This document shows positions 1 to 64,000 of a DNA stretch of 64,000 nucleotides, one piece after another. This stretch comes from Hoeflea marina (GTDB lineage: Bacteria > Pseudomonadota > Alphaproteobacteria > Rhizobiales > Rhizobiaceae), in NCBI RefSeq assembly GCF_003182275.1, contig NZ_QGTR01000005.1, positions 124,001 to 188,000 on the forward strand, given 5' to 3'. How positions within the stretch are numbered: position 1 is the stretch's first letter; each line of letters starts with the position of its first letter. The notes under the pieces are model-generated. The model searched no databases. It had not been told where the DNA came from and was given only the letters and a program-made list of their open reading frames with translations. Made by a program: the position numbers and the translations under genes.

Positions 1-1
1 C

Positions 2-163
2 GGCCCGATCGCCATGCCGGAGGACGCCCGCTATGTCCTCGATCATTGCCACGGCTGCCACGGCTTCTACGGCGCAAGTTCGATGGAGCGGCTTCCCGTC
101 GAGGTTGCCATCGCGCAGCAGGTGCGGGACTTCAAGGCGCTCAGGACCGGCCGCAAGAGCTGA
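2..163 (+). CDS. C-terminal end of a TIM-barrel phosphoenolpyruvate hydrolase-like protein (partial)
   Basis: Only the last 53 residues are in the window; the gene begins upstream. The visible tail contains [12 protein letters not shown] followed by a helix rich in A, Q, V and F, ending RTGRKS. This resembles the C-terminus of the phosphoenolpyruvate hydrolase-like / TIM-barrel family (distant PEP mutase relatives), often found beside a Tm-1-like ATP-binding protein. The frame is open from the first base to the TGA. The cupin gene follows after 23 bp, so the two may be co-transcribed. The family call rests on a short stretch and the substrate cannot be inferred. Confidence 0.55.
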
Positions 164-186
164 CACAACCCAGGAGGAATCGTTTC

Positions 187-603
187 ATGACCAAGTCGTC
201 ACCCTATTTCATCCGCCCCGAAACCGTCTCCGGCTTCGGCTTCGACTGGGGACAGCTGACGCTCACCGTCGGGCCAGAGGTCAACGGCGCAGAGCGCTTT
301 TCGGGCGGCATCGTTGATGTCGCCCCCGGCGGCGGCCATGCGCGCCACAATCATCCCGGGGCAGAGGAGATCATCCTGGTGATGTCCGGCACCGGCGAGC
401 AGATGGTCGAGGACGAAGATGGCAATCCGGTCACCCAGCAGGTGGGTGCGGGCTGCACCATCTATGTTCCGGAAAGCCGGTTTCACTCGACACTGAACAC
501 CGGCGACACGCCGATGCAGCTTTTCGTCGTCTATTCGCCCGCCGGACCGGAACAGGCGCTGCGCGAGCTGCCGGATTTCCGCCTGCTCCCGCCCGGCGCC
601 TGA
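187..603 (+). CDS. Small cupin-domain protein
   Basis: The product is 138 residues and a single cupin_2 beta-barrel. The first cupin motif is visible as PGGGHARHNHPGAEEIILVMSGTGE (about residues 50-75), with histidine and glutamate metal ligands. The second is weaker, around YVPESRFHSTLNTG. The start is fixed by an AGGAGG ribosome-binding site at 171-176, 10 bp before the ATG; longer in-frame starts would run into the preceding gene. Single cupins of this size include sugar isomerases, dioxygenases and ligand-binding proteins, so no substrate is assigned. It follows the TIM-barrel gene on the same strand and may share its pathway. Confidence 0.7.
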   Translation: MTKSSPYFIRPETVSGFGFDWGQLTLTVGPEVNGAERFSGGIVDVAPGGGHARHNHPGAEEIILVMSGTGEQMVEDEDGNPVTQQVGAGCTIYVPESRFHSTLNTGDTPMQLFVVYSPAGPEQALRELPDFRLLPPGA

Positions 604-609
604 AGCGCC

Positions 610-642
610 GGCACGGCGCGTACGTCAGGAGCGCGCCGTGCC
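610..642. terminator. Hairpin between convergent genes
   Basis: An 11-bp perfect stem (GGCACGGCGCG at 610-620 pairing with 632-642) has an 11-nt loop. It lies just after the cupin stop codon and overlaps the stop codon of the convergent M24 peptidase gene. There is no T tract on either strand, so it may act as a rho-assisted or mRNA-protecting 3' hairpin rather than a classical intrinsic terminator. Confidence 0.5.
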
Positions 643-1821
643 GCCGCGGTTCCAGCCGCGGTGACGGTCGCCGAACATCTCGTAGCCATCGGCGGTGACT
701 GCCAGGGTGTCCTCGAGCTTGATGAAGCCGCGCCGCGGATGCAGCATCGTCGTTTCCACCGACAGCACCATGCCGGTTTCGAGCATGCGCCCGGCGTCGC
801 TCCCCTCATAGGCAACCGGATGGTTGGTCATCAGGAACGGCGTCTCGTGGGTGATCAGCCCCATGCCATGGGCGAAGAAGTCCGTGAACGCCGCGCCCGG
901 CGAGGATTTCAGCTTCTCCTGGCCGGCCTTGATCAGGTCGCCGCCGGCTGCGCCGGCGCGGACCCGGGAGAAGGCCGCCTGCTGCACCGCATCGATCTCG
1001 GCAAGAAGGTCCTCAAGCTCGGCATCGGGCTCGCCGAGAATGCCCATGCGGCACAGATCGCCGATATAGCCATGGTAATTGCCGCCCGAATCGATCGACA
1101 GCACCTCGCCTTTCGACCAGCTCTGCGACGAGGTGGCGCGGTTGTGGCTCGAACCCAGCGTCAGCAGGCAGTATTCGAAGTTCAGCCCGCGATTGGTCTC
1201 TTCGCGCCTGAGCTGCTCGATGATCCGCGCCTTCGTCCATCCCTCGTCGGCCATGGCGATCGTGGCCATCATCGAGTCGGTGATCAGCTCCGAGGCCGTG
1301 CGCAATTGTGCCAGTTCCTCCGGCGTCTTGATCGCGCGCATCTCCTCAAGCATGTGGGTGGCGTCGACCAGCGTGGCGCCGGGCAGGTCGCGGATCAGGA
1401 TGCTGTAGGCATCCGACGGCAGGAAACCCGGCTCGAAGCCGATGCGCGCGTGACCGGCGCCGATTTTCTTGATCTGTGCCACCGCCAGCCGCGCAGCATC
1501 CGGGCTGCCCCAGGTCGCCGGCTGCACATCGGGCATCCAGAACGGCCGATTGGCGTGCTCGCCACCCTCCATCTTGTTGCCGATATAGCAGGTCCGCTCC
1601 GGCTGCCCCTTCTGGTAGACGATCACCGGCAGGTAGCGGCTGTGCCCGATGGCGTCCATCGCCGCGAAGAAGATGAACCTGTAGCCCCCCATCAGATATT
1701 GGTTGTTGTGCTTGGACGTCACCAGCAGCACGTCGATGCCGGCCTCGTCCATCAGCCGGTCGATGCGGGCAAGATCCGGGGCCTTCAGGCCGCCGCCGCT
1801 TTGCGAATGCGAGATATCCAT
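625..1821 (-). CDS. M24-family metallopeptidase (Xaa-Pro aminopeptidase / creatinase-like)
   Basis: The protein is about 398 residues: an N-terminal creatinase-type domain, then a pita-bread M24 catalytic domain. The metal ligands are visible in order: the aspartates around IDSGGNYHGYIGDLC, the histidine in FAHGMGLITHE, and the glutamates in SVETTM and IKLEDT. The family includes aminopeptidase P, prolidases, creatinase and ectoine hydrolase (DoeA), so the substrate is uncertain. A GGAGG at 1833-1837 precedes the ATG at 1821 by 11 bp. An upstream ATG at 1839 overlaps that site and lacks its own, so the shorter start is preferred. It lies downstream of hutC on the same strand, separated by a 3' repeat, and is probably a separate unit. 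Confidence 0.8.
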   Translation of the reverse strand: MDISHSQSGGGLKAPDLARIDRLMDEAGIDVLLVTSKHNNQYLMGGYRFIFFAAMDAIGHSRYLPVIVYQKGQPERTCYIGNKMEGGEHANRPFWMPDVQPATWGSPDAARLAVAQIKKIGAGHARIGFEPGFLPSDAYSILIRDLPGATLVDATHMLEEMRAIKTPEELAQLRTASELITDSMMATIAMADEGWTKARIIEQLRREETNRGLNFEYCLLTLGSSHNRATSSQSWSKGEVLSIDSGGNYHGYIGDLCRMGILGEPDAELEDLLAEIDAVQQAAFSRVRAGAAGGDLIKAGQEKLKSSPGAAFTDFFAHGMGLITHETPFLMTNHPVAYEGSDAGRMLETGMVLSVETTMLHPRRGFIKLEDTLAVTADGYEMFGDRHRGWNRGGTARS

Positions 1822-1926
1822 CTGAGCCCAATCCTCCATCAGGTGATGCGACGGTCATCAAACACCTCCATGCAGCGGAAGCCAAGCGCGGGACGAAAGA
1901 ATCTTGAGGATGCCCAATCAGGTCGC

Positions 1927-2019
1927 CTAAATGCAAATTCACGCGAGCTGCTTGGGCTCCTTCTTGTTGTGCATGTCGTGAACCGCAACCGCGGCACACC
2001 GTCGGGCGACCTGCATTAG
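1927..2019 (+). repeat. Copy 1 of a rhizobial-type 3' intergenic repeat
   Basis: This stretch matches the sequence at 49616-49721 along most of its length. Both copies have a CTAAA start, TTCACGCGA, a TTGTT-containing spacer, CATGTCGTG, and GGGCGACxTGCATTAG at the end. Copy 1 lacks the left arm of the long hairpin present in copy 2 and has a degraded second hairpin (CATGTCG at 1972-1978 against CGACCTG at 2007-2013). Its last bases, read on the minus strand, supply the TAA stop of hutC, exactly as copy 2 does for rpoH2. The most economical view is a mobile or duplicated 3' element that now ends mRNAs. Confidence 0.75.
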
Positions 2020-2798
2020 GAGAGCGCCTGCCCCGATGGCGTGAACCGCGCGATCAGGCCATGCCGGTCGCCGGGATAGGTGAAACGCACATGGGTCAGC
2101 GGACCGGCATTGCTCCAGGTCCGCCGCTCGACGATCAGGCAGGCGGCGCCTGATTCGATGCCGAGCAGCCCCGCCTCGCGGGGGCCGGCGCCGACGGCCC
2201 GGATCCTGTGTTCCGCCATGCTCCACGGCACCTGATTGAGCATCCAGGCTCCGGCCGTGGTCGCCGCGAAATCCGCCTGCGCGGCGTCCGGAACATTGGC
2301 CAGGCTGATGATCCGCTCCTCGAGGCAGAAGGGCCGCGCGCCTGCCCTGTGCAGGCTGACCACGTCGATGACGGCGGAGGATTTCGGCAGGTCCAGCCGC
2401 CGCATGTCTTCGGCTCCCGCCCTGCGACGCTCGCGGCTGACGACGCTGTGGGAATGGGTCAGGTTGAGCGACGCCACCTCGTCGGCGATGTCGTGGATGT
2501 CGAGAACGGCCGACTGCGCCTGCGGCTGGATGACGAAGCTGCCGGATTTCTTGCGCCGCTCGATCAACCCCGCATCGGCGAGCCGTGTCATGACCTTGTT
2601 GACAGTCATCCGCGAGCAGCCATACAGCGCCGCCAGGTCGACCTCGAAGGGAATCCGGTGTCCCGGGGGCCATTCGCCGGACAGGATGCGGCCCTCGATT
2701 TCACCGAGGATGCGCTGGTGCAGCGTCGCTTCCTTCGGATGCGGCTCCCCCGTCGCAACCGGCTCCTGCCCACCGGCATCGCGCCGCATGTCGGTCAT
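2016..2798 (-). CDS. hutC: Histidine utilization repressor HutC (GntR family)
   Basis: The product is 260 residues: an N-terminal GntR winged helix (about residues 25-95, with LAALYGCSRMTVNKVMTRLA as the DNA-contacting helices) and a C-terminal UTRA effector domain. Family knowledge says HutC represses hut genes and is released by urocanate. The start is the ATG overlapping the hutF stop (ATGA at 2795-2798), so hutF and hutC are translationally coupled. The frame stays open upstream to 3158 but that part is antisense-like shadow inside hutF. The stop codon lies in the repeat at 1927-2019. The palindrome at 4218-4229 is the likely operator. Confidence 0.92.
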   Translation of the reverse strand: MTDMRRDAGGQEPVATGEPHPKEATLHQRILGEIEGRILSGEWPPGHRIPFEVDLAALYGCSRMTVNKVMTRLADAGLIERRKKSGSFVIQPQAQSAVLDIHDIADEVASLNLTHSHSVVSRERRRAGAEDMRRLDLPKSSAVIDVVSLHRAGARPFCLEERIISLANVPDAAQADFAATTAGAWMLNQVPWSMAEHRIRAVGAGPREAGLLGIESGAACLIVERRTWSNAGPLTHVRFTYPGDRHGLIARFTPSGQALS

Positions 2799-4162
2799 GC
2801 GGAGGCAGCCAGCAACTGGCTCATCGCCGACTTGAACCGCCGGGTGATCGCCGTCCTGCGCACGTGCCGGCCATCCTCCACCAGTTTCACGCCGTTGACC
2901 CAGACGCAGTCGGGCCGGACACCGCCGGCAAACAGCCAGTGATCGAGGATCTGGTCGCCGGCGAGATACGGCACCGCCGAGACATCCAGAGCCACCAGGT
3001 CGGCCGCGCTGCCGACCGTGAGGCCCGCCGGTGCGGCCAGCGCCGCGCCGCCGCCCTCGAGTGCGCCATCGAACAGCCGGCGCGCCGTCGATCCGGACGG
3101 CGCGGCAATGACATTGCGCGCCCTGAGCGCGAGGCGCTGCGAGTATTCGAGCTGGCACAGTTCATCGGCCACCGAAATGCGGATGTTGGAATCGGATCCG
3201 ATGCCGAACCGGCCGCCCTCGCCGAGGAATTGCGGCGCCGCGAACACCCCGTCGCCCAGATTGGCTTCGGTCAGCGGACACAGGCCGGCAACCGCCCTGC
3301 GCCCCGCCATCCCGCCGACCTCCGCCGCGGTCATGTGGGTGGCGTGGATCAGGCACCAGTTCCCGTCGACCGGCGCATTGTCGATGAGCCATTCGACAGG
3401 CCGGGCACCGCTCCAGGCGATGCAGTCCTCGACTTCCTTGACCTGTTCGGCGACATGGATGTGCACCGGCCCGCCATCGGCGAGCGGCAGGATCCGCGCC
3501 AGTTCGTCGGGCGTCACTGCGCGCAGGCTGTGCGGCGCCACGCCGAGCCGGGCGCCGGGAAGCCGCACGAGGAGCGTGCGGCAGCTGTCCATCAGCGCCT
3601 CGAACTGGTCGAGCGAGTTGATGAACCGGCGCTGGCCGTCCGCCGGCGCGCCGCCGCCGAAACCGGAGTGGGCATAGAACACCGGCAGCAGCGTCAAGCC
3701 GATGCCCGCATCGCGGCTGGCCGCAGCGATGCGCTCGGCGAGTTCGGCGATGTTGGCATATGGCCTGCCGCTCTGGCCGTGATGCAGATAGTGGAATTCA
3801 CCGACACGCCCGAAGCCCGCTTCCAGCATCTCGATGTAGAGCTGCGCGGCGATTGCCTCGAGATGCTCCGGCGTCATCGCCAGCGCGAAGCGGTACATGG
3901 TCGTCCGCCAGCTCCAGAAGCTGTCCGCGGCCGGCCCGCGCACTTCCGCCAGCCCCGCCATGGCCCGTTGGAAGGCATGGCTGTGCAGGTTCGGCATCGC
4001 CGCGACGACCACGGCATGGCGGTCATCCCCGGCCTCGGCCGCCACGCCCGCCTCGATCCCGACGACGCGGCCGTCGCTGATCGCAATCCGCACATCCTGC
4101 CGCCAGCCCTCTGGCGTCAGCGCCGTTGCTGCGTGAAGCTGCGTCTTTGCGGATTCGGTCAT
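2795..4162 (-). CDS. hutF: Formimidoylglutamate deiminase HutF
   Basis: HutF hydrolyses N-formimidoyl-L-glutamate to N-formyl-L-glutamate and ammonia, the branch that requires HutG. The 455-residue protein is an amidohydrolase-fold deiminase. Metal-binding residues appear in PNLHSHAFQRA (HSH at residues 60-62), HIHVAEQ, LIHATHM and GIGSDSN, in family order. The ATG at 4162 gives the usual length; an in-frame start at 4213 would add 17 unconserved residues and overlap the operator region. The gene overlaps hutC by 4 bp and is divergent from hutI, sharing one 97-bp regulatory interval. Confidence 0.93.
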   Translation of the reverse strand: MTESAKTQLHAATALTPEGWRQDVRIAISDGRVVGIEAGVAAEAGDDRHAVVVAAMPNLHSHAFQRAMAGLAEVRGPAADSFWSWRTTMYRFALAMTPEHLEAIAAQLYIEMLEAGFGRVGEFHYLHHGQSGRPYANIAELAERIAAASRDAGIGLTLLPVFYAHSGFGGGAPADGQRRFINSLDQFEALMDSCRTLLVRLPGARLGVAPHSLRAVTPDELARILPLADGGPVHIHVAEQVKEVEDCIAWSGARPVEWLIDNAPVDGNWCLIHATHMTAAEVGGMAGRRAVAGLCPLTEANLGDGVFAAPQFLGEGGRFGIGSDSNIRISVADELCQLEYSQRLALRARNVIAAPSGSTARRLFDGALEGGGAALAAPAGLTVGSAADLVALDVSAVPYLAGDQILDHWLFAGGVRPDCVWVNGVKLVEDGRHVRRTAITRRFKSAMSQLLAASA

Positions 4163-4217
4163 CAGGCTTGGTCTCCGGTGCGCGGCGGGCAAAATACTGC
4201 ATTGCCAATTCACTATT

Positions 4218-4229
4218 ATGTATATACAT
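4218..4229. promoter_or_regulatory. Palindromic operator, probably for HutC
   Basis: ATGTATATACAT is a perfect 12-bp palindrome in the 97-bp interval between the divergent hutF and hutI starts. Known HutC operators have a TGTATATACA-like core, which is contained here. The position, 31 bp before the hutI ATG and 56 bp before the hutF ATG, would let one site control both arms. Binding is inferred from sequence and context. Confidence 0.75.
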
Positions 4230-4259
4230 GTTCATGTCTGACTGAAAGGCATATCATCC

Positions 4260-5549
4260 ATGACAGCAGACATTTTTTCGAGCCGCGCATCAAGCGCCCC
4301 GCCTCGCCTCTGGCGCAACGCCCGGCTTGCCACGCTCGCCGCCGGCCTTTCCGGGCTGGGCGTCATAGAGGCCGGCGCCGTGCTGGTCCGTGACGGCCGA
4401 ATCGTCTTTGCCGGCCGCGAGGCCGATCTCGACCGGGCGCTCGCCGCCGGCGCGGAGACCATCGACGTCGAGGGACGCTGGATCACCCCCGGGCTCATCG
4501 ACTGCCACACCCACATCGTCTATGGCGGCAACCGCGCCAACGAATTCGAGATGCGGCTCAACGGCGCCTCCTACGAGGAAGTGGCGCGTGCCGGCGGCGG
4601 CATCGTCTCTTCCGTAAGGGCGACATCGGCCCTGTCGGTCGACGGCCTGGTCCGGGCCTCGCTGCCGCGTCTCGACACGTTGCTCGCCGAAGGCGTCACC
4701 ACCATCGAGATCAAGTCCGGCTACGGCCTCGCCATCGAGCCGGAACTCGACATGTTGCGCGCCGCCCGGATGCTGGGTCGGGAACGGGCCGTGCGTGTCC
4801 GCACCAGCTTCCTCGGCGCCCACGCAGCACCCGTCGCCTATCGCGGCCGAAATGGCGACTACATCACGGACGTGGTGCTGCCTGCACTGGAGGCCTCCCG
4901 CTCCGAAGGCCTTGCCGACGCCGTTGACGGCTTCTGCGAGGGCATTGCCTTTTCCCCCGAGGAGATGGCCCGCGTCTTCGACGCCGCCGTCCGGCTGGGC
5001 CTGCCGGTCAAGCTGCATGCCGATCAGTTGTCCAATCTCCACGGCGCCGCCCTCGCCGCATCCTATGGCGCGCTGTCGGCGGATCATCTCGAATACACCG
5101 ACGAAGCCGGGGTTGCCGCCATGGCCGCTGCCGGTTCGGTGGCCGTGCTGCTGCCCGGCGCCTTCTACGCCATCAATGAGACCCGCAAGCCGCCCGTCGA
5201 TCTGTTCCGCAGCCACAATGTGCCGATGGCCGTGGCCACCGACTGCAATCCGGGCACCTCGCCGCTGAGCTCGCTCCTCTTGACCATGAACATGTCGGCG
5301 ACCCTGTTCCGCCTGACCGTCGAGGAATGCATCACCGGCGTCACCCGCAATGCGGCCCGCGCGCTCGGCCTGTCGGACGAAACGGGGACGCTGGAAGCGG
5401 GGAAGTGCGCCGACCTCGCCATCTGGGACATCGAGAGCCCGGCCGAGCTGGTCTACCGCATCGGCTTCAATCCGCTGTTCGCCCGCGTCGCCGCCGGCCA
5501 TGCTCAGTTCCGTCAACCATCCATAACCCCGGGGAACCCCATCCGATGA
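4260..5549 (+). CDS. hutI: Imidazolonepropionase HutI
   Basis: HutI opens the ring of 4-imidazolone-5-propionate to give N-formimidoylglutamate. The 429-residue protein is a cytosolic amidohydrolase of the usual length. HTH in [10 protein letters not shown] (residues 83-85), the histidine in LHADQLSN and [10 protein letters not shown], which carries the metal-binding aspartate, match the family. The ATG at 4260 is the first start after the operator. The stop overlaps the hutH start (ATGA at 5546-5549), so translation is coupled. It is the first gene of hutIHGU. Confidence 0.95.
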
Positions 5550-7081
5550 CACTGATCCTGCGCCCCGGCTCGGTGACGCTTGCCGAGCTCGAGACCATCC
5601 ACTGGACCGGCGTGCCCGTGGTGCTCGACCGAAGCTTCGATGCGGGCATAGAGAAGGCCGCCGCCCGCATCGCCGAGATCGCCCGGGGCGACGACCCGGT
5701 CTACGGGATCAACACCGGCTTCGGCAAGCTGGCCTCGATCCGCATTGCCTCGGGCGATGTCGCCACGCTGCAGCGCAACCTGATCCTGTCGCACTGCTGC
5801 GGCGTGGGCCGGCCGCTCGCCGACAACATCGTCCGCCTGATCATGGCGCTGAAGCTGATCTCGCTTGGTCGTGGCGCCTCCGGCGTCCGTCTCGAGATCA
5901 TCCGCCTGATCGAGGCCATGCTCGACCGCGGCGTCATTCCGGTCATTCCGGAACAGGGCTCCGTCGGCGCCTCCGGCGACCTGGCGCCGCTCGCCCACAT
6001 GGCTGCCGCCATGACCGGCGAAGGCGAAGCCACCTTCGACGGCGAGCGGATGCCCGCGCGCGTCGCTCTGGACAAGGCGGGCCTGACGCCGGTGGTGCTC
6101 GCCGCCAAGGAAGGCCTGGCGCTGATCAACGGCACCCAGGTCTCCACCGCGCTGGCGCTGTCGGGACTGTTCCGCGCCCACCGCGCCGCGCAGGCGGCAC
6201 TCGTCACCGGTGCCATGTCCACCGACGCCGCGATGGGTTCCTCGGCGCCGTTCCATCCAGACATTCACAGCCTGCGCGGCCACAAGGGCCAGATCGACGC
6301 CGCCGCCGCCTTGCGCGGGCTGCTTGAGGGGTCGGTCATCCGCGACAGCCACATCACCGGCGACGAGCGGGTGCAGGACCCTTATTGCATCCGCTGCCAG
6401 CCGCAGGTCGACGGTGCCTGTCTTGACCTGCTGCGATCGGTCGCCCGCACGCTGGAGATCGAGGCCAACGCGGTCACCGACAACCCGCTGGTGCTTTCCG
6501 ACGACACGGTCGTGTCCGGCGGCAATTTCCACGCCGAGCCGGTGGCGCTCGCCGCCGACCAGATCGCCATCGCCATCTGCGAGATCGGCGCCATCGCCCA
6601 GCGCCGCGTCGCCCTGCTGGTCGATCCGGCTCTCTCCTATGGACTGCCCGCCTTTCTCGCCCGCAAGCCGGGCCTCAACTCCGGCATGATGATCGCAGAG
6701 GTGACCTCGGCGGCGCTGATGTCGGAAAACAAGCAGATGTCGCATCCGGCATCCGTGGATTCGACACCCACGTCCGCCAACCAGGAGGACCATGTCTCGA
6801 TGGCCTGCCACGGCGCCCGGCGGCTGTTGCGCATGGCGGACAATCTGTCGATGATCATCGCGATCGAGGCCATGACGGCGGCGCAGGGAATCGAATTCCG
6901 GGCGCCTCTCGTTACCAGCCCCGAACTGGTCGGAGCGCTTTCGGCCATCCGTGCCGTGGTTCCGACGCTGGATGAGGACCGCTACATGGCCGACGATCTG
7001 GAAGCGGCGGCCCTGCTCGTTGCGTCCGGCGCGCTTGCCGGCGCCATCTCGCCCGGAATCCTTCCAACCCTGGAGGCATGA
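5546..7081 (+). CDS. hutH: Histidine ammonia-lyase HutH
   Basis: HutH removes ammonia from L-histidine to form urocanate, the first step of the pathway. The 511-residue protein has the Ala-Ser-Gly triad (residues 142-144, in [14 protein letters not shown]) that cyclizes into the MIO cofactor. [10 protein letters not shown] near residue 53 and the QEDHVSM block are also typical. The start overlaps the hutI stop by 4 bp; the frame is open for about 220 bp upstream, but that part lies inside hutI. Its stop overlaps the hutG start. Confidence 0.96.
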
Positions 7082-7904
7082 GCTTGCAGCCCTTCGAAAT
7101 CACCCGCGGCACATCGCCGGTCATTCTCGCCTTTCCCCACACCGGCACCCATGTGCCGGAAATGATGCTCCAGCAGCTCAATGCCAACGGACGGCTGCTC
7201 GCCGACACCGACTGGCATGTCGACAGGCTGTACGAAGGATTGCTGCCCGGGGCGACCTCGGTGCGCGCCACCTTCCACCGCTACGTGATCGACGCCAACC
7301 GCGATCCGGAAGGCATCAGCCTCTATCCGGGACAGAACACCACCGGGCTGGTGCCGCTGACCGATTTCGACGGCATGCCGATCTGGGACGAGCCCTCGAT
7401 CCCCGACGATGTCGCCATCGCGCAACGGCTGGAGCAGTACCACGCGCCCTACCACCGGGCGCTGGCGGCCGAGATCGAGCGCGTCCGCAAGCTGCACGGA
7501 ATTGCCGTGCTCTATGACTGCCACTCGATCCGCTCCGGCATCCCCTATCTGTTCAGCGGCAAACTGCCCGACTTCAACATCGGCACCGATACCGGCCGCT
7601 CCTGCGCGCCGGAGTTCGAGCGATCCACCGCCGAACTGACGGCGGCGGCCGCGGCAGACGGCTACACCTCGATCGCCAATGGCCGCTTCAAGGGCGGCTG
7701 GACCACCCGCCACTACGGCAGGCCCGAGACCGGCGTCCACGCCATCCAGATGGAGCTGGCGCAATCCACCTACATGGTCGAGGAAGCTCCGCCCTTCGCT
7801 CTCGACATGCCGAAGGCGCGCCGCTTGCGCGTCCATCTCAAAGCCATTCTCGAGCGCATCGAAGCAGTCGCGCTCGATCTCAAACACAGCCAGGGAGCCG
7901 CCCG

Positions 7905-7908
<4 letters not shown>
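7078..7908 (+). CDS. hutG: N-formylglutamate deformylase HutG
   Basis: HutG hydrolyses N-formyl-L-glutamate to glutamate and formate, completing the HutF branch. The 276-residue protein belongs to the FGase/HutG-2 family: FPHTGTHVP near the N-terminus, DTDWHVD, DCHSIRS and a basic [13 protein letters not shown] segment. It overlaps hutH by 4 bp upstream and hutU by 4 bp downstream. Having both hutF and hutG shows that the five-step route, without formamide release, is encoded here. Confidence 0.93.
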
Positions 7909-9584
<1,676 letters not shown>

Positions 9585-9601
9585 CACCCGCGCCCTGGGG
9601 C

Positions 9602-9631
9602 GGCCGGCGGGATCTTCGCCGCCCGCCGGCC
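9602..9631 (+). terminator. Hairpin at the end of hutIHGU
   Basis: A perfect 10-bp stem, GGCCGGCGGG (9602-9611) and CCCGCCGGCC (9622-9631), with a 10-nt loop starts 17 bp after the hutU stop. No T run follows, so it may be a weak or rho-aided terminator. The rest of the 177-bp gap to the next gene shows no other clear signal. Confidence 0.55.
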
Positions 9632-9761
9632 GGGCCCGTGCGCGGCGCAATCGCCGTCGGGCACGCTTGCCTGTTGACCTCGGGGGCCGCTCCATCCGAT
9701 ACAGATGCCTGCATGGCCGTGCCCGGCGCGGCCGACTGACCCTCTTGCAGGCGGATAGACA

Positions 9762-10643
9762 ATGACCCACTCAATCGCACTGATCGGCACCGGCCTGATG
9801 GGCGGCCCCATGGCCCGCCGGCTTCTCGGCGCCGGCATGCCGCTCAAGGTCTGGAACCGTGACGCCGGCAAGTCCGCGCCGCTGGCAGCTCTGGGGGCCG
9901 CGGTTTGCGCGACGCCGGCCGAAGCCGTCGCGGGTGCCGGCCATGTCATCACCATGCTGACCGACGGCGGCGCCGTCGGCGAGGCCCTGTTCGAGCGCGG
10001 CGTCGCCAGCGCGATGGGCCCGGGCGCGACGCTGATCGACATGAGCTCGATCAAGCCGTCCGAAGCCCGTGCGCACGCCGAACGTCTGGCCGAAACCGGC
10101 ATAGCCCATCTCGATGCGCCGGTCAGCGGCGGCACACGGGGTGCGGAAGCAGGAACGCTCGCCATCATGGTCGGAGGCGACGCGGCTGTCTTTGAAGCCG
10201 CCCTCTCTGTCTTCGCGCCGATGGGCCGCGCCACCCGCGTCGGCCCCACCGGCGCCGGGCAGCTGTCAAAGCTGGCAAACCAGGCCATTGTCGCCATCGC
10301 CATCGGCGCCGTCGCGGAGGCCACGCTGCTCGTGCGCGAGGGCGGCGGCGACCTTGCCGCCTTCCGCTCCGCGCTCGCCGGCGGCTTTGCCGATTCCACC
10401 ATCCTGCAGCAGCACGGCCGCCGCATGCAGGAGATGGATTTCGCCCCCGGCGGCCGGTCTTCGGTGCAGCTCAAGGATCTGGACAACGTGCTGGCGGAGG
10501 CCGGGCTTATCGGCGTGACCCTGCCGCTGGTTCAGGCCGTCCGCGACCGCTACGTTCGCATGATCGAGACCCACGACGGCGGCGATCTCGACCATTCGGC
10601 GCTGTTCCTCGACCTGCTCGCCCTCAACGGCCGCGATGCCTAG
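9762..10643 (+). CDS. NAD(P)-dependent beta-hydroxyacid dehydrogenase (3-hydroxyisobutyrate / tartronate semialdehyde reductase family)
   Basis: The protein is 293 residues. It has the Rossmann motif GTGLMGGPMARRLL at the N-terminus, the substrate-binding DAPVSGGTRGAEAGTL block near residue 120, and the catalytic lysine in GAGQLSKLANQ near residue 172, in the family arrangement. The family oxidizes or reduces short beta-hydroxyacids such as 3-hydroxyisobutyrate and tartronate semialdehyde/D-glycerate. Sequence alone does not choose between them and no pathway partner is adjacent. A bare 45-bp gap separates it from dxr, which may be co-transcribed. Confidence 0.8.
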   Translation: MTHSIALIGTGLMGGPMARRLLGAGMPLKVWNRDAGKSAPLAALGAAVCATPAEAVAGAGHVITMLTDGGAVGEALFERGVASAMGPGATLIDMSSIKPSEARAHAERLAETGIAHLDAPVSGGTRGAEAGTLAIMVGGDAAVFEAALSVFAPMGRATRVGPTGAGQLSKLANQAIVAIAIGAVAEATLLVREGGGDLAAFRSALAGGFADSTILQQHGRRMQEMDFAPGGRSSVQLKDLDNVLAEAGLIGVTLPLVQAVRDRYVRMIETHDGGDLDHSALFLDLLALNGRDA

Positions 10644-10688
10644 GTCCATGCAGCCCGCCAGCACCACCGGTCACGCCGGACGCCGCGC

Positions 10689-11867
10689 ATGAGCAGTTCC
10701 ACCCGCCGCCGTATATCCGTCCTCGGCTCCACCGGCTCGATCGGAACGTCGACGCTCGATGTGCTGGACCATCTGGGAGGCGCGTCCGCCTTCGAGGTTC
10801 CGGCTCTGACCGGCATGGGCAACATCGATCTGCTGGCCGCTCAGGCCCGCCGGTGCGGCGCCGGCTTTGCCGTGACCGCCGATCCCGGCCGCTACCGCGA
10901 CCTCAAGGACGCCCTGTCGGGCAGCGGCATCGAGGCCGGCGCCGGGCCGGACGCACTGGTCGAGGCGGGCCAGCGACCGGCCGATTTTGTCATGGCCGGC
11001 ATCGTCGGCATCGCCGGGCTCGCCCCGACGCTGGCCGCCGCCGCCACCGGTGCCGATATCGGGCTTGCCAACAAGGAATGCCTGGTCTCCGCCGGCGATC
11101 TCTTCACCTCCGCGGTGGAGGCGGGAGGCGGAAGGTTGCTGCCGGTCGACAGCGAGCACAATGCCATCTTCCAGGTGCTGGAAGCCGACCAGCGTCATGC
11201 CGTCGAGCGCATCATCCTGACCGCGTCCGGCGGCCCCTTCCGCAAGTTCAGCCGCGCCGAGATGCAGGCGGTGACCCCGGAAATGGCTGCGGCCCACCCG
11301 AACTGGTCGATGGGCACGAAGATTTCCATCGACAGCGCCTCGATGTTCAACAAGGCGCTGGAAATGATCGAGGCGCGGCATCTCTTCGGCCTGCGTCCCG
11401 AGCAGATCGAAGTCATCATCCACCCGCAGTCGGTGATCCATTCACTGGTGGGCTACTGCGACGGCTCTGTGCTGGCGCAGCTCGGCGCGCCCGACATGCG
11501 CATGGCCATCGGCTATGCCATCGCCTATCCGCGCCGCGCCACCCTTCCGGTCGAGCGGCTGGATCTGGCGGCGCTGGCGCGGCTCGACTTCGCCGCGCCC
11601 GACGAGACCCTGTTTCCGGCATTGGCGCTGGCGCGGCTGGCCATGCAGCGCGGCGGCCAGCAGGGCGCGGTGCTCAACGGTGCCAAGGAGATCGCGCTCG
11701 AAGCCTTCATGCAGGGCCGCATCGGCTTTCTCGCCATGGCCGACATCGTCGCCGGGGTGATGGAGGCGATGGCCGGACTGCCCGCGGCATCTTCGATCGA
11801 TGACGTCTACGCCGCGGACCGCGAGGCGCGGCGGCTGGCCCGCGCCGGGATCAGCGCTGGGGCGTGA
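10689..11867 (+). CDS. dxr: 1-deoxy-D-xylulose 5-phosphate reductoisomerase
   Basis: Dxr converts DXP to 2-C-methyl-D-erythritol 4-phosphate in the non-mevalonate isoprenoid pathway. The 392-residue protein shows the NADPH motif GSTGSIG (residues 13-19), LANKECLVSAG, the metal-binding PVDSEHNAIFQ and the flexible-loop HPNWSMGTKISIDSA. All catalytic segments are intact. In many bacteria dxr lies in the frr-uppS-cdsA-dxr-bamA-lpx cluster. Here it stands alone and converges on hemA, which raises the possibility of a second copy elsewhere. Confidence 0.95.
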   Translation: MSSSTRRRISVLGSTGSIGTSTLDVLDHLGGASAFEVPALTGMGNIDLLAAQARRCGAGFAVTADPGRYRDLKDALSGSGIEAGAGPDALVEAGQRPADFVMAGIVGIAGLAPTLAAAATGADIGLANKECLVSAGDLFTSAVEAGGGRLLPVDSEHNAIFQVLEADQRHAVERIILTASGGPFRKFSRAEMQAVTPEMAAAHPNWSMGTKISIDSASMFNKALEMIEARHLFGLRPEQIEVIIHPQSVIHSLVGYCDGSVLAQLGAPDMRMAIGYAIAYPRRATLPVERLDLAALARLDFAAPDETLFPALALARLAMQRGGQQGAVLNGAKEIALEAFMQGRIGFLAMADIVAGVMEAMAGLPAASSIDDVYAADREARRLARAGISAGA

Positions 11868-11893
11868 GCCGGTACCCATTCGCGATCCGGATG

Positions 11894-13111
11894 TCAGGCG
11901 ACCGCCCGTGACAGCGCGCAGCGCGACCACAATTGGTGCAGCGCGCCGACCAGATGATCGATGTCGGCGTCGCTGTGGAAGGGCGTGGGCGTGATCCTGA
12001 GCCGTTCGGTGGTGCGCGGCACGGTCGGGTAATTGATCGGCTGCACATAGATGCCGTGATGGTCGAGCAGCAGGTCGGAGATCCACTTGCACTTGGCGGC
12101 ATTGCCCACCATCACCGGCACGATGTGGCTGTCATTGGGCATGTAGGGAATGCCCCGCCGGTCGAGCAGCGAGCGCAGCCGCGCCACCCGGTCGCGCTGC
12201 ATCAGGCGCTCTTCGTTGCTGACCTTCAGGTGCCGGATCGAGGCGACGGCGCCGCCCGCCAGCGCCGGCGGCAATGCGGTGGTGAAGATGAACCCCGATG
12301 CAAAGCTGCGCACGAAATCGCACAGCGCCTCCGAGGCCGCGATGTATCCGCCCATGACGCCGATCGCCTTGCCGAGCGTGCCCTCGATCACCGTAATCCG
12401 GTCCATCAGGCCCTCGCGCTCGGCAATCCCGCCGCCGCGCGGACCATAGAGGCCGACGGCGTGGACCTCATCGAGATAGGTCATGGCGCCGAAGCGTTCG
12501 GCCACCTCGACGATCTCGCGGATCGGCGCGATGTCGCCGTCCATCGAATAGACGCTCTCGAAGGCGACGATCTTCGGCGCGCGCGGATCGGCGGCGGCCA
12601 GCCGGGCAGCGAGATCGCGAACATTGTTGTGCTTCCAGATCACCTTCTCGGCACGGCTGTGGCGAATGCCCTCGATCATCGAAGCGTGGTTGCCGGCATC
12701 GGAGAACACGATGCAACCGGGCAGTTTCGAGGCAAGCGTGCCGAGCGCCGCCCAGTTCGACACATAGCCGGACGTGAACAGCAGCGCCGACTGCTTGCCG
12801 TGCAGATCGGCCAGTTCGCGCTCGAGCAGCACGTGCGAATGATTGGTGCCGGATATGTTGCGGGTGCCGCCGGCGCCGGCGCCGCACTGGTCGATCGCCG
12901 CCTTCATCGCATCGACCACCTTCGGATTCTGGCCCATGCCGAGATAGTCGTTCGAGCACCACACGGTGACATCCTGCGTGCTGCCGTCCTCGAGATGCCG
13001 GGTGGCGCGCGGGAAACCGCCGCGATGGCGCTCGAGATCGGCGAACACCCGATAGCGTCCCTCGTCGCGCAATGCACCCAGCTCGCCCTGAAAGTAGGCC
13101 TCGAAATCCAT
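11894..13111 (-). CDS. hemA: 5-aminolevulinate synthase
   Basis: This enzyme condenses glycine and succinyl-CoA to 5-aminolevulinate, the alphaproteobacterial entry to heme. The 405-residue PLP enzyme has the cofactor lysine at K248 ([13 protein letters not shown]), [23 protein letters not shown] and [12 protein letters not shown]. The ATG at 13111 gives MDFEAYF, the usual family start; 18 further in-frame codons upstream are unconserved. It converges on dxr 26 bp away. A candidate FNR/FixK-type box lies 140 bp upstream. The dppABCDF operon ends 208 bp upstream on the same strand. Confidence 0.96.
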
Positions 13112-13250
13112 CTGGTCGTCCCCGCGCTGTGCGCGGCAGCCGCCTCCGCGACGCCGCTGTTTCATTCACCCCGGCCGCTCGATCCGGCCGGGGACGAGCC
13201 GAACCGGCTCAACCCTGGCGGCAAGATGCAGCCTGGCAAATGACAAGGCC

Positions 13251-13264
13251 ATGACATGGATCAA
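13251..13264 (-). promoter_or_regulatory. Candidate FNR/FixK-type box upstream of hemA
   Basis: ATGACATGGATCAA resembles the anaerobox TTGAT-N4-ATCAA: the right half-site is perfect and the left half matches 3 of 5 bases. It lies in the 208-bp interval upstream of hemA, about 140 bp before the start codon. Oxygen control of hemA through FNR/FixK proteins is known in several alphaproteobacteria. The function of this site is inferred. Confidence 0.45.
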
Positions 13265-13319
13265 ACATGCCCGGCCAAAATCCTCAATGAAACGTAAAGC
13301 GGCGCAGTTAACGGAACCT

Positions 13320-14264
13320 TCAGGCCAGATGGCAACTAACAGCCCGTCCGGCCACCGGCCGGAGATGCGGCGTGTCCACGGCGCAACGGGGAACCGCGAT
13401 CGGGCAGCGCGGATGGAAGGCGCAGCCGCTCGGAATGTTGAGCGGCGACGGCAGTTCGCCAACCAGCTTCACCTGCTGCCGGACATGGGTCGGGTCGGCC
13501 ACCGGCGTCGCCGACAGCAGCGCCTGGGTGTATGGATGGCGGGGGTCGCCGAACACCGTCTCGGCTGTCCCCACCTCCACGGGTCGCCCCAGATACATCA
13601 CCATCACCTCGTCGGCGATGTGCTTGACCACGGACAGATCGTGGCTGATGAACAGATAGGCCAGCCCGAACTCCTGCTGCAGGTCGATGAGCAGGTTGAG
13701 CACCTGCGCCTGGATCGAAAGGTCGAGCGCGGAGACCGGCTCGTCGAGCACCAGGATCTTCGGGTTCAGCATCAGCGCCCGCGCGATGGCAACGCGCTGG
13801 CGCTGGCCGCCGGAGAACATGTGCGGATAGCGCTCGTAATGTTCGGCCCTCAGCCCGACCCGCTCCATCATCGCCTGCGCCTTGCGGCGGCGCGTCGGGG
13901 CGTCGTCGGAGGTGTTGACCTTCAGAGGCTCTTCGAGGATGGCGCCGATTTTCTGGCGTGGATTGAGCGAACCATAGGGGTTCTGGAACACGATCTGAAC
14001 CATCTGCCGGAGCGCCCGGTCCGATGCTTCCGCCGGCCGGCCGTCGATCAGCAATGTGCCGGCGGTTGGTTCTTCGATCATCGTCACGAGCCGGGCGAGT
14101 GTCGACTTGCCGCACCCCGATTCGCCCACCACGGCGAGCGTCTTGCCCGATGTGAGCGAGAAACTCACGCCATTGAGCGCGCGCACGATCGCCGTCTTGC
14201 CGAGAAAGCCCTTGCGGACCTCGTATTGCCGCGTCAGGTCTGCGGCTTCCAGAACGGTGCTCAT
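13320..14264 (-). CDS. dppF: Peptide ABC transporter ATPase (DppF/OppF type)
   Basis: This is one of two cytoplasmic ATPases powering the transporter. The 314-residue protein has Walker A GESGCGKST, the signature FSGGQRQRVAIARAL, Walker B ILVLDEPVSALD and the switch histidine in FISHD. The oligopeptide-type C-terminal extension includes SGCAFHPRCP. The ATG at 14264 overlaps the dppD stop (ATGA), giving coupling. Last gene of dppABCDF; no clear terminator precedes hemA. Confidence 0.9.
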   Translation of the reverse strand: MSTVLEAADLTRQYEVRKGFLGKTAIVRALNGVSFSLTSGKTLAVVGESGCGKSTLARLVTMIEEPTAGTLLIDGRPAEASDRALRQMVQIVFQNPYGSLNPRQKIGAILEEPLKVNTSDDAPTRRRKAQAMMERVGLRAEHYERYPHMFSGGQRQRVAIARALMLNPKILVLDEPVSALDLSIQAQVLNLLIDLQQEFGLAYLFISHDLSVVKHIADEVMVMYLGRPVEVGTAETVFGDPRHPYTQALLSATPVADPTHVRQQVKLVGELPSPLNIPSGCAFHPRCPIAVPRCAVDTPHLRPVAGRAVSCHLA

Positions 14265-15250
14265 GCGCCCACCTCCATGCGGGTGGCGACCCCGTTGACC
14301 AGCGGATGGTTGCACAGCGCATGGCCAAGCGCGGCATCCTGGCGTTCGGCGCCGCGGCGGCAGATGTCGGTCGCGAACTGGCAGCGCGGTTCGAACAGGC
14401 AGCCCGTTGGGCGGCCATGCTGGCCGGGAACCATGCCGGCGATCGAGGGAAGGTGGCCGCGGCCGGTGGCGCGCTCCGGAAGCGCCGAGAGCAGCGCCGA
14501 GGTGTAGGGGTGGTGCGGATCGGAAAACAGCTCGCGCACGGCCTGCTCCTCGACGCGCTGGCCCGCATACTGCACCTGTACCCGGTGCGCCATCTGCGCC
14601 ACCACGCCCATGTCATGGGTGATCAGCACCAGCGCCATGTCGCGGTCGGCGCAGAGGTCGCGCAGCAGGTCGAGGATCTGCGCCTGGATGGTGACGTCGA
14701 GCGCGGTCGTGGGTTCGTCGGCGATCAGCAGCTTCGGCCGGCAGGAGGTCGCCATGGCGATCATCACCCGCTGGCTCATGCCGCCCGACAGCTGGTGCGG
14801 GAAAGCACTCAGGCGCTGCTGGGGGGAAGGTATGCCGACGGCGTCCAGCAACTCGATCGCGCGCGTCCTGCGCGCCTTGCGGTCGAGATCGGTGTGCCGT
14901 CTCAGCATCTCGCCGATCTGGAAGCCGACCGTGAAGCACGGATTGAGGCTCGACATCGGCTCCTGGAAGATCATAGCGATGTCGCGGCCGATGATGGTCC
15001 GCTTCTGCTTGGCCGTCATCGACAGCATGTCGTTGCCGTCAAACCGCATCACGTCGGCCGTCACTGTCGCCGATGGCGGAAGCAGCCCCATCACCGCCAG
15101 CATCGACACCGACTTGCCGGATCCGGATTCGCCGACGATCGACAGGATTTCGCGACCATCGACCGTCAGGTCGACGCCGTCGACGGCGGCGAAAGGACCT
15201 GTGACGGTGTCGAAGCTGACAGTCAGGTTCTTGATTTCAAGTAGCGCCAA
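14261..15250 (-). CDS. dppD: Peptide ABC transporter ATPase (DppD/OppD type)
   Basis: The partner ATPase is 329 residues. It shows Walker A GESGSGKSVSM, signature LSGGMSQRVMIAMA, Walker B LLIADEPTTALD and the switch histidine in LITHDMG, plus the peptide-transporter C-terminal cysteine cluster near GRPTGCLFEPRCQFA. The likely start is a TTG at 15250, only 2 bp after the dppC stop. The open frame upstream to 15409 lies inside dppC and is not conserved. It overlaps dppF by 4 bp. Confidence 0.88.
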   Translation of the reverse strand: MALLEIKNLTVSFDTVTGPFAAVDGVDLTVDGREILSIVGESGSGKSVSMLAVMGLLPPSATVTADVMRFDGNDMLSMTAKQKRTIIGRDIAMIFQEPMSSLNPCFTVGFQIGEMLRRHTDLDRKARRTRAIELLDAVGIPSPQQRLSAFPHQLSGGMSQRVMIAMATSCRPKLLIADEPTTALDVTIQAQILDLLRDLCADRDMALVLITHDMGVVAQMAHRVQVQYAGQRVEEQAVRELFSDPHHPYTSALLSALPERATGRGHLPSIAGMVPGQHGRPTGCLFEPRCQFATDICRRGAERQDAALGHALCNHPLVNGVATRMEVGA

Positions 15251-15252
15251 GG

Positions 15253-16167
15253 TCAGCTCTTCTTCAGTTTGGGATCGAGCGCGTCGCGCAGGCCGTCGCC
15301 CATCAGGTTGATGGCAAGCACGGTCAGCAGGATGGCAAGGCCGGGGAAGGTCACCACCCACCAGGCGCGCAGGATGAATTCGCGCGCTTCGGCGAGCATC
15401 GTACCCCATTCGGGTGTGGGCGGCTGTGCGCCCATGCCGAGGAAGCCCAGCGCCGCTGCGTCGAGGATGGCCGAGGAAAACGACAGCGTCGCCTGCACGA
15501 TCAGCGGCGCCAGACAGTTGGGCAGGATGGTCACGAACATCAGCCTGAGCCGGCCGGCGCCCGCCACCCGCGAGGCGATGACATATTCGCGGTCGCGCTC
15601 GGCCATCACCGAGGCGCGGGTCAGGCGGACGAAATGCGGTTGCAGCACGAGCGCGATGGCGATCATGGCGTTGAGCAGGCCCGGACCGAGGATGGCCACC
15701 AGCACGAGCGCCAGCAGAAGCGACGGGAAGGCGAGGATCACGTCCATGATGCGCATGATCGTGGTGTCGATCCAGCCGCGGAAGTAACCGGCGACGAGGC
15801 CGATGATCACGCCGCTGGTCACCGAGAGAATCACGACGAACAGGCCGATGAAGAGCGAGAAGCGGGCGCCGTACATCAGCCGCGACAGCAGATCCCGGCC
15901 CACCGCGTCGGTGCCGAGCAGGAACGAGCTGTTGCCTCCCTCAAGCCAGGCCGGCGGCAGCAGGAAGGCCTCGCGGTTCTGCGCGCTCGGGCTGTGCGGC
16001 GCGATCAGCGGCGCCAGCACCGCCACCAGGATGATGATGACGAAAACGCAGAGCCCGATCACGGCTCCCCGGTTCTGGCTGAAATAGTACCAGAATTCGC
16101 CCCACATGGCGCGTCGGGTGGACTTGGCGCCGGCCACGGCCGGCAGGCTCGATGCAGCGTCGGTCAT
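15253..16167 (-). CDS. dppC: Peptide ABC transporter permease (DppC type)
   Basis: The 304-residue inner-membrane permease has an N-terminal cytoplasmic leader, a first membrane helix (GLCVFVIIILVAVLAPLIA), a periplasmic loop containing the family motif LLGTDAVGRDLLSRLMYGAR, and five further helices. The EAA-type loop appears in the AASRVAGAGR region. It pairs with DppB to form the channel. Spacing is tight: 10 bp from dppB and 2 bp to the dppD start. Confidence 0.91.
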   Translation of the reverse strand: MTDAASSLPAVAGAKSTRRAMWGEFWYYFSQNRGAVIGLCVFVIIILVAVLAPLIAPHSPSAQNREAFLLPPAWLEGGNSSFLLGTDAVGRDLLSRLMYGARFSLFIGLFVVILSVTSGVIIGLVAGYFRGWIDTTIMRIMDVILAFPSLLLALVLVAILGPGLLNAMIAIALVLQPHFVRLTRASVMAERDREYVIASRVAGAGRLRLMFVTILPNCLAPLIVQATLSFSSAILDAAALGFLGMGAQPPTPEWGTMLAEAREFILRAWWVVTFPGLAILLTVLAINLMGDGLRDALDPKLKKS

Positions 16168-16177
16168 CGCGCGCTCC

Positions 16178-17182
16178 TCAATGCCGGATGCGCGGATTGA
16201 TCAGCCCGTAGAGCAGATCGACCGCAAGATTGACGATCATGATGATGCCGGCGATGAGCAGGAGACCGCCCTGCACCACCGGGTAGTCGCGCTTGAACAC
16301 CGCATCCACCATCCACTTGCCAATGCCCGGCCAGGAAAAGATGGTCTCGGTGAGGATGGCGCCGGCGAGCAGCACGCCGACCTGCAGGCCGATGGTGGTG
16401 ACCACGGGAATGAGCGCGTTGCGCAGCGCGTGCACGCCGATCACCCGGCGCGGCGACAGCCCCTTCGAACGCGCGGTGCGCACATAGTCTTCGCCCAGCA
16501 CTTCCAGCATCGCCGAGCGCGTCTGCCGCGCGATCACGGCAAGCGGAATGGTGCAGAGCACGATGGTTGGCAGGATGAGATGGCTAAGCGCCGACTTGAA
16601 GGCGCCGGGCTGGCCCGAGAGCAGGCTGTCGATCAGCATGAAGCCGGTATGGGCCGGAAAATAGTACATCAGCGAGATCCGCCCCGAGACCGGTGTCCAC
16701 TGCAGGATGCCGGAAAACAGGATGATCAGCAGCAGGCCCCACCAGAAGATCGGCATCGAATAGCCGACCAGCGCGGTGCCCATCAGCGACTGGTCGATCC
16801 AGGAGCCGCGGCGCACCGCCGCCAGCACGCCGGCCGGGATGCCGAGAAACACAGCCAGGAAGATTGCGCAGATCGAAAGCTCGAGCGTGGCGGGAAACAG
16901 CTTGAAGAAGTCGTCAAGGATGGGCCGCTTCGTCACCACCGAATTGCCGAGGTCGCCGGTAACGATATCGCCGAGATAGTCCACGAATTGAATGGAAAGG
17001 GGCTTGTCGTAACCGAGGCTCTTCATGATTTCGGCATGTCGTTCGTCCGACATCACCCGTTCGCCCGACATCAGCATCACCGGGTCGCCCGGAAGCAGCC
17101 GGATGAAGGCAAAGGCGACCAGCGCCACTCCCAGGAACGTGGGGATCAGGACTGCAAACCGTCCTGCGAGAAACCTCAGCAT
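16178..17182 (-). CDS. dppB: Peptide ABC transporter permease (DppB type)
   Basis: The 334-residue inner-membrane permease begins with the typical helix LRFLAGRFAVLIPTFLGVAL, followed by the family sequence RLLPGDPVMLMSGE. The EAA-type motif is in VRTARSKGLSPRRVIGVHALRNA. Six membrane segments are apparent. The start at 17182 is 61 bp after dppA on the same strand, consistent with an operon in which the binding protein is made in excess. Confidence 0.91.
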   Translation of the reverse strand: MLRFLAGRFAVLIPTFLGVALVAFAFIRLLPGDPVMLMSGERVMSDERHAEIMKSLGYDKPLSIQFVDYLGDIVTGDLGNSVVTKRPILDDFFKLFPATLELSICAIFLAVFLGIPAGVLAAVRRGSWIDQSLMGTALVGYSMPIFWWGLLLIILFSGILQWTPVSGRISLMYYFPAHTGFMLIDSLLSGQPGAFKSALSHLILPTIVLCTIPLAVIARQTRSAMLEVLGEDYVRTARSKGLSPRRVIGVHALRNALIPVVTTIGLQVGVLLAGAILTETIFSWPGIGKWMVDAVFKRDYPVVQGGLLLIAGIIMIVNLAVDLLYGLINPRIRH

Positions 17183-17243
17183 GAAACATTGTCCGGTAAA
17201 GGCCGCCCGGCGAAATGCCGGGCGGCTGAGTGCTTATAGGGGC

Positions 17244-18839
17244 TTATTCGGAGATGTCGACACCGTCGAAGCGGTGATAGCCGAGCGGATCCTGGACGAA
17301 ACCGCTGACCTTCTTGCTCACCGGCACGAAGACGAGCGAATGGTCGAGCGTGTTCCAGGGCGCTTCCCGCTTGAACACGACCTGGGCCTCTTCGTAGAGG
17401 CGGGTGCGTTCGGCCATGTCGGACGTCGTCTTGGCCGCCTTCACCAGCTTGTCGAACTCCTCATTGCACCACTGCGCGCGGTTGTTGCCGCCGACGGCAT
17501 CGCAGCCCAGCAGCGTGTCAAGGAAGTTGTCCGGATCGCCATTGTCACCGGTCCAGCCGAGCATCACCGCACCGTCGCGGGCCTTGTCCTTGGAGAGCTT
17601 GAGATATTCGGCCCACTCATAGGTGACGATCTCGGCTTCGACGCCGACCTTGGCGTAATCGGCCTGCATGACTTCGGCCGCGCGGCGCGCGTTGAGCATG
17701 TAGGGACGCGACACCGGCATGGCCCAGAGTTTCATCTTGAGTCCGGTCACGCCGGCGTCCTCAAGCATCTTCTTGGCGGCTTCCGGATCGTACTTGTCGT
17801 CCTCGACGGCGTCGTTGTAGGACCACATTGTCGGCGGGATCGGGTTCTTGGCGACCGATGCCGCACCCTGGAACACGGCGTCGATGATCGCCTGCTTGTT
17901 GACCGCCATGTTGAGCGCCTTGCGCACTTCCGGCTTGTCGAACGGCGCCTGAGTGGTGTTGTAGGCGAGATAGGCGACGTTGAGGCCTTCCTGCTGCTCG
18001 ACAGTAAGGCTCTCGTCGGCCTTGAGGCCATCGACGTCGGCGGCGTTCGGATAGACTGTCACATGGCATTCGCCCGCCTTGAGCTTCTGCACGCGGACCG
18101 AGGCATCCGTGGTGATCGCGAAGACCAGGTCGTCGATGTTTTCCTTGCCGTTCCAGTAGCCGTCATGGGCCTTGTAGCGGATGACCGCATCGGGCTGGTA
18201 GGCGACGAAGGCGAACGGACCGGTGCCCAGCGGCATCTGGTTCATCTGCGCCATGTTGCCGTCGGCCTGCAGCTTGTCGGCATATTCCTTCGACAGCACC
18301 GAGGCGAAGTCCATCGCCAGGTCGGCCATGAACGGCGCTTCCGGGCGTGTCAGGGTGAACTTGACCGTCAGGTCGTCAACCTTCTCGACCGACTTGATCA
18401 GGCCCGGGAAACCCATGCCGTCGGCATATTCATAGGCGCCGCCCTCGACATACTTGTTCCACGGATTTTCCGCGTTCAGCTGGCGGTCGAACGAGAACAC
18501 CACGTCGTCGGCGTTGAAATCGCGCGACGGGGTGAAGAACTCGGTGGTCTGGAACTTGACGCCGGCGCGGAGCTTGAAGGTGTATTCGGTGCCGTCCTCC
18601 GACGAAGTCCAGCTTTCGGCCAGGCCGGGCTCGATCTCGGTCGAGCCGTGCTTGAATTCGACAAGCCGGTTGTAGACGGTGCGGCTGGAGGCGTCGAACG
18701 TGGTGCCGGCCGTGTACAGGCCGGGATCGAAGCCTTCCGGCGAACCTTCGGAGCAGTAGACCAGTGTCTTGGCCTGCACGGTGGTGGCAAGCATGGTCGC
18801 AAGCACCGTGGTGGCCAGGAGCGTTCGGATGTTTTTCAT
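17244..18839 (-). CDS. dppA: Periplasmic peptide-binding protein (DppA type)
   Basis: The substrate-binding lipid-free SBP_bac_5 protein is 531 residues with a clear signal peptide (positively charged MKNIR, hydrophobic core, cleavage near VQAKT). LVYCSEGSPEGFDPGLYTAG and a GTGPFAFVAYQPDAVIRYK segment match DppA-type proteins. DppA homologues of rhizobia bind dipeptides and 5-aminolevulinate, and E. coli DppA also binds heme. An AAGGGA ribosome-binding site precedes the ATG at 18839; an earlier in-frame start at 18866 overlaps that site. First gene of the operon. Confidence 0.9.
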   Translation of the reverse strand: MKNIRTLLATTVLATMLATTVQAKTLVYCSEGSPEGFDPGLYTAGTTFDASSRTVYNRLVEFKHGSTEIEPGLAESWTSSEDGTEYTFKLRAGVKFQTTEFFTPSRDFNADDVVFSFDRQLNAENPWNKYVEGGAYEYADGMGFPGLIKSVEKVDDLTVKFTLTRPEAPFMADLAMDFASVLSKEYADKLQADGNMAQMNQMPLGTGPFAFVAYQPDAVIRYKAHDGYWNGKENIDDLVFAITTDASVRVQKLKAGECHVTVYPNAADVDGLKADESLTVEQQEGLNVAYLAYNTTQAPFDKPEVRKALNMAVNKQAIIDAVFQGAASVAKNPIPPTMWSYNDAVEDDKYDPEAAKKMLEDAGVTGLKMKLWAMPVSRPYMLNARRAAEVMQADYAKVGVEAEIVTYEWAEYLKLSKDKARDGAVMLGWTGDNGDPDNFLDTLLGCDAVGGNNRAQWCNEEFDKLVKAAKTTSDMAERTRLYEEAQVVFKREAPWNTLDHSLVFVPVSKKVSGFVQDPLGYHRFDGVDISE

Positions 18840-18992
18840 GACGCGTTCCCTTGTTGTTTTACGCATATCGGATTGGCATGCCTTTGGCGGGGAGGCCCCC
18901 GCTGCTACAGCAAGCGCCGATCAAACGCGAATCCAAATCCCTTTGCAAGGGCTATTCGGAGGGTCCGCCGGCCTTCCCTTGCGGAAGCTGCA

Positions 18993-19027
18993 CAAAAAAA
19001 GGGCGGCCTTGGCCGCCCCGATTTTTG
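18993..19027. terminator. Bidirectional intrinsic terminator after coxM
   Basis: GGGCGGCC (19001-19008) pairs with GGCCGCCC (19011-19018) around a 2-base TT centre, flanked by a run of seven A on the left and five T on the right. Read on the minus strand it is a standard terminator 25 bp after the coxM stop, insulating coxSLM from dppA. The remaining bases to the dppA start must hold the dppA promoter, but I see no clear match. Confidence 0.8.
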
Positions 19028-19043
19028 ACGGAAAATGGAACTT

Positions 19044-19838
19044 TCAGCCGGCAGCAATCAGCGCCCGTTTCGCCATGACCTTGACAAGATTGGCCCGGTA
19101 TTCGGCGGTGGCGTGCAGGTCGGCCATCAGATTGGACGGATCGACGCTGATGCCGCTGAGCGCATCGGCGGAAAAATTCGATGCCAGCGCCGCCTCCATT
19201 TCCGATTGCCGGAATACGCCGTCGGAGCCCGCGCCGGTGACGGCCACCCGCACGGAGCCGTCCCCCAGTCTGGCGACGAACACGCCGGTCAGCGCGTAGC
19301 GCGATGCGGGATTTCGGAACTTGGCGTATCCCGCCTTCGCCGGCGCCGTAAGCTCCACGGCCGTCACCAGTTCGCCCTCGTCCAGCGCTGTCTCGAACAT
19401 GCCGGCGAAGAACTCGTCGGCACCGATGCGGCGGTTGTTGGTGATGATGTCGGCCTTCAGCGCCAGCAGCGCGGCGGGATAGTCGGCGGCCGGATCGTTG
19501 TTGGCGATCGAACCGCCGATGGTGCCCATGTGCCGCACATGCGGATCGCCGATATGGGCGGCGAGATCGCAGAGCGCGGCGCAGACGCCCCTGACGGCTG
19601 CCGAGGCCGCCACTTCAGCATGGGTGACCGCCGCGCCGATGCGCACCTTGTCGCCTTCCACCTTGATTCCCTGCATCGCCGCCACATGGCGCAGGTCGAT
19701 CAGGTCGCTGGGCGCGGCCAGCCGCTGCTTCATGGTCGGGATCAGCGTCTGGCCGCCGGCCAGATACTTGGCGTCCTCGGATGCGAGGCCAACGGCCTCT
19801 TCCACGGAGGAGGCCCGGTGGTAATTGGTTGCATACAT
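19044..19838 (-). CDS. coxM: FAD-binding subunit of a CO-dehydrogenase-like molybdenum hydroxylase (CoxM)
   Basis: The 264-residue medium subunit carries FAD and links the iron-sulfur subunit to an acceptor. YLAGGQTLIPTMKQRLAAP and the second FAD motif TIGGSIANNDPAADYP near residue 110 are characteristic. The ATG at 19838 has GGAGG 7 bp upstream; a TTG at 19844 is too close to that site. It is the third gene of coxS-coxL-coxM, starting 17 bp after coxL, and is followed by a strong terminator. Confidence 0.88.
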   Translation of the reverse strand: MYATNYHRASSVEEAVGLASEDAKYLAGGQTLIPTMKQRLAAPSDLIDLRHVAAMQGIKVEGDKVRIGAAVTHAEVAASAAVRGVCAALCDLAAHIGDPHVRHMGTIGGSIANNDPAADYPAALLALKADIITNNRRIGADEFFAGMFETALDEGELVTAVELTAPAKAGYAKFRNPASRYALTGVFVARLGDGSVRVAVTGAGSDGVFRQSEMEAALASNFSADALSGISVDPSNLMADLHATAEYRANLVKVMAKRALIAAG

Positions 19839-19855
19839 GTTCAATCCTCCTTCGG

Positions 19856-22204
19856 TCAGTGCGCCGGGTTGAGCAGTTCCCAGACCCGGTGCGGGCTGGC
19901 GGGCATGGTCAGGTTGTTGTTCGAGATGGCATCGGTGACGGCATTGATCAGGGCCGGGGGAGAGCCGATGGCGCCTGCCTCGCCGCAGCCCTTGATGCCG
20001 AGAGGGTTGCTCGGGCAGGCGGTTTCCGTTGTGCTGACCTTGTAGGACGGCAGGTCGTCGGCGCGCGGCATGGTGTAGTCCATGTAGCTGGCCGTCAGCA
20101 GCTGCCCGGTTTGCGGATCGTAATAGGCGTTCTCCAGCAGCGCCTGGCCGATGCCCTGGGCGATGCCGCCATGCACCTGGCCCTCGACGATCATCGGGTT
20201 GATGATCTTGCCGAAGTCGTCGGAGGCGACGAACTGCACCACCTCGGTCTTGCCGGTGTCCGGATCGACCTCGACCTCGCAGATATAGCAGCCGGCCGGA
20301 AAGGTGAAGTTCGACGGATCGTAGAACGCCCCTTCCTTGAGGCCAGGCTCCAGGCCCGCCGGCAGATTGTGCGCGGTGTAGGCGGCGAGCGCCATCTGGA
20401 ACCAGGGCACCGACTTGTCCGTGCCGGCGACCTTGAGCTCACCGTTCTCGATGACGATGTCGCTCTCGTCCGCCTCCATCAGGTGGGCGGCGATCTTCTT
20501 GGCCTTGGCTTCGACCTTGTCGAGCGCCTTGACCACCGCCGACATGCCGACAGCGCCGGAGCGCGAGCCATAGGTCCCCATGCCCATCTGCACCTTGTCG
20601 GTGTCCCCATGGACGATCGACACACTGTCGATGCCGACGCCGAAGCGGTCGGACACCAGCTGCGCGAAGGTGGTTTCATGGCCCTGGCCGTGGCTGTGCG
20701 AACCGGTCAGCACCTCGATGGTGCCCACCGCATTGACCCGCACTTCCGCCGATTCCCACAGGCCGACGCCGGCGCCGAGCGATCCCACCGCCGCCGAGGG
20801 CGCAATGCCGCAGGCCTCGATGTAGCAGCTCATGCCGATGCCGCGCAGCTTGCCGCGCGAGGCCGCCTCTGCCTTCCGCCCCGGGAAACCGGCATAGTCG
20901 GCAGCCTGCATGGCCGCGTCTAGCGAGGCCTCGTAGTCACCGGCGTCATAGTTCATGATCACCGGCGTCTGGTGCGGGAACGAGCGGATGAAGTTGGTCC
21001 GCCTGAGCTCCGCCGGGGAAACGCCGAGTTCGCGCGCCGCCGTCTCCATGGTCCGCTCCAGCAGATAGGTCGCCTCCGGACGGCCGGCGCCGCGATAGGC
21101 GTCCACCGGTGCGGTGTTGGTGTAGACCGTGCGCACATTGGCGTGGATGGACGGGATGTCGTACTGGCCCGACAGCAGCGTCGCATAGAGATAGGTCGGC
21201 ACCGCCGAGGAAAACAGCGACATGTAGGCACCGAGATTGGCGATGGTGTCGACCTTCAGCCCGGTGATGCGGTTGTTGGCGTCGAACGCCATCTTCACCG
21301 TCGAGACATGGTCCCGGCCGTGCGCGTCGGTCAGGAAGGCCTCTGTCCGATCCGAATTCCACTTCACCGGCACGCCGGTGCGCTTGGAAGCCCACAGGCA
21401 GACGATCTCCTCCGGATAGATGTAGATCTTCGAGCCGAAGCCGCCGCCCACGTCGGGAGCGATGACGCGGAGCTTGTTCTCGGGTGCCACGTTGTAGAAG
21501 GCGCTCATGACCAGTCGGGCCACATGCGGATTCTGCGAGGTGGTCCAGACGGTGTAGTGGTCTTCGGCCTCGTCATAGACGCCGAGGGCCGCGCGCGGCT
21601 CCATCGGATTGGGCACCAGACGGTTGTTGATGATCTTCATTTCTGTGACATGGGCCGCCGCTGCGATGGCCGCGTCGGTAGCCGCAGCGTCGCCGATTTC
21701 CCAGTCAAAGATCAGGTTCCCCTTGGCCTCGGGATGGATCTGCGGAGCGCCGGGCTCCAGCGCGGCGGCGGCGCTGGTCACCAGCGGCAGGGTTTCGTAA
21801 TCGACCACGACGGCTTCCGCCGCATCCCTCGCCTGCGCCTTGGTGTCGGCGATGATCACCGCCACCGCATCGCCGACATAGCGCACCACGTCGGAAGCGA
21901 GCGGACGCCAGGCTCCCATGTTCATGGGCGAGCCGTCCTTGGAATGGATCATCCAGCCGCAGATCAGGTTGCCGATGGCGTCCTCGGTCAACTGTCTGCC
22001 GTTGAGAATGCCGACCACGCCGGGCATCTTTTCGGCCGCCGACGCGTCGATGCTCCTGATCCGCGCATGCGCGTGCGGCGAGCGAAGGAAATGGGCATGC
22101 TTCATGCCCGGAACGGTCATGTCGTCGGTGTAGCGGCCCTTACCTGTGATGAAACGCTTGTCTTCCTTGCGCGCCACGCGGGCGCCGATGCCTTCGAGTC
22201 CCAT
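19856..22204 (-). CDS. coxL: Molybdenum-binding large subunit, form II CO-dehydrogenase-like (CoxL)
   Basis: The 782-residue subunit of the xanthine oxidase family holds the molybdopterin cytosine dinucleotide cofactor. The active-site loop is AYRGAGR (residues 369-375), the form II signature, instead of AYxCSFR, which carries the copper-binding cysteine of true form I CO dehydrogenase. [25 protein letters not shown] and the catalytic glutamate in [12 protein letters not shown] are present. The physiological substrate of form II enzymes is uncertain; an aldehyde or N-heterocycle is as likely as CO. It lies between coxS and coxM. Confidence 0.9.
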
Positions 22205-22292
22205 TTCTTCCTCCTCCGGAACATGGGCCCACGGGCGGGAAAAAGCTGCCGGACAGCATGATCTTTTTCAACCCGTCGGCTGATGGATCAGT

Positions 22293-22781
<489 letters not shown>

Positions 22782-23078
22782 CGATTTCCTCCCTTGGGTA
22801 TGACGTGGCTGCGACCCTCGGCGCATAGTTTGCCTTTTTTCGGAAAGGATCAACACCGATTCCACATATTTTCGTCGGCGCTTAACAAACGCATCACTCA
22901 GGCCCTGAATTTTAGAGATTTCTGAAATTTTGAGGCGCCGGGCATTGGGCGTCCTGTGAGGGGGCCGATGCCGCGCCGTTGAAAATAACACGTGCATGCG
23001 CCTTGGCATGGGGTAAGATCGCGGCGCCTGCGGGGGCGAAACGCCGGCGTTGCACGCCGCACTCAACTGGAGAAGTCC

Positions 23079-23342
23079 ATGAAGAAAGTCATTGCAGTCA
23101 TGTTGGTTGCCGCCGCCCTGGCGGGATGCACACAGACCGAAAAGGGTGCGACCATTGGCGCTGCCTCGGGCGCGGCCATCGGCGGCATCGCCACCGGCCG
23201 GGTCGGCGGAGCGCTGGTTGGAGCGGCCATCGGCGGCGTCGCCGGCGCACTCATCGGTCGCGCCTCGGAACATCCGGGCCAGTGCTACTACCGCAACAGC
23301 CGGGGCCAGCGCTACCTGGCCCAGTGCCCGCGCGGCTACTGA
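23079..23342 (+). CDS. Small glycine-zipper lipoprotein
   Basis: The 87-residue precursor has a signal peptide ending in the lipobox LAGC (cysteine near residue 17). The mature part is mostly an alanine- and glycine-rich zipper with GAAxGAAIGG-type repeats, then a short tail with two cysteines ending PRGY. Such YMGG/glycine-zipper proteins insert in membranes and are common envelope proteins of unknown role in rhizobia. A GGAGAA ribosome-binding site precedes the ATG. It is monocistronic, between divergent coxS and the TRAP operon. Confidence 0.8.
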
Positions 23343-23504
23343 TCCGAACCCGTCCCGGCCGCGCCACTGGCGCGACCGGGACCTCCGCGCCCGACAATCC
23401 GAACTTCGCGGCAATGCGGTTTTCCTCTGGTCAGAGGCGGATTTAGGACCTAGTTTCCTTCAAAGGCAATGGAGAATGCCTGCAAAAACCGGAGGGGAAC
23501 CAGG

Positions 23505-24554
23505 ATGAACAGACGAGATCTTTTCAAAATCGTTGCGGCCACTGCAATCTCGGCGAGCGCTTTCGGCTTCGCCCCCACAACGGCAGTTGCCCAGGAAGTC
23601 ACGTTGAGACTGCATCAGTTCCTTCCCGCGCAGGCGAATGTCCCCGCCCATGTCCTTATTCCGTGGGCCGAGAAGGTCGGCACGGATTCGGGCGGGCGCA
23701 TCAAGGTCGAGGTCTATTCCGCCATGGAGCTGGGGGGCAAGCCGCCCGAGCTGATCGACCAGGCCGTCAATGGCGTCGTCGACATCGTCTGGACGCTTCC
23801 GGGATACACGCCCGGTCGTTTCCCCCGCACCGAGGCATTCGAGCTGCCGTTCACCATGACCAATGCGGAAGCGACCTCGAAGGCCTATTGGGACCTGTTC
23901 GAATCCGACATGAAGGATCAGGACTTCAAGGGCATCAAGATACTCGGCACCTGGGTGCACGGACCCGGCGTCATTCACGCCAAGGGCGACGGCATCCGCA
24001 AGCTCGAGGACATGCAGGGCAAGAAGCTCCGCGGTCCGACGCGCGTGATCAACGCACTGCTGGCGGAGATGGGCTCGGAACCGATCGGCATGCCGGTGCC
24101 AGCGATTCCGGAAGCCCTTTCCAAGGGCGTCATCGACGGCACCGTCATCCCCTGGGAAGTCACGCCGTCGCTCAAGATCGCCGAGCTGGTCACCACGCAC
24201 ACCGAGTTCTCTGGTGACCGCGCACTCTACACGGCGGCCTTCGTGCTGGCGATGAATCAGGCCAGGTACGACAGCCTGCCCGACGATCTCAAGAAGGTCA
24301 TCGACGACAATTCCGGCAAGGCCTTTTCCGCCAGCGCCGGCAGGAACATGCAGGAATACGACGCGCCGGGCCGCAAGATCGCGGTGGACAGCGGCAACAC
24401 CATGATCGAGCTCGACCAGGCCGAGGTTGATCGCTGGAAGGCCGCCGCCGAGCCGGTGCTGACCAACTGGTATGCGGAAATGGACGCCAAGGGCATCGAT
24501 GGCAAGGCGCTCTATGCCAAGGCGCAGGATCTGATCGCCAAATACAGCAATTGA
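23505..24554 (+). CDS. dctP: TRAP transporter periplasmic substrate-binding protein (DctP family)
   Basis: The 349-residue binding protein starts with MNRRDLFK, a twin-arginine-like signal, and a cleavage site near AVAQE. Typical DctP sequence follows, including the ligand-contacting region KKLRGPTRVINALLAEMG, whose arginine normally binds a carboxylate. It delivers an organic acid to the DctQM membrane unit encoded 1.4 kb downstream. The ATG at 23505 is preferred over an in-frame ATG at 23469 because the signal peptide begins there. The nearby sulfolactate genes make sulfolactate a plausible ligand, but that is inference. Confidence 0.88.
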   Translation: MNRRDLFKIVAATAISASAFGFAPTTAVAQEVTLRLHQFLPAQANVPAHVLIPWAEKVGTDSGGRIKVEVYSAMELGGKPPELIDQAVNGVVDIVWTLPGYTPGRFPRTEAFELPFTMTNAEATSKAYWDLFESDMKDQDFKGIKILGTWVHGPGVIHAKGDGIRKLEDMQGKKLRGPTRVINALLAEMGSEPIGMPVPAIPEALSKGVIDGTVIPWEVTPSLKIAELVTTHTEFSGDRALYTAAFVLAMNQARYDSLPDDLKKVIDDNSGKAFSASAGRNMQEYDAPGRKIAVDSGNTMIELDQAEVDRWKAAAEPVLTNWYAEMDAKGIDGKALYAKAQDLIAKYSN

Positions 24555-24609
24555 GGCGGATCACCCGCAAGGGACCGGCGGGGCGTCGACCGCCTCGCCG
24601 GATGAAACA

Positions 24610-25944
24610 ATGACACTACTGATCGCCGGAGGCGGTATCGCCGGCCTGACCTTAGCCCTGACATGCCACCAGATCGGCATGCCCGTGCGCGTGTTCGAAC
24701 AGGTGGAGACACCGCAGCCGCTCGGTGTCGGCATCAATCTCCAGCCCCACGCGGTGCGGGAACTGCACGATCTCCGACTTCGCGAGGAACTTGAGGCGAT
24801 TTCCGTCCGCACGGCGGAAGTCGCCTATTTCTCCAAGCGCGGCCGCCCGATCTGGGCCGAGCCGCGCGGGCTGGCCGCCGGCTATCTGTGGCCGCAATAT
24901 TCTATCCACCGCGGCGGGCTGCAGATGTTGCTGCTCGACGCGGTGCGCCGGCGCCTTGGTCCCGGGGCGGTCGTCACCGGTGTCCGCGCCGCAGGCTTCG
25001 AGCAGTCGGCAGACGGCGTCATGCTCCATCTGGAGGATCGCCACGGCAACCGCCGCACCGAGCACGGCGACATGCTGGTCGGCGCCGATGGAATCCACTC
25101 CCGGATCCGGCTGCAGATCCATCCCTCGGAAGGTCCGCCGATCTGGGGCGGCGCCATCCTCTGGCGCGCCACCTCGCAGGCGCGACCGTTTCTCGGCGGC
25201 GCTACCATGGCGATGGCCGGCCATGAATGGCAGAAGTTCGTCGCCTATCCGATCTCGGCGCCCGATGCCGGGACCGGCCTGGCGGAGATCAACTGGATCG
25301 CCGAACTCAAGCGCCAGCCCGACGCCGCCTGGAGCCGGGAGGACTGGAACAGGAAGGGCGACCTGGCCGATTTCCTCCCCGCCTTTGCGGACTGGCGGTT
25401 CGACTGGCTCGATGTTCCCGCGCTGATCCGCTCGGCGAAGTCCGTCTACGAGTATCCCATGGTCGACCGCGATCCGGTGGACCACTGGCGCGACGGCCGC
25501 GTCAGCCTGATCGGCGACGCAGCCCATCCGATGTATCCGATCGGCTCCAACGGCGCCTCCCAGGCGATCCTCGACGGGCGCGTGCTCGGACGCTGTCTTG
25601 TCGCATCGGGAGTGTCGGAGGCGGCCCTGATCGCCTATGAAGAGGAGCGCCGCCCGGCGACCACCCGGATCGTGCTCGCCAACCGGGTCAATGGTCCCGA
25701 CCAGGTGATGCAACGGGTCGAGGAGCTGTGCGGCGGCGAATTTGACACCATTGCCGACGTCATGTCGGAGAGAGAACTCCATGACTATGCCGGACATTAC
25801 AAGAAGCTCGCCGGTTTTGACATGGAATGGCTCAACCGGCGCCCGCCGCTCGTCGCAGCCGGTGACCGCGTCGCAGCAGGAGGAGCCGGTGGCGCCTCGG
25901 CCGGTGGCGTTGCTGCGGCTCCGTCCGCTTCGGGCCGGCCATGA
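24610..25944 (+). CDS. FAD-dependent monooxygenase (UbiH/salicylate hydroxylase family)
   Basis: The 444-residue group A flavoprotein hydroxylase has an N-terminal dinucleotide motif GGGIAGLTLAL, the DG motif GADGIHSRIR near residue 158, and the second FAD motif RVSLIGDAAHPMYPIGSNGASQA near residue 300. It lies inside the TRAP operon between dctP and dctQ, overlapping dctQ by 4 bp, so its substrate is probably linked to transport. The last 30 residues are an Ala/Gly-rich tail (AAGGAGGASAGGVAAAP) unlike the family, perhaps a drifted 3' end. The substrate is unknown. Confidence 0.82.
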   Translation: MTLLIAGGGIAGLTLALTCHQIGMPVRVFEQVETPQPLGVGINLQPHAVRELHDLRLREELEAISVRTAEVAYFSKRGRPIWAEPRGLAAGYLWPQYSIHRGGLQMLLLDAVRRRLGPGAVVTGVRAAGFEQSADGVMLHLEDRHGNRRTEHGDMLVGADGIHSRIRLQIHPSEGPPIWGGAILWRATSQARPFLGGATMAMAGHEWQKFVAYPISAPDAGTGLAEINWIAELKRQPDAAWSREDWNRKGDLADFLPAFADWRFDWLDVPALIRSAKSVYEYPMVDRDPVDHWRDGRVSLIGDAAHPMYPIGSNGASQAILDGRVLGRCLVASGVSEAALIAYEEERRPATTRIVLANRVNGPDQVMQRVEELCGGEFDTIADVMSERELHDYAGHYKKLAGFDMEWLNRRPPLVAAGDRVAAGGAGGASAGGVAAAPSASGRP

Positions 25945-26471
25945 TTGATCGCCTCGACGCGGGCATGCGCAAGCTCAGCGCCGCCATGGCCGTTCTCGGC
26001 GGCCTGGCGCTCGCCGCGGTCATCCTGTCGACGGTGGTCTCGGTGACTGGACGCGGTCTGATCCCGATCGGCCTCAAGCCGATCCGCGGCGACTTCGAAC
26101 TTGTCGAGCTCGGCACCGGCTTTGCCGTCTTCGCCTTTCTCGGCTGGTGCCAGATCAACCGCCAGCATGCCGCAGTCGAGATCCTCACCATGCGCATGAG
26201 TGCCGGAGCCAACCGATTCATCGACCTCGTCGCCGATGTCATGATGCTCGGCGCGGCGCTGCTGATCACCGTCCGGCACGGCCAGGGGATGCTCGACAAG
26301 ATGAGCTACGGCGAGACGACCTTCATCCTGCAGTACCCGATCTGGTGGGCCTATGCCGCCGGCCTTGCCGGTGCGGTCGTCTTCGTGCTTGTCTGCATGC
26401 ACTGCGTCTTACTCAGCCTGCATGCGCTCGTGACCGGAAAGGCGCGCGAGAGCGGGGGAGCAGTCCAGTGA
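25941..26471 (+). CDS. dctQ: TRAP transporter small permease (DctQ family)
   Basis: The 176-residue inner-membrane protein has four predicted helices and the DctQ pattern ELVELGTGFAVFAFLGWCQINRQHAAVE in the second half of helix 2. It bridges the binding protein and the large permease. The start overlaps the monooxygenase stop (ATGA) and the stop overlaps the dctM GTG start, so the three genes are translationally coupled. Confidence 0.88.
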   Translation: MIDRLDAGMRKLSAAMAVLGGLALAAVILSTVVSVTGRGLIPIGLKPIRGDFELVELGTGFAVFAFLGWCQINRQHAAVEILTMRMSAGANRFIDLVADVMMLGAALLITVRHGQGMLDKMSYGETTFILQYPIWWAYAAGLAGAVVFVLVCMHCVLLSLHALVTGKARESGGAVQ

Positions 26472-27790
26472 CCGGCATCGAAATCGCCCTCGCCTCGTTC
26501 CCGGTTCTGCTGGCGCTGATATTTCTGCGCATACCGATCGGACTTGCCATGCTGCTGACGGGCATCGGCGGGATCTATCTCATCACCGGTTCGTTCCTGA
26601 TGATCTCGGGCCAGCTCAGGAACCTGACCTGGGGCACGTTCTCCGGCTACTCGCTGTCGATCATCCCGCTGTTCCTGCTGATGGGCCAGTTCGCCACGCT
26701 CGGCGGCATGTCGCAGGCGCTGTTCAAGGCAGCCGAAACCTGGCTCGGGCACCGCAAGGGCGGCGTCGCGATGGCCGCGGTCGGCGCCTGCGCCGGCTTC
26801 GGCGCCATCTGTGGCTCCTCGCTGGCGACGGCCGCCACCATGGGCCAGGTCGCGCTTCCCGAACTCAGGCGCTACGGCTATTCGGGCGAGCTTGCCACCG
26901 GTACGCTTGCCGCGGGCGGCACGCTCGGCATCCTGATACCTCCCTCCGTCATCCTCGTCATTTACGCCATCCTCACCGAGCAGAACATCGCCAAGCTGTT
27001 CGTGGCCGCTTTCATTCCGGGCATTCTCGCCGCCATCGGCTACATTATCACAATCGCCATCTATGTCCGCCTCAAGCCCAAGTCGGCCGGCAGCCGCGAG
27101 CGCGCGACCTATGCCGAGCGCTTCCGCAGTCTTGCCGCGGTCTGGCCCGTGCTCATCGTGTTCCTCGTCGTCGTCGGCGGCATCTATGGCGGCATCTTCA
27201 CCCCGACCGAAGCTGCGGCCATCGGCGCCTTCGGCACGGGTCTGATCGCGCTGGTCAACGGCGGCCTGACCTTCAAGTCGCTCGGGCAATCCTTCCTCGC
27301 CACGGCAGGATCGACGGCGATGATCTTTCTCATCGTCCTAGGTGCGGGTGTGTTCAACAGCTTTCTTGCGCTCTCCCAGTTGCCGCAGACCGCCGCCGCC
27401 TTTGTCACCGCGCAGGGGTTCAATCCATGGCTGGTGATGGTGTCGGTGCTGCTGCTCTACCTGGTGTTCGGCTGCGTGATGGATTCGCTGTCGATGATCC
27501 TGCTCACCGTACCGATCTTCTTCCCGATCATGTCGGCGCTCGATTTCGGTCTCAACCCCGAGGAGTTCGCGCTCTGGTTCGGCATCATCGTGCTCATCGT
27601 CGTGGAGGTCGGGTTGATCACGCCACCGGTGGGGATGAACCTGTTCGTCATCAATTCGATGGCGAAGGAGACGCCGCTGCAGGCGACCTATCGCGGCGTC
27701 CTGCCCTTCGTGATGAGCGACCTGATGCGGGTGGCGATCCTGACGCTGTTTCCGTCGATCACGCTGCTTGGGGTGCGGCTGCTCTACTGA
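26468..27790 (+). CDS. dctM: TRAP transporter large permease (DctM family)
   Basis: The 440-residue permease has about 12 membrane segments and family motifs FLRIPIGLAMLLTG, GFGAICGSSLATAATMGQVALPE and GGTLGILIPPSVILVIYAI. It forms the sodium-driven channel. The start is a GTG overlapping the dctQ stop (GTGA at 26468-26471); the open frame upstream to 26147 lies inside dctQ. The gene ends 9 bp from the stop of the convergent comC-like gene with no visible terminator. Confidence 0.9.
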   Translation: MTGIEIALASFPVLLALIFLRIPIGLAMLLTGIGGIYLITGSFLMISGQLRNLTWGTFSGYSLSIIPLFLLMGQFATLGGMSQALFKAAETWLGHRKGGVAMAAVGACAGFGAICGSSLATAATMGQVALPELRRYGYSGELATGTLAAGGTLGILIPPSVILVIYAILTEQNIAKLFVAAFIPGILAAIGYIITIAIYVRLKPKSAGSRERATYAERFRSLAAVWPVLIVFLVVVGGIYGGIFTPTEAAAIGAFGTGLIALVNGGLTFKSLGQSFLATAGSTAMIFLIVLGAGVFNSFLALSQLPQTAAAFVTAQGFNPWLVMVSVLLLYLVFGCVMDSLSMILLTVPIFFPIMSALDFGLNPEEFALWFGIIVLIVVEVGLITPPVGMNLFVINSMAKETPLQATYRGVLPFVMSDLMRVAILTLFPSITLLGVRLLY

Positions 27791-27799
27791 GCGCGTCGG

Positions 27800-28795
27800 T
27801 CAGGCGCCGATGCGGCGGATCTCGTCGGCCAGCGCCGCTTCGACCGGAATTCCCTCGGCGCTCAGCCTTGCCTTGATCTCCTGGCGGCGGCGGCCGGGAA
27901 GCCGGGCGCCCTCCGTGCCCGCCACCATTTCCGCCATGGCCGCGAAGCGGTCCATGCCCCCCGGGCCGAAGGCATTCGGATCGATGGCGATGATCGCCTG
28001 TCCGGTGCCCGGCGGATCGCCCTTGTCGTCGAAGAACGAGCTTGCCTGATAGGCGTAGTTGGCCCCGGTCAGGCCGGCGCAGAGCAGTTCCACCATCAGC
28101 GCCAAAGCCGTGCCCTTGGCGTCGCCCAGCGGCACCATGGTGCCGGCCATGGCTGCCTTCGCATCGGTGGTCGGATGGCCGTCGGGATCGAGCGCCCAGC
28201 CTTCCGGAATCGGTTCGCCCTTCTGGGCGGCGGCCATGATCTTGCCGCGCGCCACCTTCGACAGCGAGATGTCGACCACCACCGGCTCATCGTCGGGGAG
28301 CGGTGCCGCGAAGGCGATCGGGTCGGTGCCGAACAGCGGCCGGTTGCCGCCCCAGGGCGCCATCGCGGCGGGCGCGTTGGCCACCATGATCGCGGCGACG
28401 CCGCGGTTTGCCAGCGCCTCGACGACGACGCCGGCCACGCCGCAGTGATGCGAGCGGCGGATGCCGGCGATGGCGATGCCTTGCGTCAAGGCCGCATCCG
28501 GCAGCCAGTCGAGCGCCAGGTCGATGGCGGGGTAGGCGAAGCCGTGGGCGCCGTCGACGGCGAGCGAGCCCGGCCGGGTCTGCGTTGCCGTGGCGCGGGC
28601 AAAGCCGTCGACCTTTCCGGCCTGCGCCTGCGCCGTGTAGGAGGCGACGCGCCGCAATCCGTGGCCGCCCTGGCCGGCGAGTTCGGCCGCCAGCAGCGCG
28701 CGCGCCACCGATGCGGCATTGTCCGGGGATGTCCGGCTGCGGGTGAGAGCACCCGTGATCAGCGCCGTCACCTCGTCGGGGGTCATGATGATCAT
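27800..28795 (-). CDS. comC: Ldh-family dehydrogenase, probably (R)-sulfolactate dehydrogenase (ComC)
   Basis: The 331-residue protein belongs to the malate/L-lactate/sulfolactate (Ldh_2) dehydrogenase family, unrelated to Rossmann lactate dehydrogenases. GQGGHGLRRV near residue 45, IRRSHHCGVAG with the catalytic histidine near residue 117, and APWGGNRPLFGTDPIAFAAP are typical. ComC interconverts sulfopyruvate and (R)-sulfolactate. In known sulfolactate clusters it works with SlcC to convert the S to the R enantiomer, which fits the neighbours here. Alternative substrates such as malate or ureidoglycolate cannot be excluded. Fourth gene of the suy operon. Confidence 0.72.
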   Translation of the reverse strand: MIIMTPDEVTALITGALTRSRTSPDNAASVARALLAAELAGQGGHGLRRVASYTAQAQAGKVDGFARATATQTRPGSLAVDGAHGFAYPAIDLALDWLPDAALTQGIAIAGIRRSHHCGVAGVVVEALANRGVAAIMVANAPAAMAPWGGNRPLFGTDPIAFAAPLPDDEPVVVDISLSKVARGKIMAAAQKGEPIPEGWALDPDGHPTTDAKAAMAGTMVPLGDAKGTALALMVELLCAGLTGANYAYQASSFFDDKGDPPGTGQAIIAIDPNAFGPGGMDRFAAMAEMVAGTEGARLPGRRRQEIKARLSAEGIPVEAALADEIRRIGA

Positions 28796-28800
28796 TCGGT

Positions 28801-29733
28801 CTATGTCCTGCGTGCGAGGGCTTCAAGGATCTTGTCGGCAATCAGGTCGCTGACCCGGACATTGGATTCCTCCGTCACGCCGGCAATGTGCGGCGTCAGC
28901 AGGCAATTGCCGAGACCGGAGAATTTGGCGCCGGCTTCCGCCGTCAGCGGTTCGGTCTCGAACACGTCGAGTGCGGCGCCGCCGAGTCGGGCCGTCGCCA
29001 GCGCCTCGGCCAGCGCGCCCTCGTCGACGATGCCGCCGCGCGCCGCGTTGATCAGCACCGAATGCGGCTTCATCTTGGCGAGCGCCTCGGCATTGATCAT
29101 GCGCCGGGTCTGGTCGTTGAGCGGCGTGTGCAGCGACACCACGTCGGACAATTCCAGCACCGAATCGAGCGAAACATTGCGGGCAATCTGCCATCCCGGG
29201 TGATCCGCCATGACATAGGGATCATAGGCAATCACCTGCATGCCCATCATGTGCGCCCGCCAGGCCACCTCCCGGGCGATCGAACCGAAGCCGACAAGGC
29301 CCATGGTCTTGCCGGCCAGTTCGCGGCCGATCATCGCCTCGCGCGGCCAGCGTCCGGCAGCCACATCCGCCGAGCGCAACCATGCACCGCGTAAGAGCAT
29401 CAGCGCCGAGGTGATGACATATTCCGCCACAGACAGGTCGTTGGCGCCGGTTGCGGGAATGACCTTGATGGAGCGCGCCTTGCAGGCGCCGACATCGATG
29501 TTGTCGAGGCCGACGCCGAGCCGGCCCACGGCACGCAGTCTCGGCGCCATCGACAGGAGCACTTCGCGAACCTGGGTGCGGTTGCGGACGATGATCGCGC
29601 GGGCCGACGCCAGATGGGCATGCAGGGCATCGGGCTGATCCACGAGTTTCGGATCGTAGAGGGTGTCATGAGCATCGGCGAGGCGCTTGACCGCCTCGCC
29701 GTCCATGAACTCGGTGATGACTATGTCGGCCAT
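28801..29733 (-). CDS. slcC: D-isomer-specific 2-hydroxyacid dehydrogenase, probably (S)-sulfolactate dehydrogenase (SlcC)
   Basis: The 310-residue NAD-dependent enzyme has the VGFGSIAREVA Rossmann motif near residue 148 and the catalytic triad in NAARGGIVDEGAL (R), FETEPL (E) and LLTPHIAG (H). Family members oxidize many 2-hydroxyacids. Placement between suyB and comC, the order known from characterised sulfolactate degraders, makes oxidation of (S)-sulfolactate to sulfopyruvate the best call. A 5-bp gap separates it from comC and 27 bp from suyB. Confidence 0.72.
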   Translation of the reverse strand: MADIVITEFMDGEAVKRLADAHDTLYDPKLVDQPDALHAHLASARAIIVRNRTQVREVLLSMAPRLRAVGRLGVGLDNIDVGACKARSIKVIPATGANDLSVAEYVITSALMLLRGAWLRSADVAAGRWPREAMIGRELAGKTMGLVGFGSIAREVAWRAHMMGMQVIAYDPYVMADHPGWQIARNVSLDSVLELSDVVSLHTPLNDQTRRMINAEALAKMKPHSVLINAARGGIVDEGALAEALATARLGGAALDVFETEPLTAEAGAKFSGLGNCLLTPHIAGVTEESNVRVSDLIADKILEALARRT

Positions 29734-29760
29734 GGGTCCATCCTGTTGGCGAACGCCGCC

Positions 29761-30942
29761 TCAGGCGCTGCGATAGAGCTTGGTCATCGAGAACTCCCGA
29801 TGGCCGAGCGCCTCCGCGGCTGTCGAGCGACCATTCGACGTACGGATGATCATGTCAATAAGGCTGTCTCCGGCCTCGTCGATGGTCATGTCGCGGCGCA
29901 GGATGCCTGAGACATCCACGTCCACATGTTCGCCCATGGTGCGGACCGTGCGCGGATTGGCGGTGATCTTGATCACCGGCACGATCGGGTTGCCGACCAC
30001 GTTGCCCTGGCCCGTGGGGAAGGTGTGGACGACATAGCCGCCAGCGGCCATCAGCGTCACGCATTCCGCCGCCGCCGACGAGGAATCCATGAAATACAGG
30101 CCTTTGCCCGACCGCGGCTGCTCGGCCGGCTCGAGAATGTCGATGTACTGCGAAGTGCGACCGATCTTTTCGAGATTGCCCAGAGCCTTCTCCTCGATCG
30201 TCGTCAGGCCGCCCTCGATGTTTCCCTTGGTCGGCTGGGAATCCGACAGGTCGTCTGTCTGGTGGGCGAAGATGACGTCGTTCTGGTAGGCTTCCCACAT
30301 CTTGTACCAGCGGTCGCCGACCTCCTCGTTGATGGCTCGGGCCTTGCAGATGTGCTCGGCACCGGTGATCTCCGAGGTCTCGCCGAAGCAGCCGTAGATG
30401 CCTTCCGGCAGCAGCTTGTCGTACATGTTGCCCACCGTCGGACAGGAGCCGAGACCGGTCGTGGTGTCGCTCTCGCCGCACTTGGTCGAGACCCACAGCT
30501 CCGACACGGAGCATTCCTCGCGCTGCAGCTCGGAGGCGAAATGCACGAAGTCCTTGGCCGCGCGCGAAGCGTCCATGATGGTCTTCAGATCGCCGTTCTG
30601 CTCGATGGAGAAGGCTGCAACCGGCTTGCCGGTGGAGGCGATGCCGTCGGCGATCTTCTTGGTCCAGCCGGGCTCGATGCCGATGACCACCACGGCGGCG
30701 ACGTTCGGATTGGCGCCGGTGCCGATCATGGTGCGGAAATGCAGGTCGAGGTCCTCGCCGAACTGCAGCCGTCCATAGGCGTGCGGCAGCGCCATCGTGC
30801 CCTTGATGTTGTTGGCGACCGCTTCGCAGGCCGCATTCGAGATGTCATCCACGGGCAGGATGATGACGTGATTGCGCACACCGACCCGGCCGTTCTCGCG
30901 CCGGTAGCCCATGAATGTGAGATTGGAATATTTCGATGCCAT
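29761..30942 (-). CDS. suyB: Sulfolactate sulfo-lyase large subunit SuyB
   Basis: SuyAB cleaves (R)-3-sulfolactate to pyruvate and sulfite. The 393-residue protein is of the UxaA/altronate dehydratase C-terminal family. [25 protein letters not shown] at the N-terminus and [19 protein letters not shown] near residue 175 agree with SuyB as I remember it better than with altronate or galactarate dehydratase. The ATG at 30942 follows an AGGAG site at 30951-30955. It begins 11 bp after suyA. The activity is inferred from family and neighbours. Confidence 0.85.
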
Positions 30943-30953
30943 GGGAGCCGCTC

Positions 30954-31241
30954 CTACCAACGCTTGGTCTTGAGATTGTGGGTGTGGACGTGATCGCCCT
31001 TCCTGACGTCGGCGACGAACTTGCCGATGTCCTCGCCATATTTGATGGCGGTCTCGCCCGACTTGATGTCGGTGAGAGCGACCTTGTGGCCGATCGGCAC
31101 GTCGGCATTGGCTTCCAGTTCGAAGCTGGAATTGTCGTGCGTGATGACGCAGAGCATCTTCGTGCCTGCGGCAAGGCCCTCGACGACGACGACGCCGACA
31201 TTGTCCTTGCGATCGTGAACAAGCAGTTGCGGTATGGTCAA
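30954..31241 (-). CDS. suyA: Sulfolactate sulfo-lyase small subunit SuyA (SAF domain)
   Basis: The 95-residue SAF/UxaA N-terminal domain protein contains [15 protein letters not shown] and a cysteine in [11 protein letters not shown]. It is the usual partner of SuyB. The start appears to be TTG at 31241, because GGGAGG lies 5-6 bp upstream and the longer open frame (to 31379) crosses the promoter and the palindrome at 31294-31307. It is the first gene of the suyA-suyB-slcC-comC operon. Confidence 0.8.
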
Positions 31242-31293
31242 TCTATCCTCCCGGTCATGAAAAGCGTGAATTTCCCACCTGCCCACTGGACAG

Positions 31294-31307
31294 GTCTTAT
31301 ATAAGAC
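31294..31307. promoter_or_regulatory. Palindromic operator between suyA and the GntR regulator
   Basis: GTCTTATATAAGAC is a perfect 14-bp palindrome in the 131-bp interval between suyA (minus) and the GntR-family gene (plus). Its size, position and A/T centre fit a GntR-type operator controlling both directions. It lies 53 bp upstream of the suyA start and 66 bp upstream of the regulator. Confidence 0.65.
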
Positions 31308-31372
31308 ATAAGATACAGAAGCTGGCAATGTCAACCGCGGGCCGCTAAGGAATTGACAGAAGGCGAGGAAAA

Positions 31373-32116
31373 ATGACACCCGACACCGACAAGAGCCCGG
31401 CCGACGAGATCGGCTTCAAGCCGCTCTACGCCCAGGTGCGCGACCGGCTGGTCAGGCGGCTGGTCGACGGAACCTGGGCGCCGGGCATGCCGCTTCCCAG
31501 CGAGATGGAACTCGCCCGCCAGCTCAATGTCAGCCAGGGCACCGTGCGCAAGGCGCTCGATTCCATGACGGCCGACAACATGCTCATCCGACGGCAGGGC
31601 CGGGGCACCTTCGTGGCGGAGCCGGAGGAGAGCCGAATTCTCTTTCAGTTCTACCGGCTGGTGCCGGATGTGGGCATCGCCAGCTTTCCCGATTCCCGGG
31701 TGATCAGCCACGGCTCCGCCAGGGCCACCAAGGCCGAGGCAACGGCGCTCGGCATCGAGGAAGGCGGCGACGTCTGGCGCATCGAGCGCATTCGCTCGCT
31801 TGCCGGCCAGCCGATGCTGGTCGAGACCATCACGTTGCCCGCCGACCGCTTTCCCGGCTTCGGCGAGCTGACGGAGATCCCCAACAATGTCTACCGGCTC
31901 TATTCCGAACGCTGGGGCATCACCATCGCCAGCGCCGGCGAACGCCTCAAGGCCATTGCCGCCAGCGGCCGCGACGCGCGCAAGCTCGGTTGCGAGAAGG
32001 GCGAGCCGCTGCTTCTGATCAGCCGTGTCGCCCGCGATCTCGAGGACCGGCCGGTCGAGCTTCGCTGGTCCCGCTGCATCAGCCGCGACCTGCATTATTC
32101 GGTCAATCTGCGCTGA
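31373..32116 (+). CDS. GntR/HutC-type regulator, likely of the sulfolactate operon
   Basis: The 247-residue protein has an N-terminal GntR winged helix (about residues 17-85, with LARQLNVSQGTVRKALDSM) and a C-terminal UTRA ligand-binding domain. Its divergent position next to suyA and the palindrome between them make it the probable repressor of the suy operon, as with SuyR elsewhere. The effector could be sulfolactate or a metabolite of it. The RBS-like GGCGAGG lies just before the ATG. Confidence 0.82.
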   Translation: MTPDTDKSPADEIGFKPLYAQVRDRLVRRLVDGTWAPGMPLPSEMELARQLNVSQGTVRKALDSMTADNMLIRRQGRGTFVAEPEESRILFQFYRLVPDVGIASFPDSRVISHGSARATKAEATALGIEEGGDVWRIERIRSLAGQPMLVETITLPADRFPGFGELTEIPNNVYRLYSERWGITIASAGERLKAIAASGRDARKLGCEKGEPLLLISRVARDLEDRPVELRWSRCISRDLHYSVNLR

Positions 32117-32197
32117 AACGCCCGATGGACTCCTGCCTCCGGCGGCATGCGGCGCCCTGCCCCTTACATAGTTGGGAAAAGCCATTAGATTGCACTG

Positions 32198-32782
32198 ATG
32201 ATAACAAGAAAAACGGTTGGTGTTATTTTTGGCGCCCTGCTTCTGCTGCTGCCGAGCTTCGCTGCTCCGGCCAGGGCCACCGAAGCCGCGTGGGCGAGGC
32301 TCGCCCAGGGGGGCTACACCATCCTGCTCGGACATGCCCGCACATCTGGAACCGGCGAACCCCGCCGCCTCGACATCGGTGACTGCGCCAACCGCAGGCC
32401 CCTGTCCGACCGCGGCATCCAGGAGGCGCGCCGGATCTCGATGCGCTTTGCCGCGCGCGCCGTCGCGCTCAACGCGGTGCTTTCGGGAGAGTATTGCCGC
32501 GCCCTGGTGACTGCGGAACTGGGATTTGGCGAGGACAGGGTCGAGACCAGGCCGTGGCTCAATCCGCCCGCCGCGGATACCAAGCCGGGCTTCATCCCGC
32601 CCGAACTCATTGCGGCGGTGGACAATTTCAACGGCTATGGCAATCAGCTGATGATCACCCATCCGGTGCTGATCAGTGCGATCACCGGAACCGTGCCGCG
32701 CGAGGGCGAGGCGATCATCATCGAGCCCGGCCCCAATCCCGGCGATCCCCCGCGCGTGGTCAACCGGCTGCTGCTGGATTGA
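32198..32782 (+). CDS. Exported histidine-phosphatase-superfamily protein lacking the catalytic arginine
   Basis: The 194-residue protein has a signal peptide ending near ARATEA, then the phosphatase fold. The family opens with L-x-RH; here it reads LLGHARTSGTG (residues 43-53), so the phosphate-binding arginine is glycine while the nucleophile histidine remains. The rest fits: GDCANRRPLSDRGIQEARR, VLSGEYCRAL and a second histidine in LMITHPVLI. It may be a non-catalytic binding protein or a weak phosphatase. Monocistronic, after the GntR gene. Confidence 0.72.
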   Translation: MITRKTVGVIFGALLLLLPSFAAPARATEAAWARLAQGGYTILLGHARTSGTGEPRRLDIGDCANRRPLSDRGIQEARRISMRFAARAVALNAVLSGEYCRALVTAELGFGEDRVETRPWLNPPAADTKPGFIPPELIAAVDNFNGYGNQLMITHPVLISAITGTVPREGEAIIIEPGPNPGDPPRVVNRLLLD

Positions 32783-32793
32783 GCCGCAGCCTG

Positions 32794-32812
32794 CCGCCGG
32801 CTTCGCCGGCGG
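32794..32812. terminator. Hairpin between convergent genes
   Basis: CCGCCGGC (32794-32801) and GCCGGCGG (32805-32812) form a perfect 8-bp stem with a TTC loop, 12 bp after the phosphatase-like gene and 8 bp before the galM stop. Downstream is CGCTTCT on the plus strand, a poor T tract. It probably serves both genes. Confidence 0.55.
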
Positions 32813-32819
32813 GCGCTTC

Positions 32820-33833
32820 TCAGCTCATCATGAAGATGTAATCGGTATGCTGGACCAGTGTTTGGCCGGGCCGAAGAACCGCCTGCGGAAAGGCCGGATG
32901 GTTCGGGCTGTCGGGCCAGACCTGGGTTTCCAGGCATAACCCGGCAGAGGGTCCATAGGGCTTGCCGGACAGGCCGGGTGCTGACGGTGAAATCTTGAAG
33001 CCGGTGTAGAACTGCACGCCCGGCTCCCCGCTGCGCACTTCCATGGCCACGCCGGAACTGAGCGAGCGCACCAGCGCCACCGAACGGACCGGTCCGCGCT
33101 CTCCGGCCAGGCAGAAATTGTGGTCATAGTCGACCTGTCGACCGCCGCCATCGAGACGCCGGATCGACCGCATCTCGCGGAAATCGAAATCAGTGCCGGC
33201 CACCGGCGCGATCTCGCCGGTCGGGATCTGCAGGGCATCGGTCGGCAGATAGTGATCAGCGGCCATCATCACCTCATGGTCAAGGATCGAATCCGTGCCG
33301 TCGAGATTGAAATAGCTGTGATGGGCGATGTTGGCGATGGTCGGCCGATCGGTCTGCGCCCGGTAGGTGATGGACAGCCTGCCGCCGGCGCCCAGTTCAT
33401 ACCGGGCGGTGATGCGGCAGGTGCCCGGATACCCGGACTGGCCGTCCGGGTCGATGATGGCGAACTCGGCGAAGTCGGCGCCATGGGCCTCGATCGTCCA
33501 GATCCGGCGGGAGATGCCGGCGCTGCCGCCATGAAGATGGGTGACTCCGTTCTCGTTCAGGTCCAGATGGTGGGTCGTGCCGTCGAGTGTGAAGCGCCCG
33601 CCCGCGATCCGGTTGGCATACCGTCCGGGCGTGGCGCCGAAATAGGGCGAATGCAGCGGATAACTGGCGAAATCGGGAAATCCGAGCGTCAGCGGTGCGG
33701 CATGACCGTCGAGCCGCAGGTCCTGCAGGGTTGCCCCCCAGGTCATGATCCTGGCCGTCAGGCCGCCGCCGGACAGCGTGATCCGGCGGACGGGCTCGCC
33801 GGCGTCGGTGCTGCCGAAATCTTCGATTTCCAT
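32820..33833 (-). CDS. galM: Aldose 1-epimerase
   Basis: The 337-residue mutarotase interconverts alpha and beta anomers of hexoses. GRYANRIAGGRFTLDG near residue 70, the catalytic histidine in NIAHHSYFNLDG near residue 165 and the glutamate in GLCLETQVWPDSPNH are present. The ATG at 33833 lies 5 bp from the stop of the aldehyde dehydrogenase gene; a TTG at 33842 would overlap it. The pairing with an aldehyde dehydrogenase suggests one operon, perhaps for sugar or sugar-acid use. Confidence 0.88.
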   Translation of the reverse strand: MEIEDFGSTDAGEPVRRITLSGGGLTARIMTWGATLQDLRLDGHAAPLTLGFPDFASYPLHSPYFGATPGRYANRIAGGRFTLDGTTHHLDLNENGVTHLHGGSAGISRRIWTIEAHGADFAEFAIIDPDGQSGYPGTCRITARYELGAGGRLSITYRAQTDRPTIANIAHHSYFNLDGTDSILDHEVMMAADHYLPTDALQIPTGEIAPVAGTDFDFREMRSIRRLDGGGRQVDYDHNFCLAGERGPVRSVALVRSLSSGVAMEVRSGEPGVQFYTGFKISPSAPGLSGKPYGPSAGLCLETQVWPDSPNHPAFPQAVLRPGQTLVQHTDYIFMMS

Positions 33834-33838
33834 GGCTG

Positions 33839-35293
33839 TCAAAGTCCCAGCCCGCCGATGCAGACATATTTGGAATCGAGATACTCCTCGATCCCCTGAT
33901 GTCCGCCTTCCTTGCCCAGTCCCGATTCCTTGAGCCCGCCAAACGGCGCCTCGACGGCGGTGATGACGCCTTCGTTGACGCCGATCAGGCCGTATTTCAG
34001 GCCCTCCATGACGCGATAGGTGCGTCCCAGATCCCGAGTGTAGAAATAACAGGCCAGTCCGTATTCGGTGGCATTGGCCGCCGCCACCGCTTCCTCCTCG
34101 CTGTCGAACTTGAAGACCGGCGCCACCGGACCGAAAACTTCCTCGCGCGCGATCCGCATGTCGGCGCTGGCATCGGCGATCACAGTCGGCTCGTAGAAGG
34201 TGCCGCCGAGCTTGTGCCGGTTGCCGCCGACGGTCACGCGTCCGCCCTTGCCGACCGCGTCGGAGACCAGCTCCTCGATCTTGCCGATCTGCATTTCGTT
34301 GATGATCGGGCCCTGCACCACGCCGGCCTCCATCCCGTCGCCGACGGTCAGCTTGGCCGACATGTCGGTGAGCCGCTCGACAAAGGCGTCATAGATGCCG
34401 GCCTGGACGTAGAACCGGTTGGTGCACACGCAGGTCTGGCCGGCATTGCGGTATTTGGCGGCCATGGCGCCGTCCACGGCGCGGTCCAGATCGGCGTCGT
34501 CGAAGACGATGAAGGGCGCATTGCCGCCGAGTTCCATCGACACTTTCTTGACCGTGTCGGCGGCCTGCCTGAGCAGGATCTTGCCGGTGCCGGTCGAGCC
34601 CGTGAAGGTGATCTTGCGCACCAGCGGATTGCCGGTCATCTCGCCTCCGATCGGCGCCGGCGTTCCGGTAACGATGTTGATGACGCCGGCTGGGATGCCT
34701 GCCTGCTCGCACAGAAGTCCCCAGGCCAGGCCGGAATAGGGCGTTGCCTCCGCGGGCTTGACCACCGCGGTGCAGCCCGTCGCCAGTGCCGGGCCGATCT
34801 TGCGCGCCAGCATCGAGGACGGAAAATTCCACGGCGTGATGGCGGCGATGACGCCGACCGGCTCCTTGATCACCATCATTCGGCGATCGGCCCAGCTCGA
34901 CGGAATCGTGTCGCCGTAGACGCGTCGCGCCTCCTCGGCATACCAGAGGATATAGGCCGCCGACATGCCGACCTCGCCGCGCGCCTCGGCGATCGGCTTG
35001 CCTTGCTCGAGCGTCAGCAGCTTGGCCAGGTCTTCCTGGTTGGCAAGGATAAGGTCGTGCAGCTTGCGCATCAGTCCGGCGCGATGGGCCGCCGAAGTCC
35101 GCTTCCAGCTGGCAAAGGCCGCATGCGCCGCCTCGATCGCCCGCCGGGTCTCGGCTGCGCCGGACTCCGGAACGTTGCCGATCACCTTGCCGTTGGCCGG
35201 ATTGATCACGTCGAAGGTGGCGCCCGAATCGGCCTGCACCCACTGCCCGTCGATCAGATTGGCTTGCTTGAGGAACGGATTGGCACTGGTCAT
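33839..35293 (-). CDS. gabD: NAD(P)-dependent succinate-semialdehyde dehydrogenase-like enzyme
   Basis: The 484-residue aldehyde dehydrogenase matches GabD: MTSANPFLKQANLIDGQW at the start, TPWNFPSSMLARKIGPAL, the catalytic glutamate in VSMELGGNAPFIVFD and the cysteine in AGQTCVCTNRF. GabD oxidizes succinate semialdehyde to succinate. Related paralogs act on other semialdehydes such as glutarate semialdehyde or alpha-ketoglutaric semialdehyde, so galM next door keeps a sugar-acid role possible. The ATG at 35293 gives the family N-terminus; the open frame upstream to 35362 is unconserved. Confidence 0.82.
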   Translation of the reverse strand: MTSANPFLKQANLIDGQWVQADSGATFDVINPANGKVIGNVPESGAAETRRAIEAAHAAFASWKRTSAAHRAGLMRKLHDLILANQEDLAKLLTLEQGKPIAEARGEVGMSAAYILWYAEEARRVYGDTIPSSWADRRMMVIKEPVGVIAAITPWNFPSSMLARKIGPALATGCTAVVKPAEATPYSGLAWGLLCEQAGIPAGVINIVTGTPAPIGGEMTGNPLVRKITFTGSTGTGKILLRQAADTVKKVSMELGGNAPFIVFDDADLDRAVDGAMAAKYRNAGQTCVCTNRFYVQAGIYDAFVERLTDMSAKLTVGDGMEAGVVQGPIINEMQIGKIEELVSDAVGKGGRVTVGGNRHKLGGTFYEPTVIADASADMRIAREEVFGPVAPVFKFDSEEEAVAAANATEYGLACYFYTRDLGRTYRVMEGLKYGLIGVNEGVITAVEAPFGGLKESGLGKEGGHQGIEEYLDSKYVCIGGLGL

Positions 35294-35408
35294 GGCTAGT
35301 CTCCTGCACTGCTGGCTGAAAGGGCTGGCTGACGGCATGCCCCCAAATGGCGGACCATGCAAGGCCGGGGCACGTCGATTTCATTCAACTGGACCCAGCG
35401 CGACAGAC

Positions 35409-36593
35409 TCAGCGGGTGAGTTGCCGGGTGGCGGCTTCCAGTCCCTGCAGCGTCATCGGATACATCCGGTCGCCCAGAAGCTGCCGGAGGATGGCTGTCG
35501 ACTGGGTATGTTGCCAGTAGGCCTGGGGCGTCGGGTTGAGCCAGGCGGCCTTGGGAAAATGATCCAGCAGGCGGGTCAGCCAGAGCTGTCCCGGCTCCTC
35601 GTTCCAGTGCTCCACCGAACCGCCGGGCATGATGATCTCATAGGGACTCATCGCCGCATCGCCGACGAAGATCACCCGGTAGTCGGAGCCGAAGGTGCGG
35701 ATCAGCTCTTCGGTCGCCACACGCTCCTCGCGTCGGCGCCGGTTGTCGCGCCAGACGGCCTCATAGAGACAATTGTGGAAATAGTAGAAGTCCATGTGCC
35801 GGAACTCGCTCCGCGCCGCCGAGAACAGCTCTTCCACCACCTTGACGTGATCGTCCATCGAGCCGCCGATGTCGAAGAACATCAGAAGCTTGATCGCATT
35901 GCGCCGTTCCGGTCGGGTCTTGACGTCGAGCCAGCCATGTTCGGCGCTCGACTGGATCGTGCCCGAAAGGTCGAACTCCTCGGCCGCGCCCTGCCGCACC
36001 CAGCGCCTGAGGCGCCTGAGCGCGACCTTGATGTTGCGGGTGCCGAGGTCGACCGAATCGTCGAGATTGCGGAATTCCCGCCGGTCCCAGACCTTGACCG
36101 CGCGCCGGTTGCGGCTCTCGTCCTGGCCGATGCGGACGCCCTCGGGATTGTAGCCATGCGCACCGAAGGGCGAGGTGCCGGCCGTGCCGATCCATTTCGA
36201 GCCGCCCTGGTGCCTCGCCTTCTGCTCCTCAAGCCGCTTTTTCAACGTCTCCATCAGCCTGTCAAAGCCGCCGAGGCTCTCGACCAGCTTCTTCTCTTCG
36301 TCGCTGAGCACCTTTTCCGCCAGCCGCCTCAGCCATTCCTCGGGAAGATTGGCGACATCGACGCCACCCTCGCCCGGGACCGCCTCGACACCGCGGAAAT
36401 ACTGCGAGAACACCCGGTCGAAGCGGTCGATGTGGCGTTCGTCCTTTACCAGCGTGGCGCGTGCCAGATAGTAGAACCCCTCGATGTCGAACTGCACCAG
36501 GCCCGCATCGAGGCCTTCGATAAGGGTCAGGTATTCGCGCAGCGAGACCGGCACCTTGCCGGCCTTGAGCTCAAGGAAGAAGGGCAGGAACAT
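35409..36593 (-). CDS. VWA-domain protein (CoxE-like family)
   Basis: The 394-residue protein has an N-terminal helical region with charged segments (KLVESLGGFDRLMETLKKRLEEQKARH) and a C-terminal von Willebrand A domain. The MIDAS motif reads FFDIGGSMDDH (D-x-G-x-S rather than D-x-S-x-S), as far as I know usual in this family. Such proteins work with MoxR-type AAA+ ATPases, assembling or activating metalloenzymes. The likely partner is encoded at 40160-41002, with six genes between. It is 3 bp from the doc stop. Confidence 0.8.
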   Translation of the reverse strand: MFLPFFLELKAGKVPVSLREYLTLIEGLDAGLVQFDIEGFYYLARATLVKDERHIDRFDRVFSQYFRGVEAVPGEGGVDVANLPEEWLRRLAEKVLSDEEKKLVESLGGFDRLMETLKKRLEEQKARHQGGSKWIGTAGTSPFGAHGYNPEGVRIGQDESRNRRAVKVWDRREFRNLDDSVDLGTRNIKVALRRLRRWVRQGAAEEFDLSGTIQSSAEHGWLDVKTRPERRNAIKLLMFFDIGGSMDDHVKVVEELFSAARSEFRHMDFYYFHNCLYEAVWRDNRRRREERVATEELIRTFGSDYRVIFVGDAAMSPYEIIMPGGSVEHWNEEPGQLWLTRLLDHFPKAAWLNPTPQAYWQHTQSTAILRQLLGDRMYPMTLQGLEAATRQLTR

Positions 36594-36596
36594 CGC

Positions 36597-36977
36597 CTAC
36601 ACCGTCCGCGCATGGCGGCGAAGCCAACGATCCAGTGTGTCCTTGTCGAAGCTCCGCGCTTCAAGGCTGGCGTAGATGAAGCGAATGATTTCGTCCTCCG
36701 GTGCCGACAATTTATGACCATTCAGTCTCAGAAAGACATGAGCGCAGGCAAATCCCACCCGTTTGTTGCCATCGACAAAACAATGATTGCCCGTCAGGCT
36801 CTCCCACAGGGCGGCGGCCTCCTCAATGAGGTCGCTGTAGTAGCCCGACTGCGGCCGCCGGACAGCGGAGTCCACAAGCCCTGCGTCGCGAATCCCGCCC
36901 GCGCCTCCGAAGCGTTCGAGCTGGCGGGCATGGATGGCCATCACGTCCTCAATATCCAGATAGACGGTGTCAGCCAT
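36597..36977 (-). CDS. doc: Doc-type toxin of a Phd/Doc module
   Basis: The 126-residue protein is a death-on-curing Fic-fold protein. The catalytic motif HCFVDGNKRVGFACA (residues 65-79) matches HxFx(D/N)GNKR. Doc toxins phosphorylate EF-Tu and stop translation. It is encoded 9 bp after the antitoxin, as usual. The motif is intact so the toxin should be active. Neighbours on both sides are housekeeping-like, consistent with a small insertion. Confidence 0.88.
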   Translation of the reverse strand: MADTVYLDIEDVMAIHARQLERFGGAGGIRDAGLVDSAVRRPQSGYYSDLIEEAAALWESLTGNHCFVDGNKRVGFACAHVFLRLNGHKLSAPEDEIIRFIYASLEARSFDKDTLDRWLRRHARTV

Positions 36978-36986
36978 CGACTCGGC

Positions 36987-37217
36987 CTATTTGGCCAGTG
37001 CTTCATAGACTGCGGAATAGGCCTCAATGCTCTCCTCATGATAGCGCATCACGAGATCCCTTTTCGACGCCTGGGCATGGGACCGGTCATACTCGGCCTT
37101 GGACAGGAGCACAGCCACGTCCCGTCCGTTCTTCCGGATGAGGATTGGCTCAACCAGGGAATCCTCCAGCAACTTGCCAAATTGGTTCTTGGCGTCGGTC
37201 GCCTGCATGACTTTCAT
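36987..37217 (-). CDS. phd: Phd-type antitoxin
   Basis: The 76-residue protein has the Phd/YefM fold: MQATDAKNQFGKLLEDSLVEPILIRKNGRDVAVLLSKAEYD, a DNA-binding N-terminus and a helical C-terminus that neutralises Doc. The ATG at 37217 is preferred; MQATDAKN at 37208 is an alternative. The longer frame to 37289 is not conserved. It precedes doc and probably autoregulates the pair. The 139-bp upstream gap would hold the operator; I found no clear palindrome. Confidence 0.85.
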   Translation of the reverse strand: MKVMQATDAKNQFGKLLEDSLVEPILIRKNGRDVAVLLSKAEYDRSHAQASKRDLVMRYHEESIEAYSAVYEALAK

Positions 37218-37356
37218 CGCGGACCTCAATGAAATAGTGGACAATTTGGCTATTTCGGCCAATATGGTCCCGCCGCGGGGGTGCGTCAACCGGCACGGTC
37301 GGCAACAGGAAGCCGCCAGGCGTCATTTGCCATCGCCGCCCCGGCGCCGGCCGCAA

Positions 37357-37815
37357 TCAGCCCCGCTTGTACATGATGAACGGCGTCAGCGTGCCGATTC
37401 TGTCGTAAAGCTTCCGAGCCGTCTCGTTGAAGGTCTGGGTGTGCCAATACACCGATGGGCAACCCTCTGCGTCAGCTGCGGCATACACCGCCTCGATCAG
37501 CGCCCGGCCGACGCCGCTGCCGCGCACCGCGGGATCGGCGAACAGGTCCTGCAGATAGCAGACATTCTCGATCTTCCAGCCATGACGGTGGAACACGTAG
37601 TGCACCAGCCCGCAGGGCGTTCCATTTCTCTCGGCGACCAGGCCGCGGAATTCGTTGGCCGTTCCGCTGTTGCCGGCGAGCATCCGCGCAAACGTCGTTT
37701 GATAGACCTCTTCCGGCAGGGTGGTCTCATAGAACGTCAGATACCCCGTCCACAGCCGCCGCCATTCGGCTTCGTCACTGGCCACGATGGGGCGGATCGT
37801 CAGTTCGGAGGTCAT
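37357..37815 (-). CDS. GNAT-family N-acetyltransferase
   Basis: The 152-residue protein has the GNAT fold: the acetyl-CoA loop is FADPAVRGSGVGRALIEAVYAAA (near residues 90-112), and the C-terminal FNETARKLYDRIG is typical. The acceptor is unknown. It starts 11 bp after the metA stop, so it may be read through from the SAM-II-controlled transcript. No other context for a substrate is visible. Confidence 0.82.
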   Translation of the reverse strand: MTSELTIRPIVASDEAEWRRLWTGYLTFYETTLPEEVYQTTFARMLAGNSGTANEFRGLVAERNGTPCGLVHYVFHRHGWKIENVCYLQDLFADPAVRGSGVGRALIEAVYAAADAEGCPSVYWHTQTFNETARKLYDRIGTLTPFIMYKRG

Positions 37816-37826
37816 GCGCGCTCTCC

Positions 37827-38744
37827 CTATCGGTCCGTGCCGATATCATTGATGTCAAACGGCGTCGTCTGGTAGACCTGATTGATCCAGTTGCCGAACA
37901 GCAGGAAGGCGTGGCTGCGCCAGCGGTTGAGCGGCTTGTTCTCCGGATTGTCGCCGGGGAAATAGTTGTGCGGAACCTTGATCGGCGTGCCGGCCTTCAC
38001 GTCACGGAAATACTCCTCCGCCAGCGTGCCGGAATCATACTCGATGTGATTGAAGATGTAGAGCCGGTTGCCGTAGGCCTCGTGCAGCAGGCAGAGCCCG
38101 GTCTCCGCCGATTCCATCAGCACTTCAAGCTGGGGCACGAGATCCTGCCGCCGCACCTCGGTCCAGCGCGACACCGAGATCTGGAAATCATCGGAGAACC
38201 CGGCAAGATAAGGCGAGGCCGGATTGAGATTGCGGTGCCGGTAGACGCCGAAGGCCTTTTCCGCCAGCGCATGCTTGGGCACGCGGTGGAAATGCCAGGC
38301 CGCCGCCATCGCCCCCCAGCAGACAAAGAAGCTGGACTGCACATTCGTCGTCGTCCAGTCGAGGATCTTCTCGAGTTCGCGCCAGTAGCCGACGTCCTCG
38401 AACTCAAGCAGTTCGATGGGCGCTCCGGTGATGATGAAGCCGTCGAACTTGCGATCCTTCACCTCGTCCCAGGTGTGATAGAAATTGATCAGATGCTCTT
38501 CCGGCGTGTTCTTCGCCTGGTGCGAGCCGATGCGCACCAGCGTCAGCTCCACCTGCAGCGGCGAGGCGCCGATCAGCCGCGCGATCTGCGCTTCGGTGGC
38601 GATCTTGTTCGGCATCAGGTTCAGCAGGCCGATCTGCAGCGGTCGGATGTCCTGGCGCACGGCCACGGACTCATCGAGAATCTGCACGCCTTCGCGGACC
38701 AGCAGATCGCGGGCTGGCAGACCGTCTGGAATTCGGATGGGCAT
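37827..38744 (-). CDS. metA: Homoserine O-acyltransferase MetA, probably acetyl-CoA specific
   Basis: MetA activates homoserine in methionine synthesis. The 305-residue protein has the nucleophile C142 in [12 protein letters not shown], with H233 and E235 of the triad in FNHIEYDSG. Residue 111, which in characterised MetA proteins sets donor choice (Gly for succinyl-CoA, Glu for acetyl-CoA), is Glu (GAPIELLEF), so acetyl-CoA is the likely donor. The ATG at 38744 gives MPIRIPDG and has GGAG at 38755-38758; a TTG 9 bp upstream is less likely. It is preceded by a SAM-II riboswitch. Confidence 0.94.
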
Positions 38745-38758
38745 GACGGGCAAACTCC

Positions 38759-38792
38759 AAAAAACCGGCTAACGGATAGCCGCCAACCGGTT
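38759..38792 (-). terminator. Intrinsic terminator between the SAM-II riboswitch and metA
   Basis: On the minus strand AACCGGTTGGC (38782-38792) pairs with GTTAGCCGGTT (38763-38773) around an 8-nt loop, allowing G-U pairs, and ends in a run of six T (38759-38764). It sits 20 bp after the riboswitch and ahead of the metA ribosome-binding site. It looks like the expression platform of the switch, acting by transcription attenuation. Confidence 0.65.
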
Positions 38793-38811
38793 GCCAATGG
38801 AGCGATCTCCT

Positions 38812-38868
38812 TCGGTCCCTTTAGCGACTTATTTAACGTGGCTGCAAGCCGACCGGCCAAATCACCAC
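38812..38868 (-). promoter_or_regulatory. SAM-II riboswitch upstream of metA
   Basis: The minus strand reads GTGGTGATTTGGCCGGTCGG, then CTTGCAGCCACGTTAA, then ATAAGTCGCTAAAGGGACCG: the conserved SAM-II (metA) motif, with its H-type pseudoknot between the GGTGATTTGG-proximal stem-loop and the 3' AAGTCGCTAAA segment. SAM binding lowers metA expression. Its 5' end is only 12 bp after the stop of the diguanylate cyclase gene, so the promoter must be in or before that gene. Confidence 0.92.
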
Positions 38869-38880
38869 AACACCGGGAAA

Positions 38881-40092
38881 TTAGCCAGTTGCCCGGGTCG
38901 GGTCAAGAACAAGCATCTCTCCGGGCCCGACCGCCGGCTTCAGCTCCGCCACCCGCACCAGATTGCGCCCGTCCCGTTTCGCCTGGTAGACGGCCGCGTC
39001 GACGGCCGCCATGGCGGCGCGAAGGTCGGCATCCGGCGACAGCTCGCAATAGCCGAAGCTCGCCGTCATCTGCAGCGGCCTGCCGCCGGTGGCGATACGC
39101 AGCGTTTCCGTGGCGACCCTGAGCCGGGTTGCCGCCAACCTCGTCATCTCGCCGCTCGAGTCCGCCAGGAGCACGCAGAATTCCTCGCCCCCGAGCCGGG
39201 TGCAGACAGCCTTCGCGCCCGCCACCCGCTGTATCAGCCCGGCGAAGGCAACGAGAGCCGTGTCGCCAGCGTCGTGCCCGTGCGTGTCGTTGACCTGCTT
39301 GAAATGGTCGATATCGCAGATGATCAGGCCGGTCGGCAACGGCGCCGACGCCACGCGCAGCGCCTCGGCGGCAGCCTCGAAGGCCCGCCGATTGAGCAGT
39401 CCGGTGAGCGGATCCGTCTCGGCCAATCGGTTGAGCCTGACCAGCACCGCGACGCAATAGCGCGCGAACAGAGCCATGCCGATGCCGATGGCAAACAGCG
39501 CATTCGATGTCTGCACGGCCGCGGCGAAATAGGCGCTGCCGAAATTCTCGGGCGTCATCGTCTCGGCGCCCGGCAGATACAGCTGCAGGACGCGCCCGGT
39601 GGTCAGCGCGACCTGAACCAGGAAGATCGCGGCGATGACCGCATCGACCCGGTGGCTGCGAAGCCGCCAGGCCTGCAGCCCGCAGATGGCGTAGACAAAG
39701 GCCATGAAGGCGTTGGCCGTCGTCACCCGCAGCCAGAACATCGATCCGTCGAAATTCGTGTAGACGATGAGGATCATCGCAACCAGGGCTGCCGATCCGA
39801 ACAGCAGCCATGGGAAGCTCCGCCGATAGAGCGTGAACACGCCCCAGACGAGCAGGAAATGGCTGAGGAACAGGCAGGACTGGACGATGGAATGATTGGC
39901 CATCCGCAGGTCGCCGCCGACCAGCATGATCTGGGCGAAGCCGACAGCGGCGACCACATACGCGCCGGACAGTCTCAGGGCCGAAACCTGCCTTGTGTCA
40001 AAGACATACAATGTCAGGAATGCCAGACCTGCGGATACCAATACCGCTGGCCCGAGCCATTGATATGTCAGGTTGGCAATAATCAAGTGCAT
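38881..40092 (-). CDS. Membrane diguanylate cyclase (GGDEF)
   Basis: The 403-residue protein has an N-terminal region of six or seven membrane helices (residues about 1-210) and a C-terminal GGDEF domain. The active site is LGGEEF, an active form of GGDEF, and DPLTGLLNRRAF opens the domain. No RxxD inhibitory site is visible before the active loop, so product inhibition may be lost. It makes cyclic di-GMP in response to an unknown signal sensed at the membrane. The ATG at 40092 begins the first helix. Confidence 0.88.
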   Translation of the reverse strand: MHLIIANLTYQWLGPAVLVSAGLAFLTLYVFDTRQVSALRLSGAYVVAAVGFAQIMLVGGDLRMANHSIVQSCLFLSHFLLVWGVFTLYRRSFPWLLFGSAALVAMILIVYTNFDGSMFWLRVTTANAFMAFVYAICGLQAWRLRSHRVDAVIAAIFLVQVALTTGRVLQLYLPGAETMTPENFGSAYFAAAVQTSNALFAIGIGMALFARYCVAVLVRLNRLAETDPLTGLLNRRAFEAAAEALRVASAPLPTGLIICDIDHFKQVNDTHGHDAGDTALVAFAGLIQRVAGAKAVCTRLGGEEFCVLLADSSGEMTRLAATRLRVATETLRIATGGRPLQMTASFGYCELSPDADLRAAMAAVDAAVYQAKRDGRNLVRVAELKPAVGPGEMLVLDPTRATG

Positions 40093-40159
40093 GCGCCTTT
40101 CGCGTTTCCTGTCGCCAACCTGGCACCAAAATGTCGCCAATTCATTACCTTAGCGAAAA

Positions 40160-41002
40160 TTAGCCGCCTCTTTGCCGCGCCAGAAACGCCAGCCGCTCGA
40201 ACAGGTGCACATCCTGCTCGTTCTTGAGCAGCGCGCCATGCAGTTTTGGCAGCGCACTCTTGGCATCGCCGCGCAGCGTCTCGGGCTCGACATCATCGGC
40301 CACCAGCAACCGGATCCAGTCCAGAGCCTCGGACGTGGAAGGCCGCTTCTTCAGACCCGCCGTCTCCCGGATCTCGTAGAACTGCGTCAGTGCCGCCCGC
40401 ACCAGCGAGGCCTTGATGCCGGGGTAATGCACATCGACGATGCGCTGCAGCGTTTCCATGTCGGGAAAGCGGATGTAGTGGAAGAAGCAGCGCCGCAGAA
40501 ACGCGTCAGGCAGCTCCTTCTCGTTGTTGGACGTTATGATCACGATGGGCCGCTGCAGCGCCTTCACCGTTTCACCGGTCTCGTAGACGAAGAACTCCAT
40601 GCGATCGAGTTCCTGCAGCAGATCGTTGGGAAATTCGATGTCGGCCTTGTCCACCTCGTCGATCAGCAGCACGACCTTGCGGTCGGACGCGAAGGCCTCC
40701 CACAGCTTTCCCCGCCGGATGTAGTTGGAGATGTCGCTGACCCGGCCGTCGCCGAGCTGGCTGTCGCGCAGCCGGCTGACCGCGTCGTATTCGTACAGGC
40801 CCTGCTGCGCCTTGGTGGTCGATTTCACCGACCATTCGATCAGGTCCAGCCCGAGCGAGCCTGCCACCTGGCGGGCCAGCTCGGTCTTGCCGGTGCCCGG
40901 CTCGCCCTTGACCAGCAGCGGCCGCTCCAGCGCGATGGCTGCGTTGACCGCGATCGTCAGATCCTTGTCGGCCACATAGGTTTCGGTACCCGTGAATTTC
41001 AT
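40160..41002 (-). CDS. MoxR-family AAA+ ATPase
   Basis: The 280-residue ATPase has Walker A GEPGTGKTELAR near residue 38, Walker B VVLLIDEVDKAD near residue 104, and the ATPase_5/MoxR sensor segment VIITSNNEKELPDAFLRRC. MoxR proteins act with VWA proteins to assemble or activate metalloenzyme complexes; CoxD of CO dehydrogenase operons is an example. The VWA partner is probably the gene at 35409-36593. The ATG at 41002 is preferred over a 33-codon unconserved extension. Confidence 0.88.
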   Translation of the reverse strand: MKFTGTETYVADKDLTIAVNAAIALERPLLVKGEPGTGKTELARQVAGSLGLDLIEWSVKSTTKAQQGLYEYDAVSRLRDSQLGDGRVSDISNYIRRGKLWEAFASDRKVVLLIDEVDKADIEFPNDLLQELDRMEFFVYETGETVKALQRPIVIITSNNEKELPDAFLRRCFFHYIRFPDMETLQRIVDVHYPGIKASLVRAALTQFYEIRETAGLKKRPSTSEALDWIRLLVADDVEPETLRGDAKSALPKLHGALLKNEQDVHLFERLAFLARQRGG

Positions 41003-41167
41003 CTTTGTTCCAACTCTGCCCCGGATCGAACTCAGGATCCTGCTCACCATATCTGCCGCTGCGACGCAACCCGATACCGCCCTCCGATTGCGCCAGATCA
41101 AGGCGCGCGATGCCCGGCGACGGCATCATCACCTTGTTTTGAAAGTCACGGTTCGAGGAGACATCGG

Positions 41168-41539
41168 ATGACACTCTACCATATTCGCCTGGAAATGGCC
41201 CGCAACAAGGACTTTCCGGAGGGCAATGTGAACCGGGGCTATGACATCACCGCTCCACTGGACGGCGAAGGCCATCTGGATGCCGCGGCCTGGAAGAGAA
41301 ATCCCGCGGCATCCGCCGTCGTCCGCTTCTGGGATGGCGAGCGCGCCGCCCTCGGCCATCTCGTCCACAACCGCGGCGGCTGGGCGTTCGACTACGATCC
41401 GACCACCCTCGCCGACGACGAATCCGGATTTCGGCTCTCAAACCACGTTTTCAGGGCGGGGGAATATCTCTCCATCCGCGACCATGGTGCCGACGAGTTG
41501 CACACATTCATCGTCCGCGCCGTCACCCCTGCCGGCTGA
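41168..41539 (+). CDS. Small conserved hypothetical protein
   Basis: The 123-residue soluble protein begins MTLYHIRLEMARNKDFPEGNVNRGYDITAPLDGEGHLD and has histidines and acidic residues near the C-terminus (VFRAGEYLSIRDHGADELHTFIVRAV). It resembles proteins I believe are common in rhizobia, but I cannot name a function. A GAGGAG-like site (41155-41160) precedes the ATG. It is monocistronic, between divergent moxR and convergent uup. Confidence 0.65.
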   Translation: MTLYHIRLEMARNKDFPEGNVNRGYDITAPLDGEGHLDAAAWKRNPAASAVVRFWDGERAALGHLVHNRGGWAFDYDPTTLADDESGFRLSNHVFRAGEYLSIRDHGADELHTFIVRAVTPAG

Positions 41540-41580
41540 GCCGTCAGGCTGGCAGGCGCTTCCGGAACGGATGGTCGCGA

Positions 41581-43422
41581 TCAGTTGCCCTCGACCTGTT
41601 CGCGCAGCATCTCGAGTTCCAGCCACTCCGTTTCCGTGGCTTCGAGTTCCCGCTTGAGCTTCTCATGCTGGGCGGCGAGCTTGGCAAAGCCGTCCGGGTC
41701 GCGGTTGAACAGCGCGGGATCCGCCATCCTGGCCTCGACTGCGCCGATCTTGTCTTGGATTTCGGCCGACTGCTTGGGCAGTGTCTCCAGCGCGAATTTC
41801 TGCTTGTAGGACAGCTTCCGGCCCGACGACGACATCGCCGGCTGCGTCGCGGGCTTCGGCAGCGCGGGAGCCTTGGCGGCATTGCGCGCCGCCGCCTGCT
41901 GCTGGCGGACTTCCTTGGCCGCGCCAGCGCGCTGGGTCATCATGTCGGTGTAGCCGCCGGCATAGGCGATCCAGCGTCCGTCGGGCGCCGACGGGTTGGC
42001 AAGCGAGAGAACCGATGTCACCGTGCGGTCGAGAAAGTCGCGGTCATGGCTGACCAGGATCACGGTGCCTGGATAGCCCGAAACCAGCTCCTGCAGCAGG
42101 TCCAGCGTCTCCATGTCAAGATCGTTCGTCGGCTCGTCGAGCACCAGCAGGTTCGAGGGCCGCGAGAGGATGCGGGCCAGCATCAGCCGGGCCTTTTCGC
42201 CGCCCGACAGGTTCCTGATCGGTGTCCGCGCCTGCTCGGGCGCGAACAGGAAGTCCTTCATGTAGCCGGTAACATGCTTCTGCTCGCCATTGACCAGCAG
42301 CGTCTCGCCGCGTCCGTCGGTAAGGTAGTGGGCCAGCGTCTCCTCCGGGTTGAGCGAGGCGCGCTTCTGGTCGAGCACCGCCACGTCGAGCTTGGTTCCC
42401 TGCCGCACCCAGCCGGAATCGGGCTCGAGTTCCCCGATCAGCATCTTCAGCAGCGTCGTCTTGCCGGCGCCGTTCGGCCCGACCAGGCCGATGCAGTCAC
42501 CGCGGTTGATGCGCATGGAGAAATCCTCCACCACCGTCTTGCCGTCAAAGCTCTTGTTGATGCCCTCCGCCTCGATCACCAGCTTGCCGGATTCGCGGCC
42601 CTCGGCGGTGGTCGCCGAGACCTTGCCCTGGGCGCCCTTGTGGCCGCGGAAATCGCTGCGCAGGTCGTGCAGCTGCGACAGTCGCCGCATGTTGCGCTTG
42701 CGCCGGGCGGTCACACCGTAGCGCAACCAGTGCTCCTCGCGCTCGATCTGGCGGCCGAGCTTGTGCTGCTCCATTTCCTCGGCTTCCAGCACCTGGTCGC
42801 GCCACTCCTCGAAATGAGCAAATCCGCGATCGAGCCGCCGGGCGATGCCGCGGTCGAGCCAGACGGTGGCCCGGCTGGTGCGCTCGAGAAAGCGCCGGTC
42901 ATGGGAGATCAGCAGCAGCGCCGAACGGGTGCGCTGCAACTCGCCTTCCAGCCATTCGATTGCCGGCAGGTCGAGATGGTTCGTCGGCTCGTCGAGCAGC
43001 AGGATGTCCGGCTCCGGCGCCATCGCCCGCACCAGCGCCGCGCGCCGCGCTTCGCCGCCGGACAGGTTAGCCGGTTCGGCGTCGCCGGAGATCTCCAGGT
43101 GGTCGAGCAGATAGGTCACCCGGTGCGGGTCGTCATTGGGTCCCAGACCCGCCTCCGCATAGGCCCGCACACTGGCAAAGCCTTCGAGATCCGGCGCCTG
43201 CGGCAGATAGCGGATGGTGGCGGACGGATGCCGGAAGATCTCGCCGGACTGCGGCTCGACCAGGCCGGCGGCAATCTTGAGCAGCGTCGACTTGCCCGAG
43301 CCGTTCCGCCCAACCAGGCAGATCCGGTCGCCCGGCTCCACCTGCAGGTCGGCGCCATCGAGCAGCGGCGCACCGCCGAAGGACAGCATGATCTTGTCGA
43401 GTTTCAGAATTGGGGGTGCCAT
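41581..43422 (-). CDS. uup: ABC-F family ATPase (Uup type)
   Basis: The 613-residue protein has two ABC domains and no membrane region. The first has GRNGSGKSTLL, LSGGEARRAALVRA and LLLDEPTNHLD; the second has GPNGAGKTTLL, LSGGEKARLMLARI and LVLDEPTNDLD. A lysine/arginine-rich linker between them and a coiled-coil C-terminus match Uup. Uup-type ABC-F proteins act on ribosomes or DNA ends; precise excision of transposons rises in E. coli uup mutants. It is 2 bp from the thiamine pyrophosphokinase stop. Confidence 0.9.
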   Translation of the reverse strand: MAPPILKLDKIMLSFGGAPLLDGADLQVEPGDRICLVGRNGSGKSTLLKIAAGLVEPQSGEIFRHPSATIRYLPQAPDLEGFASVRAYAEAGLGPNDDPHRVTYLLDHLEISGDAEPANLSGGEARRAALVRAMAPEPDILLLDEPTNHLDLPAIEWLEGELQRTRSALLLISHDRRFLERTSRATVWLDRGIARRLDRGFAHFEEWRDQVLEAEEMEQHKLGRQIEREEHWLRYGVTARRKRNMRRLSQLHDLRSDFRGHKGAQGKVSATTAEGRESGKLVIEAEGINKSFDGKTVVEDFSMRINRGDCIGLVGPNGAGKTTLLKMLIGELEPDSGWVRQGTKLDVAVLDQKRASLNPEETLAHYLTDGRGETLLVNGEQKHVTGYMKDFLFAPEQARTPIRNLSGGEKARLMLARILSRPSNLLVLDEPTNDLDMETLDLLQELVSGYPGTVILVSHDRDFLDRTVTSVLSLANPSAPDGRWIAYAGGYTDMMTQRAGAAKEVRQQQAAARNAAKAPALPKPATQPAMSSSGRKLSYKQKFALETLPKQSAEIQDKIGAVEARMADPALFNRDPDGFAKLAAQHEKLKRELEATETEWLELEMLREQVEGN

Positions 43423-43424
43423 GG

Positions 43425-44078
43425 TCAGACTCCGGAAAAATCATGCGGCCGCGAAATCAGCAAGCCGCGCCCGGCCTTCAGCTGAATGGCGACGTCGCCG
43501 GTTGCGGCATTGGACAGGGTCCGCGAGGACCCGAACGGGATCTGCACCCGGTCGAGCGGGTATCTGGCGCCTGCGATGCCGAGGTCGACCAGATCGGACA
43601 GGGCAAGGATGGAAAACAGCGATCCGCCGGGCAGCGACAGTCTGGTGACGCCTGCAAGCACCGGCACCGCCTCTTCTTCGCCCGACGACAGCACCACCTC
43701 GAAACCGCGTTCGGCCAGCGTCACTGCCTGCAGCATGTGCACCAGCGCATGGTCGGAGCGCTCGCCGGCCAGTGCGCCGATCATGATCAGCCTGCGGGCG
43801 CCGCGGCTGATGGCCTCGTTGATGGCGATCTCGCCGTCGGTGAGGTCCTTGGCCGCCGGAAAGGCTTGCCGGGGCACCGCGGACCAGGCCGCTTCGAGCT
43901 CGGGAGTCACCGAATCGAAGTCGCCCACCCACAATTCGGGCACGAGGCCGAGGGCCGCCGCATGGCCGATTCCGCCATCGGCGGCAATGGCGCGAGCGCC
44001 CGCGACCAGGGCCGTCACGCGGGCGTCCACTTTCAGCCCGCCGCCGAGCAGGATCGCAAATGTTGAGATCTTTTCCAT
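43425..44078 (-). CDS. Thiamine pyrophosphokinase
   Basis: The enzyme transfers pyrophosphate from ATP to thiamine, making TPP directly from salvaged thiamine. The 217-residue protein shows the family motifs AIAADGGIGHAAALG, LWVGDFDSV and KDLTDGEIAI. It is divergent from thiBPQ, so uptake and activation are paired. The 207-bp interval between them holds the TPP riboswitch facing thiB. Uup follows closely downstream. Confidence 0.9.
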   Translation of the reverse strand: MEKISTFAILLGGGLKVDARVTALVAGARAIAADGGIGHAAALGLVPELWVGDFDSVTPELEAAWSAVPRQAFPAAKDLTDGEIAINEAISRGARRLIMIGALAGERSDHALVHMLQAVTLAERGFEVVLSSGEEEAVPVLAGVTRLSLPGGSLFSILALSDLVDLGIAGARYPLDRVQIPFGSSRTLSNAATGDVAIQLKAGRGLLISRPHDFSGV

Positions 44079-44146
44079 CTGCGACAGCCAATAGCAGCTT
44101 TTGCGGAGCTTGCCAGAGCCGCGGAGAAATTCTATCTCTTTGGATG

Positions 44147-44239
44147 CTCTAACGGGGTGCCCGGTCGCAAGACCGTGCTGAGAGGCAGGTTGCCAACCCG
44201 AAGAACCTGATCCGGTTTGTACCGGCGGAGGGATTAGAC
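44147..44239 (+). promoter_or_regulatory. TPP riboswitch (THI element) of thiBPQ
   Basis: The conserved blocks are in order: TCTAACGGGGTGC opening stem P1, GTGCTGAGAGG, CCCGAAGAACCTGATCCGG and ACCGGCGGAGGGATTAGA closing P1. It is 46 bp before the thiB ATG. TPP binding should repress the thiamine transport genes. No intrinsic terminator is evident, so control is more likely at ribosome access to the thiB start. Confidence 0.95.
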
Positions 44240-44285
44240 GCCTGCACAGCGCCTATTTCCTGTTTTTTCAACATAGGAGGCGCAT

Positions 44286-45302
44286 ATGCGCAAACCATCA
44301 CTGTTTTTCCCCCTGTTCACCCTGATCGGCACCGCCGGCCTGGTGCCGCTTGCGGCCCATGCGGATGACCGCACGCTCACCGTTTACACCTATGAGAGTT
44401 TCATCGCCGAATGGGGTCCCGGCCCCAAGGTGAAGCAGGCCTTCGAGGCCGATTGCGGATGCAGGCTCGACTGGGTCGGCGTCGCCGACGGCGTGGCGCT
44501 GCTCAACCGCCTCAAGCTCGAAGGCGACAAGGCCGCGGCCGGGGTTGTGCTCGGGCTGGACACGAACCTGGTCACCGAAGCCAAGGCCACCAGCCTGTTC
44601 GCACCGCACGACATCGATACATCCGCCGTCTCCGTGCCGGGCGGATATGCCGATGATGTCTTCGTGCCCTACGACTACGGCCATTTCGCCGTCGTCTACG
44701 ACACCCAGGCCATCAAGACGCCGCCGTCGAGCCTGAAGGAACTGGTTGAGGGAGACCCCTCGCAGAAGATCGTCATCGAGGATCCGCGCACCTCGACCCC
44801 TGGTCTCGGCCTGCTGCTATGGGTCAAGGCAATCTACGGCGATGATTCCGCCGCAGCCTGGGCCATGCTCAGGGACCGCGTCCTGACCGTGACCCCGGGC
44901 TGGTCGGAAGCCTACGGCCTGTTCACCAGCGGCGAGGCGCCGATGGTGCTGTCCTATGTCACCTCGCCGGCCTATCACATGATCGCCGAGGACAGCGACC
45001 GCTACCAGGCGGCCAGTTTTTCCGAGGGTCAGTACCTGCAGATCGAGGTGGCCGGCATCCTCAAGGCGGCGCCCGAGCCCGATCTGGCACGGCAGTTCCT
45101 GGCCTTCATGCTCACCACCGGCTTCCAGGACACGATTGCCACCAACAACTGGATGATGCCGGCTGCTCCCACCAGCGAGCCGCTGCCCGAGCCTTTCGAG
45201 CGGCTGGTCAAGCCGACGAAGGATCTGCTGCTGCCGTCCGACGAGGTGGCGGCCCATCGCAAGGCATGGGTCGATGAATGGCAGGAAGCCATGAGCAAAT
45301 GA
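44286..45302 (+). CDS. thiB: Periplasmic thiamine-binding protein
   Basis: The 338-residue ABC transporter binding protein has a signal peptide cleaved near AAHADDR, then [29 protein letters not shown], typical of ThiB/TbpA. It captures thiamine and its phosphates. An ATAGGAGG site precedes the ATG. First gene of thiBPQ under the TPP riboswitch, 10 bp before thiP. Confidence 0.93.
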
Positions 45303-45312
45303 GCCGGGCCCG

Positions 45313-46929
45313 ATGCTGACACCGGCCGAACATCGCGCGGCCCGCCTTGGCGGCTGGTTCGGCATCGGCCTGCTGGCTGCCGCCATCGGAATCCCGGTGG
45401 CGGCGCTTCTCGCCGGAAGCACCGGCGCGGGCTTCGGCGTCGACCCCTATCTGCTGCGCATCACCCGCTTCACCCTGCTGCAGGCGGGGTTGTCCACGGC
45501 GCTGTCGATCGCGCTTGCCATTCCGCTCGCCCGCGCCCTGGCCCGGCATCCCGCGCTGCCCGGCAGAAGCTTGCTCCTCCGCCTGTTCGCCATCCCGCTC
45601 GGACTGCCGCCGTTGGTCGCGGCCCTTGGCCTCATCGTCGTCTGGGGCCGCCAGGGCATCGTCAATGCCGGCCTGCTGCGGCTCGGCGTGGACCAGCCCG
45701 TCTCGATCTACGGTCTGTCTGGGATCCTGATGGCGCATGTGTTTTTCAATCTGCCTCTGGCGACCAGGCTGATGCTGATGGGGCTGGAGCGGCTGCCGGC
45801 CGAGTACTGGAAGAATGCCGCGATCCTCGGCATGACCCGGGCGAACGTCTTCCGCCTGATTGAATGGCCGGCGATCGCGCAACTCGCCGGCGGAGCGGCC
45901 GGCCTGGTGTTCATGCTCTGCGTCACCTCGTTCACGCTGGTACTGGTGCTCGGCGGCGGGCCGGCGGCCACGACGCTGGAGGTGGCCATCTACCAGGCCC
46001 TGCGCTTCGACTTCGATCCGCCGCGCGCCGTCCTGCTGGCGCTGGTGCAGATCGCGCTGACCTCGGCGGTGCTGATCGCCCTGCGTGTGCTGAAGTCACC
46101 CGCCGAGGAAGCACCGCAACTGGGCCTGTCGCCGGCCCGACCGGATGTTGCCCCGGGCCTTCCCGCCCTGGCCGATCGTGTGCTGATCCTGGCCTCCGCC
46201 CTGTTCGTGATTGCCCCGCTGGCCGCCACGCTGGTGGCGGGACTGCGCGCGGATCTTGTCCGGATCCTGACGGACGCGCTGCTCTGGCGGGCGATCCTCA
46301 CCAGTCTCGCGGTAGCAGCCGCCGCCGCGGCGACATCGACGATGCTTGCCCTGCTGCTCGTGCGGGCGCGCCATTCCGTGGCCGAATCGCAAACCGCGTT
46401 TGCCGGTCGCATCCTCTCCTGGCTGGCCGGCATTGCGGGCTCGCTGGTCCTTCTGGCTCCGCCGGTGGTCATGGGCGCCGGCTGGTTCCTGCTTCTGTCC
46501 GGCGCCACCCGCGCCCTGGCGCTGCCGCTGATGATCATCGTGCTCATCAACGCCATGATGGCGCTGCCTTTCGTCATCCGCGTCATCGAACCCGCGCACC
46601 GGACCGCCATGAGCCGAAACGGTCGCCTGTGCCTTTCCCTCGGCGTGACCGGCATCAACCGCCTGCGCCGGGTCGATCTTCCCGCCCTCGCCAGGCCGCT
46701 GGCCACCGCGTTCGCCTTCGCCATGGCGCTGTCGCTCGGCGATCTCGGCGCCGTCGCCCTCTTCGGCGGCGATCGCATTGTCACCCTGCCCTGGCTGCTG
46801 CTGCAGAAGATGGGCAGCTATCGCACCGCGGACGCGGCCGGAATCGCCCTCATCCTTGCCGTTCTCTGCATGGGGCTGATGGCACTTTCCGACCGCACCG
46901 GCGCCGGCCGCGAGGCCGCCAGGCCATGA
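45313..46929 (+). CDS. thiP: Thiamine ABC transporter permease
   Basis: The 538-residue inner-membrane permease has two fused six-helix halves, as usual for ThiP. Each half has an EAA-type loop: WKNAAILGMTRANVFRLIEWPAI and SLGVTGINRLRRVDLPALARPL. It follows thiB by 10 bp and overlaps thiQ by 4 bp. Confidence 0.92.
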   Translation: MLTPAEHRAARLGGWFGIGLLAAAIGIPVAALLAGSTGAGFGVDPYLLRITRFTLLQAGLSTALSIALAIPLARALARHPALPGRSLLLRLFAIPLGLPPLVAALGLIVVWGRQGIVNAGLLRLGVDQPVSIYGLSGILMAHVFFNLPLATRLMLMGLERLPAEYWKNAAILGMTRANVFRLIEWPAIAQLAGGAAGLVFMLCVTSFTLVLVLGGGPAATTLEVAIYQALRFDFDPPRAVLLALVQIALTSAVLIALRVLKSPAEEAPQLGLSPARPDVAPGLPALADRVLILASALFVIAPLAATLVAGLRADLVRILTDALLWRAILTSLAVAAAAAATSTMLALLLVRARHSVAESQTAFAGRILSWLAGIAGSLVLLAPPVVMGAGWFLLLSGATRALALPLMIIVLINAMMALPFVIRVIEPAHRTAMSRNGRLCLSLGVTGINRLRRVDLPALARPLATAFAFAMALSLGDLGAVALFGGDRIVTLPWLLLQKMGSYRTADAAGIALILAVLCMGLMALSDRTGAGREAARP

Positions 46930-47648
46930 ACGCTTCAGCCATCGAACTGCGCCATGTCACCCACGCGCTCGGGAACGCCGGAGTGGCTTTTTCCTTCAGC
47001 CGCGAGACGGGGAGCGTCACGGCGGTCCTCGGGCCCTCCGGCGCCGGCAAGTCGACCTTGCTCAATCTGATCGCCGGCTTCCTTGCCCCTGACCAGGGCC
47101 AGGTGTTCGTCAACGGGCGCGACGTCACCGCGCTTCCGCCTGCCGGTCGCGGCGTCTCGATGGTCTTCCAGGACAACAACCTGTTTGCCCATCTCGACAT
47201 CCGCACCAACATCGCTCTCGGTCTCGATCCGGCCCTGCGGCTGGGCAGGGCCGAGAATGCGGTGATCGAGGCGGCGATGGAGCGCGTCGGGCTGGCCGGT
47301 TTCGGCCGCCGCAAGCCAGGCACCCTGTCCGGCGGCGAGCGCCAGCGCGTCGCGCTCGCCCGCGCCTTCGCCCGCCGCAAGCCGCTGCTGCTGCTCGACG
47401 AGCCGTTTGACGGGCTCGGACCGGGACTGGCGGCAGAGATGTTGTCCCTGATGCTGGAAATACGCGCCGAAGTCGGCGCCACGGTGCTCATGGTCACCCA
47501 TGAACCCGCCGAGGCGCGTGCGGCGGCCGACCGGGTTCTGTTCGTCGACCGCGGGCGCATTGCCGCCGACGCGCCGCTGGCAGGCTTTTTCGAGCGCAGC
47601 GACATCCCGGCGCTGCGCCACTATCTCGGCTCCGGTGCGCCCGACTGA
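46926..47648 (+). CDS. thiQ: Thiamine ABC transporter ATPase
   Basis: The 240-residue ATPase has Walker A GPSGAGKSTLL, signature LSGGERQRVALARAFAR, Walker B LLLLDEPFDGLG and the switch histidine in MVTHEP. The start overlaps the thiP stop (ATGA). Last gene of thiBPQ. The open frame continues far upstream within thiP but is a shadow there. No clear terminator follows in the 206 bp to the next gene. Confidence 0.92.
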   Translation: MNASAIELRHVTHALGNAGVAFSFSRETGSVTAVLGPSGAGKSTLLNLIAGFLAPDQGQVFVNGRDVTALPPAGRGVSMVFQDNNLFAHLDIRTNIALGLDPALRLGRAENAVIEAAMERVGLAGFGRRKPGTLSGGERQRVALARAFARRKPLLLLDEPFDGLGPGLAAEMLSLMLEIRAEVGATVLMVTHEPAEARAAADRVLFVDRGRIAADAPLAGFFERSDIPALRHYLGSGAPD

Positions 47649-47854
47649 GCGCTTGCCGGCAGCGAGGGACCTGACGACAAGGGGGCAAATGTGGTGCGAA
47701 TGACGCCGTTGTGCGGCACCGCCACAATTTGGTCGCCGGACGATGCCACTGGATCGCCTGTCTGAATCACGCTAGACAGGCTGATCTGACGCCGACGATC
47801 ACCTTTGAGCTGCCGGGCGCCCACCGGAACCGGCTGAACCAGTTTCCGGATACC

Positions 47855-49363
47855 ATGCCGCAAATCTCCGCGCTTGACATGCCATCGCCGTCCCCGCGCT
47901 TCCGCCGCGTCCACGCGCCTGCGACGCTGCTGGTGGTCGGGATGCTCCTGGCAGGCTGCCAGACGCTCGGGTCGGATGTGTATCTGGCGACCGTGAAGCC
48001 GTCGGATTCGCCGCAGACCGCCGAGCGTGCCGGGCAGGCGGATCCGCGGACCCGCATCGGCGCGTCCGAACACCCGCGCATCCTGGCAAGCTACGGGGGC
48101 GAGTACCGCGACGAGCGGACGGAGAAGCTGCTTGCCCGCATTGTCGGCGCCCTCACCGTCGTGTCGGAGAATCCGCAGCAGGCCTACCGGATCACGGTGC
48201 TCAATTCTCCCGCCGTCAACGCCTTCGCGCTGCCGGGCGGCTATCTCTATGTCACCCGCGGTCTGCTGGCTCTGGCCAACGACGCCTCCGAGGTCGCGGC
48301 CGTGCTCGCCCACGAGATGGCGCATGTGACGGCAAACCACGGCATCGAACGGCGCCAGCGCGAACAGGCCGAGGCGCTCAACGACCGCGTCGCCTCCGAA
48401 GTTCTCACCGACGGCCTGACCGGCAAGCAGGCCATTGCCCGCGGCAAGCTGCGGCTGGCGGCGTTTTCGCGCAATCAGGAACTGCAGGCCGACGTGATCG
48501 GCGTGCGGATGCTTGGCCAGGCCGGCTACGATCCCTATGCCGCCGCCAGGTTTCTGGAATCCATGGATGCCTACAGCCACTTCACCTCGGTCGATGCCTC
48601 GGCCGACCAGAGCCTCGACTTCCTCTCCAGTCACCCCAATGCACCGCAGCGGGTCGAACTGGCGCGCAGCCATGCCCGCGCCTTCGGGCCGGAAGGCTCG
48701 GTGGACCGCGGACGGGACTATTATCTCGACGGCATCAATGGACTTCTTTACGGCGACAGCCCCAAGGAGGGCTATGTCCGCGGCAAGGAGTTCCTGCATC
48801 CGGTTCTCGGCGTGCGCTTCGAAGTGCCGGAGGGCTTCCGCATCGACAACAAGGCCGAGGCAGTCCTTGCGACCGGCCCCGGCGACATCGCCATCCGGTT
48901 TGACGGGGTGACCGAAGCGTCCAGCCGCGATCTTGTCGCCTATATCGGCAGCGGCTGGGTCAGCGGGCTGGTGCCGGGATCCGTCAGGGAAACGACGATC
49001 GGCGGCCTGCCCGCCGCCACGGCGCGGGCCAGCGCCGACCAGTGGGATTTCGACATCTCCGTGGTCAAGGTCAAGGACCGAATCTATCGCTTCCTGACCG
49101 CCGCCCCCAACGGCTCCGCAGCGCTGACGCCCACCGCCGACGCGGTGCGTTCGAGCTTCCGGCAGCTGACGGCCGGAGAGATGCAGTCGCTGCAGCCACT
49201 GCGCATCCGCATCCTGGTTTCCGCCGCCAACGACACGGTCGCAAGTCTTTCGGCGCGCATGCGCGGCACCGACAGAAAGGCCGAACTCTTCCGATTGATC
49301 AACGCGATGGGGCCGAACTCCGTGGTCCGGCCAGGCGACCGGCTCAAGTTCATATCGGAGTGA
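47855..49363 (+). CDS. M48-family lipoprotein metallopeptidase
   Basis: The 502-residue protein has a lipobox LLAGC near residue 33, then an M48 peptidase domain with the zinc motif HEMAH in AAVLAHEMAHVTANHG and the third ligand in QELQADVIGVRML. The C-terminal half has no motif I can name; it ends VRPGDRLKF, suggestive of a LysM-like fold. BepA-type M48 proteins act on outer-membrane protein assembly. The ATG at 47855 is chosen; a second at 47878 is possible, and the frame upstream to 47711 lacks a signal. Confidence 0.85.
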   Translation: MPQISALDMPSPSPRFRRVHAPATLLVVGMLLAGCQTLGSDVYLATVKPSDSPQTAERAGQADPRTRIGASEHPRILASYGGEYRDERTEKLLARIVGALTVVSENPQQAYRITVLNSPAVNAFALPGGYLYVTRGLLALANDASEVAAVLAHEMAHVTANHGIERRQREQAEALNDRVASEVLTDGLTGKQAIARGKLRLAAFSRNQELQADVIGVRMLGQAGYDPYAAARFLESMDAYSHFTSVDASADQSLDFLSSHPNAPQRVELARSHARAFGPEGSVDRGRDYYLDGINGLLYGDSPKEGYVRGKEFLHPVLGVRFEVPEGFRIDNKAEAVLATGPGDIAIRFDGVTEASSRDLVAYIGSGWVSGLVPGSVRETTIGGLPAATARASADQWDFDISVVKVKDRIYRFLTAAPNGSAALTPTADAVRSSFRQLTAGEMQSLQPLRIRILVSAANDTVASLSARMRGTDRKAELFRLINAMGPNSVVRPGDRLKFISE

Positions 49364-49717
49364 ACAGCCGGCCGGACGTTGGGGCACTTCCAGATGAAGC
49401 GACTTTCACTTTGTCATTCGAACAATGTGACAGATCAAGAATTCGGAGTGCTTCGACGGCAGCGGTGTCGGTCGGTTAGACTGGCGACGCCCCTTGAACG
49501 CGCGGTTCGATGGCGGCACGTCTGTCCACGCTGCCAGTTTCTGGAACAGTCGGGGCGGTTGAAATCACAGCTCGCGGCTCCGGCGGACAGTTGACGCTTC
49601 AAGCGCCGGCCGTGTCTAAAGCACATCGCGTGAATTCAGATTCACGCGATGTGCTTTACCTCTTTGTTTATCCATGTCGTGGTCCCGAAACCGCTGCACA
49701 CTTTCGGGCGACATGCA
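49364..49717. other. Intergenic region between the M48 peptidase and rpoH2
   Basis: No gene is visible in the first 250 bp. The final part is the second copy of the 3' repeat, which contributes the rpoH2 stop codon. The two flanking genes converge here. Confidence 0.6.
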
Positions 49718-49721
49718 TTAG
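49616..49721 (+). repeat. Copy 2 of the 3' intergenic repeat, with two hairpins
   Basis: The copy opens with a perfect 18-bp stem (TAAAGCACATCGCGTGAA at 49617-49634 against 49641-49658) around a 6-nt loop. A second hairpin follows: CATGTCG (49673-49679) with CGACATG (49709-49715) and CCCGAAA (49684-49690) with TTTCGGG (49702-49708). Its end, GCATTAG, carries the rpoH2 stop (TAA on the minus strand). It matches copy 1 at 1927-2019. Transcribed from the rpoH2 side, the hairpins would end or protect the mRNA. Confidence 0.85.
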
Positions 49722-50581
49722 AGGCCGGCGATTTCCGGTGTCTCGCGCATCAGCACGGTTCTCAGCTTCTCGAGCGCACGGGTCTCGATCTGCCGGACGC
49801 GCTCCTTGGAGATGCCGAGGGATTCGCCCAGCGATTCAAGCGTCGCGCCGTCCTCGGCCAGGCGCCGTTCCCGGATGATCCGCAGTTCGCGCGGATTGAG
49901 CGTATCGAGCGCATTTCCCAGCCAGGAATGGCGCCGCTCCTCGTCGATCATCGTGGAGACCTGTTCATCGGGCAAGGGTGCCTCGCTCCTGAGGAAGTCC
50001 ATCCGTTCCGAGGATGCGCCGCTCTCGCCGTCGGCGACGGGTGCGTCCAGCGACGAATCCGATCCCGACAGGCGCGCGGCCATCACGGCGACATCCTTGG
50101 CATGGACACCCAGCGCATTGGCGATCTGGCTGTGGATGGCGCTGTCGGGCAGGTCCGGATCGGCCTGCGCCATGCGGGCGCGCAGACGCCGGAGATTGAA
50201 GAACAGGGATTTCTGGCCCGAACTCGTGCCGCCGCGAACGATCGACCAGTTGCGCAGAATGTAATCCTGCACCGAGGCCCGGATCCACCAGGTGGCATAG
50301 GTCGAGAACCGAACCTCGCGGTCGGGCTCGAAGCGAGCAGCAGCCTGCAGCAGGCCGACATGACCCTCCTGGATCAGATCATTGAGCGGCAGGCCGAAAT
50401 TCCTGAACTTCGACGCCATCGAGATCACCAGCCGCATATGCGACATGGTAATCTTGTGCAGCGCAGCCTGGTCGTGGTTGTCCTTCCAGCGAACGGCGAG
50501 TGCGTGCTCCTCGTCGCGTTCGAGATAGGGGGCGGCCATTGCCGCACGCACCATCTGCCGGTCTGCCGAAACTGCTTTCAT
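49718..50581 (-). CDS. rpoH: RNA polymerase heat-shock-type sigma factor RpoH2
   Basis: The 287-residue sigma-70 family factor has region 2 (EEHALAVRWKDNHDQAAL through RFSTYATWWIRASVQDYILRNWSIVR), the RpoH box [15 protein letters not shown] and region 4 (GESLGISKERVRQIETRALEKL). Sequence agrees better with rhizobial RpoH2 than RpoH1. RpoH2 genes are typically switched on by the general-stress sigma EcfG/RpoE2. The candidate promoter at 50711-50735 supports this. The ATG at 50581 is preferred over an in-frame start at 50647. Confidence 0.9.
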   Translation of the reverse strand: MKAVSADRQMVRAAMAAPYLERDEEHALAVRWKDNHDQAALHKITMSHMRLVISMASKFRNFGLPLNDLIQEGHVGLLQAAARFEPDREVRFSTYATWWIRASVQDYILRNWSIVRGGTSSGQKSLFFNLRRLRARMAQADPDLPDSAIHSQIANALGVHAKDVAVMAARLSGSDSSLDAPVADGESGASSERMDFLRSEAPLPDEQVSTMIDEERRHSWLGNALDTLNPRELRIIRERRLAEDGATLESLGESLGISKERVRQIETRALEKLRTVLMRETPEIAGL

Positions 50582-50710
50582 GGCACTCTCCAATTGCTGG
50601 ATCGGTCCGGGCACGTCGAAAAACCCGCAGACCAGCTGTCGACTCAATGTCGGGCGACACGCCTTTCACGCCGGCTTGCGGGCCACAGCCTGATCGCGGA
50701 TCATAGGAGG

Positions 50711-50735
50711 AACGAAACCCGCCGGGAAAAGTTTC
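50711..50735 (-). promoter_or_regulatory. EcfG/RpoE2-type promoter of rpoH2
   Basis: On the minus strand GAAAC is followed after 16 bp by CGTT; the EcfG consensus is GGAAC-N16/17-CGTT, so 8 of 9 fixed bases match. It is 130 bp before the rpoH2 ATG, in the gap after carD. Confidence 0.6.
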
Positions 50736-50791
50736 ACCCCCGCGATCACGAAGTGGAGAGCACTCGGCTCCATACTGAGCAATGCGAACGC

Positions 50792-50817
50792 AAAAAGCCC
50801 GGCCGAAGCCGGGCTTG
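50792..50817 (-). terminator. Intrinsic terminator of carD
   Basis: On the minus strand AAGCCCGGC pairs with GCCGGGCTT around a TTCG tetraloop, and T residues follow (TTTTTG). It starts 28 bp after the carD stop and separates carD from the rpoH2 promoter. Confidence 0.85.
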
Positions 50818-50844
50818 AGCGTCTGCTTCGAAATCACAACCCGA

Positions 50845-51456
50845 TCAGGCTGCCTCTTCCTGGGCGTTCGATGGCGAGTCGGCGCCTTCAGCGCCGGCGT
50901 CTGCAACTGCCTCTTCCTCGCCCGGCTTGCCGCGCTTCGGACCCTTGTTGAGATGGGTCTCGACGAGGCGAACCGATTCGGTATCGGAGAGCTTGTTGAC
51001 GGCTGCGATTTCCCGGGCCATCCGGTCCAGTGCCGCCTCATAGAGCTGGCGCTCGGAATAGGACTGCTCTGGCTGGTTCTCGGCGCGGTACAGGTCGCGC
51101 ACCACTTCCGCGATCGAGATCAGATCGCCGGAATTGATCTTCGCATCATATTCCTGCGCACGGCGCGACCACATGGTGCGCTTGATGCGGGCCCGGCCCT
51201 GAACGACCTTGAGTGCGCGTTCGACATAATCGGTTTCCGAAAGCTTGCGCATGCCGATGGAGGACGCCTTGGCGACCGGCACCTTCAACCGCATCTTGTC
51301 TTTTTCGAAATCGATGACGAAAAGCTCGAGCTTGTGGCCGGCCACTTCCTGCTCTTCGATGGTCACGATCTGACCGACGCCGTGCGCCGGATAGACAATG
51401 GATTCACCGGTCCGGAAACCATGGCGCTGGGAAGACTTTTTTTGCTGGATCGTCAT
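50845..51456 (-). CDS. carD: CarD-family RNA-polymerase-binding regulator
   Basis: CarD binds the RNA polymerase beta subunit and stabilises open complexes. The 203-residue protein has the N-terminal RID/Tudor-like domain (ESIVYPAHGVGQIVTIEEQEVAG) and a helical DNA-binding domain with a conserved tryptophan in TMWSRRAQEYD, then an acidic disordered tail (GEEEAVADAGAEGADSPS). The gene has a long leader with three hairpins. It ends at a strong terminator and appears monocistronic. Confidence 0.92.
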   Translation of the reverse strand: MTIQQKKSSQRHGFRTGESIVYPAHGVGQIVTIEEQEVAGHKLELFVIDFEKDKMRLKVPVAKASSIGMRKLSETDYVERALKVVQGRARIKRTMWSRRAQEYDAKINSGDLISIAEVVRDLYRAENQPEQSYSERQLYEAALDRMAREIAAVNKLSDTESVRLVETHLNKGPKRGKPGEEEAVADAGAEGADSPSNAQEEAA

Positions 51457-51483
51457 GCGTTACAAAACTCCCTGTTAAGGTAG

Positions 51484-51597
51484 CGGATCTGGCGTTCCGG
51501 TTTGCCCGGACAGATCCGTCAGCGCCCTAAAGCGCTACTCTGCTGACAACGCCACAGGAAAGCCAAACGGAACACTGCCGCCGGAGTGTCACTCCGG
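51484..51597 (-). other. Structured leader region upstream of carD
   Basis: Three inverted repeats lie in the 430-bp gap between carD and fdxA: CGGATCTG (51484-51491) with CAGATCCG (51511-51518) enclosing TCCGG/CCGGA; AGCGC (51520-51524) with GCGCT further on; and CCGGAGT (51581-51587) with ACTCCGG (51591-51597). The first is 27 bp before the carD start. They resemble a structured 5' leader, but I match no known RNA family. The gap shows no gene; beyond 51650 it is AT-rich and likely holds the promoter. Confidence 0.4.
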
Positions 51598-51886
51598 GCT
51601 GACAGCGCGAATGCTGCATGGATCGTGGCTGCCGCATTGATGGGGACGTTATCCGTTTTGCTTATTTTTCGCCCTGACGGCGCCTTGGAATTTGTCAGAT
51701 GTCAAATGTGTAACACAAAATATAGCAGAAATCAATGATTTGCGCACGAGCAAGCAATGAGCGAATGCAACGGCCCGCAAAGTGGCCAGCCCGAACCGCT
51801 GAAGAGGGCGATTGGTCGCGCGAACCCCGCTCTCATGGCCATCGATCCGCGGTGGGCCGATCAATTGCCGGTTGCGCCGTTGGCTG

Positions 51887-52225
51887 TCAATCGCCTTCGC
51901 CAGGCTCAGGCGAGAAGTATTTCTCGAATTTGCCCGACTGGCCGTCAAACTCTTTGGCATCGCCAGGCGCATCACGCTTGATGGTGATGTTGGGCCACTT
52001 GTCGGCGAACTCGGTGTTGACTTCAAGCCATTTCTCGAGGCCCGGCTCGGTGTCGGGCTTGATCGCATCGGCGGGGCATTCGGGCTCGCAAACGCCGCAA
52101 TCGATGCACTCGTCCGGATGAATGACGAGCATGTTCTCGCCTTCATAGAAGCAATCCACCGGGCAAACTTCGACGCAATCCATATACTTGCAACGGATGC
52201 AGTTGTCGGTCACCACATAGGTCAT
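51887..52225 (-). CDS. fdxA: Seven-iron ferredoxin FdxA
   Basis: The 112-residue ferredoxin has two cysteine sets: [20 protein letters not shown] and [18 protein letters not shown], matching [3Fe-4S][4Fe-4S] FdxA. It transfers electrons in the cytosol; the partner is not evident. The ATG begins [10 protein letters not shown], the family start. A GGAGG site lies 5 bp upstream. It follows the S4-domain gene by 76 bp, so a promoter may be between. Confidence 0.93.
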
Positions 52226-52301
52226 TCATGCCTCCTGGCGGTCATTCAAACATTTTCGCGTGAGGTAGCGATTTTGTCCCGCATTGGCAAGGCAATCGAA
52301 T

Positions 52302-52697
52302 CTAATCGTCCGCCCTGCTCATTCGAAACCTGTCGATCTCGCGCCGATTGCGCTTTGTCGGGCGTCCGGCGCCCGCTTCCCGCTCGCCGACCACAGCTGG
52401 ACTCTCGGCCTTGGCCGGGGCAGGCGGAGACAGATCCTCATAGAGCATCTGCGCTTCGCTGGCCGGTCCGCGGCGGCTGCCGCCATCGGCGATCTTCAAC
52501 ACCAGGATGCGCCGCTCCAGCGAAATCGTCAGCACGTCGCCGATCTTGACGATCTGACTGGGCAGGCTGATCTTGTCTCGGTTGAGCCGGACATGACCGG
52601 AGGCGACGAACTTTCCCGCCAGGGTGCGCGATTTTGCCACACGGGCAAAAAACAGCCACTTGTCGATCCGTTGCCGTTCCGTGGCCGCCCCTGTCAT
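52302..52697 (-). CDS. S4-domain RNA-binding protein (HslR-like)
   Basis: The 131-residue protein begins with an S4 domain, RIDKWLFFARVAKSRTLAGKFVASGHVRLN (residues 10-39), then a basic tail with RPTKRNRREIDRFR. The heat-shock protein Hsp15 (HslR) has this layout; it binds stalled 50S subunits carrying nascent peptide. It lies 15 bp after the helicase gene and may be in its operon. Confidence 0.85.
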   Translation of the reverse strand: MTGAATERQRIDKWLFFARVAKSRTLAGKFVASGHVRLNRDKISLPSQIVKIGDVLTISLERRILVLKIADGGSRRGPASEAQMLYEDLSPPAPAKAESPAVVGEREAGAGRPTKRNRREIDRFRMSRADD

Positions 52698-52712
52698 TCC
52701 GGGCCGCCGCGG

Positions 52713-55700
52713 CTACTTCTTCAACTGGTCGCGAAGCGCGGCCAGTGCAGCGAAGGGCGAATCCGGATCGTATGGCTTGTCCTTGCGGACCGGACGCTCG
52801 TCGCGCTTGCCCTGATCGTCGCGCTTGCCGTGATCATCGCGTTTGGGACGATCGTCCCGCTGGCCGTCCTTGCCCCTGCGCGGACCGCCCTTGGCGCCGT
52901 CGGGTGCGCCGTCCCGCGGTGCGCCGCGTCCGCCGCCACGGTTCGGACCGCGGCCCTTACCACGTTGGTCGCCACGCCCCGCCGGACGTCCGCCGTCCTG
53001 CGGGACCGCCTCTCCGGCAACGGCATCGGCGACGGACTGTCCGTCACCGCGCGGTGTCCGGCCTTCCCCACCCGGCGCCCGCGCGCCGCGATTTGCGTCG
53101 GAACGGCCGCGCTGGCCATCGGGCCGTCCGCCAGGACGCCACAACAGCACCGGACGCGGAGCCTCGGGCTCCTCTGCCTCTGCGGTTTCGGGCACCGCGG
53201 TGTCGGCGTCGCCGGCAACACTGCCGGCGGACGGGGCGGTCGACGCCGCCTCGGGCTTTTGCGGACGCTCGGCGGCGGTGCGGGTGACCACGACCTCCAC
53301 GACCGGACCCTCCTGCTTGTCACCGTCCTTGGCGCGCTGCGCCTCGTCCAGGTCGGCAAGATGCCTGGCGGCCTCTTCGGCGACCACGGCGTCAGCGCGG
53401 TAGCCCAGGCCCTTGAGAATTTCCTCGATGTCGTCCTGGGTGGCGCCGAGGATCGAGAGCATGCCGGTCGTGGTGATGAAGCGCTTGCCGTCATAGGCGG
53501 CTTCGGGCCGCGGGCCGCTGCCGGGAGTCCACTGCAGGGCGGGGCGGATCAGGTCGGCGAGCCGCTCGAGGATGTCGACGCGCACGGCGCGTTTGCCCAG
53601 GAAGCGGAAACCCGCCAGCCGGTAGAATTCGCGATCGATCCCTGGATCGGTCGCCACCGACGTGCGGCCGGCGGCAAGCAGCGGCGTGACGTCGCCGTAG
53701 CCGGACCTGTTCAGCCCGTCATTGGCCAGCGACCACAGCAGGGTGACCAGTTCGGCCGGCGCAGGCTTGAGCAGGGCCGGCATGAAGACGTGATAGGCGC
53801 CGAAGCGGATGCCGTATTTGCGCAGGCTGGCGCGCGCGGCCTGATCCAGGTCGCGGATCATCTCTGTGACATCGCGCCGGAACAGGATGCCGAGGCTTTC
53901 CGCCAGCCGGAAGGCGAGGCCCCTGGCCAGTCCATCCAGATCCTCGGCCCGCGTCAGATCGTCGAGCGGCTTGAGCACCGTGGCGATATGGTGATTGACG
54001 AAGCGGTCGATGCGCGCGGTGACGACTTCGCGCGCATGGCCGGTCAGCTGATCGTCGGCCAGCAGGATCGCACGCGGCTTGAGCACATGGTCTCCCGATA
54101 CCAGCCGGGCGACAGGATCGCCGAGCCAGCGCACGGTCGCATCCGAGCCGATGGCAAAATCGGAATTGCCCGACGCATGCAGCCGGGCGGCCCGCGCTTC
54201 GAACTCCAGCGCCAGCGCCTTCTGGGCGGCGGCAATCACCGCCTTGGCGTCGGGACCCTCCGCCGCCTGGTCTGGGATGAACCGGAATCCGGCCAGCTGG
54301 CCGACATTGTGGCCTTCGACGAACACGTCGCCGTTTACGCTAATTTCTGCTTCAAGCATCGTATTCTCTCTCAGGCGCTTCATGAGCACAGATGTCCTGC
54401 GGTCAACGAAGCGTTTCGTCAACCTTTCATGCAGTGCATCGGACAAACGGTCCTCGATTTCGCGAGTCTTTTCTTGCCAGTGTGTCGGATCGGCAAGCCA
54501 TTGCGGGCGGTTTGATATGTAGGTCCAGGTGCGGATCTGCGATATGCGGGCAGACAGGGTGTCGATCTCGCCGTCCGTCGAGTCGGTCCGGCGCACCTGT
54601 TCGGCCAGAAAATCCTCGCTGACCGCACCATGGCGGACGAGATCTCCATAGATCGTGGCGATCAGGTCCGCATGCTGCGCGGGCGCGATCCGGCGATAGT
54701 CCGGCAGGGCGCAGACATCCCACAACAGCTCCACCGCCTTCGCACCGGTGGCGAGATCGCGGACTTCGAAATCGCTGGCCAGATGCTCGAGGGCGCGCTG
54801 GTCGACCGAGGGCAGGCTGCGGGTGAGGCCCTGCACGGCCGGCACCCGGTCGAGGCTTTCCTGCAACGCGGTGAGGCTGGAAAAGTCGAGCTGCTTCGTG
54901 CGCCATTGCAGGATCTTGACCGGATCGAAGGTGTGGCTCTCGAGCCGCTTGACGAGTTCGTCGCCCATCGGATCGACGCGGCCGGTAACGCCGAAGGTGC
55001 CGTCGCGCAGATGGCGGCCGGCCCGGCCCGCGATCTGGCCGAATTCGGATGGCGTCAGCGGCCGATAATGGAAACCGTCGAATTTGCGCTCATGCGCAAA
55101 CGCCACGTGATCGACGTCGAGATTGAGGCCCATGCCGATGGCGTCGGTGGCGACGAGATAATCGACATCGCCGTTCTGGTAGAGTTCGACCTGGGCGTTG
55201 CGCGTGCGCGGGCTCAGCGCGCCCAGCACAACGGCCGCACCGCCGCGTTGCCGCCGCACCAGCTCTGCGATGGCATAGACCTCGTCGGCCGAGAACGCCA
55301 CGATCGCCGAGCGCCGGGGCAGCCGCGAGATCTTCTTCGACCCGGCATAGAGCAGCTGCGAAAGCCGCGGCCGCTCGATGATCAGCACGCCGGGGAGGAG
55401 GCGCTCGAGAATGCCGCGCATGGTGGCCGAGCCGAGCAGCAGCGTCTCCTCCCGGCCCCGCAGGGACAGGATCCTGTCGGTGAACACATGTCCGCGCTCA
55501 AGATCGCCGGCGATCTGCACCTCGTCGATGGCGACAAAGGCGACATCGGCGCGGCGCGGCATCGCCTCCACGGTGCACACCGAGTAGCGCGCGCCCGGCG
55601 GCGAGATCTTTTCCTCGCCGGTGACCAGCGACACATGGTCGACGCCGACCTTGGCCACGACGCGGCTGTAGACTTCGCGCGCCAGAAGCCTCAGCGGCAA

Positions 55701-55841
55701 GCCGATGACCCCGGAGGAATGCGCCACCATGCGCTCGATGGCATAGTGGGTCTTGCCGGTATTGGTAGGCCCCAGCACGGCGGTGACACCTCGGCCCGAC
55801 AGGATCAGAGGCTCTATGGCGATTTTGCTGGAAATGGGCAT
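52713..55841 (-). CDS. SUV3-like ATP-dependent RNA helicase with long basic C-terminal tail
   Basis: The 1042-residue SF2 helicase shows Walker A GPTNTGKTHYAIE (residues 24-36), Walker B DEVQ in VAFVAIDEVQIAGD, motif III SAT in LLLGSATMRG, and helicase C-domain motifs ATDAIGMGLNLD and QIAGRAGRHLRDG. It resembles the mitochondrial degradosome helicase SUV3. The last 200 residues are low complexity, first acidic, then Arg/Gly/Asp repeats (KRDDHGKRDDQGKRDE), probably an RNA-binding disordered tail. The ATG at 55841 gives MPISSKIAIEPL; the longer frame is unconserved. Confidence 0.9.
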   Translation of the reverse strand: MPISSKIAIEPLILSGRGVTAVLGPTNTGKTHYAIERMVAHSSGVIGLPLRLLAREVYSRVVAKVGVDHVSLVTGEEKISPPGARYSVCTVEAMPRRADVAFVAIDEVQIAGDLERGHVFTDRILSLRGREETLLLGSATMRGILERLLPGVLIIERPRLSQLLYAGSKKISRLPRRSAIVAFSADEVYAIAELVRRQRGGAAVVLGALSPRTRNAQVELYQNGDVDYLVATDAIGMGLNLDVDHVAFAHERKFDGFHYRPLTPSEFGQIAGRAGRHLRDGTFGVTGRVDPMGDELVKRLESHTFDPVKILQWRTKQLDFSSLTALQESLDRVPAVQGLTRSLPSVDQRALEHLASDFEVRDLATGAKAVELLWDVCALPDYRRIAPAQHADLIATIYGDLVRHGAVSEDFLAEQVRRTDSTDGEIDTLSARISQIRTWTYISNRPQWLADPTHWQEKTREIEDRLSDALHERLTKRFVDRRTSVLMKRLRENTMLEAEISVNGDVFVEGHNVGQLAGFRFIPDQAAEGPDAKAVIAAAQKALALEFEARAARLHASGNSDFAIGSDATVRWLGDPVARLVSGDHVLKPRAILLADDQLTGHAREVVTARIDRFVNHHIATVLKPLDDLTRAEDLDGLARGLAFRLAESLGILFRRDVTEMIRDLDQAARASLRKYGIRFGAYHVFMPALLKPAPAELVTLLWSLANDGLNRSGYGDVTPLLAAGRTSVATDPGIDREFYRLAGFRFLGKRAVRVDILERLADLIRPALQWTPGSGPRPEAAYDGKRFITTTGMLSILGATQDDIEEILKGLGYRADAVVAEEAARHLADLDEAQRAKDGDKQEGPVVEVVVTRTAAERPQKPEAASTAPSAGSVAGDADTAVPETAEAEEPEAPRPVLLWRPGGRPDGQRGRSDANRGARAPGGEGRTPRGDGQSVADAVAGEAVPQDGGRPAGRGDQRGKGRGPNRGGGRGAPRDGAPDGAKGGPRRGKDGQRDDRPKRDDHGKRDDQGKRDERPVRKDKPYDPDSPFAALAALRDQLKK

Positions 55842-56020
55842 CGGGTCCGGGGCGGAAGTGGCATGGCGGCGTTTCGGGCAAGATGCCTGCAAAGCAGAAG
55901 AATGCGCCCGCATCGTGATCAGGCAGAACAGCAGTGGTCAAGCCGCCCCGCCCTGCTTCCGCTCTAGCACATACCGGGCGGAGTGACAGTCGGAAAAGCG
56001 GCCGTCCTTCAACGCCTGCA

Positions 56021-56090
56021 TTAACGGTTGGAACAGCGCCGGAACGAATCGGCGACGAATCGCCGACTCTGCAATGTTTTCTTTTTGTTC
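56021..56090 (+). repeat. Repeat family copy 1
   Basis: The 70-bp core runs from TTAAC to TTTGTTC. It contains GGAACAGCGCCGGAACGAA, then CGGCGA-CGAA-TCGCCG, a perfect 6-bp hairpin with a tetraloop. GAACGAA and TTTGTTC can pair (one G-T) to enclose it. By hand count it is 53/70 identical to copy 3. A TTAACC motif follows at 56178, 157 bp after the start. Confidence 0.8.
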
Positions 56091-56302
56091 ACCGCTAAAT
56101 CTTGCCTGTCCGCGCACGCACACCCACCAGATGCTGAATCGCGCGCCGCCACCAAAATCCGATTCGGCCAGCCTTCGTTAACCTCTGACGCCCGCGGCGC
56201 GATCCGGTGCGGAGGTGGGCGCCAGGTGAGAAAGCAAAAACTGATATTTTAACCATTCTAAATATTTACCTAACGCATCCTGTGGTATTTGGCAGGCCTC
56301 CG

Positions 56303-56372
56303 TTAACTTCCGGAACAGCGGTGGAACGAATCGGCGACGAATCACAGACCTGCGAAAGTTGCGGATTTGTTC
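56303..56372 (+). repeat. Repeat family copy 2
   Basis: Same 70-bp core, starting TTAACTTCCGGAACAGC and ending TTTGTTC with no insertion or deletion relative to the others. By hand count it is 58/70 identical to copy 4, so copies 2 and 4 form one subtype and 1 and 3 another. The inner hairpin is degraded (CGGCGA against TCACAG). TTAACC motifs follow at 56468 and 56523. Confidence 0.8.
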
Positions 56373-56576
56373 TCAACCAGATGTACCGTTCCGAACCGGC
56401 GCGGCGACAAGATGCAGACCTGCGTCCCGGACCGGCAGAAGACTTCGTCGCGAAATCGGCCCGTCTGTTAACCAATGCCGCCTCGGGCGGCTCTCTCCGA
56501 CCCGCCGCCGCGCGCCCGGGCGTTAACCTTTGCCGGGACGGGCAGGCCGAATTTCGCTTGCATTTTAGTGATCACG

Positions 56577-56646
56577 TTAACGTTTGGAACAGCGCCGGAA
56601 CGAAGCGGCTACGAATCATCGACCTCCACAGGTTGGTGCTTTGTTC
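56577..56646 (+). repeat. Repeat family copy 3
   Basis: Same core with GAACGAAGC and GCTTTGTTC extending the outer stem to 9 bp. A TTAACC motif lies at 56732, 155 bp after the start. It borders the VKOR remnant on the 3' side of that gene. Confidence 0.8.
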
Positions 56647-56799
56647 ACCGCTGCATCTGGGCTTTTCGGCGTCACCGGGCACCAGATACAGCACCGGCGC
56701 GGCGACGGCGGCCTCGAAGTCGCCCCTGCCGTTAACCTTTGGCCCGGAGAGCTTGCGCAGCGACCGCCAGTCCCCCGCGGCGGGGCGAGCGCGCACGTC

Positions 56800-57300
56800 G
56801 GTTCGACGAACGCGCACCGGAAGCCTGGTCCAGCTGCCATAGCGGTTGTGGATCGGTCCGCGCGGCAGGCACAGCCCCATGAGAAACAGGACGGCCAGAA
56901 CGCCCGCCGTCCTTTGCAGAAGTGTTGCGCCTGCGACCAGGGATCGGAGGCACCTTCCGTGACCATCTCACGAAGGACCCCGCCGGATAGCGGGCGCAAT
57001 CGTCTTTGCGCCGGGTGTCGTCGACGTCGTGGGGGTTGCCGGTGAAGGCGATGTGCAAGATCGGACGCCCGGCCCTGCGCCGTCTGGCGAGGAACTGGCC
57101 GGTGGCCAAGACTTCATCTGTCGAATGGGCACCCCCGGTTCGGCATTGCCGCCGCCGGCGGGCACAGGGAGCACCACGTCCCGAGCAGGATCTGCTTGAT
57201 GATGATGAGAGTGACCGACACCAGGGCGAGAGGCACGACGATGATGCCGAACAGGACGACGAGCGACGGCAAGTCTTGCCCGGGCCGCGACCCGTCGGCG
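56800..57300 (-). pseudogene. Decayed vitamin K epoxide reductase (VKOR) family membrane gene
   Basis: Pieces of one protein appear in three minus-strand frames. VLFGIIVVPLALVSVTLII and LLGTWCSLC (57146-57266) carry a membrane helix and a CxxC as in [25 protein letters not shown] (57062-57123) continues in another frame. LREMVTEG, then LLQRTAGVLAVLFLMGLCLPRGPIHNRYGSW (roughly 56830-56970) look like the C-terminal part. Frameshifts and a missing middle make it non-functional. The family call is from memory of the conserved pieces. Confidence 0.55.
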
Positions 57301-57419
57301 CATGTCGCCGATCCGTCGAGGCCATCTCCGAAATTGTGCGGGCCTGCTTCCGAATTTTCACGATATCTTAAGAGATTCAAATAATTGCGCATCAGACAAT
57401 GCGGCAGGACCACAGCCCG

Positions 57420-57489
57420 TTAACTTCCGGAACGGCTGAAGAACGAACCGGCGACGAATCACCGACCTGCCATCGTTGGCGCTTTGTTC
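57420..57489 (+). repeat. Repeat family copy 4
   Basis: Same core with TTAACTTCCGGAAC and CGCTTTGTTC. It lies on the other side of the VKOR remnant from copy 3, about 840 bp away. A TTAACC motif in reverse orientation follows at about 57574. Confidence 0.8.
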
Positions 57490-57606
57490 CGTACCAGATC
57501 TGGCCGGCGCGCGCGGCCCGGCCACAAGCCGTGGCGGCGGGCGGCAGTGCGGGACTGCGAATCAGCCGGCAAAGGTTAACGCTGGCGCCTCGCCAACAGG
57601 ATCAAG

Positions 57607-57632
57607 AGGGCGGCTCCCGGAGGGGCCGCCCT
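57607..57632 (-). terminator. Hairpin at the end of phbAB
   Basis: AGGGCGGC and GCCGCCCT (57607-57614 with 57625-57632) form an 8-bp stem 20 bp after the phbB stop; on the minus strand it is followed by CTTGATCC, a weak T tract. Confidence 0.6.
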
Positions 57633-57651
57633 GACCGTGGCGCGCGGCACC

Positions 57652-58377
57652 TCAGCTGAAGAACTGGCCGCCATTGGCGGAGATGGTCGAGCCGGTGATG
57701 AAGCCGGCCTCATCGGCGGCCAGGAACACGACGGTGCGGGCGATCTCCGAGGGCTCGCCCAGGCGGCCGACGGGAATTTGCGGGATGATGCGCTCGTTGA
57801 GGACCTTCTCGTCGATGGCGCGCACCATGTCCGTGCCGATATAGCCCGGGCAGATGGCGTTGACCGTGATGCCGGCGCGCGCGCCCTCCTGGGCCAGGGC
57901 CCGGGTGAAGCCGATATCGCCGGCCTTGGCGGCGGAGTAGTTGACCTGGCCCGCCTGGCCCTTCTGCCCGTTGATCGACGAGATGTTGATGACCCGACCG
58001 AACTTGCGGTCACGCATCCCGCTCCAGACGGGATGCGTCATGTTGTAGAGCCCGGTGAGGTTGGTGTTGATCACCTCGCCCCACATCTGCGGCGTCATCT
58101 TGTGGAACATGGCGTCGCGGGTGATGCCGGCATTGTTGATCAGGACCGCGACCGGCCCGAGATCCGCCTCCACCTGCGCGACCCCCGCCACGCAGGCCTC
58201 GTAATCGGCGACGGACCATTTGTAGGCCTTGATGCCGGTTTCGGCGGTGAACTTCGCCGCCGCCTCGTCATTGCCGGCATAATTGGCCGCAACCGTGTAG
58301 CCCGCATTCCTGAGCGCGATCGATATCGCCTCCCCGATGCCCCGGGTCCCTCCCGTGACCAGTGCCACCTTGCTCAT
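57652..58377 (-). CDS. phbB: Acetoacetyl-CoA reductase
   Basis: PhbB reduces acetoacetyl-CoA to (R)-3-hydroxybutyryl-CoA with NADPH, the second step of polyhydroxybutyrate synthesis. The 241-residue short-chain dehydrogenase has VTGGTRGIGEAIS at the N-terminus, NNAGITRD, and the Ser/Tyr/Lys active site in NISSINGQKGQAGQVNYSAAKAG. It ends with a family-typical GQFFS. The ATG at 58377 follows phbA by 22 bp, so phbAB is one operon. The polymerase phaC is not in this window. Confidence 0.94.
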   Translation of the reverse strand: MSKVALVTGGTRGIGEAISIALRNAGYTVAANYAGNDEAAAKFTAETGIKAYKWSVADYEACVAGVAQVEADLGPVAVLINNAGITRDAMFHKMTPQMWGEVINTNLTGLYNMTHPVWSGMRDRKFGRVINISSINGQKGQAGQVNYSAAKAGDIGFTRALAQEGARAGITVNAICPGYIGTDMVRAIDEKVLNERIIPQIPVGRLGEPSEIARTVVFLAADEAGFITGSTISANGGQFFS

Positions 58378-58399
58378 GCTGTCCTCCCTCTGCGTTTTG

Positions 58400-59581
58400 T
58401 TAGTCCCGCTCGATGCACATGGCCACGCCCATGCCGCCTCCGATGCACAGCGTCGCCAGACCCTTCTTTGCGCCACGGCGCTTCATTTCAAACAGCAGCG
58501 TGTTGAGAATGCGCGCGCCCGAGGCGCCGATCGGATGGCCGATGGCAATGGCGCCGCCATTGACGTTGACGATCGACGTGTCCCAGCCGAGATCCTTGTT
58601 CACTGCACAGGCCTGTGCCGCAAACGCCTCGTTGGCCTCCACCAGATCGAGATCGCCGACGGTCCAGCCGGCCCGCTCGAGCGCCTTGCGCGAAGACGGG
58701 ATCGGGCCGGTGCCCATGATCTTGGGATCAACGCCGGCCGTCGCCCAGGAGACGATGCGCGCCAGCGGTTCGATGCCGCGCCTGGCGGCCTCGTCTGCAC
58801 TCATCAGCACCACCGCGGCCGCGCCGTCATTGAGCCCCGACGCATTGGCGGCGGTCACCGTGCCTTCCTTGTCGAAGGCCGGACGCAGCTTGCCGACGCC
58901 TTCGAGCGTGGTGCCGGCCTTGATGTATTCGTCCTGGTCGACAATCGTGTCGCCCTTGCGACCCTTGATCGTGAAGGCGACGATTTCGTCGGCAAACTTG
59001 CCGGCCTTCTGGGCGGCCTCCGCCTTGTTCTGGGAACTGACGGCGAACTGGTCCTGGTCGTCGCGCGACAGCTGCCACTGCTTGGCAACGTTCTCCGCTG
59101 TCGTGCCCATGTGGTAGCCATAGAATGCATCCGTGAGGCCGTCCTTGATCATGGTGTCGACCATCTTCAGGTCGCCCATTTTCACACCGCCTCGCAGATG
59201 CGCACAATGCGGAGCCATCGACATAGATTCCTGGCCGCCGGCGACAATGATCTTGGCGTCGCCGGTTGCAATCTGCTGCATGCCCAGCGCCACCGCGCGC
59301 AAGCCGGAACCGCAGAGCTGGTTGAGGCCCCAGGCAGTGGCCTCCTGCGGAATGCCTGCAGCCATCGCCGCCTGGCGCGCCGGGTTTTGGCCCTCGCCGG
59401 CCGACAGCACCTGGCCCATGATCACCTCGTCGACATCGGCGGCATCGACGCCCGCGCGTTCGAGCGCGCCGCGGATGGCAGCGGCGCCCAGCTCATGCGC
59501 GGGAACATTGGAAAAAACTCCGTTGAAGGAGCCGACCGCCGTGCGGGCGGCGCTGGCGATGACGATTGCAGGAGAGCTCAT
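58400..59581 (-). CDS. phbA: Acetyl-CoA acetyltransferase (beta-ketothiolase)
   Basis: PhbA condenses two acetyl-CoA to acetoacetyl-CoA. The 393-residue thiolase has the nucleophilic cysteine in [11 protein letters not shown] near residue 89, [17 protein letters not shown] with the catalytic histidine near residue 348, and the second cysteine in [14 protein letters not shown]. First gene of phbAB. It is divergent from phaR across 248 bp. Confidence 0.95.
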
Positions 59582-59829
59582 GAAGGTGTCCTCGATGGTC
59601 GTGGGAATTTGGTCTGAAGGTGACTGAGCTTGGATGCCTTGTCAAACGCCTGCAGCTGCGTGAATGGCACCATATCGGTTGAAACCGGCCCCAATCAGGC
59701 GGAATTCCGGCCTTATTGCGCTGCCATCGCCGCATTGCACAAAGGATTTGTCATCCGGCCGGGTTTTCGCCTACAGTCATGGCCAGATACGTCTATTCGG
59801 TCTGCAACCGACGTGTGAGGAGAACATGC

Positions 59830-60423
59830 ATGGCGAAGAACGACGGCACCATCACGATCAAGAAATACGCCAATCGCCGCCTCTACAACACTGGCACGAG
59901 CACCTATGTCACGCTCGATGACCTTGCAGTGATGGTAAAGAAGGGAGAGGAGTTCATCGTCCAGGACGCCAAGTCCGGCGATGACATAACCCACCAGGTC
60001 CTGACCCAGATCATTTTCGAGCAGGAATCCAAGACTGGAAACACCCTGCTTCCCGTCTCTTTCCTGCGCCAGTTGATCTCCTTTTACGGTGACCAGTTGC
60101 AGATGGTTGTCCCGAGCTATCTCGAACAGTCCATGGCCGCTTTTACCGAGCAGCAGGATCAGGTCCGCATCCAGATCGGACGCGCCTTTGGCGAGAATCC
60201 GGTGACCCGCAACATCCAGATGCCGATCCAGATGGCCGACGAACTCGTCCGGTCCAACACCGAGATGTTTCAGAAAGCCATGCAGATGTTCTCGCCCTTC
60301 GCGCTTGGACAGAGCGGCAAGTCGGCCGAACCGGCCAAGAAGGCCGACACGTCGCGCGACATCGACGACCTCAAGGCGCAGCTCAAGTCGCTGCAGGACA
60401 AGATCAACTCCATCGGCAGCTGA
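59830..60423 (+). CDS. phaR: Polyhydroxyalkanoate synthesis repressor PhaR
   Basis: The 197-residue regulator has the PHB-accumulation DNA-binding domain (TITIKKYANRRLYNTGTSTYVTLDDL) and the PHB_acc domain (HQVLTQIIFEQESKTG), followed by a helical C-terminus. PhaR binds phasin promoters and nascent PHB granules and is released when granules form. The ATG at 59830 fits a GAGGAG site at 59817-59822; the frame is open upstream to 59716 but unconserved. It is divergent from phbAB. Confidence 0.93.
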   Translation: MAKNDGTITIKKYANRRLYNTGTSTYVTLDDLAVMVKKGEEFIVQDAKSGDDITHQVLTQIIFEQESKTGNTLLPVSFLRQLISFYGDQLQMVVPSYLEQSMAAFTEQQDQVRIQIGRAFGENPVTRNIQMPIQMADELVRSNTEMFQKAMQMFSPFALGQSGKSAEPAKKADTSRDIDDLKAQLKSLQDKINSIGS

Positions 60424-60534
60424 CACGGCGGCGGCAATGGCGGGCCCGCGCCGGTTCATGCAGCCGCAGGCTGGAAGAAGTCTCCCATAAGCGTGACCCA
60501 GACCCGAGGGCTTGGGCCGAATACCATGGCCGCC

Positions 60535-62130
60535 TCAATAGCCGATGGCCAGTCCGTCCTTGCGCGGATCCGATCCCGCCACGAAGAACCCGTCCGCGTG
60601 GTCGATGACGATGGCCTGACCGCCGCCGTGCGGCGTTGGCGCAGGGCGGACGCTGTGGCCGAGCGCCACCAGGTCGTCGGCGACCCCGGCGGCGATGCCC
60701 GCCTCCAGCTCAAGCACCTCCTCGCCCTTGGCCCAGAACAGCCGCGGATGATCGAGCGCCTCCTGCGGATCCATGCCGTGATCGACCAAGTTGGAGAGCA
60801 CATGCGCATGACCCATCGGCTGATAGGCGCCGCCCATGACGCCGAAGGAGATGGAGGCCTTGCCGTCTTTCGTGGCCATGGCGGGAATGATGGTGTGCAT
60901 CGGCCGCTTGTCCGGCGCGATCATATTCGGATGGCCTTCGGCGAGGGAAAAGCCGGCGCCGCGGTTCTGCAGCACGACGGCGCTCTTCGGGGTCACGATC
61001 TGCGCGCCGAAGGCGCCGTAGATTGAGTTGATGAAGGAGATCACCAGCCCGTTGCGATCGGCGACGGTCAGGTAGACGGTATCCGAGCCGGGCAGCTGCG
61101 GCAGCTGAATCGAAGGATTGCGCCGCGTCGGGTCGATCTGTCCGACGAGCGTGCGCGCAAAGTCCATCGATGCCAGGTCGGCGCCGCTCATGGTCATGTG
61201 CGCGGGGTCGGCGAGCATGGCGTCGCGCACCGCATAGGCCAGCCGTCCGGCCTCGACCTCGAGATGGTAGCGCCGCGCGCTGCCGGGGCGAAGATCGCCG
61301 GCGCCGGTCAGCGTCAACAGGTTCATCATGATCAGCGCCACCACGCCCTGGCCGTTGGGCGGGATCTCCATCACCTGGTGGCCGCCATAGGCGGTCGAGA
61401 TCGGTGTCACCCACTCCGCGGTCGACGCCGCCAGGTCCGCTTCGGTAAGAAAGCCGCCGCTGGCCTGGACCGTGTCGGCGATCTCGCGGGCGATCGCGCC
61501 TTCGTAGAAGGCCGAGACGCCTTCGCACGCGATGCGCCGCAGCGTGGCGGCCAGTCCGGGCATTTTCACCCGCTCACCGGTGACCGGCGCCCGCCCGCCC
61601 GGCAGCAGGTGTATCGCCGCGCCGGGGTCACCCGCCAGCGTCTCCGCCTCGCGCGCCCAGTCGAAGGCCACCCTCGGCGCCACGGGATAGCCGTTCTCGG
61701 CAAGCGCGACAGCGTCGTCGAAAAGCCGCTCGAACGGCAGCCGGCCATACCGCTGATGCAGCGCCTCCCAGGCCCTGAGTGCGCCGGGAACCGTCACCGC
61801 ATGGGCGGAGTGCGGCGGAATGGCGGCAAAACCGGAATCGCGGTACCAGGCCGCGTCGACGCCGCCCGCGGCCCGGCCCGAGCCGTTGATCCCGTGCACC
61901 GTCCCATCCGCCTGCGCCACAAGCGCAAAGCAGTCGCCGCCGATCCCCGTCATCTGCGGTTCGACCACCGCCAGAGTGGCCGAGGCGGCGAGTGCGGCAT
62001 CGACAGCCGTGCCGCCGGCCCTGAGCGCCTGCAGCGCGCTGGCAGAGGCAAGCGGATGCGAGGTTGCGGCCATTCCGTTTTCCGCGATGACGGGCGAGCG
62101 GCCCGGCAGATCAAATCGACGCATGATCAT
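60535..62130 (-). CDS. Gamma-glutamyltransferase family protein
   Basis: The 531-residue Ntn-hydrolase is autocleaved into two subunits. The nucleophilic threonine is T351 in GSDTVYLTVADRNG, and the glycine loop appears as GVMGGAYQPMGH. No export signal is visible at the N-terminus, so it may be cytosolic, unlike E. coli Ggt. It may act on glutathione or on other gamma-glutamyl compounds. An alternative ATG is 6 bp downstream at 62124. It converges on phaR. Confidence 0.85.
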   Translation of the reverse strand: MIMRRFDLPGRSPVIAENGMAATSHPLASASALQALRAGGTAVDAALAASATLAVVEPQMTGIGGDCFALVAQADGTVHGINGSGRAAGGVDAAWYRDSGFAAIPPHSAHAVTVPGALRAWEALHQRYGRLPFERLFDDAVALAENGYPVAPRVAFDWAREAETLAGDPGAAIHLLPGGRAPVTGERVKMPGLAATLRRIACEGVSAFYEGAIAREIADTVQASGGFLTEADLAASTAEWVTPISTAYGGHQVMEIPPNGQGVVALIMMNLLTLTGAGDLRPGSARRYHLEVEAGRLAYAVRDAMLADPAHMTMSGADLASMDFARTLVGQIDPTRRNPSIQLPQLPGSDTVYLTVADRNGLVISFINSIYGAFGAQIVTPKSAVVLQNRGAGFSLAEGHPNMIAPDKRPMHTIIPAMATKDGKASISFGVMGGAYQPMGHAHVLSNLVDHGMDPQEALDHPRLFWAKGEEVLELEAGIAAGVADDLVALGHSVRPAPTPHGGGQAIVIDHADGFFVAGSDPRKDGLAIGY

Positions 62131-62175
62131 CCCCAGTTGTGAAAGTACATTCCCCGGCCATCCGGCACCAGCCGA

Positions 62176-62580
62176 TCAGAGGCCGATGGAGACGTCGCGG
62201 CCGGCTGACTTGATCGACACCGTGAAGCCGGCGATCACGTCGATGAAGGCGATGACCATCAGGATGAAGAAGACATGCGTGGCCGCGGCCTGCACAAGCA
62301 GGAATTCGACGAGGAAGACCACAAACAGGAACATCGACAAGAGGTGATCGAGGACCGACGCGGCGCCGGTGCGGGTGGACTTGACCACCTCGACGAAAAG
62401 CAGCAGCAGGGCGATGACGATCAGCACGTCACCCCAGCTCATCGTCCATTGCGCGCCCGACATCATCGACAGGCTGGTGACAGTGTCGTTGAGCGCCCCT
62501 ACGCCGGAGCCGACAATGCCGATGATGACCAGGTTGTAGAGCACGAACGGCACGATCATCAGCGGAATGGCAAAGAGCAT
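62176..62580 (-). CDS. Small multi-pass membrane protein of unknown function
   Basis: The 134-residue protein has four hydrophobic segments (AIPLMIVPFVLYNLVIIGIV, DVLIVIALLLLFVEVV, LLSMFLFVVFLVEFLLVQAA and VFFILMVIAFIDVIAGF). No motif is recognised. It lies 45 bp downstream of gamma-glutamyltransferase's start, on the same strand, with a promoter region shared with rpmF upstream. The ATG at 62580 begins the first helix. Confidence 0.7.
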   Translation of the reverse strand: MLFAIPLMIVPFVLYNLVIIGIVGSGVGALNDTVTSLSMMSGAQWTMSWGDVLIVIALLLLFVEVVKSTRTGAASVLDHLLSMFLFVVFLVEFLLVQAAATHVFFILMVIAFIDVIAGFTVSIKSAGRDVSIGL

Positions 62581-62706
62581 CGGTGAATCCCCCGGCTTGA
62601 GTGTCTCGGCGACGGCCCGGGATTCGGGTGCCGATTGTCGAGCGAGAGTGCAGAATCGCGCGCACGCGCGCAACCCCCCGGCACTCTCGGCCGGATCGGC
62701 AAACGC

Positions 62707-62731
62707 AAAAACCGGCCCCGAAGGGCCGGCT
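62707..62731 (-). terminator. Intrinsic terminator of rpmF
   Basis: On the minus strand GCCGGCCC pairs with GGGCCGGT around a TTCG tetraloop, followed by TTTTTG. It starts 31 bp after the rpmF stop. Confidence 0.85.
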
Positions 62732-62761
62732 CTTCAGACTTCGATCCCGTCGGAAAGACGC

Positions 62762-62947
62762 TTACGCGCTTTCTTTCACGGTCATCACCTGGCGGCCGCG
62801 ATACATGCCTGTCTTCAGGTCGATGTGATGCGGGCGACGCAGTTCGCCGGAATTCTTGTCTTCCACATAGGCTTCCGCCTTGATGGCATCAGCCGAGCGG
62901 CGCATACCGCGCTTGGACGGGGATGTTTTACGCTTCGGAACAGCCAT
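62762..62947 (-). CDS. rpmF: 50S ribosomal protein L32
   Basis: The 61-residue protein begins [21 protein letters not shown], the conserved L32 N-terminus, and continues [17 protein letters not shown]. It is on the large ribosomal subunit. The zinc-binding cysteines of some L32 proteins are absent, as in many alphaproteobacteria. A GGAG site (62950-62957 region) precedes the ATG. A strong terminator follows. Confidence 0.96.
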
Positions 62948-63113
62948 GACACACTCCATTGGGACAAACATGCATGCGGGACGGCCAACCTTAGGCCGAA
63001 ACCGTCGCATGCGGATTTCGGAAATTTGACGGGCTTATACATGCCCCACGCGGGTTTGACCAGCATGCAGGCGTATTTTTTCCCGCCGGCCCGCAAGATG
63101 GGCCCTCGGACGC

Positions 63114-63761
63114 TCAGGCCTCGTCCTCCTCGACGATCCACGGCTCGGCACGCCCCGCTTCCTCCCACTCCCGCCAGGCCGGCAGTGCCTGCATCCGCCG
63201 CATGTAGAGAGCACAGACGTCGCTGACTTCGAAGCCATAGACGTCGAGCCGGTTGACCACCGGCGCGAACATCGCGTCGGCGATCGAAAACCCGCCAAGC
63301 AGAAACGGCCCGCCCGTCTGCTCCAGACAGCCGCTCCAGAGCGTTTCGACCCGCGCCACGTCGGCGGCGATGGCTCCGCTCACCTCGATCGCTTTGCGCG
63401 GCCGGCGCATGTTCATCGGACACGCATTGCGGAGCGCATGGAAACCGCTGAGCATTTCGCAGCTCATCGACATCGCCTTGCTTCGTAGCAAATGGTCATC
63501 GGGCCACAGGCCGGATCCCGGCGCCTGCCGCGCCACATGATCGAGGATGGCCAGCGATTCCGAAATCAGCATCTCGCCGTCCCTGAGCACCGGAACCTTG
63601 CCTGATGGCGAAATCGCCTTGATGGCGGGATGTCCATTGGCGAAATCGAATGGAATCAGCACCTCCTCAAAGGTGATGCCGGCCATCCGCATGCCGAGCC
63701 ACGGTCGGAACGACCAGGACGAATAGTTCTTGTTGCCGATATAGAGCGTCAGGCTGGTCAT
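63114..63761 (-). CDS. Glutathione S-transferase family protein
   Basis: The 215-residue protein has the thioredoxin-fold N-terminus LTLYIGNKNYSSWSFRPWLGMRMAG, PSGKVPVLRDGEMLISESLAI for glutathione contact, and an all-helical C-domain with GGPFLLGGFSIADAMFAPVVNRL. The substrate is not evident; it resembles maleylacetoacetate isomerase-like and zeta/YfcF types. It is between mtgA and rpmF on the same strand, with a 166-bp gap to rpmF. Confidence 0.85.
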   Translation of the reverse strand: MTSLTLYIGNKNYSSWSFRPWLGMRMAGITFEEVLIPFDFANGHPAIKAISPSGKVPVLRDGEMLISESLAILDHVARQAPGSGLWPDDHLLRSKAMSMSCEMLSGFHALRNACPMNMRRPRKAIEVSGAIAADVARVETLWSGCLEQTGGPFLLGGFSIADAMFAPVVNRLDVYGFEVSDVCALYMRRMQALPAWREWEEAGRAEPWIVEEDEA

Positions 63762-63832
63762 CAGCGGATCTCCGGTGTGTCTGCTGCTTCGTGCCACGAC
63801 ATGCGGTCCGCGGCCAGTCAAATGTCCTCATC

Positions 63833-64000
63833 TCAGTCATAAAGACATTTGATATATGCGCCAGATTGTGCCGCCCGCTTCTCGATGGTGCGCGCCATCC
63901 GGGTCATGCCGCGTGACGGCTTTGCGGCATTGCGCGCATGCGGATTGGGAAGCGTCACCGCCAGAAGCGCCGACTGCCTGCCACTCAGATCCGCCGCAGG
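63833..64000 (-). CDS. mtgA: C-terminal end of a monofunctional peptidoglycan transglycosylase MtgA (partial)
   Basis: Only the last 55 residues are present; the gene begins beyond the window. [51 protein letters not shown] matches the MtgA C-terminus, including the PNP motif and the A-x-SGAYI segment. MtgA polymerises glycan strands from lipid II. Its location upstream of rpmF is what I would expect in rhizobia. Confidence 0.8.

Follow-up and report, generated by a model that had tools for sequence, protein, structure and literature searches.

The closest described relatives of the element reported here are regulatory sites, replication arrays and small RNA genes. PMC3091678 gives GAACN7GAAC as the LexA site form of alpha-proteobacteria, and the units described below carry GAACN7GAAC half-sites 11 bp apart in the same way. 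They differ from LexA operators in their GC-rich spacer, in having the half-sites as only one of several conserved blocks, in occurring as 2-5 units ~282 bp apart, and in that the pair is not kept at class level. Like CcrM/GcrA methylation-responsive promoters, the element combines clustered GANTC sites with a position upstream of a conserved gene, and the lineages concerned have a CcrM-type methylase. Its conservation is not limited to GANTC, however: ~80 bp of sequence with fixed spacing is conserved in addition, as is the middle base within the core GANTC sites. Iteron arrays of replication origins share the short repeats on a helical step and the AT-rich neighbour, whereas the present element does not lie at a replication origin and varies in copy number and location. 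The tandem rhizobial small RNAs AbcR1 and AbcR2 are also similar non-coding units arranged in tandem on one strand; in contrast, the units here show no conserved structure, no Rfam match and no consistent terminator.

The repeat was found in four copies in Hoeflea marina, within the window (the whole 64,000-nucleotide stretch of DNA that was analysed). As described below, a conserved non-coding element is tied to suv3 in a large part of the Alphaproteobacteria, and the repeat is its Hoeflea form.

The helicase-phaB gap of Hoeflea marina

The pattern TTAAC-N58-TTTGTTC occurs four times in the window, every time within the gap between a helicase gene and phaB, and was found in 0 of 20000 mononucleotide shuffles of that gap; the best 83-mer match to copy 2 across 300 shuffled gaps was 40/83. 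The ends of the gap are set by the start of the helicase gene, taken as 55841, and by the stop of phaB at 57652. The helicase gene (52713-55841, minus strand; PF22527, PF00271) is Suv3-like and divergent from the units. Its reading frame is open to 55913, and the start at 55841 was inferred from relatives, whose alignment begins near amino acid 25 of the longer frame. On the other flank in Hoeflea lies phaB, encoding acetoacetyl-CoA reductase (57652-58374, minus strand; TIGR01829 above cut-off), a neighbour that is not kept class-wide.

All four units are on the plus strand. Measured from TTAAC to GTTAAC, unit 1 occupies 56021-56182 (first GAAC at 56031, TTTGTTC at 56084), unit 2 56303-56472 (56313 and 56366), unit 3 56577-56736 (56587 and 56640) and unit 4 57420-57580 (57430 and 57483). 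The TTAAC positions agree with those of the first-pass annotation, and the offset of exactly 63 bp from TTAAC to TTTGTTC that it described is present in 4/4 copies. The core identities, counted there by hand as about 76% and 83%, are 62/83 (75%) for copies 1 and 3 and 68/83 (82%) for copies 2 and 4 over 83 nt, with 54-60/83 for the remaining pairs. Two other details held in part. The TTAACC motifs lie at 155-165 bp in 4/4 copies as described, but the inversion noted for copy 4 is nothing special, the motif being the palindrome GTTAAC in 4/4; and the hairpin CGGCGA-CGAA-TCGCCG is present in copy 1 but has no counterpart in the other copies. Within its own genome the family occupies one locus only: R1, a sequence-only model built from 56 sequences, matches exactly the four units, while BLAST with copy 2 returned copies 1, 2 and 4 together with three short matches elsewhere and missed copy 3. 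An AT-rich block (56243-56278, no strand assigned) lies directly upstream of unit 2, and was located from the alignment lists and from a GC dip at -70 to -30.

The locus had been described as gene-free, which is perhaps not wholly the case. A 99-codon ORF on the minus strand (57117-57413), between units 3 and 4 and outside the array, has a weak match to the VKOR C-terminal family that is below threshold (E 0.004, 17.7 bits against a cut-off of 27.5, with eight gap ORFs tested), and it has no counterpart in other gaps except for one match at E 0.59. Its sequence suggests that it is possibly a decayed VKOR-like gene fragment, and such a fragment would account for the odd 843-bp spacing of units 3 and 4.

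Elsewhere in the window, a SAM-II-type riboswitch (SAM_alpha; 38800-38878, minus strand) and a TPP riboswitch (44143-44250, plus strand) scored above Rfam cut-offs. Outside the window, the same genome carries a CRISPR-like array (L296, G000:C1:516000-535000), whose first 6.5 kb hold ~36 copies of a ~35-nt repeat, spaced mostly 66-72 nt. A ~300-bp element interrupts this array at five places, in every case directly against a repeat, and its copies are 78-92% identical to the reference copy.

Conservation of the gap within the genus

A search of 61 genomes with phaB as the bait gave matches in 50, and 20 regions were retrieved (16 from the same genus, four from other genera; G008, which has a short contig, is not in this regional sample). 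Two to five units were found in the same gap and on the same strand in 16/16 of the other same-genus genomes, and also in G030 and G020. The first-pass annotation had regarded a lack of copies in any related genome as evidence against its proposal; copies are present throughout these same-genus genomes and beyond the genus. No unit was found in the gap of G026, and G032 has two units upstream of the helicase in another arrangement. The locus L054, in which helicase and phaB are not adjacent in the same way, does not figure in the gap table; two units lie upstream of its helicase.

Neighbouring units are spaced 250-305 bp apart in 40/41 cases from 19 gaps (median 282), the 843 bp of the window being the exception. 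For 46 of 56 units, from 17 genomes, the nearest unit in other genomes shared the same rank (first, middle or last), compared with a mean of 19.3 and a maximum of 31 in 200 within-genome label shuffles. Since rank predicts the nearest relative in other genomes, the array copies are old, position-specific paralogs. A conserved AT-rich block, like TTTGTTAANNATTCCAAACACTTCGTTAACG, precedes most non-first units in the genus, and first units have a different block at this position, which is presumably the helicase promoter. In S. meliloti, a TTTGTTAACCAT motif upstream of 19 genes is reported in PMC3616915.

Anatomy of the unit

With the first GAAC as the origin of numbering, the unit is composed of TTAAC at -10, GAAC at 0 and 11, CGAATC at 25-30, TTTGTTC at 53-59, C, AT and T at 64-71, and GTTAAC near +145, and its GAAC and GAATC half-sites are ~11 bp apart. 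By our reading, the left part of the Mesorhizobium element proceeds in 11-bp steps, GAACGAGTCTG / GAACGAATCGG / CGACGAATCAC / TGACTC. The 60 gap units had first been picked with GAACN7GAAC itself, and were recounted with a model of +19 to +75 only, without that part; this model found 60 units in 19 gaps, with GAACN7GAAC to the left in 59/60, and the single unit lacking it has an 11-bp deletion. The proposal that the indel-free spacing reflects constraint was borne out, as the spacing is indel-poor across unconserved filler. A coding element was rejected, because no frame is open: among 188 elements, the number with a stop ranges from 47 to 188 across the six frames.

The near-complete retention of GAACN7GAAC, and its match to the published site form, are what an array of LexA operators would predict, and suv3 would then be an SOS gene. 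However, the unit spacers are GC-rich, whereas the SOS-type box of the same genome, which lies between genes that we take to be uvrA and ssb, has the AT-rich spacer GAACAAATAAAGAAC. Furthermore, only 7 of 22 class-level matches have both GAACs (most retain CGAATC and a TTYGTTC-like word), and the equally conserved part from +19 to +75 is left unexplained by LexA. From the sequence, we consider LexA operators improbable here; a plain SOS box is unlikely on account of the spacer and the class-level loss of half-sites, and was rejected less firmly than the other candidates.

Distribution across the Alphaproteobacteria

A pattern scan of one genome per species, with the strict filters used for the large scans, gave at least 120 stretches. 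By title, nearly all of the matches listed are Hyphomicrobiales (Bradyrhizobium, Rhodopseudomonas, Nitrobacter, Mesorhizobium, Brucella, Bartonella, Devosia and others), and they also include one Phenylobacterium MAG and one MAG labelled Bacillota. Among these listed matches, a helicase homolog is in the same stretch for 95 of at least 131 elements, and in 95/95 the element lies divergently upstream of that homolog, at a distance of 69-781 bp. The other 36 listed elements, in stretches without a helicase match, are mostly at Bradyrhizobium secondary loci, and some of their stretches simply end nearby (L090, L128). One small divergent gene is in reach, 455-1055 bp off, for 21 of the 26 listed secondary-locus elements that were checked, and the Bradyrhizobium secondary loci probably reflect one ancestral event. 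At loci away from suv3, neighbouring genes were presumptively named GST and M81 peptidase from a reading of their sequences; in L096 and L161, the element is directly downstream of the gene read as M81 peptidase, and in L096 it is beside two genes that seemingly end towards it. In L058, L070, L071 and similar Bradyrhizobium loci, with or without the helicase, a TGTCNCANNNTGCGACG-like word occurs ~35-50 bp before the unit.

Model R1 matched 114/151 genomes of the family, with 37/151 giving no match, and 26/240 genomes of the class, from 16 sampled families, a few of these matches being weak; one weak match, in G257, is far from the suv3 of that genome. Eighteen of the 20 class-level loci that were fetched contain suv3, and by our reading of the result rows the element is upstream and divergent in 18/18. 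In G393 the helicase is ~4.7 kb from the element on the same contig, and in G245 no suv3 match was found.

The relationship was also approached from the suv3 side, with 70 upstream regions, our own among them, of which 30 ranked best and 40 were sampled across the lower ranks. Scores of at least 12 bits were obtained for 14/70, all of them divergent (14/14), and 56/70 were below 12 bits; 0/700 shuffles exceeded 7.6 bits. Because the training set of the model contained class-level loci from some of these genomes, the 14 matches are not independent of the class scan, and G331 is the sole new genome. The element is old and by no means universal. In G290, only the stepped part is left upstream of suv3 (L219), with GAATCA-type words ~11 bp apart (9.0 bits), which may be a minimal or ancestral form. 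Weak diverged units away from suv3 occur in another family of the order (L298, at G055:C1:3892500-3899500, and L299), alongside a suv3-linked unit (L297). A search of open-access full-text literature found no description of the element.

The presence of several copies, and of secondary loci in some lineages, could be taken for decaying mobile or MITE-like elements, as the first-pass annotation had suggested. This suggestion was not supported: the family has one locus in its own genome, its array copies are old paralogs whose rank predicts the nearest relative in other genomes, and the helicase flank is kept both at the listed elements and at class-level loci. Dispersed copies with variable flanks were not observed, with the Bradyrhizobium secondary loci as a partial exception, and a mobile origin is extremely improbable.

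DNA element or RNA

The G-U pair of the outer stem had been taken to favour an RNA read from the plus strand. That reading was not supported, as there is no covariation, no Rfam match and no better folding on the plus strand. No compensatory changes in the stems were detected in 60 or in 56 aligned units, and 0/5 pairs of a five-pair RNAalifold stem had changed on both sides in either set. Copies elsewhere with conserved spacing and covariation had been named as support for an RNA family; the spacing is indeed indel-poor in relatives, but the covariation is absent. In the outer stem, GAACGAA/TTTGTTC, the one variable pair (15-55) was A-T in 9 and A-C in 2 of 160 non-redundant elements, compared with G-T in 96 and G-C in 35, in a table of which ~17-18 rows, of Bradyrhizobium type by our reading, are seemingly mis-registered by one base. 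As the two sides vary independently, there is no dependence at this pair. A matching double change in the outer stem was read by eye in one class-level locus (L196). Many sequences break the possible inner stem: at pair 29-45, the 160 sequences have T-G in 59, T-T in 51, T-A in 44 and T-C in 6.

A search of the window against Rfam at gathering cut-offs gave no match to the units and only the two riboswitches elsewhere, which rules out a known Rfam RNA, the BjrC80 family included, and a search of a Mesorhizobium locus at E<=1 gave one chance-level match only. Minimum free energies, computed for 60 of 97 non-redundant elements, were mildly below those of dinucleotide shuffles whichever strand was folded (mean z -0.7 to -1.3), with a slightly larger effect on the minus strand. 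Plus-strand terminator-like sites were present in 10/223 elements, compared with 5.4 expected in shuffles. A structured RNA was rejected, because no compensatory change was seen, the stem sides are independent, and folding is only mildly better than in shuffles.

A multi-copy family of sRNA genes could nonetheless be envisaged, in which the AT-rich block would drive plus-strand transcription of a largely unstructured RNA of ~160 nt. The single strand of the units throughout, their own upstream block, the tandem ~282-bp module, the extra copies at other Bradyrhizobium loci and the slightly negative RNA z-scores are consistent with such genes; the lack of compensatory change and of an Rfam match, the near-background number of terminator-like sites and the exact spacing across filler argue against them. 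Because exact spacing across unconserved filler suits a protein-DNA complex, the DNA reading appears appreciably the better of the two, and the sRNA family, although a serious competitor, is unlikely.

GANTC sites and chromosome maintenance

The first-pass annotation had drawn attention to GANTC sites, the targets of CcrM, in the cores, and their importance is borne out by a GANTC cluster at suv3-linked copies. In 82 suv3-linked loci, which share ancestry and are not independent, the element contains 6.65 GANTC per 225 bp, a figure to which the search pattern contributes in that two of the sites are partly built into it, compared with 0.33 in the rest of the loci. Outside the searched core, the same loci have 4.17 versus 0.27 GANTC per 184-bp window, a 15-fold difference in density, and the element ties or beats every other window in 73/82. 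The 31 non-suv3 loci show no GANTC excess outside the core (0.45 versus 0.33). GANTC density in the gap is 6.07 per kb, versus 1.69 in the remainder of the window, and units 2-4 have only one or two sites each. In 74 suv3-linked elements the core GANTCs are conserved at their middle base too, and these sites therefore serve more than CcrM. A RAMA-domain methylase match was found in 24/25 element-bearing class genomes (our own left out) versus 143/214 others (p 0.002); within suv3-bearing genomes the difference, 23/24 versus 107/128, is not significant (p 0.20).

Iteron-like steps, GANTC sites, the GTTAAC motif (which we take to be CtrA-like) and an AT-rich block might also be expected of a chromosome-maintenance site for origin, partition or titration functions, and in the seven genomes that have both on one contig, with a suv3-linked element placed, the distance between the element and parS-like sites is 46-452 kb. 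In the complete Hoeflea genome G001, however, 20 sampled stretches showed that the AT skew switches sign, and a clearly negative GC skew rises to about zero, between the contig end and the contig start, beside hemE and 277 kb from the array. oriC was rejected on the distance of this skew switch. The parS-like sites are within ~10 kb of hemE, and not at the element, in 7/8 genomes where both were located, and parS was rejected on this ground. With copy number and sites that also vary between genomes, a maintenance role is very improbable.

A putative protein-binding platform beside suv3

Among the three options of the first-pass annotation, the protein-binding array is the one favoured by the evidence, the RNA and decaying mobile elements having found no support. 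We propose, with a probability of roughly 60%, a DNA-level element: a putative platform of protein-binding half-sites in fixed register, kept beside suv3 and multiplied in Hoeflea to 2-5 units with a ~282-bp period, on which a protein bound to the half-sites and GANTC methylation would modulate suv3 or local assembly. An oligomeric protein would read the GAAC/GAATC half-sites ~11 bp apart together with the inverted GAACAAA (TTTGTTC). At suv3-linked units, GANTC methylation would become hemimethylated as the replication fork passes, and this change would modulate suv3 transcription or local assembly.

The DNA platform is favoured by indel-poor spacing over filler that is not conserved, the retention of GAACN7GAAC in 59/60 units, its single orientation to suv3 (95/95 listed elements, 18/18 class loci and 14/14 suv3-side matches), the GANTC excess outside the core, the old position-specific paralogs (46/56 versus 19.3 expected), the absence of covariation and the closure of every frame in many elements. 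Counted against it are the class-level suv3 genes tested, most of which lack the element (56/70 below 12 bits), the 37/151 family genomes that gave no match, the absence of a GANTC excess at non-suv3 sites, the few GANTCs in units 2-4, the CcrM-type methylase link at p 0.20 in suv3-bearing genomes, and RNA folding mildly better than in shuffles. The element probably controls suv3. Control of suv3 cannot be the whole story, because extra sites exist away from it (for example, L096).

Recognition of non-coding DNA letter by letter across bacterial orders is seldom possible, and here it extends over ~80 bp beside one gene in 16 sampled families of the class, a few of the matches being weak, with cell-cycle methylation sites clustered where the element adjoins suv3. 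A relative of the helicase works in mitochondrial RNA turnover. More speculatively, and with low confidence, the element may be a new regulatory device, in which an oligomeric protein on GAAC/GAATC half-sites, its binding set by CcrM methylation, would let fork passage switch a Suv3-type helicase, with the Hoeflea platform multiplied into a phased ~282-bp array. The binder, once found, would be a new regulator or point to a new job for CcrM, and would provide a handle on the helicase.
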